The position numbers and the translations under genes were made by a program. A stretch of DNA of 24,724 bases from a virus: the IMG/VR virus record IMGVR_UViG_3300042336_000169, positions 1-24,724 of that record, one strand, 5' to 3'. Below, piece after piece: positions 1 through 24,724 of the stretch. The notes beneath the pieces are model-generated. The model was not told the DNA's origin, did no database searches, and saw only the letters and a program-made list of their open reading frames with translations. Numbering within the stretch: position 1 is the first letter of the stretch; each line of letters opens with the position of its first letter.

Positions 1-141
1 GTTGGCGCGGGTCACACGAACAAAAAAATCGCACGGGCGTTATTTATTGAGCCATGTACGGTAAAAAACCATTTACGCAAAATATATATAAAGCTCGGGG
101 TCACTAACCGCGTGAAGGCTTTGAGTGCTACAGGACGTTGA
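1..141 (+). CDS. LuxR/GerE-type HTH transcriptional regulator, C-terminal end (5' partial)
   Basis: Reading frame 1 is open from the first base to a TGA at 139-141 and gives 46 residues with the signature of the LuxR/FixJ C-terminal DNA-binding domain. It reads GHTNKKIARALFIEP, then TVKNHLRKIYIKLGV, then TNRVKAL, covering the last three helices of the GerE fold including the recognition helix. The protein ends a few residues after the domain, as LuxR-type regulators usually do. The N-terminal part lies outside the window. It sits just upstream of, and reads toward, the virion operon, so a late-gene activator role is plausible. That role is inference; the family call is not in much doubt. A host gene flanking a prophage is the alternative. 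Confidence 0.85.
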   Translation, partial: VGAGHTNKKIARALFIEPCTVKNHLRKIYIKLGVTNRVKALSATGR

Positions 142-159
142 AACTGAGTAGTCAGTACC

Positions 160-214
160 CGGCAATGATGCCGTGTTATGTAACACGATAGGCGAGAGAT
201 ACTTGCAGCTCTCG
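160..214. promoter_or_regulatory. Cluster of three inverted repeats upstream of the late operon
   Basis: The 103-bp gap between the LuxR-type gene and the secreted-protein gene holds three adjacent dyads. These are CGGCA/TGCCG at 160-173, the 16-bp near-perfect dyad CGTGTTATGTAACACG at 172-187, and CGAGAG/CTCTCG at 193-214. None is followed by a T run, so terminator function is unlikely. The central dyad has the size and symmetry of an operator for a dimeric HTH protein, and its centre contains a -10-like TATGTA (177-182) with no good -35, as at activator-dependent promoters. This could be the target of the upstream regulator or a leader RNA structure. The repeats are seen in the sequence; the function is inferred. 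Confidence 0.4.
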
Positions 215-244
215 TTGTAATGTCGCGGCAAGCTGGCAGTAAAT

Positions 245-919
245 ATGAAATACGCAATTATCGCAGCAGCAGTTATTTGTTTTGGTTTTGCAACGTCAGC
301 AATTGCCGACGGCGGTGGTAGCAATATCGCAAACGGTGGTACTGGGTATGGCGGGGCAGGTGGTGACGCAATGAGCCGGGCTAATTCAGAAGCCGCTGCA
401 AATTCGCGCTCAACATCAGAAGCAAATTCGAGTTCGAGCCAATTACAGGGCCAATTGCAAGGGCAGATACAGGGCCAGATCGCAACGGGTGGTGCTCAAC
501 AGCAAACCGCAACTGGCGGTACTAACCAGAATTCTGGCAACCAGAGTACGAGCTTTAGCAGCACCAGCACAACATCGCACCAGGCACCTTCTGTCCAAAT
601 GTCCAGCATGTTTCCTACCGCACCTTGCCAGGCCGTCTTATCAGCGGGCTTCAGCTTTGTAGGGGCTGGTGGGGCCGCTGCTGGGTCAAGAACGCTCGAC
701 GAGTGTGAAAAGCGCGAAGCAGCTCGCATTGCAGCTGGCATAGGACAGGGTGCTATGGCACTCGAGATCATGTGCATGGGCGAATATGCCGCTAAAACCA
801 GTCAATGTAAACAGTTTCAGCCACAAGTCGCAGCAGTTGCCGCAAAAGAAGAAGAGCCAATGTTAACGGCAGTACGCAGCCGCGACAGCATCGAAGTGAA
901 AAGTATGCAGGGCTTTTAA
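245..919 (+). CDS. Secreted low-complexity phage protein with Cys-containing C-terminal domain
   Basis: A 224-residue protein. Residues 1-21 form a classical signal peptide (Lys, hydrophobic core, cleavage likely after SAIA). Residues 22-60 are Gly/Ser/Ala-rich. Residues 66-79 are a QLQGQ/QIQGQ repeat, followed by a Gln/Thr/Ser-rich stretch to about 115. The last 100 residues are more ordered, with C128, C154, C177 and C188 available for disulfides in the periplasm, and a pattern C-x2-R-x2-AR then AL-x2-MC that I associate with a recurrent uncharacterised phage family near terminase or lysis genes. It is the first complete gene of the late cluster, 69 bp before the small terminase. It has no recognisable enzymatic motif. 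A role at the host envelope during lysis or superinfection exclusion is a guess. Confidence 0.75.
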   Translation: MKYAIIAAAVICFGFATSAIADGGGSNIANGGTGYGGAGGDAMSRANSEAAANSRSTSEANSSSSQLQGQLQGQIQGQIATGGAQQQTATGGTNQNSGNQSTSFSSTSTTSHQAPSVQMSSMFPTAPCQAVLSAGFSFVGAGGAAAGSRTLDECEKREAARIAAGIGQGAMALEIMCMGEYAAKTSQCKQFQPQVAAVAAKEEEPMLTAVRSRDSIEVKSMQGF

Positions 920-988
920 CGGTTGAAGTGGGAATAACTCTAAATTACCTGCTGGACGAATACTCGCTCAGTGGGAAAAGGATACCAA

Positions 989-1240
989 ATGGCAACAAGA
1001 ATGCGAAAGCACCACCAGGACGACTGCCGGGCCAAGATACAAGTATCGGCACTTATTACCCGGTTAACAAAGTTCGCTAATGGTGAGCTCACTGATGAGC
1101 AAGTCAGCCCGAATAGGTTGAACGCGATCAAGTTGTTACTTGCTAAAGCCATGCCAGATTTGAGCTCAGTTGAAATGCACTCGACGGTTGAGGGCGATAT
1201 GAAGCACACAGTGACACTCACGGTTATACAGCCGAAGTAA
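989..1240 (+). CDS. Terminase small subunit-like protein
   Basis: An 83-residue protein starting at ATG 989, preceded by a good purine-rich ribosome binding site (GGGAAAAGGA, 973-982). An in-frame GTG at 971 overlaps that site and is a less likely start. The basic N-terminus (MATRMRKHHQDDCRAKIQ) followed by LITRL, then GELTDEQVSPNRLNAIKLLLAKAMPDLS, is a short helix-turn-helix-like pattern seen in small terminases of podovirus-type phages: the helix for DNA recognition, then the 'LL-K-PDLS' segment. The stop codon is directly followed by the ATG of the large terminase, the usual pairing. It would bind the packaging site and load the large subunit. Position supports the call more strongly than sequence does. 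Confidence 0.75.
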   Translation: MATRMRKHHQDDCRAKIQVSALITRLTKFANGELTDEQVSPNRLNAIKLLLAKAMPDLSSVEMHSTVEGDMKHTVTLTVIQPK

Positions 1241-2575
1241 ATGGAAGTACGTGCAGGGGTCGCTGAGAAACTAGCGCCCTTACTTGCTGATACGCGCTAC
1301 AAGGGTGCGTATGGTGGCCGGGGTGGTGCTAAGAGTCACTTCTTTGCTGAGCAACTACTCATTAAGTGCTTGAGTGGTGCCAGGGCGATTTGCATAAGAG
1401 AAGTGCAGATCAGTATTAAAGATTCGGTGCGGCAGCTTCTTGTGGACAAGATCACGAAGCTGGGGCTCGAGACACTCTTCACGATTCTGGATACTGAGAT
1501 ACGCGGGCCGAATGGCAGCTTCATCATCTTCAAGGGGATGCAGAGCTACAACGCGGCCAACATCAAAAGTTTGGAAGCATTCGATATCGCCTGGGTGGAA
1601 GAAGCGCAAACGCTCTCGCAATACTCACTCGATATGCTGCGGCCAACCCTGCGGAAAGAAGGCAGTGAGCTGTGGTTCAGTTGGAACCCGAGATACAAAA
1701 CGGATCCAGTCGATAAGTTCTTTAGGAAGTTCCCGCCTGCGGATGCCATCAGTGTTTTTGTGAACTACGCGGATAACCCGTGGTTCCCCGAAGTGTTGCG
1801 GCGCGAAATGCTGCACGACTTTGAGATCGATGCGGACAAAGCAGAACACATTTGGAACGGTGCCTATGGTGCAGGCGAAGGGGCAATACTCGCACGCTAT
1901 GTAAACCACGCTGAGCGTGAAGGCAGAATTAACGACACAGTTGAGTACGATCCTACCGGCAGCACTATTGAAGTCAGTAGCGATATTGGATTCAGAGATA
2001 CCGCAGCCTGGTGGTACTGGCAGCGACGGCTCGGGGGATATTCGCTACTGGCGTATGAAGGTGGCAGCGGTTGGGACGCTGAAGATTGGATTCCGAGGAT
2101 TGAGGATACGCTCAATGCTATCGGTGGTCGCCTGGGTAAAATCTGGCTACCGCATGACGCTAGGGCAAAAACATTCCAGTCGAAGCATTCAACGGTTGAG
2201 AAGTTTCTCGAAGCGTTCGGCTCGAACCGAGTGGACATTGTGCCGCTCACTAAGAAAGAACACCAGATTTCAGCAGCCCGCACCATCATTCAGAAATGCG
2301 AATTCCACAAGACTCGGTGCGAAGCCGGGCTCGATGGCCTGGGTGCCTGGGAATTCGAGTGGTCAGAAGAAAATAATATTTTTAGCCGTGAGCCACTGCA
2401 TAACTGGGCTTCACATCCGTCTGATGCGTTCGCCTACGGCTGCCAGGTGATGCAACTACAAGATCCACCGAAACCGGCCGCACCCGCACTACGCGGCTTT
2501 ATGGTTGGCGAACAAAATACAGTGACGCTCGACGAGCTCTGGGCCACCGCGCCCAAACAAACATCAAGGATATAA
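1241..2575 (+). CDS. Terminase large subunit (packaging ATPase and nuclease)
   Basis: A 444-residue DNA-packaging motor. The N-terminal ATPase has a Walker A variant GGRGGAKS at 25-32, a Walker B FDIAWVEEAQ at 114-123 with the catalytic Glu pair, and a coupling motif LWFSWNP at 144-150. The C-terminal RNase H-like nuclease shows three candidate acidic metal ligands: D248 in SSDIGFRD, D306 in LPHDARAK, and D395 in HPSDAFAYG. Length and motif spacing fit the PBSX/P22-like large terminases. Its ATG abuts the TAA of the small terminase and its own TAA abuts the portal ATG, giving tight translational coupling. All motifs look intact. It works on concatemeric phage DNA at the portal vertex in the cytoplasm. 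Confidence 0.96.
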   Translation: MEVRAGVAEKLAPLLADTRYKGAYGGRGGAKSHFFAEQLLIKCLSGARAICIREVQISIKDSVRQLLVDKITKLGLETLFTILDTEIRGPNGSFIIFKGMQSYNAANIKSLEAFDIAWVEEAQTLSQYSLDMLRPTLRKEGSELWFSWNPRYKTDPVDKFFRKFPPADAISVFVNYADNPWFPEVLRREMLHDFEIDADKAEHIWNGAYGAGEGAILARYVNHAEREGRINDTVEYDPTGSTIEVSSDIGFRDTAAWWYWQRRLGGYSLLAYEGGSGWDAEDWIPRIEDTLNAIGGRLGKIWLPHDARAKTFQSKHSTVEKFLEAFGSNRVDIVPLTKKEHQISAARTIIQKCEFHKTRCEAGLDGLGAWEFEWSEENNIFSREPLHNWASHPSDAFAYGCQVMQLQDPPKPAAPALRGFMVGEQNTVTLDELWATAPKQTSRI

Positions 2576-4684
2576 ATGGACGAGGATGTAACTCAGGACG
2601 ACGAATCTGGCCGTGCAGCGTATGCAGGCTGGGTTGATGCGATCACGGCGTATGAGAATGCGTTTAAGCAGTGGGAACAGCGCACTGTCAGGATCATTGA
2701 TCGCTATCGTGATGAGAAAAGAAATCGTACCGGTATGGTCGGTACCAAGTTCAACATTCTTTGGGCGAACATCAACACGCTGGTGCCTGCGGTATTCTCG
2801 CGGCTGCCAAAACCCGATGTAAGCCGCCGCTACCGAGACAAGGATCCGGTTGGGCGCGTGGCTGCACTCATATTAGAGCGTGCACTTGAATTTGAAGTTG
2901 AGCACTACCCCGACTACCGGGCCAGTATGCGTAACTGTGTATACGATCGGTTTCTCGGTGGGCGCGGTGTGGCATGGATCCGTTACGAGCCGCACTTTCG
3001 AAACGCCGAAGGGTTGCCCGAAGATGGCCTGCAAATTACCGAAGATGCGGACGAAGCCGAAGAAAGGCCGGACGCGGACGAAGCGGGTGAATGCGAAGTC
3101 GTAGACTACGAATGTGCGCCGGTGGACTATGTGAATTGGCGAGATTTTGGGCATACCGTAGCACGCACCTGGGAAGAAGTCACCGCAGTATGGCGCAAGG
3201 TGTACATGGGCCGCGACGCGCTCATCGAGCGATTCGGTGAAGAACTCGGTGCCACGATACCGCTCGATACCCGTCCAGAAGATTTAAAGCGCAATAACAA
3301 TAATTCGGGCGAAGGTGACTACCAGGCGCTCATTTTTGAGATTTGGGATAAGCGCACGAACAGTGCCATTTGGATCAGCAAGTCTTTGGGCAAGATCCTT
3401 GATGAAGTGGAAGATCCGCTTGAGCTGGAAAATTTCTTCCCGTGCCCAAAGCCACTCTTTGCCACGCTCACGAATGAAACCCTAGTGCCGGTGCCTGATT
3501 TCACGCTGTATCAAGATCAGGCGATGGAACTGGACACCTTATCAGATCGGATCAATGGCCTGATAAAAGCATTGCAGGTGAAGGGGGTTTATGACGCAGG
3601 CAGCCCAGAGCTCGCACGGTTATTTACCGAGGGTCAGAGCGGCACGTTATTACCGGTTAAGAACTGGTTATCGTTTGCCGAGAAGAAGGGCTTAGGTGGC
3701 ACGATCGAGCTGATGGATATTCAGCCCATCGCCAGGACATTGACAGATTGTTACGCTGCAATGGAACAGGTTAAGCAGCAAGTGTACGAAATTACGGGCT
3801 TAACCGACATTATGCGCGGGGCAACAGAAGCCGGTGAGACGGCGACAGCACAGCGCTTAAAAGGCGCTTTTGGTACGTTAAGGCTGAAAGGAATGCAGAA
3901 CGAGGTGGTGCAATTCGCGACCGAAATTCTACAAATTAAAGCGCAGATCATGTGCTCACTCTTCCAGCCCGAAACGCTACTCGCGATCGGTGGTGCTCAG
4001 CAGCTCTCAGAAGAAGATCAGCAATACATACCGCAAGCGCTGCAATTGCTCAAAGATGAGCCGCTACGTAACTTCAGAATCGAAGTAACGTCCGATTCAA
4101 TGGTGAGCATGGACGAGAACCAAGAAAAAGCCGATCGGATGGAATTCTTAACGGCCACCGGTGCATTCTTAAAAGAAGCGTTCCCGATCATCTCAGCAGC
4201 ACCCGAGAGTGGGGCACTACTCATCGAGATGCTGAAATTCGGCGTTACGGCATTCAAAGTCGGCAAATCAATTGAAGGCCAATTTGATGCGGCACTCGAT
4301 CAACTGCGGGAACAAGCGAAGCAGCCGAAGCAGCAGGCACCTGATCCCGAGATGATGAAGATTCAAGCCGAGTCGCAAGCACGCCAGGCTGAGATGCAAA
4401 TGAAGGCTCAATTGGATATGGCGCACGTGCAAGCACAAATGCAGCTCGAGCAACACAAGCAGCAAGTACAGCAGCAGCAGGCGGTGGCCGAGTCGCAAGT
4501 GGAATCACAGCGTAATGCACTAGACGCTCAGCACGCATCGCAGCTCGAAGCGTTAAAGGCGCAGTACCAAGCGCAAGCGGACGAAGCAGGCCGCCAGGTG
4601 GATCTACTCATCGCGCAAATGAATAACGACACGAAAATTCTGATCGCGCAGCAAAAACAACCTAAACAACCTTCTCTATTTTAG
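2576..4684 (+). CDS. Portal protein, P22-like, with Gln-rich coiled-coil tail
   Basis: A 702-residue protein directly after the large terminase, with an AAGGA ribosome binding site just upstream. Residues 59-82 (FNILWANINTLVPAVFSRLP, then KPDV) match the N-terminal portal pattern, and 184-225 (DYVNWRDF...TWEEVTAVWRKVYMGRDALIERFG) matches the wing region of large P22-type portals. A second conserved block around 390-440 (GLTDIMRGAT, TATAQRLKGAFGTLRLKGMQ) is also typical. From about residue 585 to the end the chain is Gln/Ala/Glu/Lys-rich with heptad character, consistent with a long helical barrel like that of P22 gp1. An acidic insert lies at 156-176. It forms the dodecameric DNA gate and nucleates head assembly. 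Confidence 0.93.
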   Translation: MDEDVTQDDESGRAAYAGWVDAITAYENAFKQWEQRTVRIIDRYRDEKRNRTGMVGTKFNILWANINTLVPAVFSRLPKPDVSRRYRDKDPVGRVAALILERALEFEVEHYPDYRASMRNCVYDRFLGGRGVAWIRYEPHFRNAEGLPEDGLQITEDADEAEERPDADEAGECEVVDYECAPVDYVNWRDFGHTVARTWEEVTAVWRKVYMGRDALIERFGEELGATIPLDTRPEDLKRNNNNSGEGDYQALIFEIWDKRTNSAIWISKSLGKILDEVEDPLELENFFPCPKPLFATLTNETLVPVPDFTLYQDQAMELDTLSDRINGLIKALQVKGVYDAGSPELARLFTEGQSGTLLPVKNWLSFAEKKGLGGTIELMDIQPIARTLTDCYAAMEQVKQQVYEITGLTDIMRGATEAGETATAQRLKGAFGTLRLKGMQNEVVQFATEILQIKAQIMCSLFQPETLLAIGGAQQLSEEDQQYIPQALQLLKDEPLRNFRIEVTSDSMVSMDENQEKADRMEFLTATGAFLKEAFPIISAAPESGALLIEMLKFGVTAFKVGKSIEGQFDAALDQLREQAKQPKQQAPDPEMMKIQAESQARQAEMQMKAQLDMAHVQAQMQLEQHKQQVQQQQAVAESQVESQRNALDAQHASQLEALKAQYQAQADEAGRQVDLLIAQMNNDTKILIAQQKQPKQPSLF

Positions 4685-4692
4685 GATAAAAA

Positions 4693-5004
4693 ATGACACC
4701 AATTTTTGTACCGATGGGGCTCACGCAGAGTGCGGCTGTGAGTACGGTTGCAACGCTCACGATCGCCGCATACGGCCAGGCTCAAACGATCCGGCTCACG
4801 AATATCGGCACGCAAACAATTTATGTATTGTTTAACGATCTAATAAATACGGCAACGTCAGCAAATGCCATGCCGCTATTAGCGAACACGGTTGAAGTGT
4901 TTACCGTGGGGGCTGATGCAAATGGTGGCGTCACCATTCAGCACGTTACAGCGCTGGGTGCTGCCGGTTCGACTTTGTACGTCACCTGTGGGATAGGTAA
5001 CTAA
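4693..5004 (+). CDS. Small beta-rich phage structural protein
   Basis: A 103-residue protein whose ATG follows the portal stop by 8 bp with a GGATAA-type ribosome binding site. The sequence is Thr/Ala/Val-rich with alternating hydrophobic residues (TVATLTIAAYGQAQTIRLTN, then TQTIYVLFND) and no predicted long helices. This resembles the small beta-sandwich head-decoration or fibre-base proteins often found between portal and scaffold genes. It has no catalytic motif. It could be a head fibre anchor or a partner of the adjacent SGNH hydrolase, whose gene begins 1 bp after its stop. I do not recognise the family firmly. Confidence 0.65.
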   Translation: MTPIFVPMGLTQSAAVSTVATLTIAAYGQAQTIRLTNIGTQTIYVLFNDLINTATSANAMPLLANTVEVFTVGADANGGVTIQHVTALGAAGSTLYVTCGIGN

Positions 5005-5005
5005 T

Positions 5006-6634
5006 ATGACACTACGAGCCGTAGCGGGTGGATCAGGGTCAACAGCCGGTGGTGTAGGCGCAATTAGTACGCCGACGAGCGTAATGTGGCTGGGCGATAG
5101 TATCTCATCTAACGGGCAACAAAATGCTGTGGTTACGCTTGATGGTGGAGCGTGGTCTCTAACTTTTCCGACACTTACAAACATCAACGCGCTTGGCTTA
5201 TTTGTACGAACCGTCAACTCACAATGGCCTAGTCCGGCTGGTAATGGGTCACTCACATGGACGGCGGCAAATAAATCTTTTAAATGGAAAACTTTTGGTG
5301 ACACCTACGGCCCAGAAGTAGTCATTTCCAGATCTGGAATATTTAGGTTAGAAAGTGGCACGGCGGGTGGTGCGCTGATAATTTCAGTGATTAATCGAGT
5401 GAGTTATTTACCGGCGGTTGATGCCACTGATACGGTAGTTCCCGGCACGACTCTATACGCCTTTCCATCATCTGGCGGCGCATCATTTACTGGCTGGACG
5501 GAACTCCTTTTAAATTGTCCATTTGGAACATCTTTAAATTATGCAATATCAGGGATGACTGCTGTTGAGGGTTTAACGATGTCTCCTCAATGGGAATCGG
5601 TTTATTCAGATATTACAAACATTCATATTGGCACTAACGATGTCACAGATATTGCACTTGCTGGTCTTGCAATAGCGGCAATACGAGCAATGATTGCAAA
5701 GCGTAAACTCATTGGGTCGAAATGTATTGTCTGGACGTTGTTACCCTACAATGCTCGCTCAACTGATGCCAGTAAGGCAGTGCAATATTTTAATTTGAAA
5801 TTACGTCAAGTGGGTATTGACGACAAGGTGGATATCGTTGACGTTTGGAAGTATGTAGCGAATCCAGATACATCAGTAGCATGGTCTACCACTCCGGCGA
5901 TGTTATCGGGCGATGGACTGCACCCAAGTTTTTTGGGTAGTTACATTATGGCAAAACGCGGTGGATTCAATGCGTTTTCAAAATATGTTCAGCAATGTTT
6001 AGTCAGCACACCAGTTGCAGTTGCCTATGATGCAACACTTGCGCCGACTGGGAATTTGATAACCAACCCAACCCTGACAGGTACGACAGGTACAAAAGGT
6101 GGTGCATACGCAACGGGTGATGTGCCGACGAGTTGGACTGTCACGCGGGCGGTAGGGTCAGTCGCAACGGTTGTTTGCGTATCTACTGATGGCGGTACTG
6201 TACCGCGCACGGATACGGGTCAAGGGCACTGGTTTCAGATGAACATTAGCAATGCGGGCGGGGTCGATGGCGAACAAATTATGTTGCGGGGTACGAGTTT
6301 TTTAGCGGGTGCAATGATCCCAGAAGTTGGGTCATCTTACGTTTTTGAGGGTGAATGCCAAGTTAAAGTTACCGGAGGCACTGGGTTGTCTGGGTTTAAT
6401 GTAAATTTCTATTTTGCGCAAGGCAATTCGTATGCCGTTTATATGGCGAGTACTACAACGGCTGGACTTGGAACAATAGATGGTGACACTGTATACATCC
6501 CATTCAAGTCGCGGCCATTTAAAATTCCAGCGGGATTGACAAATTTTAATGTGAGTATTTTTGCATCTTTATTAGCTGGTGCGGCGTGTACTGTGAATGT
6601 GGGTCAGACGTTAAACCTTCACAAGGTACTATAA
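5006..6634 (+). CDS. SGNH/GDSL-type hydrolase, probable virion-associated esterase
   Basis: A 542-residue protein with all four SGNH blocks: block I WLGDSIS with nucleophile S32, block II Gly in ISGMT (G183), block III IGTND with N211, and block V GDGLHPS with D303 and H306. An insert of about 140 residues separates blocks I and II and is probably a beta domain. After about residue 335 the chain becomes a Gly/Thr-rich beta region (about 200 residues) that resembles a carbohydrate-binding or fibre-attachment domain. The family removes acyl groups from sugars or lipids, so deacetylation of a host surface glycan during adsorption is the likeliest role. The gene is more AT-rich than the portal and terminase genes, suggesting a separately acquired module. 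The hydrolase fold is well supported; substrate and virion location are inferred. Confidence 0.88.
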   Translation: MTLRAVAGGSGSTAGGVGAISTPTSVMWLGDSISSNGQQNAVVTLDGGAWSLTFPTLTNINALGLFVRTVNSQWPSPAGNGSLTWTAANKSFKWKTFGDTYGPEVVISRSGIFRLESGTAGGALIISVINRVSYLPAVDATDTVVPGTTLYAFPSSGGASFTGWTELLLNCPFGTSLNYAISGMTAVEGLTMSPQWESVYSDITNIHIGTNDVTDIALAGLAIAAIRAMIAKRKLIGSKCIVWTLLPYNARSTDASKAVQYFNLKLRQVGIDDKVDIVDVWKYVANPDTSVAWSTTPAMLSGDGLHPSFLGSYIMAKRGGFNAFSKYVQQCLVSTPVAVAYDATLAPTGNLITNPTLTGTTGTKGGAYATGDVPTSWTVTRAVGSVATVVCVSTDGGTVPRTDTGQGHWFQMNISNAGGVDGEQIMLRGTSFLAGAMIPEVGSSYVFEGECQVKVTGGTGLSGFNVNFYFAQGNSYAVYMASTTTAGLGTIDGDTVYIPFKSRPFKIPAGLTNFNVSIFASLLAGAACTVNVGQTLNLHKVL

Positions 6635-6636
6635 AA

Positions 6637-7521
6637 ATGGAAATTATATCTGGGCCATTAGAGCCGCCACTGTATACGTCTTGGGATAAATTACCGATTG
6701 CCAATTCCTTGCGAACGGGCTTTAGAGTTTTTGTACCTGACGTAGGTACGCCCGGAAGTTTCTGGTACTCGAACGGCATTGAGTGGTCGCCGATCAGCGG
6801 CACGGTAATGCTGGCAATGTCGGCAGTTCCAGTCATTGCAGTATCGAGCGGTACTGCCAATACAGCCGGGGTTATTACACCTACTACACCGATCACTTCG
6901 GCTGGTTATAGTTACCCCATGACATCTTGGGTGCGGCTGCCTGCGGGCGTGGTTACGAATGGCTTGGGTGCTGGACTAGCCGGAATGTTTCTGGGTGTAT
7001 GGTCGAGCGCAGCTTCATGCCAGATCAAGGTGAATTATTACGATCCAACGGTTTCATTTATTCCAACGCTGGAAGATGCTGGTATTAACGCGACAACGAA
7101 CTCTGGTGCATACGCGCAAGCGACAATAGAGATCACAATGATGAGTTACACCCTACCCGCGAATTTGATGGGGCGAACTGGATCAATTGAAGTAGATGAT
7201 TCTTGGGCATTTAGCGGCACATCCGCTTCAAAAACATATCGGGAAAAATTAGGAACGCTTGTGATCGGTGAGAATACGCAAAAGAAATCAGACAATTTGG
7301 CATGTTCCCGACACGCGCTGGTGACGAATCGTGGCGTAGTGAATTTGCAAACCGTAGGGCCGTATATGCCTACTTACTCAGGTTACGCCGAAGCCGCGAA
7401 TATAAGCGGCACTATTAATACGGCAGTGGCAACCCTAGTATCTATAACAGGTAGATGCAGCACTGCGCCCAATAATAATTTTATGATTCTCGAATCCTTT
7501 GCGATTCATTTACACCGATGA
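6637..7521 (+). CDS. Fibre-like phage structural protein
   Basis: A 294-residue protein. I prefer ATG 6637, two bases after the stop of the hydrolase gene and preceded by AAGGT (6624-6628). An upstream in-frame start at 6586 would overlap the hydrolase gene. Residues about 10-55 (LYTSWDKLPIANS, FRVFVPDVGTPGSFWYSNGI, EWSPISGTVML) match a small domain recurrent in phage fibre and appendage proteins, in which a 'SNG-W-P-G' hairpin leads into a trimeric beta structure. The rest is Thr/Ser/Ala-rich beta sequence ending in FMILESFAIHLHR. Together with the hydrolase upstream it may form a head- or tail-borne appendage. Its stop overlaps the next ATG (ATGA). Confidence 0.75.
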   Translation: MEIISGPLEPPLYTSWDKLPIANSLRTGFRVFVPDVGTPGSFWYSNGIEWSPISGTVMLAMSAVPVIAVSSGTANTAGVITPTTPITSAGYSYPMTSWVRLPAGVVTNGLGAGLAGMFLGVWSSAASCQIKVNYYDPTVSFIPTLEDAGINATTNSGAYAQATIEITMMSYTLPANLMGRTGSIEVDDSWAFSGTSASKTYREKLGTLVIGENTQKKSDNLACSRHALVTNRGVVNLQTVGPYMPTYSGYAEAANISGTINTAVATLVSITGRCSTAPNNNFMILESFAIHLHR

Positions 7522-7790
7522 GAACGCGTTGGGTACAGATCAATGGTGAGCTGGTATTAGCGGGTACCGATGCGAGTAACGGCGGGTATGTAATGAACGA
7601 TATAACGCCGTATCAGTCGCAGATTGATGGGTCAATGATCACTTCCCGCAGCCACCACCGCGAGCACCTAAAGCGCCACGGCTGCATTGAAGTGGGTAAT
7701 GAAAAGATCGAGCACCGTGCGCCTACGATTGCGCCAGGGCTCAAAGAAGAAGTAGCGCGAAGAGTGTACGAAAATTTACGATATTCATAG
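7518..7790 (+). CDS. Small conserved phage protein of unknown function
   Basis: A 90-residue protein overlapping the preceding gene by ATGA. The core YVMNDITPYQSQIDGSMITS, then RSHHREHLKRHGCIEVGNEK, is a pattern I recognise from many short phage proteins encoded between portal and scaffold genes in podoviruses, usually annotated only as hypothetical. It is His/Arg-rich in the middle and helical at the C-terminus (EEVARRVYENLRYS). No metal site or enzymatic motif is clear; the HHREHLKRHGC stretch could bind nucleic acid or metal, but that is speculation. The AGGAGA that serves the next gene begins at its stop codon. Confidence 0.75.
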   Translation: MRTRWVQINGELVLAGTDASNGGYVMNDITPYQSQIDGSMITSRSHHREHLKRHGCIEVGNEKIEHRAPTIAPGLKEEVARRVYENLRYS

Positions 7791-7799
7791 GAGAAGATA

Positions 7800-8189
7800 A
7801 TGGCATTAGCAGAAGAATTGATGGGCGTAGGCATTAGTGCTGAAGCCGCTAAGAAGATACCAAACGGCGGGGTGGCAGCCGTAACAGCAACCGGTTCGAG
7901 CACCCTGGCGACTGCGGTTGAAATTAAAGCGGGCATAAACCGCATTACTGGGGCGGATGGCGTGCGGCTACCAAATACGAATGCCGGATCGTCATGCGTT
8001 CTCGTAAATGACACAGGTTCAACCATTAAAGTATGGCCGCCCGCCGGTGGGGCGATCCAGGTTGCAGGCACCAGTTTCGGCCTAGCCGTTGTGGGTACCG
8101 CGTACTCGCTCACCACTTTTGCAACGTGTGAATTTATTTGTGTTGTTTCGGGTGCGGCCAGTTTATGGGCGATTCGCAAGTCAGCATAA
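7800..8189 (+). CDS. Small phage head-associated protein, unknown function
   Basis: A 129-residue protein with a strong AGGAGA ribosome binding site (7789-7794). A short N-terminal helix (ALAEELMGVGISAEAAKKIP) is followed by a beta-rich domain with GINRITGADGVRLPNTNAGS and IKVWPPAGGAIQ. The latter is a turn-rich pattern common in small phage structural proteins that look like single-domain decoration or fibre proteins. It is the last gene before the terminator at 8212-8236. There is no catalytic signature, and the product name is uncertain. Confidence 0.65.
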   Translation: MALAEELMGVGISAEAAKKIPNGGVAAVTATGSSTLATAVEIKAGINRITGADGVRLPNTNAGSSCVLVNDTGSTIKVWPPAGGAIQVAGTSFGLAVVGTAYSLTTFATCEFICVVSGAASLWAIRKSA

Positions 8190-8211
8190 AGTTTTAACCT
8201 AACACCGTACC

Positions 8212-8236
8212 AGCCCGCTTCAGGCGGGTTTTTTTT
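8212..8236 (+). terminator. Rho-independent terminator between 129-aa gene and scaffold gene
   Basis: CCCGC (8214-8218) pairs with GCGGG (8224-8228) across the 5-nt loop TTCAG. The stem extends by a G-T and an A-T pair and is followed by an uninterrupted run of eight T (8229-8236). This is a textbook intrinsic terminator for + strand transcription. It ends only 21 bp before the scaffold ATG. Confidence 0.88.
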
Positions 8237-8257
8237 CGCCCAAAATTTAAGGTACAC

Positions 8258-9235
8258 ATGGAAAACGAGCAAATTACTTTGCGCGAAACTCTGGAACAAA
8301 GTTTTGATGCAGCAGAAGCGGTACCGGTTGCCGAGCCCGAAGTTCGTGAAGCGCGTGATGATCAAGGACGGTTCGCAGCGAAGGTGGTGGACGAGCCTGA
8401 GCCGGTAGTCGAAGCAGTCCCCAGGCCCACCACGTGGAAGAAAGAATTTCTACCGCTGTGGGACAAGCTAAACGATGGTGTGGCGCTCACGCCCGAAGAG
8501 AGCAAGAAGGTGGCTGAATATTCTGGCCTGCAACGCGAAAAAGAATTCGCCAATGGCGTATCAACCTACAAAGCCGAAGCGGTGGCAGCACGCGATTTAC
8601 AAAGTGCGATCGAGCCATTTCTGCCGCAATTGCAAAAGCACAATATCCGGCCCACTGAGTGGATCGGAAACTTAGGCCGGGCTCATGAAATGCTGGCATT
8701 AGGTTCGGCCGAGCAAAAGCTGCAAATGTTCTCGCACCTGGCGAAAGAGTATGGAATTCCGCTTGCAGCTCTGGGCGGCTCATACGAAGGCCAGCAAATT
8801 GATCCAGTGGTACCGCAGCTCATGGAACAGATCCAGCGGCTCTCAGGACAAGTGAATAACGTAACAAGCTGGCGCGATCAGCAAGAACAAATCGCAATTC
8901 AGGCGCAGCTCGCGCCGTTTGCGGATGTAAAGAAGTACCCGCATTACGAACAGGTTAGGGGTGACATGGCTCTATTACTAGAAACCGGTAAAGCCCCTGA
9001 TCTGGAATCGGCTTATAAAAAAGCGTTACGACTGAATGATGAAGTGTGGGATGCCGAGCAAGAGCGTCAAGCTCAAGTGCGTGCAACTGCACCGATCGCG
9101 GCCGCCGCTCAAGCCAAGCGCCACGCTGTGCAAACGAAAACCTCTACCCCAAGAGGGACTACGAGCACCGGGGCAAAAGATAGGCTTAGCACTCTACATG
9201 ATGCGTTTGAAGCATTAGAGAGCGGCCGCGTTTAA
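8258..9235 (+). CDS. Head scaffolding protein
   Basis: A 325-residue, strongly charged, helix-rich protein immediately before the major capsid gene, which is the standard place for a scaffold. The N-terminal 55 residues are acidic and Pro/Val/Glu-rich (disordered). The middle holds PTTWKKEFLPLWDKLNDGVA and the helical block WIGNLGRAHEMLALGSAEQK, a pattern seen in scaffolds of related podoviruses. The C-terminal third is Ala/Gln-rich, with a basic tail (PRGTTSTGAKDRLSTL) that could contact the coat protein as in P22 gp8. It would direct procapsid assembly and leave before DNA packaging. Its ribosome binding site is an AAGG just upstream. Confidence 0.82.
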   Translation: MENEQITLRETLEQSFDAAEAVPVAEPEVREARDDQGRFAAKVVDEPEPVVEAVPRPTTWKKEFLPLWDKLNDGVALTPEESKKVAEYSGLQREKEFANGVSTYKAEAVAARDLQSAIEPFLPQLQKHNIRPTEWIGNLGRAHEMLALGSAEQKLQMFSHLAKEYGIPLAALGGSYEGQQIDPVVPQLMEQIQRLSGQVNNVTSWRDQQEQIAIQAQLAPFADVKKYPHYEQVRGDMALLLETGKAPDLESAYKKALRLNDEVWDAEQERQAQVRATAPIAAAAQAKRHAVQTKTSTPRGTTSTGAKDRLSTLHDAFEALESGRV

Positions 9236-9262
9236 CTTTTAATTAAATTAAGGAGCACAAAA

Positions 9263-10255
9263 ATGGCTTTCGCCAATTCAGCGATAACCGACATTATCGC
9301 AACAACAATACAAAGCAGATCAGGCCAGTTAGCAGATAACTTGACTGAAAACTCAGCACTACTCAAGCGTCTTAAAAGCCGTTCGAATGTAAAACCATTC
9401 AGTGGTGGTAATGTGATTCTTGAAGAAATTATGTACAACGACACCACGACTAATAATGCAAATTCTTATAGTGGCTACGAAACCATCAACATCAGCCCAG
9501 ATAGCCCGATCAGCTCAGCACAATTCAACATTGTGCAATATGCTGACAGCGTAACCATCAATGGCCTGGAAATGCTGCAAAACAGCAGCAAAGAAGCGAT
9601 CATTGATTTGCTCGACGGCCGTATGAAAGTGGCTGAAGCTCGCCTTACCAACCGGATCGACACCGACTGCTATACGGACGGCACAGGAAACGGCGGAAAA
9701 AACATCACCGGATTGGCGGCAATGGTTTCAGATTCACCCACAGGCACCTACGGTGGAATTGATCGCAGCACCTGGGCATTCTGGGCAAACAAGGTGTACT
9801 CCGGTGTAACCAACGGTGGTGCAACTGTTTCGGCTGCGAACATTCAAGCCTACATGACGGCACTCTCGCTGCAACTGGTGCGGAATACCGACAAGGCTGA
9901 TTTGATCATTGCAGATACCGCCTACTACTCACTGTATGTTAATTCACTGCAAGCAATTCAGCGCATTGCATCCGAAGAAACTGCCGGTGCGGGTTTTGCG
10001 TCATTGAAATTCTACGGCGGCGGCACTTCTGCTGATGTTGTACTGGGCGGCGGTAACGGCTCACACGCAACAGCGAATCATATGTGGTTCTTGAACACCA
10101 ATTATATGTTCTTGCGTCCACATCGTGATCGTAATTTCGTGCCAATTGGTGGTGAGCGCCAGGCCGTCAATCAAGACGCGATCGTAAAATTATTTGGTTT
10201 TGCTGGAAATTTAACTTGCAGCAACGCATCGCTGCAAGGCGTTCTTAAAGCATAA
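9263..10255 (+). CDS. Major capsid protein
   Basis: A 330-residue protein with the strongest ribosome binding site in the window (TAAGGAG, spacing about 8). The N-terminus (MAFANSAITDIIATTIQSRS) and the Gly/Thr-rich E-loop-like segment (GGNVILEEIMYNDTTTNNAN) resemble a widespread podovirus coat family. So does the C-terminal block HMWFLNTNYMFLRPHRDRNF followed by VPIGGERQAVNQDAIVKLFG. An HK97-type fold is expected. Length is normal for the family and no insert is obvious. It lies between the scaffold and a decoration-like gene. Confidence 0.9.
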   Translation: MAFANSAITDIIATTIQSRSGQLADNLTENSALLKRLKSRSNVKPFSGGNVILEEIMYNDTTTNNANSYSGYETINISPDSPISSAQFNIVQYADSVTINGLEMLQNSSKEAIIDLLDGRMKVAEARLTNRIDTDCYTDGTGNGGKNITGLAAMVSDSPTGTYGGIDRSTWAFWANKVYSGVTNGGATVSAANIQAYMTALSLQLVRNTDKADLIIADTAYYSLYVNSLQAIQRIASEETAGAGFASLKFYGGGTSADVVLGGGNGSHATANHMWFLNTNYMFLRPHRDRNFVPIGGERQAVNQDAIVKLFGFAGNLTCSNASLQGVLKA

Positions 10256-10267
10256 GGAGAATATAAA

Positions 10268-10804
10268 ATGGCTTTTAAAATTACAGATCCACAAATGTCA
10301 GGGCTGCTGCCGATTGGCAACATCGACACAGGTACGCTTCCCCCAAATGGTGCCACCGCAGCCGTCACATCCCCGATGTTCCCAGGGATGATCGTGCAGG
10401 GTGTTGATCCTGTTTTTGGTGCTGGTGAGTTTATTCTGCTGGCGGGTGTTGCTAATACACTGGTGGGCTCGGTTGTTTCTTACAACTTGGCTACTTTTGT
10501 AACCGCACTTTGCGCGGCAACTGCTGCATTACCTGTGCCGATCGCCGTTGCGATGAGTGCCAACACCAGCGCTACCAACTGGGCATGGTATCAAATCTCA
10601 GGTGTTGCAACGTGTGTGAAGGCGGCTGCGTCAAAAGTAACCACCGGTGCAGCGGTTGGAATACAAACCGCAGGTAAGATCAACGGAACAAAAACAGGGC
10701 TGGAAGTACAAGGTGCGATTGCTGTTTCTATTCTCTCGAGCGCAACCGTAACAATCGGCACTGTGATGTTGACTAGGCCACACAAACAAGGCCGAATCAC
10801 TTAA
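10268..10804 (+). CDS. Capsid decoration-like protein
   Basis: A 178-residue protein 12 bp after the coat gene with an AAGGAG ribosome binding site. It is low in charge and rich in Ala, Gly, Val and Thr, with alternating hydrophobics. PMFPGMIVQGVDPVFGAGEF, VNT-like segments and a C-terminal TVMLTRPHKQGRIT suggest an all-beta surface protein. A decoration or cement protein is the usual occupant of this position, directly after the coat. Similarity to a named family is not certain. Confidence 0.65.
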   Translation: MAFKITDPQMSGLLPIGNIDTGTLPPNGATAAVTSPMFPGMIVQGVDPVFGAGEFILLAGVANTLVGSVVSYNLATFVTALCAATAALPVPIAVAMSANTSATNWAWYQISGVATCVKAAASKVTTGAAVGIQTAGKINGTKTGLEVQGAIAVSILSSATVTIGTVMLTRPHKQGRIT

Positions 10805-10853
10805 GGCTTTGCGTAGCCGCTCTGTGAAAGCGGGGTGGCTGCGAAGCGTCTTT

Positions 10854-11675
10854 ATGAAGCTCTCAGATAACAATTTAGTTGTACAGAATCCACAAGCGCA
10901 GCACCCGTTAGAGCTGCAAGTTCATTCGAAAGTGGCGCTGCTGTCCGATCTGGCCCAGGCTAATTTTGCAGCGAACAATGAGCGACATTGTGAGTGGGTG
11001 AATGCGATACCCCCCCACGACAGAGTGGCGGCGCTATGCGGTTCTGGATCCAGTCTCAAAGATACCCGAGCGGACATTGTTGGCGACATTTTTGCATTGA
11101 ATGGGGCCGCGAATTACCTGTGGGCACGGGGTTTGAGCATTCCGTACCAGGTGGTACTCGATCCTAACCATTTCATCGCTGAATATTACTGCGAATTTGC
11201 CGAAACCCATTTAGCGGCCAGTACAGCCCCTACAGCGTATTTTGAGCGCTCGGGTAACGTAATGCTATGGCAGCCCGATATTAAGTGGGTAGAAACCGCC
11301 CTGGTGGACAGCCCAAAAGAATTCACCTATATCGGCGGCGGGATTTCGGTCGGGGTGTACGCCCTGGCACTGGCCTACGCACTGGGCTACAGAACGATTC
11401 ATTGCTACGGTTACGACTCGAGTTATAGCGGCGACAGCTACTACGCATCCGGGCGCGGGGTCGATGATGGGCAGCTTCTTTGCACGATCACCCACGACGG
11501 CCGCGACTATCCCACCAACATGAACATGAAAGAGCAAGTTACCGCCTTCATGTACTGCGCTAAATTGCTCATAAAAGAAGGTGCCGAGATTCATGTGCAT
11601 GGCACCGGCTTACTGCCGGATGTGTTTAACAGTTTTTACGCGAGTGGCCGCGCCTGTCCACACTCAACTACTTGA
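10854..11675 (+). CDS. DUF115/MptE-like (Maf-type) phage enzyme, possible glycosyltransferase-like
   Basis: A 273-residue protein from ATG 10854; an in-frame TTG at 10809 has no better ribosome binding site. Motifs in order are AALCGSGSSLKD (59-70), a nucleotide-binding-like Gly/Ser loop, then FALNGAANYL (80-89), YQVVLDP (98-104), and IGGGISVGVYALALAYALGY followed by IHCYGYDSSYSG. This set is characteristic of the DUF115 (PF01973) superfamily. It includes the archaeal pterin pyrophosphokinase MptE and bacterial Maf flagellin-glycosylation factors, and it also occurs in phages. It lies between capsid and head-completion genes, so modification of a virion or host-surface glycan is possible. The fold assignment is fairly good; the reaction is unknown. 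Confidence 0.75.
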   Translation: MKLSDNNLVVQNPQAQHPLELQVHSKVALLSDLAQANFAANNERHCEWVNAIPPHDRVAALCGSGSSLKDTRADIVGDIFALNGAANYLWARGLSIPYQVVLDPNHFIAEYYCEFAETHLAASTAPTAYFERSGNVMLWQPDIKWVETALVDSPKEFTYIGGGISVGVYALALAYALGYRTIHCYGYDSSYSGDSYYASGRGVDDGQLLCTITHDGRDYPTNMNMKEQVTAFMYCAKLLIKEGAEIHVHGTGLLPDVFNSFYASGRACPHSTT

Positions 11676-11683
11676 GGTATTAA

Positions 11684-12286
11684 ATGATCGCTTCAGATAT
11701 GAACAACCCGAATTTTGCGGGCGCAATGAACCCAGATCGCAACTTAACCTGTGAGTTCTACAGCAGGCCGGTTAGAAACGACTTTTTAAGTGAAAAAGAA
11801 GGGCGGCCGATATTTGCCGACTGCGACTTTTGCAGAATATTCATCCCTGGTAACAATTTGAGCGTGATCGACACGTATGCACGCCAGGATCAAAAAGAGC
11901 GCTTCCCGCGTGAGTGGGCGAATTATCAGAATACACAGCAGGGCATCGCGCAGCAAACCGGCACCCCACTGGATAAGTGGTCGCTGATAACTCTGGCGCA
12001 AGCTGAAGAATTCAAATACATGAAGTTCACCACCGTCGAATCCATTGCCAACGCTTCAGATTCGCAGTTGCAAGGTATCGGCATGAAAGCCGGTATGGCA
12101 CCGTATGCGCTGCGTGATCGCGCTCGGCACTTCTTGGCAGCGTTCGGTGCTGAGACGGAATCAGCGGCAGAATTGGACGAGAAGAAAATGCTGCGCGAAA
12201 CAATTGAAAAAATGCAGGCGCAAATTAACGCACTATCGGCGCGTAGCCCAGGGCGGCCCCGAAAAAGTGAAACTATAGAGGCGTAA
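11684..12286 (+). CDS. Conserved phage head protein with helix-hairpin-like domain
   Basis: A 200-residue protein with a GAGGT ribosome binding site. The first half (CEFYSRPVRNDFLSEKEGRP, CRIFIPGNNLSVIDTYARQD, KERFPREWANYQN) matches a recurrent podovirus family encoded just after the coat. Residues about 85-155 (GTPLDKWSLITLAQAEEFKY, FTTVESIANASDSQLQGIGM) resemble a helix-hairpin-helix-like repeat. The C-terminus is a charged helix (EKKMLRETIEKMQAQINALS) ending in a basic tail (RSPGRPRKSE), an AT-hook-like GRP core that could touch DNA. The function is unknown; head completion or DNA binding inside the head is plausible. Only 3 bp separate it from the next gene. Confidence 0.7.
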   Translation: MIASDMNNPNFAGAMNPDRNLTCEFYSRPVRNDFLSEKEGRPIFADCDFCRIFIPGNNLSVIDTYARQDQKERFPREWANYQNTQQGIAQQTGTPLDKWSLITLAQAEEFKYMKFTTVESIANASDSQLQGIGMKAGMAPYALRDRARHFLAAFGAETESAAELDEKKMLRETIEKMQAQINALSARSPGRPRKSETIEA

Positions 12287-12289
12287 AAA

Positions 12290-13198
12290 ATGGCAACAAT
12301 GTTGCAGCTCATTCAGCAGTCAACCGGTGAACTCGGGTTAGTGATCCCCACCTATGTGGCCGGGAATAACACGCAAGATACCATTCAACAGTTTTCACTG
12401 TTAAATGCGGCGGGCTATGAGCTGCAACGCCAGTACGACTGGCAGGCCATGAATGTGGAATATCGCACCACCACGCAATTCGTAACAACCACCGGCACAA
12501 CAACGGACGGCTCAACGACGCTTACCGATATTGTAGATACCACCGGGCTCGATGCAACGTATTCGATCATTGGCACCGGGATCCACCAGGATACCTACGT
12601 GTCCACTCTGGACGCACCTGGCCCCACCGGCCAAGTTACGATGACGCAGGCGGCAAATGCTACCGGATCCACTACGCTGAATTTCTGCAAAACAAAATAC
12701 ACATACCCCGCAGGCTACGACAGAACCATTGATAAAACTCAATGGGTAAAAAGTTCTCATTGGGAAATGCTCGGGCCACAGACGGCACAACAATGGCAGT
12801 GGCTAAAGAGTGGATTTATCTCAACCGGCCCACGGATGCGCTTTCGCCCAGTCGGGGGCTATTTGCAGATCTGGCCGCCAACTGCTTCAGCGCAATATAT
12901 CGGCTTTGAATACATCTCAAACTTTTGGGTAACGGATGTTGCCGGGCAGCCGAAGGCGAGTTTTACGGCTGATACCGATACGTCGATATTCCCAGATCGG
13001 TTACTCGTCATGGGACTGAAGCTCAAATATTTCGAGATCAAAGGATTTGATACCACGACACTACGCCGCGACTACACCATGCAGCTCGACATTGCGAAGG
13101 CGAACGATTCCGGCAGCTTAACGCTATCGCTGAACCCAAGCATCTCGCAAACGCTCATTGGTTGGGGCCAGATACCTGATAGCGGCTACGGGGTTTAA
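12290..13198 (+). CDS. Head-to-tail adaptor / tail tubular-like protein
   Basis: A 302-residue protein. The N-terminal helical segment (MLQLIQQSTGELGLVIPTYV, then AAGYELQRQYDWQAMNVEYR) and the later block (RTIDKTQWVKSSHWEML, PQTAQQWQWLKSG, PRMRFRPVGGYLQIWPPTAS, FEYISNFWV) match a family of podovirus connector proteins that dock under the portal, functionally like T7 gp11 or P22 gp4. A beta insert rich in Thr (TTGTTTDGSTTLTDIVDTTG) lies between them. It is placed two genes upstream of the stabilisation-like protein, in keeping with a neck role. The family role is moderately certain. Confidence 0.75.
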   Translation: MATMLQLIQQSTGELGLVIPTYVAGNNTQDTIQQFSLLNAAGYELQRQYDWQAMNVEYRTTTQFVTTTGTTTDGSTTLTDIVDTTGLDATYSIIGTGIHQDTYVSTLDAPGPTGQVTMTQAANATGSTTLNFCKTKYTYPAGYDRTIDKTQWVKSSHWEMLGPQTAQQWQWLKSGFISTGPRMRFRPVGGYLQIWPPTASAQYIGFEYISNFWVTDVAGQPKASFTADTDTSIFPDRLLVMGLKLKYFEIKGFDTTTLRRDYTMQLDIAKANDSGSLTLSLNPSISQTLIGWGQIPDSGYGV

Positions 13199-14008
13199 GT
13201 GGGCGCTAATAGTGCTATAGCTAACGCGCTACGAGCTGATCAGAGAGTGTACGGTTATGAAATTCGTAAGCCGTTATCTGATGAAGATAGGTATTTTAAA
13301 GAGAATCCAAACGTATCTGGAATGGCTGCGGATGATGGAAAAATAATATTAAACGCATATAGCAAATTAACCCCAGAAGAGCGCAATAGTGTTGCAAGAA
13401 ATGAAGCAGCAAGGCTGTATATGCGTGAAACCGGGATGAAATTCAATTTTCCAGTGCCACAAATAGATCAAGCACCATTTAAGGGCTCGGTTTATGCAGA
13501 TCCTAAAAATCTACATCATTTGCAGTCAACGGTAGTCGCTCGAATTATTGCGGGCGATCCGTCGGTAGGTACGGCTACCACAGAGCAAATTACGGCCGCC
13601 GATAAAATTAGATCCGCATTATCAGAACGAGAAATGCCACAACTATCGAACCGTGTGGCTTCAACACTCAGACAAGCCCAGTACGGCACGCGCAGCGACG
13701 GCACGCCTAAAGGGGCTGGATTTTTCGGTGAGCTCAATAACCCGAATGGATCGGTATCAACCGAGCTCTCAACTGAGGGCGGCGCACTTATGCCTAACGC
13801 AAGTATTCCACTGTTGGCACCTGGGCTCACGGCCGAGCAAGTAATGTCGTTGCAGTCAGGCAGTAGGCCGACGAATGCAATGTATCAAAACGCACAGCAA
13901 AATGATTTTAAACGGTTGCAACAAGGACTGCCTGCATACGCTGTGCCTGGCGAAATGGCCCCTTATCCTAGCGGGTACACAAACGGTTTAATGAGGCTGA
14001 ATAAATGA
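13199..14008 (+). CDS. Conserved phage protein of unknown function (GTG start)
   Basis: A 269-residue protein starting at GTG 13199, immediately after the TAA of the adaptor gene, with GGGG four bases upstream as ribosome binding site. Residues about 46-80 (KIILNAYSKLTPEERNSVAR, NEAARLYMRET) and 99-140 (YADPKNLHHLQSTVVARIIA, GDPSVGTATTEQITAADKIR) form a helical domain I have seen in phage and polyvalent-type proteins without a known activity. The last third is Pro/Gly/Asn-rich. The first about 400 bp is visibly more AT-rich than the flanking genes. Its stop overlaps the next ATG (ATGA). It could be an internal virion protein or a maturation factor. Confidence 0.65.
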   Translation: MGANSAIANALRADQRVYGYEIRKPLSDEDRYFKENPNVSGMAADDGKIILNAYSKLTPEERNSVARNEAARLYMRETGMKFNFPVPQIDQAPFKGSVYADPKNLHHLQSTVVARIIAGDPSVGTATTEQITAADKIRSALSEREMPQLSNRVASTLRQAQYGTRSDGTPKGAGFFGELNNPNGSVSTELSTEGGALMPNASIPLLAPGLTAEQVMSLQSGSRPTNAMYQNAQQNDFKRLQQGLPAYAVPGEMAPYPSGYTNGLMRLNK

Positions 14009-15567
14009 GAGGCCCATCAGTATCAAACAGTATTCCGTCACCCGTCGGCGGCTGGAACGCACGAGACAGTTTAGGCGCGATGCCTGCCACCGATGCGGTG
14101 AAGCTGGAAAATTGGTACCCGAACACCACCGATTTGCAACTGCGGCTCGGGCACACACAGTACGCAACAGGGCTGGATGGTCAATGCGAAACGCTGATTT
14201 CGTTTTCGGGTGGTGCTGCGGTAAAGCTATTTGGCATTACGGATACTGGCAAAATTTATGATGTAAGCGCGGGTGGTGCAGTGGGCGCACCGATGGCACC
14301 GACTGATTCGGTACCGTTAGGAAATGGCCGCTGCCAATACGTGAATATGTCCACCGCAGCGGGCAATTTTATTCGCATGGTGAATGGGGAAGATAAGAGC
14401 TTAACCTACAGCTCTGTGGACGGCTTGTGGCACGAAGAAAGTGAAGGTGCGCCGTATGAAATTACAGGTTCGTTAGCCACACCTTTGGACACATCAACCT
14501 GTATTGATGTTGAGCTCTTTAAATTTCGGATGTGGTTCGTTCAAGAAAATACGTTAACGGCTTGGTATTTACCTACCGCCGCCGTGGGGGGCGCGGCTAC
14601 CCCGTTTTACCTGCAAGGCATTTTCACCGAAGGCGGCAATATTGTCGCAATGGCAACCTGGACGGTGGATGCAGGCTATGGCGTAGATGATCTGTTGGTA
14701 TTTGTATCATCTCGCGGGCAAGTCGTGGTGTACAAAGGCACCGATCCCGCAAGTGCAGCAACCTGGGCGCTGGTAGGTATTTGGCGCGTCGGTGCACCGG
14801 TGGGCCGTCGCTGCTTAGTGAAATGGGCGGGTGATTTACTCATCATTTGCCAGGACGGGTTGTATCCATTATCCGGCGCTCTACAGAGTAGCCGAGTTCA
14901 ACCGCGTGTAGCGCTCACCCAAAAAATTCAATATGCAATGTCCACCGCCGTTTCGCTGTATGGCGCGAATTTCGGCTGGCAAACATTTTCATATCCAAAA
15001 GATAATATGCTGATCTTAAACGTGCCGGTGGCTGAAGGTACGCGGCAACAACAGTATGTAATGAATACCATTACTAAATCATGGTGTAAATTTACCGGCT
15101 GGAATGCGAATTGCTGGGAACTGTTTAACGACGATCCGTACTTTGGTGGTGATGGGTTCGTTGGAAAAGCGTGGGATACGTTGAGTGATGCCGGTGTGAA
15201 CATTCAAAGCGACTGCCAGCAGGCGTTTAACTATTTCCGTGCACCAGGGAAATTGAAGCGCTGGACAATGATCCGGCCTGTGTTTTTGAGTAACGGACTG
15301 CCGACGATTTACGCCGCCGTCAATATTGATTTTAGCGATGCGATCCCTGCAACGCCGTTATCGTACACCCCCACATCTGTCGCGGCATGGGACGTAGATG
15401 TATGGGATGTCGGCGCATGGGGTGGTGATTTAACGCCGCTGTACCAGTGGCAAAGTGTAACCGGTGTTGGATACTGCGCGGCGCTACGACTGCAAAGTGC
15501 GTCCCAGGGCATTCAAGTGCGTTGGATCAGCACGGACTATGTGTGGGAAACGGGGGCCATTCTTTGA
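14005..15567 (+). CDS. Tail hub / packaged-DNA stabilisation-like protein
   Basis: A 520-residue beta-rich protein overlapping the preceding gene by ATGA. The N-terminus (SPVGGWNARDSLGAMPATDA, LENWYPNTTDLQLRLGHTQY) is a widely conserved start in podovirus proteins related in role to P22 gp10 and T7 gp12. These assemble below the adaptor as a beta-propeller-like tail tube and close the head after packaging. Repeated blades of Val/Tyr/Trp-rich strands run through the protein, including DDLLVFVSSRGQVVVYKGTD and WAGDLLIICQDGLYPLSGAL. The C-terminus (GIQVRWISTDYVWETGAIL) is the usual end of the family. Its stop TGA overlaps the TTG start of the GNAT gene. Confidence 0.82.
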   Translation: MRGPSVSNSIPSPVGGWNARDSLGAMPATDAVKLENWYPNTTDLQLRLGHTQYATGLDGQCETLISFSGGAAVKLFGITDTGKIYDVSAGGAVGAPMAPTDSVPLGNGRCQYVNMSTAAGNFIRMVNGEDKSLTYSSVDGLWHEESEGAPYEITGSLATPLDTSTCIDVELFKFRMWFVQENTLTAWYLPTAAVGGAATPFYLQGIFTEGGNIVAMATWTVDAGYGVDDLLVFVSSRGQVVVYKGTDPASAATWALVGIWRVGAPVGRRCLVKWAGDLLIICQDGLYPLSGALQSSRVQPRVALTQKIQYAMSTAVSLYGANFGWQTFSYPKDNMLILNVPVAEGTRQQQYVMNTITKSWCKFTGWNANCWELFNDDPYFGGDGFVGKAWDTLSDAGVNIQSDCQQAFNYFRAPGKLKRWTMIRPVFLSNGLPTIYAAVNIDFSDAIPATPLSYTPTSVAAWDVDVWDVGAWGGDLTPLYQWQSVTGVGYCAALRLQSASQGIQVRWISTDYVWETGAIL

Positions 15568-15965
15568 TCGTATATGGCGATGCTGTTTGCCATTTTGTTA
15601 CACGTGAAACCGGTGGGGAATATTTCGCAGGCAGTGGGCAGGGAATCGGGATCGAGCGCGATGGTGAAATCGTGTGCGGCGTGTTGTTTGAGAATTACAA
15701 CGGGCGCTCAGTACAGATTCATGTCGCGGTGAAGCGGGGAAGCAGAATGACAAAAGAGTGGTTACGCACACTCTTTCGCTATGCGTTTTGTGAACTAAAA
15801 GTGAACAAAATTATCGGTGTCGTCGATAGTACAAATCCGGCGGCATTGAATTTTGATCGGCATATCGGATTTAAGGATGAAGCGGTAATAGAAGGTGCGG
15901 GTCGCTACGGCGATCTTATATTGCTGAGCATGACAAAAAATAACTGTAAATATTTGGGGAATTAA
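15564..15965 (+). CDS. GNAT-family N-acetyltransferase
   Basis: 133 residues if read from TTG 15564, whose last two bases are the first two of the upstream TGA (TTGA overlap) and which has GGGGG 7 bp upstream. A longer frame from 15447 would lie inside the tail-hub gene and add residues that do not look like GNAT. CGVLFENYNGRSVQIHVAVK covers strands beta2-beta4. NKIIGVVDSTNPAALNFDRH followed by IGFKDEA is the typical helix alpha4 'N-x-A-x-x-F-x-x-x-x-GF' region of GNAT folds. The end, YGDLILLSMTKNNCKYLG, matches short phage GNATs found in tail modules. It would transfer an acetyl group from acetyl-CoA; the acceptor is unknown (virion protein, host protein or amino sugar). Confidence 0.85.
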   Translation: MIVYGDAVCHFVTRETGGEYFAGSGQGIGIERDGEIVCGVLFENYNGRSVQIHVAVKRGSRMTKEWLRTLFRYAFCELKVNKIIGVVDSTNPAALNFDRHIGFKDEAVIEGAGRYGDLILLSMTKNNCKYLGN

Positions 15966-15966
15966 T

Positions 15967-16764
15967 ATGGGTAAGAGTAAAGCGCCACCGGCACCAGACT
16001 ACGCAGCCCAGGCAAACGCCACCGCAGCGGGTAATTTGGAAATGGCGAGAGCGCAGGCAATGGCGAATCGTGTAAACACCTACACGCCCTACGGTTCGTT
16101 AACCTACACAAACCCTGATACGAGCAAACCGGATGCCTGGAATTCCTACGTGAATTTAGCACCCGAGCAAAAAGCGTTACTCGATCAGCAAAATATAACG
16201 AGCCAGAAATTGGCGAATATGACGGATTCAGTCACGGGTAAAGTGGGTACGGCAATGGATCAAGCATTACCGGATGCCTATGATCCAGCACTTGCAACAA
16301 ACAACGCCGCAGCACTCATTAATACCCGGCTGGCACCACAGCAGGCACGAGAAACCGGCTACCTTGATTCCCAGTTAGCGAACCAGGGAATCATGCCAGG
16401 CAGTGAAGCCTACAACACGGCCAAAACTTTGCAGCAGCAGGGATTCAATGACGCGAAAGTACAGGCCGAATTAGCGGGTATTAACACCGGCCAACAGCAA
16501 CAAGCTCAGACGTATAACCAGGCGATGGGTAACATTAATATGCCGATGAACCAGTTGAACGCATTACGCACCGGCTCTCAAGTTACCAACCCAACATTCG
16601 CAAACGCGCCCGCGCAGGGCATGACGGCTGGCCCTGATTTACTCGGTGCTGCGAATCAGCAGTACAACGCTCAAATGAATGCGGTAAATGCCGATAACGC
16701 AAACTCGTCAAATATGTGGGGTGGGTTGATGAGCTTGGGCGGCATGGGAATGATGGCATTTTGA
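15967..16764 (+). CDS. Internal virion / tail-associated protein
   Basis: A 265-residue protein beginning right after the GNAT stop with GGGGAA as ribosome binding site. The N-terminus MGKSKAPPAPDYAAQANATA, then RVNTYTPYGSLTYTNPD, is a recurrent start of a family in podovirus ejection or tail modules. The rest is Gln/Asn/Ala-rich and helical (QQARETGYLDSQLANQGIMP, AELAGINTGQQQQAQTYNQA), ending in a Gly/Met-rich hydrophobic stretch (GGLMSLGGMGMMAF) that could contact membrane. It is the first of four genes that I read as the ejection-protein set, interrupted by the CysH-like gene. Confidence 0.75.
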   Translation: MGKSKAPPAPDYAAQANATAAGNLEMARAQAMANRVNTYTPYGSLTYTNPDTSKPDAWNSYVNLAPEQKALLDQQNITSQKLANMTDSVTGKVGTAMDQALPDAYDPALATNNAAALINTRLAPQQARETGYLDSQLANQGIMPGSEAYNTAKTLQQQGFNDAKVQAELAGINTGQQQQAQTYNQAMGNINMPMNQLNALRTGSQVTNPTFANAPAQGMTAGPDLLGAANQQYNAQMNAVNADNANSSNMWGGLMSLGGMGMMAF

Positions 16765-17462
16765 AAGTGTTGCAGTTTAGTGGTGGGAAGGATTCGCTTG
16801 CGTGTTTGTTGTTACTGAAAGATCAGTTACATGACATAACCGTCGTATGGGCTGATTCGGGCGACGCATTCCCAGAGACGCATGAGCAAATGCAAATGGT
16901 GCGGGCGATGTGCCCAAATTTTGTAGTAGCCCAGGGCGATGCGAAAGCGGTAATTGAAAAGTTCGGTTATCCCACGGATCTGCTGCCAGTATCAAACCAC
17001 TCTCAAGTAATGCAATTATCATCACAGGATAAGTTGCCGCTACAGGGCTATTTAGAATGTTGCGTACGCAGTTTTTTAGAGCCGATGCACAAGAAAACGC
17101 TCGAGCTCGGTGCCACGATGATCATTCGCGGACAGAAAGCCTGCGACAAAAAGAAAGCACCTATTAAGTCGGGTGATGTTGTCAATGGGATCGCCTACTG
17201 GTTCCCACTTGAGCACTGGACGGATGAACAGGTGATGGAATACGTAGAAGGTAGCCCGCTGCTGCCACTGCATTACGCTACCGCAAACACCAGTTTGGAC
17301 TGTATGCACTGCACTGCGTATTTATCAGATAACGCCTGGAAGCTGCCCTATTTAAAGCGCAACCATCCAACGGTTGCCACCGAAGTGCTACACCGTTTAA
17401 ATGAAATAAACGACGAAATAGAATCCGAATACAAAAACTTAAAAAGGGTGCTGAATGGATAA
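16761..17462 (+). CDS. CysH-family (PAPS/APS reductase-like) PP-loop protein with probable [4Fe-4S] site
   Basis: 233 residues from TTG 16761, overlapping the upstream TGA; GTG 16767 is an alternative start. Residues 6-12, FSGGKDS, are the PP-loop of the adenine-nucleotide alpha hydrolase fold. VVWADSGDAFPETHEQM follows, then IIRGQKACDKKKAPIKSGDV and WFPLEHWTDEQVMEYV, all standard for the CysH family. Cysteines C100-C101 (ECCVRSFLEPMHK) and C181/C184 (CMHC) form a CC-x79-CxxC pattern, the ligand set of assimilatory APS reductases. The C-terminal ECG(L/I)H catalytic cysteine motif of those enzymes is absent: the chain ends LKRVLNG. A normal sulfate-assimilation role is therefore doubtful; DNA/RNA thiolation or another sulfur transfer is possible. 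It is embedded among internal virion genes. Confidence 0.88.
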   Translation: MKVLQFSGGKDSLACLLLLKDQLHDITVVWADSGDAFPETHEQMQMVRAMCPNFVVAQGDAKAVIEKFGYPTDLLPVSNHSQVMQLSSQDKLPLQGYLECCVRSFLEPMHKKTLELGATMIIRGQKACDKKKAPIKSGDVVNGIAYWFPLEHWTDEQVMEYVEGSPLLPLHYATANTSLDCMHCTAYLSDNAWKLPYLKRNHPTVATEVLHRLNEINDEIESEYKNLKRVLNG

Positions 17463-17862
17463 CGCAGATCCGAGATTGCTCGCAATGTTGCGGCAACAAA
17501 ATGTAGAGCAACCGCAGGGCAATTCAAATGCCGCACCAGACTACCTCACAGGTGATGCAACCCAGGGGAACACGCAGCAGTTTTATCCGCAGCCTCTCGC
17601 GCCTCTAGAAAAGTATGTTCCACCCAAAAGCCCGTTTGATATTTTGAACGGCATGGGTACGCAGTCGGCAATGGGTCAGTCGATGATGGATAACAATGCA
17701 ATTGCACAAGGCGGCAAAGCGGCTGATTCAAGTCAAGGCTACGGCGCAATGGGTCGCGGGCTTAACTCGGCGGGCGGCGCAATAGGTGGCGCATTGAAGG
17801 GCGGCCTTGAGAGCGTATACGGCGGCATGGGGCAAGCATTTACCGGATTGGTTGCATTCTAA
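17455..17862 (+). CDS. Small Gly-rich virion-associated protein
   Basis: A 135-residue protein overlapping the CysH-like gene by 8 bp, with AAAAAGGG upstream. The N-terminus MDNADPRLLAMLRQQNV is amphipathic; the middle is Gln/Asn/Pro-rich. Residues about 95-135 (GYGAMGRGLNSAGGAIGGAL, then KGGLESVYGGMGQAFTGLVA) form a glycine-zipper-like stretch able to insert in membranes. Such small Gly-zipper proteins accompany podovirus ejection proteins. The PRLL-x-x-L motif near the N-terminus recurs in the next gene product. The function is inferred from position and composition. Confidence 0.65.
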   Translation: MDNADPRLLAMLRQQNVEQPQGNSNAAPDYLTGDATQGNTQQFYPQPLAPLEKYVPPKSPFDILNGMGTQSAMGQSMMDNNAIAQGGKAADSSQGYGAMGRGLNSAGGAIGGALKGGLESVYGGMGQAFTGLVAF

Positions 17863-17872
17863 GGATAGAAAA

Positions 17873-19174
17873 ATGGCTGATGATCTTTTGAACAATGGGC
17901 TATTCGGCGGGATCAACCCACGGCTGCTTGGCATATTGGCGAACACGAATTCATCCGTGCAGAACAACATGGCACCGGCGTATATGCAGCAAGGGCCAGA
18001 TCTCGGACTCGCGCAAAGTGAAGCGTTTAATAAACAAATGCTCGCGCAAAGTTTACGCAATTCCGCATTCGGCGCAACCGAAGGTGGGCGCATGGTGGGG
18101 CCGTATTACGCCGCACCGAGCTGGTCGCAGCACTTAGCAAAATTGGGCGGGGTGTTTGCGGGCGAAGCAATATCAAAACGCGGCATGGAAGAGTATACAA
18201 AAGCAAAGCAGGCCAACCAGCAAGCGCAAGAGGCTCAGCGGCAAGCCGAAACGGCGCAGCTCATGAGAGCGTTACGCGGTGAGCCTGGCGTGCAAGCACC
18301 GCCCGATAGTTTGGGTGGTGGGCCGTCAATGCCTGCGGTGGCACCGGACATGAACCGTGCGAATGAATTGCTGGTGAACTCACAGGATCCGCAGCTACGC
18401 GCACTCGGTATGGCGCGGCTCATGCCTAAACCGGCTGAGCCGTATACATTGAGCGCCGATCAAAAAAGATTCGGCGGCAACAATGAAGTGCTGGCCTCTA
18501 ATACTGGCCCGGTGGACTACAACAAGCCATTCTTGCCGGATGGTAGTCCGAATCCAGGCTATCAGAAGTATGAAATAGAAAAGAGTAAAGCGGGTCGCAC
18601 CAGTGTGAGCACGAACGTGAATACGTTTGAGCCATTCAGTAATAAATTGAAAGGTGAAGCCGCTGTGGGTTTACAAAAAAGTTTTGAGACACTGCAAAAC
18701 ATCCCGCAAACAATTAAAGCGCTCGATACCGCAAAAGAATATCTGGATAAGTCGGGTGGGTTCGTGGGTAGTGGTGGCAATGTTAAATTAGGGCTCGCTA
18801 AATTCTTTAATAACAACTTTGGTACGAAGATCAACCCCGAAGGGGTGGCGAATACCGAAGCGTTACAGTCAGCGTTGTTTTATAACGTGATGGATAACTT
18901 GAAAAAGATGGATGCGTCGCCGTCACAGCAACAGCAGCAAATCATGCAAGATGCGTTTGGACGGATCACAACAGATCCGGCAGCGTTGCCGCTGATCTTA
19001 GACTTTTATCGTAACCAGGTAATGTCAAAAGCCACCGAGCATAACCGCCGTGTGGATGAAGTTATTGCAAACCCAGAAATGGGGAAAGGTACATTCGCCT
19101 ACGACATTCATGTGAAGGTGCCGCCCAGTTTTAATAAACGCACGGGCGGTTTTAAATTCTTAGGATATGAATAA
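17873..19174 (+). CDS. Internal virion / DNA-ejection protein
   Basis: 433 residues from ATG 17873 (AAGGAT ribosome binding site at 17861). A longer frame from 17807 would overlap the previous gene by more than 50 bp and is rejected. The N-terminus (ADDLLNNGLFGGINPRLLGI) leads to a Gln/Ala-rich helical coiled-coil region at about 125-155 (KAKQANQQAQEAQRQAETAQ). A conserved-looking C-terminal domain contains KSFETLQNIPQTIKALDTAK, YLDKSGGFVGSGGNVKLGLA and NTEALQSALFYNVMDNLKKM. This domain recurs in long phage internal proteins of podoviruses. Its TAA overlaps the next ATG by one base, so the two are coupled. Confidence 0.75.
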   Translation: MADDLLNNGLFGGINPRLLGILANTNSSVQNNMAPAYMQQGPDLGLAQSEAFNKQMLAQSLRNSAFGATEGGRMVGPYYAAPSWSQHLAKLGGVFAGEAISKRGMEEYTKAKQANQQAQEAQRQAETAQLMRALRGEPGVQAPPDSLGGGPSMPAVAPDMNRANELLVNSQDPQLRALGMARLMPKPAEPYTLSADQKRFGGNNEVLASNTGPVDYNKPFLPDGSPNPGYQKYEIEKSKAGRTSVSTNVNTFEPFSNKLKGEAAVGLQKSFETLQNIPQTIKALDTAKEYLDKSGGFVGSGGNVKLGLAKFFNNNFGTKINPEGVANTEALQSALFYNVMDNLKKMDASPSQQQQQIMQDAFGRITTDPAALPLILDFYRNQVMSKATEHNRRVDEVIANPEMGKGTFAYDIHVKVPPSFNKRTGGFKFLGYE

Positions 19175-21291
19175 TGCCAATAGCCAGAATTCAGCTTCCT
19201 GATGGGCGCATAGGAAGATTTGAGGTTCCTGACGGCACTACACCGGAAGCCGCTCAAGCGATGGCTGAAGCTCACATGAGTGAGCAAGCGCCGCAGGCAC
19301 CGAGCGTGCCACAGGCTGAGAATGTGCCACAAGCGGGTGCGCCGTCGCTGCAAGATAAGGTGCTGGGATCGCCTATTGGTAGAACACTGCGCGGCGCATT
19401 ACTTGATCCAGTGGATGCCGGTGCTCAATTACTGCCGCGTGGGCTTGAGTTCGCAACCTCACTCGGTGGCCTGGCGCAGAATCCTGTGTCCGACTATTTC
19501 GGTGGCGAAGCGAAGCGAGTCGATGAAATTAATAAGTATCGCAATGATGCGTTTGAGTCGGCACGACAACGCACTGGGCAGAGCGGTATTGATGCTTATC
19601 GGCTTGCTGGCAATGTAGTGAGCCCGGCCAATAAAGCCATGCTCGCGCTCACGCCTATGACGAGCGCCACCACACTCGGCAGAATCGGGCAGGGCGCACT
19701 CGCGGGTGGCGTGGGTGCTGGACTACTCTCACCCGTGAACGCACCGAGTGATGAGTACGCACGAATTAAATCAACACAAGTGGGCCTGGGCGCTGTTACC
19801 GGTGGGGTACTCGCACCGATACTCGGCAAAGTAGTTGATAAGGTAGTGGCTAAATGGGCACCCCGTTACGGCCAGGCACCGGCACAAGTCGAAGCGCAAG
19901 CAGCAGCGGATGCCACAGCGCAAGTGCAGCAAGCGATGAAAGACACCGGCCAGGACATTGCTGACTTGCCGCAAAGCTATGTGCAGGGGCTTCAAAAGCA
20001 AGTCGCTGATGCGCTCAAAAAAGGTAGGCGGCTCGATCCGGCTGCCATGCTACGCCAGCAAGATTTTAACGAGCTCGGACTACCGGCAACACGCGGCCAG
20101 ATCACACGTGATCCGTCGCAGTTTGCACTCGAGCGGAATCTAAGAGCGACAGAACAGGGCAAGGATTTACTCAGCCGCTTTGATTTTCAAAACCGCCAAT
20201 TGCAAAACGTGGGCCAGAAGTGGGCCGATGGTTCAACTTCACCCTACCAGGCAGGCCAGGGCGTTATCGCTGCGCTCAAAAATGCGGATGACACCGCGAA
20301 CGCGACGGTATCAAGTGCCTATAGCGCAGCTCGGGATCATGCAGGGCGTGCGGCGGCAATGGATGTACACACATTCAGCACGAATGCTAATGCTGCGCTG
20401 GATAGCGAAATGTTAAATGGTGTGCTGCCACCGGCGGCCAGATCCATATTAAATGACATTACGCTCGGCAAGATACCGTTGAACGTCAACACCGCCACGC
20501 AAATTGATAGAACATTATCCATGATGCAGCGGGGGGCACCAAAAGCTGAAGGGTACGCAATTGGCAAAGTGCGCGATGCCCTGAACTCGGCACCGATCGC
20601 AAGTGATGCGGGTACCGAAGCGAAGGCTGCTTTTGATGCAGCGCGTGGATTGGCTCGTCAACGATTTGCCGGGCTTGAGCAAATGCCAGCACTGGGTGCG
20701 GTGAGTGAAGGCGCTGCCGTACCGGATAATTTCATTCAAAAGTATGTGCTCAATGGCCGTGTTGATGAGCTCACGAAAACAGTAAAGCTGTTGCCACCCG
20801 AGACTCACCAACAAGTCAAAGCGCAGATCGGGGCAGAATTGCAACGTGCCGCATTCGGTGAAAATCAAGCAGGCGATAAGCTGTTTAGTGCTGAGCGGTT
20901 TGCAAAAACGCTGCGGCAATTCGGTGAAGAAAAATTAAGGCTATTTTTCTCGAGTGCAGAAGTCGAGAGCATGAAAAGAGCGGCTCGAGTCGGTGCTTAT
21001 ATCAATTCAACCCCAAGCGCTGCACCTGTCATGGGCAACCCAAATATGGCCTGGGCCGGTGAATTGATTTCGAGAATACCTGGAATCGGTGAAGCTGGAC
21101 GACTAGCGGTGGGGGCTGTTAAGGCGGGCGGGGCTGCGATGGGTCGTGAGCGTGCGATTCGTGATGCGCTTGCCGCTGAGCTGCCGAAGAGTGCGGCCGA
21201 GCTTTCGCCCCAGGCGCGTAAACTTTTGGTGCGTTTGCTCACGGTTGGCACTGTCGCGGGCGGGGTCGCGGGCGCAGGCCAAATCAAGTAG
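19174..21291 (+). CDS. Large internal virion / ejection protein
   Basis: A 705-residue protein starting in a TAATG overlap. The N-terminal motif MPIARIQLPDGRIGRFEVPD, then GTTPEAAQAMAEAHM, is a short beta-alpha domain often found at the start of large phage internal proteins. It is followed by a Gln/Pro linker, Gly/Ala-rich hydrophobic segments at about 165-190 and 203-225 (GALAGGVGAGLLSPV, GAVTGGVLAPILGKVVDKVV), a long helical middle, and a last hydrophobic segment (LLVRLLTVGTVAGGVAGAGQ). The size, helical content and membrane-compatible segments fit a pore- or channel-forming ejection protein that crosses the host envelope with the DNA, analogous to P22 gp16/gp20 or T7 gp15/16. No lytic transglycosylase motif was seen. 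Confidence 0.78.
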   Translation: MPIARIQLPDGRIGRFEVPDGTTPEAAQAMAEAHMSEQAPQAPSVPQAENVPQAGAPSLQDKVLGSPIGRTLRGALLDPVDAGAQLLPRGLEFATSLGGLAQNPVSDYFGGEAKRVDEINKYRNDAFESARQRTGQSGIDAYRLAGNVVSPANKAMLALTPMTSATTLGRIGQGALAGGVGAGLLSPVNAPSDEYARIKSTQVGLGAVTGGVLAPILGKVVDKVVAKWAPRYGQAPAQVEAQAAADATAQVQQAMKDTGQDIADLPQSYVQGLQKQVADALKKGRRLDPAAMLRQQDFNELGLPATRGQITRDPSQFALERNLRATEQGKDLLSRFDFQNRQLQNVGQKWADGSTSPYQAGQGVIAALKNADDTANATVSSAYSAARDHAGRAAAMDVHTFSTNANAALDSEMLNGVLPPAARSILNDITLGKIPLNVNTATQIDRTLSMMQRGAPKAEGYAIGKVRDALNSAPIASDAGTEAKAAFDAARGLARQRFAGLEQMPALGAVSEGAAVPDNFIQKYVLNGRVDELTKTVKLLPPETHQQVKAQIGAELQRAAFGENQAGDKLFSAERFAKTLRQFGEEKLRLFFSSAEVESMKRAARVGAYINSTPSAAPVMGNPNMAWAGELISRIPGIGEAGRLAVGAVKAGGAAMGRERAIRDALAAELPKSAAELSPQARKLLVRLLTVGTVAGGVAGAGQIK

Positions 21292-21364
21292 GGCATATAA
21301 GCCCATGCCGAGCACAACGGCAAGCGGTTGTAGAACTTCCATTTCCATATAACGGGATCATAAC

Positions 21365-22408
21365 ATGAGTAGAAACGGTAGTGGCACGTATGTGCTGCCT
21401 GCGGGCAACCCAGTAGTCACAGGCACCACGATCAGCTCATCCTGGGCGAATACCACGCTCGATGACATAAAAGTGGCGCTCACCCAGAGCATTGCTGTTG
21501 ATGGGCAAACACCGATCACGGCAAACATTCCGATGAATAACCACAAAATCACGGGGTTGCTAGCGGGTACTGCCCTAACTGATGCCGCTACACTTTCAAA
21601 TGTCATTGCAGGCGCGGGTACTTATATCGCAACTGTCAGCGGCTCGGCCAACGGTATTATTCTAAGCGCAAATCCAGCGATCACAGCCTATGCAGTAGGC
21701 CAGCGGTTCAGCTTTATCGCCGCCGCCGCGAATACGACAGCGGTAACAGTCAACATATCCGGGCTGGGTGCTAAAGATCTGACAAAAACGGGTGCCATTG
21801 CTTTAGTCGCAAATGAGATTCTAGCGGGCGCAGTAGTCACAATTGAATATGATGGAACTCAATTTCAGCTACTTAACCCGGCGGCGGCTGCCACAGTTAG
21901 CAGTTTTTCGGCGGGAACAACAGGCTTTACGCCATCAACCGCAACCACGGGTGCAGTCACTCTTTCGGGTACTCTTGCCGTCGGTAACGGGGGCACCGGT
22001 TTAACATCATTGCCAGTAAACGAACTCGTGGTTGGCGCGGCTGGATCAACGCCCACCGGGATAGCGCCGTCCACGTCTGGTAATGTTTTAACATCAAATG
22101 GCACAACGTGGGCCTCTTCACCCGCAGCGGGCGCTATAGGAACAGGGCAAACGTGGCAAAATGTAACTGGATCGCGTTCGTCAGGAACTACCTACACAAA
22201 CTCAACGGGTAAGCCAATATTCGTATACCAGCAAAATGGCAACCTGGGCTTTACGGGTACCGCGTGGATAAATGCAATTTCGTGGAATTACAACACGGCC
22301 ACGGGCATCGGTACGTCAGTCAGCTCAGTGGCTCTGGTTGTCCCCGATGGGAATACGTATGGCTTTACGTTTGACGGCGCACAACATATTTGGCTCGAAT
22401 TAAGATAA
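21365..22408 (+). CDS. Tail fibre protein
   Basis: A 347-residue protein after a 73-bp gap. The N-terminal about 90 residues (SGTYVLPAGNPVVTGTTISS, SWANTTLDDIKVALTQSIAV, PMNNHKITGLLAGTALTDAA) are a virion-attachment domain recurrent in podovirus fibres. The middle is beta-rich (SFIAAAANTTAVTVNISGLG). Residues about 205-265 carry the fibre-repeat pattern VGNGGTGLTSLPVNELVVGA followed by GNVLTSNGTTWASSPAA. The last about 75 residues (GSRSSGTTYTNSTGKPIFVY...WLELR) look like a compact receptor-binding tip. It probably sets host range together with the SGNH hydrolase. Confidence 0.88.
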   Translation: MSRNGSGTYVLPAGNPVVTGTTISSSWANTTLDDIKVALTQSIAVDGQTPITANIPMNNHKITGLLAGTALTDAATLSNVIAGAGTYIATVSGSANGIILSANPAITAYAVGQRFSFIAAAANTTAVTVNISGLGAKDLTKTGAIALVANEILAGAVVTIEYDGTQFQLLNPAAAATVSSFSAGTTGFTPSTATTGAVTLSGTLAVGNGGTGLTSLPVNELVVGAAGSTPTGIAPSTSGNVLTSNGTTWASSPAAGAIGTGQTWQNVTGSRSSGTTYTNSTGKPIFVYQQNGNLGFTGTAWINAISWNYNTATGIGTSVSSVALVVPDGNTYGFTFDGAQHIWLELR

Positions 22409-22419
22409 GGGGTGGAAAA

Positions 22420-22791
22420 ATGGTTTACTACAAAGATGTGCCGAATGATATTGTGTATGGGTATGATGATACTGATCCCACCCAAGATCCGTACATCGCA
22501 CAAGCTATTCTTAACGGCTGGACTGATATAACAGGAAGCTGGCCCCCAGCAACGGTATATTTGCCACCCGACTCACGAGCATCATCGGCGGCTAACCAAA
22601 CCTACGCTACTTCACTTTTGGCGGCTACCGATTGGGCTGCAACCGTCGATATAGCCACCGTCACAAATACCCCGTATTTATCGAACCAGGCCGCTTTTCT
22701 TGTATACCGAGATTCAGTTAGATATGTGGCAGTGAATGGTGGGATCGGCACGGTATGGCCCACGCTACCAACCGCCACCTGGTTGCCGTAA
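22420..22791 (+). CDS. Tail fibre assembly-like protein
   Basis: 123 residues from ATG 22420 with GGGGTGGAAA just upstream; an in-frame TTG at 22390 lies inside the fibre gene and is unlikely. The start MVYYKDVPNDIVYGYDDTD is typical of proteins downstream of fibres. The C-terminus (ATDWAATVDI, LSNQAAFLVYRDSVRYVAVN, GTVWPTLPTATWLP) follows the 'W...N...Y-R-x-x-R-x-(I/V)A-x-N...WP-x-x-P' pattern of Tfa-type and related fibre chaperones. It would help trimerise or cap the fibre. This is the last gene of the virion operon. Confidence 0.75.
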   Translation: MVYYKDVPNDIVYGYDDTDPTQDPYIAQAILNGWTDITGSWPPATVYLPPDSRASSAANQTYATSLLAATDWAATVDIATVTNTPYLSNQAAFLVYRDSVRYVAVNGGIGTVWPTLPTATWLP

Positions 22792-22820
22792 GCTGGGCTA
22801 GGAAGCAACATCACCGAAAA

Positions 22821-22834
22821 GGGGCCAGCGCCCC
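22821..22834 (-). terminator. GC-rich hairpin after the virion operon, terminator-like on the - strand
   Basis: GGGGC (22821-22825) pairs with GCCCC (22830-22834) over the loop CAGC. On the + strand it is followed by CTGCCACTTTA, a poor T run. On the - strand it is followed by TTTT. It lies 30 bp after the last tail gene and may end transcription imperfectly in the + direction. Strength is uncertain. Confidence 0.45.
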
Positions 22835-22885
22835 CTGCCACTTTATTTGCCTGCCGTAGCTACCATACTTCCCAATTTCTGAATA

Positions 22886-22974
22886 GGGGGTAGGGTGGGT
22901 GGGTTAGCCATTTAATGGGTGGGTAGGTTAGCCCAAACCCGCATGGATAGTGGTTCTAATGGGTGGGTAAGTTA
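22886..22974 (+). repeat. G-rich direct repeats with a canonical G-quadruplex motif
   Basis: Three copies of the unit GGGTGGGTxGGTTAGCC or a close variant begin at 22893, 22917 and 22961; the third diverges after GGGTGGGTAAGTTA. The first copy, together with GGGGGTA just before it, makes GGGGGTAGGGTGGGTGGG (22886-22903). That is four G-tracts with loops of 2, 1 and 1 nt, among the most stable quadruplex patterns. No protein-coding explanation is visible. Confidence 0.75.
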
Positions 22975-22993
22975 TTTTAGGATTTTCAATTGA

Positions 22994-23043
22994 AACCTAG
23001 TTATTAATTAGGTTTAACCTAGTTATTAATTAGGTTTAACCTA
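22994..23043. repeat. Tandem 22-bp palindromic repeat (two copies plus a third half)
   Basis: The unit runs 22994-23015 and is repeated exactly at 23016-23037; AACCTA at 23038-23043 begins a third copy. Each unit is a dyad: AACCTA at the left, TAGGTT at the right, and an AT-rich centre (GTTATTAAT). Exact tandem palindromes of this size suggest protein binding by a dimer (repressor operator or accessory factor). An AT-rich bend in an attachment site is an alternative. Confidence 0.8.
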
Positions 23044-23060
23044 ATATTCTTTATTCTGCT

Positions 23061-23099
23061 GTGTCGCTATTACGTGAAAATTCTTGTAGTGTCGCTATT
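23061..23099 (+). repeat. Direct repeat GTGTCGCTATT, two copies 28 bp apart
   Basis: The 11-mer occurs at 23061-23071 and 23089-23099, start-to-start 28 bp. It is too exact for chance in so short a span and may be a binding site pair. No function is assigned. Confidence 0.6.
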
Positions 23100-23108
23100 C
23101 CAGAAATG

Positions 23109-23157
23109 CCCACTTGCCCACCCCAGACTGCCCACCCCAGTATTCCCCAGATTCCCC
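23109..23157 (-). repeat. C-rich repeats, G-quadruplex-capable on the - strand
   Basis: TGCCCACCCCAG occurs exactly at 23129-23140 and, as TTGCCCACCCCAG, at 23115-23126; shorter CCCCAG/CCCCA units follow to 23157. On the - strand, 23109-23138 gives at least four G-tracts of three or more with short loops. It is partly complementary to the G-rich repeats about 210 bp upstream, so the two could pair. Confidence 0.6.
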
Positions 23158-23290
23158 ATTCTAGTACCGCGACGGCTCGTACCGTCCGCACCTGTAAAAT
23201 TCCCTTTATATTAATAAAGCAAAATAATTAGGCTCGAACGTAACTGAACCTGGTGTGGATAGCGGCCGTTATAGGGCGTTAAATCATGCG

Positions 23291-23371
23291 GACACCATCC
23301 TGACACCAAAATCGTGGAAAACCCGCGTAGAATATATAGAGTTCGACTCCGGCTTCGGGCACCAACGGGAT
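23291..23371 (+). other. att-like module 1: paired GACACCA sites plus tRNA 3'-end sequence
   Basis: GACACCA at 23291 and 23302 (11 bp apart) is followed by a tRNA-type 3' end: T-loop TTCGACT (23342-23348), T-stem 3' strand CCGGC (23349-23353), acceptor strand TTCGGGC (23354-23360), discriminator A, then CCA (23362-23364). The spacing 7-5-7-1-3 is exactly that of a tRNA. No matching 5' half (expected GCCCGAA acceptor, D-arm, anticodon arm) lies upstream, so this is not a complete tRNA gene. It is what an attachment core inside a tRNA gene looks like. The T-stem 5' side does not pair, so it is a remnant or the phage copy. Confidence 0.65.
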
Positions 23372-23458
23372 TTGTAGCTCCCCCAAAAATAGTATAAAAA
23401 AAGGGGGGGGGTTGCCGGTTCGGATCCTTTTTTTCGCCCTTTTTTATGTCGCTGTCAT

Positions 23459-23537
23459 GACACCATTTGGACACCAGAGCCCCGGAAAGCCGCATGGAAT
23501 ATAGTGGGTTCGACTCCGGCTCGAGGCACCACGGGAT
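23459..23537 (+). other. att-like module 2: diverged duplicate of module 1
   Basis: The same order as module 1: GACACCA at 23459 and 23470 (11 bp apart), then T-loop TTCGACT (23509-23515), CCGGC (23516-23520), acceptor strand TCGAGGC (23521-23527), A, CCA (23529-23531), then CGGGAT as in module 1. By eye the two modules align over their whole length with two single-base gaps and about three-quarters identity, 168 bp apart start-to-start. The acceptor strands differ (TTCGGGC and TCGAGGC), so they may derive from different tRNA genes or have drifted. This copy is nearest the integrase. Confidence 0.65.
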
Positions 23538-23568
23538 ACTAAATACATAATATAGTATTTGAATGTAT

Positions 23569-23606
23569 AAGCTCTAAACCCAGTAAAATAGGGCATTCCA
23601 GAGCTT
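23569..23606. other. Hairpin between att-like module 2 and the integrase promoter
   Basis: AAGCTCT (23569-23575) is the exact reverse complement of AGAGCTT (23600-23606). CCC (23579-23581) and GGG (23591-23593) can continue the stem inside. An AT-rich inverted repeat AAATAC/GTATTT (23541-23560) lies just upstream. No T run follows, so it is not a clear terminator. It may be an accessory protein site. Confidence 0.4.
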
Positions 23607-23634
23607 CTGCACCGCCACAAGAAAATCCCATAAG

Positions 23635-23664
23635 TTGACATAAAAACCCATATTCTGGTATCTT
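23635..23664 (+). promoter_or_regulatory. Sigma-70-type promoter for the integrase
   Basis: A perfect -35 TTGACA (23635-23640) and a -10-like TATCTT (23659-23664) are separated by 18 bp. The integrase ATG is 59 bp downstream of the -10. GACACCA sites at 23666, 23677 and 23698 occupy the predicted start site and leader, so a protein binding them would block transcription. Confidence 0.6.
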
Positions 23665-23665
23665 G

Positions 23666-23704
23666 GACACCATAAAGACACCAAATTATCGTTTTTGGAC
23701 ACCA
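23666..23704 (+). repeat. GACACCA heptamer array across the integrase promoter
   Basis: Exact GACACCA copies at 23666-23672, 23677-23683 and 23698-23704, start-to-start 11 and 21 bp, so about one and two helical turns. The same heptamer, also 11 bp apart, flanks both tRNA-like cores. Candidate integrase arm-type or regulator sites. Confidence 0.75.
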
Positions 23705-23722
23705 AAAAAATGGGGCTCTCAA

Positions 23723-24724
23723 ATGGCATATATCACAAAGCGCGGTGAGGGGTACAGGGTAGTAGTAACTCATACAACCCCGTCTGGTAAGGTGCGTTAT
23801 ACACACACAGCCAAGACAAAACAGGAAGCAGCAGCCTGGGCAGTGGATACGAAGCGCGATCTGGAACGTAAAAAAATTGGGCTGGCACCCGTAAAGCTCA
23901 CCGTTAAAGAACTGTTCGACAGATACATAGCAGAGGTATCAGTTAATAAAAAGGGCGGGGATAAAGAGATCCTTCGGCTTAACGCATTCAAAAGAGAGCC
24001 CTGGGCGGCTTTGTGCATTGATGATATTAAAACGGCGGATTTGGTTGCTTGGCGAGATCGACGGTTAAAAGTAGTCAAAGGTTCTTCAGTCAACCGTGAC
24101 TGCAACACGCTCTCAAACGTATTTCAAACTGCGGTAAAAGAATGGAACTGGATGTCGTCGTCACCCTTAACCGCGATGCGCCGCCCGCCAGAAGGTGCTG
24201 GCCGAGAACGCCGCTATACCGCTGATGAGCTCAAAAACCTATTATTTTGTCTTGGTTACGCGAAAGATACTACGCCGGATACTATTAAAGCGCGAGTAGG
24301 CGCTGCACTGCTTTTTGCAATTGAAACCGCAATGCGAATCGGTGAAATATGCGCTTTAAACTGGGGGGATGTGGATTTAGATGCCCGATTCTTACGGGTA
24401 CGTGGCGTGGATATTGGCGCAGGTAAAAGCCTGGCAGCCAAAAGAGAGGTGGCATTAACGTCTGAAGCGATCCGAATACTGCGCCAAATGACACCAAATA
24501 ACACCAATGGACACCAAGCGGACACCATTTCGGACACCATTTTTAACTTAACCCCCAAACAACAGGACTCAAATTTTAGAAAGGCAAAAAAACAAGCGGG
24601 AATTACTAACTTAACTTTTCACGATAGCAAGCATGAAGCTATCACCCGGTTGGCGCAAAAACTACTGCCACTAGAATTGGCTAAGATGGTGGGGCACAAG
24701 GATCTTAAAATCACAATGAGGTAT
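23723..24724 (+). CDS. int: Tyrosine recombinase (phage integrase), 3' partial
   Basis: 334 codons from ATG 23723 to the window edge; GGGG lies 8 bp upstream of the start. Residues 1-50 look like the three-stranded arm-binding domain, 58-155 the SAM-like core-binding domain, and 164-334 the catalytic domain. Catalytic candidates are R205 (TAMRIGE), K240 (AAKREVAL), H300, H325 (VGHKD), and Y334, the last codon in the window. At the ArgII position the sequence is HDSKHEAITRL, Lys303, whereas relatives have HDSRHEA. A stretch at 256-272 (MTPNNTNGHQADTISDT) is encoded by GACACCA-type repeats and lies in a loop of variable length. The integrase would recombine phage and tRNA-gene attachment sites. 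It reads away from the att-like modules into the unseen early region. Confidence 0.93.
   Translation, partial: MAYITKRGEGYRVVVTHTTPSGKVRYTHTAKTKQEAAAWAVDTKRDLERKKIGLAPVKLTVKELFDRYIAEVSVNKKGGDKEILRLNAFKREPWAALCIDDIKTADLVAWRDRRLKVVKGSSVNRDCNTLSNVFQTAVKEWNWMSSSPLTAMRRPPEGAGRERRYTADELKNLLFCLGYAKDTTPDTIKARVGAALLFAIETAMRIGEICALNWGDVDLDARFLRVRGVDIGAGKSLAAKREVALTSEAIRILRQMTPNNTNGHQADTISDTIFNLTPKQQDSNFRKAKKQAGITNLTFHDSKHEAITRLAQKLLPLELAKMVGHKDLKITMRY
24490..24539 (+). repeat. GACACCA array inside the integrase reading frame
   Basis: GACACCA occurs at 24490, 24510, 24521 and 24533, with a one-base variant AACACCA at 24500. Start-to-start spacings are 10, 10, 11 and 12 bp. The frame shifts between copies, so the repeats are conserved as DNA, not as a peptide repeat; they encode residues 256-272 of the integrase. 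Confidence 0.85.

Follow-up and report, generated by a model that had tools for sequence, protein, structure and literature searches.

Phased heptamers resembling integrase arm-type sites flank a tRNA-Leu-like core and recur inside the integrase gene of a viral contig

With its copies set about one helical turn apart, the heptamer GACACCA is clustered at one end of a viral contig, where it is probably a set of arm-type sites for the adjacent tyrosine integrase (Int). Of the four clusters (units A to D), unit B, a tRNA-Leu(UAA)-like core and unit C would constitute attP, unit C would also serve self-repression, and unit D, deep inside int, would be an auxiliary intragenic operator. This joint reading is the one we favor, with moderate confidence. 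The DNA analyzed (the window) comprises the 24,724 bases of IMG/VR record IMGVR_UViG_3300042336_000169; it codes for terminase, portal and major head proteins and ends inside the integrase gene. No nucleotide relative of the window was found among named phages, and no close relative in which the conservation of the clusters might be compared came to light.

The window contains 13 copies of GACACCA on the two strands together, all of them on the + strand (13/13), and 11 of the 13 lie within 23291-24539. By chance, a mean of 2.46 copies on both strands and a maximum of 6 were seen in 100 dinucleotide-preserving shuffles. The eleven positions listed in the first-pass annotation proved exact, as did the variant AACACCA at 24500, and its cluster spacings of 10-12 or 21 bp agree with those measured here: 11 bp in unit A (23291, 23302), 11 bp in B (23459, 23470), 11 and 21 bp in C (23666, 23677, 23698) and 10, 10, 11 and 12 bp in D. 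It had counted a single isolated copy at 9440; there are two, at 4695 and 9440, and no others outside the clustered region. The features referred to below are as follows.

23291..23308, + strand: unit A, two GACACCA 11 bp apart, an extra P-arm-like copy; the pair and its core repeat unit B.
23341..23364, + strand: unit A core, GTTCGACTCCGGCTTCGGGCACCA, tRNA-Leu(UAA) 3'-end-like, 1 mismatch to Pseudomonadota tRNA-Leu(UAA) genes.
23459..23476, + strand: unit B, two GACACCA 11 bp apart, putative P arm of the canonical attP, at -264/-253 from the int ATG, positioned as are the pairs of relatives.
23508..23531, + strand: unit B core, GTTCGACTCCGGCTCGAGGCACCA, tRNA-Leu(UAA) 3'-end-like, 2 mismatches to tRNA-Leu(UAA) 3' ends, the presumed crossover region.
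23635..23664, + strand: candidate int promoter, TTGACA-18-TATCTT with a TG preceding the second hexamer, from a consensus scan only.
23666..23704, + strand: unit C, three GACACCA (23666, 23677, 23698), putative P' arm at the start of int, equivalent to the triple found directly before int in relatives.
23723..24724, + strand: int, tyrosine integrase, ATG at 23723, truncated on its 3' side where the contig stops; PF00589 at 7.6e-22, phrog_1 at 1e-53, model resembling lambda and Tn1549 Int.
24490..24539, + strand: unit D, intragenic array of GACACCA at 24490, AACACCA at 24500 and GACACCA at 24510, 24521 and 24533, coding for a loop insertion predicted to be disordered.

The pairs of units A and B are each followed, 31-32 bp downstream, by a sequence resembling a tRNA 3' end. 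The sequence GTTCGACTCCGGCTCCGGGCACCA, which is the 3' end of the tRNA-Leu(UAA) gene in several of the genomes searched, differs by 1 base from core A and by 2 from core B. The 24-nt cores thus nearly match a possible attB at a tRNA 3' end, the comparison being with Pseudomonadota tRNAs that are perhaps not those of the host. Since no tRNA gene is present anywhere in the window, the cores were taken as attP-type fragments, and an occupied tRNA locus at units A and B was ruled out. Over 46 nt, core included, units A and B are 80% identical. Thirty relatives had upstream sequence long enough for the comparison, and none showed a second att copy like unit A; the best 60-nt match for such a copy scored 35 in the window against 22-33 in these relatives, which was taken as noise. 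Judged by its sequence, unit A duplicates the pair and core of B in diverged form, and only B together with C has the canonical geometry. Units B and C with the tRNA-Leu(UAA) core between them appear to form attP: two repeats, the core, and three repeats before the start of int.

Integrases of the same subfamily (~35-50% identity) were collected as relatives from IMG/VR, named phages and plasmids. A GACACCA array with more than one copy was found in 0 of 80 of them. Absence of the heptamer had been considered as a refutation; this was dropped since each relative proved to carry a repeat of its own. These private repeats include TTACGGA (L133), TCCGTCA (L142, L150 and L227), TGTACCA (L134, L136 and L137), TGGCACA (L170), TTACGCCA (L131, L198 and L208) and TTACACCA (L153), with further ones in other loci. 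A typical relative has a pair at about -205 to -250, a tRNA 3' end, and a triple spaced 11-12 bp with its last copy starting at about -6 to -37. Units B (-264/-253) and C (-57/-46/-25 relative to the int ATG) fit this pair-core-triple plan. Two relatives, L465 and L472, are integrated and show a complete tRNA-Leu followed by the triple, the pattern that an inserted element would be expected to show at its junction on the int side. The proposal of the first-pass annotation that arm-type repeats flank a core is therefore well supported: the architecture is kept in relatives while the repeat changes jointly with the N-terminal domain of Int, and those relatives that are integrated have an intact tRNA-Leu gene ahead of the triple.

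The 2+3 plan of units B and C is of a kind already known, being that of the Pixie attP, in which a tRNA core has an arm-site pair to its left and three sites to its right, in direct orientation (PMC3203893). Among cluster K1 phages, arm motifs likewise vary between relatives with the integrase N-terminal region (PMC3203893). The window differs from Pixie in its repeat, its host and its tRNA (tRNA-Lys in Pixie), and no array deep inside int was described for Pixie (PMC3203893).

Which protein would bind the repeats was judged from co-variation. Across 58 loci, repeat similarity was correlated with identity in the Int N-terminal domain after the effect of the catalytic domain had been removed (partial r 0.35, permutation P 0.0005), while the converse partial correlation, of repeat with catalytic domain, was 0.07. 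Repeat similarity tracks the arm-binding N-terminal domain of Int and not the catalytic domain. In the predicted structure, the N-terminal domain of the window Int consists of strands at residues 2-7, 10-19 and 22-30 and a helix at 33-51, modeled with high confidence. The catalytic domain belongs to the phage integrase family (PF00589, 7.6e-22), and the predicted model matches lambda and Tn1549 Int. The co-variation and the lambda/Tn1549-like predicted structure favor Int over a directionality factor as the binder, and from the sequences we infer that the repeats are bound by the Int N-terminal domain.

A recombination directionality factor of the Xis, Apl or Cox type, coating att, repressing int and reaching into the gene, would give the heptamers another meaning. 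Such factors have operators made of direct repeats spaced by a helical turn, as in phage 186, where Apl sites with 10-11 bp spacing lie at att and promoters (PMC7498355), and TorI of KplE1 represses int as well (PMC2951348). Nevertheless, the repeats of the window flank the core on both sides in the 2+3 plan published for Pixie as arm-type sites (PMC3203893), and unlike the Apl sites, which are bound by the directionality factor, they follow the integrase N-terminal domain. Moreover, an unsystematic inspection of the window, which breaks off within int, brought up no gene for such a factor. We regard a directionality factor as an unlikely binder.

GACACCA itself is found in other settings. In viral contigs searched for the same motif, triple arrays were frequent, and many of these, spaced in multiples of three, resemble repeats of coding sequence. 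In a set of viral contigs, GGGACACCATA arrays lie in noncoding DNA, and the sequence examined yielded no integrase. Noncoding GACACCATAGGGACACCATAGGGACACCA-type arrays with 11-bp spacing, often with more copies 50-65 bp away, were observed in L010, L011, L016, L019, L022, L034, L035, L049 and others; again, no integrase was detected in the DNA examined for these recurring contigs. Pairs or triples of GACACCA also lie beside unrelated tyrosine integrases, mostly adjoining tRNA sequences (L118, L215, L217, L223, L063, L055). As pairs flank tRNA sequences beside unrelated integrases (L118, L215, L217/L223, L063), the motif is not specific to this Int family. In L215, a GACACCA pair sits inside the 3' end of int. 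The literature search returned no report of GACACCA as an integrase arm site; the one hit that seemed relevant, in the KplE1 paper (PMC2951348), was not traced in its text.

The first-pass annotation had placed repeats over the int promoter, and their position bears this out. A promoter-like TTGACA-18-TATCTT adjoins the GACACCA at 23666, and unit C follows directly, upstream of int. Promoter-consensus matches in the region numbered 4 against 2.9 in shuffles, which alone is weak evidence. The att region overlaps this candidate promoter, a feature of autoregulated genes of the KplE1 intS type. In KplE1 the integrase promoter overlaps the arm sites and is repressed by its own product, as tested experimentally (PMC2951348). 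By analogy with intS and from the position of the sites, int would be autoregulated by Int. The KplE1/HK620-type intS-attL region is comparable in that its int promoter, beside a tRNA gene, is overlapped by an att region bearing arm sites, and negative autoregulation was demonstrated there; the arm motif and the tRNA (argW in KplE1) differ from those of the window, and the sites mapped in KplE1 belong to attL and precede the intS ATG (PMC2951348). Cluster J mycobacteriophages such as Omega and BAKA also target tRNA-Leu, and arm-like sites located at their int start codon were proposed to allow integrase self-regulation (PMC3706429). Their attP is, unlike that of the window, downstream of int, and the extra sites form an inverted pair at the start codon rather than a deep phased array (PMC3706429).

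Unit D lies ~0.8 kb downstream of the promoter and nearly 1 kb from the core. Its five heptamers fall in codon phases 2, 0, 1, 0 and 0 of the int frame (ATG 23723) and encode TP, NT, GHQ, DTI and DTI. With the Int protein held fixed, at least four GACACCA were obtained in 45 of 20,000 synonymous recodings. The use of three codon phases and the scarcity of such recodings imply that selection or copying acted on the DNA. A repeated Int peptide motif under protein-level selection is very improbable as an account of unit D: the last two copies share a frame and each reads DTI, but the five sites as a whole use three codon phases and the loop is predicted to be disordered (residues 260-269, pLDDT below 50). 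The array codes for an insertion absent from relatives, the aligned sequences being ~7-11 residues shorter there.

Units A and D might also take part in recombination itself, as additional arm sites of the recombination complex in an extended attP, and not in regulation. They share motif, orientation and phasing with B and C, and some phages, L5 for example, have extra arm sites (mentioned in PMC3203893). Against this, D is almost 1 kb from the core, while the arms of relatives stay within ~250 bp of int, and we consider a direct role in recombination distinctly unlikely.

Sites inside int were then considered in the relatives, with motifs defined from upstream DNA only and sought afterward inside the int genes. 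In 48 nonredundant loci, 16 exact same-strand motif matches were found in int against ~3.0-3.1 expected when motifs were swapped or their letters permuted; with the window left out, there were 12 against ~3. A phased cognate pair was defined as a locus's own repeat occurring twice, 9-13 bp apart, in either orientation and with at most one mismatch in all. Under this test, devised after unit D and L138 had been seen, 7 of 54 nonredundant loci (window included) had a pair inside int, compared with 0.35 expected with permuted motifs (P for at least five, 2e-5). By motif swap the result was 6 of 48 loci against 0.28, and the control, the kilobase downstream of int, gave a pair in 1 of 45. Such pairs were found in the window, in L138 (two TTACGGA at 11-bp spacing), in both L142 and L150 (inverted TGACGGA/TCCGTCA), and in L141, L135 and L477. 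L142 and L150 are related, so the independent cases number about six. Intragenic pairs are present in a minority of relatives only, at differing places in the gene, and are inverted rather than direct in one clade. The first-pass annotation had called the continuation of repeats into the int coding region unusual. The continuation is real and a feature of the DNA; it is not unique, as related integrases do likewise with their own motif.

In the clade of L142, L150 and L227, in which only 47-62% of conserved residues share a codon, the intragenic pair coincides with long runs of nucleotide identity. Between L142 and L150 (47%), no other stretch of identity in the gene is as long as the 29 nt at 513-542, which include the pair. 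A 23-nt run at 519-542, again over the pair, ties for longest between L150 and L227, and a 32-nt run at the pair is the second longest between L142 and L227.

These comparisons weigh on a further account, in which unit D has no function, having arisen when arm DNA was copied by slippage or recombination into a loop of int that tolerates it, and intragenic sites are tolerated by-products and not operators. The spacers within D differ, a portion of D is similar to unit B (GACACCATTT[C]GGACACCA), intragenic sites occupy variable loops, and the changed catalytic arginine of Int is compatible with decay. However, about six independent cases recur, and the pair is kept at the DNA level in the L142/L150/L227 clade. 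We judge the by-product account rather unlikely, though the most plausible of those set against an operator role. The catalytic change concerns residues 300-303 (24620-24631), which read HDSK, with lysine codon AAG, versus HDxR in relatives. Arg205, Lys235 and His300 are present, residue 303 is Lys in place of Arg, and the tyrosine position is past the contig end. In a survey of relatives, 283 had Arg at this second catalytic arginine position and a single one, the window Int, had Lys; Lys is found there too in L477, a more distant relative with intragenic sites. The lysine may be a sequence error near the contig end, the mark of a damaged enzyme or a real variant. Given the truncation in the contig and the lysine, this copy of int may be damaged.

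To return to the arm-site reading, own-motif repeats inside int in several relatives suggest that Int binds within its own gene, and this binding probably serves int control. The N-terminal domain of the adjacent lambda-type Int would bind the heptamers as arm-type sites, and Int would bridge the arm sites of B and C and the core for recombination with the tRNA gene. On unit C, at the presumed int transcription start, it would repress its own promoter. Unit D would be an auxiliary operator sited where Int tolerates a disordered insertion, and Int bound there could help to repress int, either through a DNA loop to unit C or as a block to elongation. We infer the binding of Int, its repression and the contribution of D. 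In lac, O2 within lacZ is an auxiliary operator inside the regulated gene. The likeness to unit D, a second operator within the regulated gene, is one of function only; unlike lac O2, D would be bound by the recombinase itself, on arm-type repeats.

More broadly, and as a tentative proposal that we find appreciably less secure than the reading of the window, arm-binding Int genes may recurrently hold functional sites for their own product in the coding sequence, maintained at the DNA level in tolerant loops and re-evolved when arm specificity changes. Such a moving intragenic operator would couple recombinase dosage to its own DNA specificity. In the open-access literature searched, no arrays deep inside int were found. 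The usual search for arm-type sites covers only the surroundings of the attP core and the int promoter. Should integrases also bind within int, an element would be missing from attP limits as now predicted, from integrase expression cassettes and from models of autoregulation, and recoding of int for biotechnology could silently alter control. The subfamily offers dozens of natural pairs of motif and N-terminal domain for solving arm-site recognition, and intragenic sites provide an independent check on a predicted arm motif.

Other features of the window were noted. A perfect tandem 22-bp repeat, AACCTAGTTATTAATTAGGTTT, lies at 22994-23037, between the last tail-side ORF and att, each copy being near-palindromic, and GGGTGGGTRRGTTA-type repeats are found immediately upstream, at 22880-22975. 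Amid the structural genes, the ORF at 5006-6634 is GDSL-lipase-like (PF13472) and that at 16716-17462 is PAPS-reductase-like (PF01507, 4.5e-14).

Follow-up and report, generated by a model that had tools for sequence, protein, structure and literature searches.

A probable tRNA-Leu phage attachment site with two tandem P-arm and core modules carrying different tRNA 3' ends

In an integrated prophage, the attachment core separates the structural genes from the integrase gene. An element that targets a tRNA gene must restore the tRNA that it interrupts, and its attP thus carries host-specific sequence. Mycobacteriophages with tRNA-dependent lysogeny deal with this problem differently, bringing a whole tRNA gene since their attP does not rebuild the tRNA of the host (PMC10865867). 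In the KplE1 prophage, sites for recombination proteins lie at the intS promoter and allow the integrase to regulate its own gene (PMC2951348). The locus described here is, with good confidence on the evidence of its sequence, the attP of a temperate tailed phage whose lambda-type tyrosine integrase targets the 3' end of tRNA-Leu(UAA), and it has a second copy of the P arm and core that carries another tRNA end.

An unintegrated attachment region with two modules

The window, meaning the whole stretch of DNA that was analysed, is an entire IMG/VR virus record of 24,724 bases, classed as linear. Its genes for the terminase large subunit, portal, major head protein, tail and other structural proteins all run in one direction and lead directly into module 1, module 2, a further repeat pair designated P' and a tyrosine integrase gene. 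The integrase gene (23723..24724, plus strand; PF00589, E 4.5e-23; phrog_1 integrase, 8e-55) is cut by the end of the record. ARAGORN detected no tRNA anywhere in the window, the record being a fragment. Because the structural genes, on the left, run straight into the modules and the integrase gene, on the right, the region is an unintegrated attP, of virion, replicating or circular DNA, and not an attL or attR junction of a prophage. In this configuration, the search for a partner site at the other prophage end that the initial annotation had proposed does not apply to the record.

Other features of the record were observed in passing. It begins within a frame (1-141) that resembles the C-terminus of a LuxR-type helix-turn-helix protein, and a relative, L146, reaches about 2.6 kb farther upstream than the record start. 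A gene of the phosphoadenosine phosphosulfate reductase family (16716-17462; phrog_424, E 8.7e-24) lies amid the structural genes. Between the last structural gene and the attachment region, a 22-bp unit, AACCTAGTTATTAATTAGGTTT, forms a perfect tandem pair with palindromic ends (22994-23037) and is operator-like; repeats of the TAATGGGTGGGTAGGTTA type (22889-22974) are also found upstream of the attachment region.

The two modules lie on the plus strand with their starts 168 bp apart, module 1 (23291..23371) upstream of module 2 (23459..23537). Each consists of a pair of GACACCA heptamers followed by sequence in tRNA order, namely the T-loop TTCGACT, the T-stem strand CCGGC, a 7-nt acceptor strand, an A and CCA, and these stretches end at 23364 and 23531. 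The acceptor strand is TTCGGGC in module 1 and TCGAGGC in module 2. The alignment of the modules covers about 80 bp and is sharply bounded, running from the first GACACCA to a CGGGAT just past the CCA that is common to both, with a score of 66 against a maximum of 32 among 2000 shuffled pairs; in the same comparison, their flanks did not align beyond this stretch. The two modules and their differing acceptor strands, first noted from inspection of the letters, were thus borne out by coordinates, shuffles and alignment, and the likeness recognised in the tRNA part proved to extend over about 80 bp. The 87-bp spacer (23372..23458) is homologous to neither the upstream flank of module 1 nor the downstream flank of module 2, and a plasmid search with it gave no meaningful match. 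No IHF-like consensus was found in 22801-23760. A single core is usual, though not strictly defining, for a lambda-type attP; here there are two in tandem, 168 bp apart. Judged by its sequence, module 1 is best described as an extra copy of the P-arm pair and core, and module 2 as belonging to an ordinary attP.

Arm-type heptamers and the integrase

GACACCA occurs in the window as three pairs, each with 11-bp spacing, at 23291/23302, 23459/23470 and 23666/23677 on the plus strand. The candidate arm-type pair of module 1, P1 (23291..23308), is supernumerary, being the third pair where integrase relatives have at most two; P2 (23459..23476), in module 2, is the canonical P-arm pair, and P' (23666..23683) is a candidate arm-type pair whose position relative to the int ATG matches that in relatives. 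A single copy, an additional candidate arm-type site, precedes the int start (23698..23704, plus strand). The repeats had been described as two pairs, which are real, and the description is now extended by the third pair, the single copy and an array within int. Of the 13 copies in the window, 11 fall in 23291-24539. The whole window would be expected to contain 2.46, and none of 100 shuffles exceeded 6, which excludes chance as the source of their clustering.

The geometry of these repeats was compared with that at four integrase relatives, which use different arm heptamers and whose integrases are only 34-41% identical, a distance that limits the argument. The arm heptamer is TACGCCA in TRS1, PAN70 and ANC 7933 and TGCACCA in a Kingella plasmid. 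Each relative has two heptamer pairs of 11-bp spacing, one just before the int start and the other 185-209 bp upstream of that first pair, at -234/-223 and -26/-15 relative to the int ATG in TRS1, -267/-256 and -60/-49 in PAN70, -212/-201 and -27/-16 in the Kingella plasmid and -247/-236 and -38/-27 in ANC 7933. The putative attP annotated in the TRS1 record sits between its two arm pairs. In the window, the corresponding positions are -264/-253 and -57/-46, with the extra pair at -432/-421 and the single copy at -25. The 207 bp from P2 to P' fall within the range of the relatives and, together with the 11-bp pairs, argue that module 2 is part of an ordinary attP: the integrase gene lies beside the site, and arm repeats flank the core in the conserved geometry. 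Module 2, the P' pair and int thus have the make-up of a complete single-core attP, in which GACACCA is the putative arm-type heptamer.

GACACCA pairs were also found at tRNA-derived cores in unrelated elements (L145, L143, L118, L108 and L040/L100/L131), one of which sits in a Rubrobacteraceae MAG. In L145, a GACACCA pair is followed by a tRNA 3' end, two more copies and the presumed int start. Furthermore, pairs adjoin integrase genes in L035, L064, L069 and L110. Most of the pairs recovered by a simple pattern scan have no integrase nearby by profile and look like coding repeats or chance occurrences. Because other heptamers occupy the same places in the relatives and GACACCA pairs recur at tRNA cores elsewhere, these pairs are most likely arm-type integrase sites, and the heptamer in 11-bp pairs is apparently widespread across unrelated elements. 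The proposal that the modules are attachment sites carrying tRNA 3' ends gains support from the same observations.

The window integrase departs from its relatives in two respects. Its second catalytic box reads HDSK (HxxK), where all eleven aligned relatives have HxxR; of the catalytic set R-K-H-R-H/W-Y, the second Arg is replaced by Lys, and the record stops before the Tyr. The HDSKHE codons lie at about 24621-24638, and an assembly error is possible, because this site is only about 90 bases from the end of the record. Given the Lys at a normally invariant Arg and the missing end of the gene, the activity of the integrase is uncertain. In addition, five arm-like motifs (four GACACCA and one AACACCA), 10-12 bp apart, form an array inside the int frame (24490..24539, plus strand). 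They are read in all three frames and lie in an insert of about 9 amino acids absent from the eleven relatives, and in ten relatives no array of their own heptamer was found inside int. Four or more exact GACACCA copies arose in 0.2% of synonymous shuffles with the peptide held fixed, which suggests selection or duplication of the array at the DNA level. By analogy with KplE1, it may permit autoregulation of the integrase gene; another possibility is that it lengthens the P' arm.

Two versions of a tRNA-Leu 3' end

Core 2 (23507..23531, plus strand), GGTTCGACTCCGGC-TCGAGGC-ACCA, was found as an exact 25-mer in nine contigs, and in all nine of these other contigs the sequence GGTTCGACTCCGGCTCGAGGCACCA is the exact 3' end of a complete tRNA-Leu(UAA) gene. 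Core 1 (23341..23364, plus strand), GTTCGACTCCGGC-TTCGGGC-ACCA, was found as an exact 24-mer in no other sequence, tRNA genes included; its T-stem and acceptor strand are common in combination with T or G at tRNA position 60. The search for complete tRNA genes with each end that had been suggested at the outset, run here on contigs, thus succeeded exactly for TCGAGGC and, for TTCGGGC, through these position-60 variants. Core 2 is accordingly identical to a bacterial target, whereas core 1 matches one only to one base. TTCGGGC occurs in tRNA context in at least 119 contig stretches, and among the matches listed, 63 of the 72 recognised tRNAs are tRNA-Leu(UAA), the rest being a few tRNA-Leu(CAA) and tRNA-Leu(GAG) and one tRNA-Thr. 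In four of six viral contigs tested (L261/L255, L315/L252, L265/L318 and L300/L322), a complete tRNA-Leu(UAA) close to one contig end is accompanied by a truncated 3' copy close to the other, from which it follows that the TTCGGGC tRNA-Leu(UAA) is a used attB. The sequences thus point to the tRNA-Leu(UAA) gene as a common site of phage integration.

As tRNA-Leu(UAA) accounts for most occurrences of either acceptor strand, the likeliest reading of the two ends is that different bacteria contributed two alleles of a single isoacceptor. The initial annotation had spoken of different tRNA 3' ends; the sequences do differ, but they need not come from different tRNA genes, given tRNA-Leu(UAA) in 9/9 and 63/72 cases among the matches listed. 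Since TTCGGGC is also found in a few tRNA-Leu(CAA) and tRNA-Leu(GAG) and in one tRNA-Thr, core 1 might instead derive from another tRNA-Leu gene within the same host. In acceptor-stem pairing, tRNAs beginning GCCCGAA pair at 7/7 positions with core 1 and 4/7 with core 2, and those beginning GCCTCGG pair at 7/7 with core 2 and 6/7, partly as G-U, with core 1. Core 2 holds the inverted repeat TCGA-CTCCGGC-TCGA, and the central CTCCGGC, common to both cores (23347-23353 and 23514-23520), is the predicted 7-bp overlap, with putative core-binding sites in inverted orientation on either side.

These features suggest a mechanism. The N-terminal domain of the integrase would bind the GACACCA pairs, and its catalytic domain would exchange strands within CTCCGGC, common to both cores. 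Once the phage has inserted, the acceptor strand that it carries to the right of the overlap would rebuild the target tRNA. Each core should suit only hosts with the matching tRNA-Leu allele, as the acceptor 5' strand of the host has to pair with the new 3' end. In a GCCCGAA host, a phage with core 2 alone should damage the tRNA, which would give it reason to hold or change cores. The tandem modules may thus record a change of host allele, with module 1 perhaps derived from an attR or attP that arose at a GCCCGAA...TTCGGGC host, or taken over from a phage of that host type.

The origin of module 1 and comparison with known systems

What module 1 does at present is the point on which explanations diverge. 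It has about an even chance of being a remnant without present function, either an old attR (P arm, core and a little host DNA) or a borrowed half of an attP, joined on the upstream side of the present attP by illegitimate or homologous recombination. Only module 2 stands at the canonical distance to P', and the 87-bp spacer is unlike the phage flanks, as expected if some of this spacer has another source. However, its arms and core are without visible decay, and the CGGGAT that follows CCA in both modules is not predicted by a plain host flank unless the hosts share it. The alternative that both cores are used, giving the phage access to hosts with one or the other tRNA-Leu allele, or to a pair of tRNA-Leu genes in a single host, is possible though on balance doubtful; the P' arm for core 1 would then be either the arm pair of module 2, which follows core 1 by 94 bp, or the distant P'. 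Here the same lack of decay becomes an argument in favour, for the modules agree at every position of the arms (14 nt) and of the shared core (13 nt), while 14 of the 37 other aligned positions, counted by hand on the alignment, differ (Fisher p 1.4e-4). Core 1 also ends in a complete, valid acceptor strand with ACCA that pairs 7/7 with a real tRNA-Leu(UAA), and the P2 pair, 168 bp after P1, is oriented like the P' pair. This distance nevertheless falls outside the 185-209 bp of single attPs, no attP compared has two cores, and, taken alone, identical arms still have a probability of about 0.05 in a neutral copy (0.81^14). Identity of arms and core amid so many differences argues against a long period of neutral drift in module 1, though a recent acquisition would look alike. 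It is rather unlikely that a single attP holds two functional cores that each rebuild a different tRNA-Leu allele and share an arm pair, used as P arm by one and as P' arm by the other, so that a single integrase serves hosts with differing acceptor stems. We lean slightly toward module 1 as a former core that has been kept, over its being in regular use.

Tandem arrays are commonly seen at tRNA genes, and the two tRNA ends lie in one strand order, as would suit two elements stacked at one chromosomal tRNA locus, a prophage attR beside a second element. This reading, raised in the initial annotation, is improbable in a record with one integrase, no complete tRNA, no second attL and structural genes that lead directly into both modules and int; moreover, a second integrated element would join its int to a core, not to another P arm. 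More improbable still is that the tRNA-like ends are coincidental and that GACACCA serves as an operator for replication or for a repressor. The array inside the int reading frame would suit such an operator, but identical pairs also accompany tRNA cores in unrelated elements, and in the relatives other heptamers take their place.

A second tandem case, defined as two incomplete tRNA tails within 400 bp, was not encountered among about 350 loci scanned, and a search of viral and genome contigs for a GACACCA pair with a T-loop returned only single-module or chance matches. The inner sequence of the modules had no match on search, and no phage record matched the att-int DNA, nor was a lysogen or host genome found; even L146, otherwise 93-95% identical in DNA, has no match to this region. 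Relatives of the window terminase yielded integrases in 8 of 38 other records, all distant, and the loci of these eight lack comparable arm pairs and tRNA tails. In the literature searched, no relevant description of two-core attPs was found (open-licence papers only, and so weak evidence of absence), nor any of the GACACCA 11-bp pair motif. The region is thus an attP of known kind, and its tandem P-arm and core units with two tRNA-Leu versions are a variant for which no second case was found. An attP with two versions would directly trace the movement of an element between hosts of different tRNA alleles and would offer a testable case for core switching or dual-core host range. Finally, GACACCA 11-bp pairs at tRNA cores or beside integrases would help to locate attachment sites in metagenomic phages.

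Among described systems, the closest are vB_AbaS_TRS1 (an Acinetobacter phage) and PAN70 (a Pseudomonas phage), which belong to the same integrase group and likewise have two 11-bp heptamer pairs around the core, 207-208 bp apart, with the second just before the int start; they differ in their heptamer, TACGCCA, in their single core and in integrases only 36-37% identical to that of the window. With mycobacteriophages of tRNA-dependent lysogeny, the locus shares the need to supply a tRNA that arises when an essential tRNA gene is the target, but its attP carries the tRNA 3' end itself, in two versions (PMC10865867); the window, part of a fragmentary record, encodes no complete tRNA of the target isotype. 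The attL/intS region of KplE1 is alike in having arm sites at the int promoter and differs in its single core, at argW, and in that no arm array inside int is reported (PMC2951348). Phage lambda provides the general model of a tyrosine integrase with arm-type and core-type sites, and the core-binding and catalytic domains of the window integrase match lambda Int chains; in contrast to lambda, the window has two P-arm and core units, a tRNA target and a short heptamer arranged in helical pairs.
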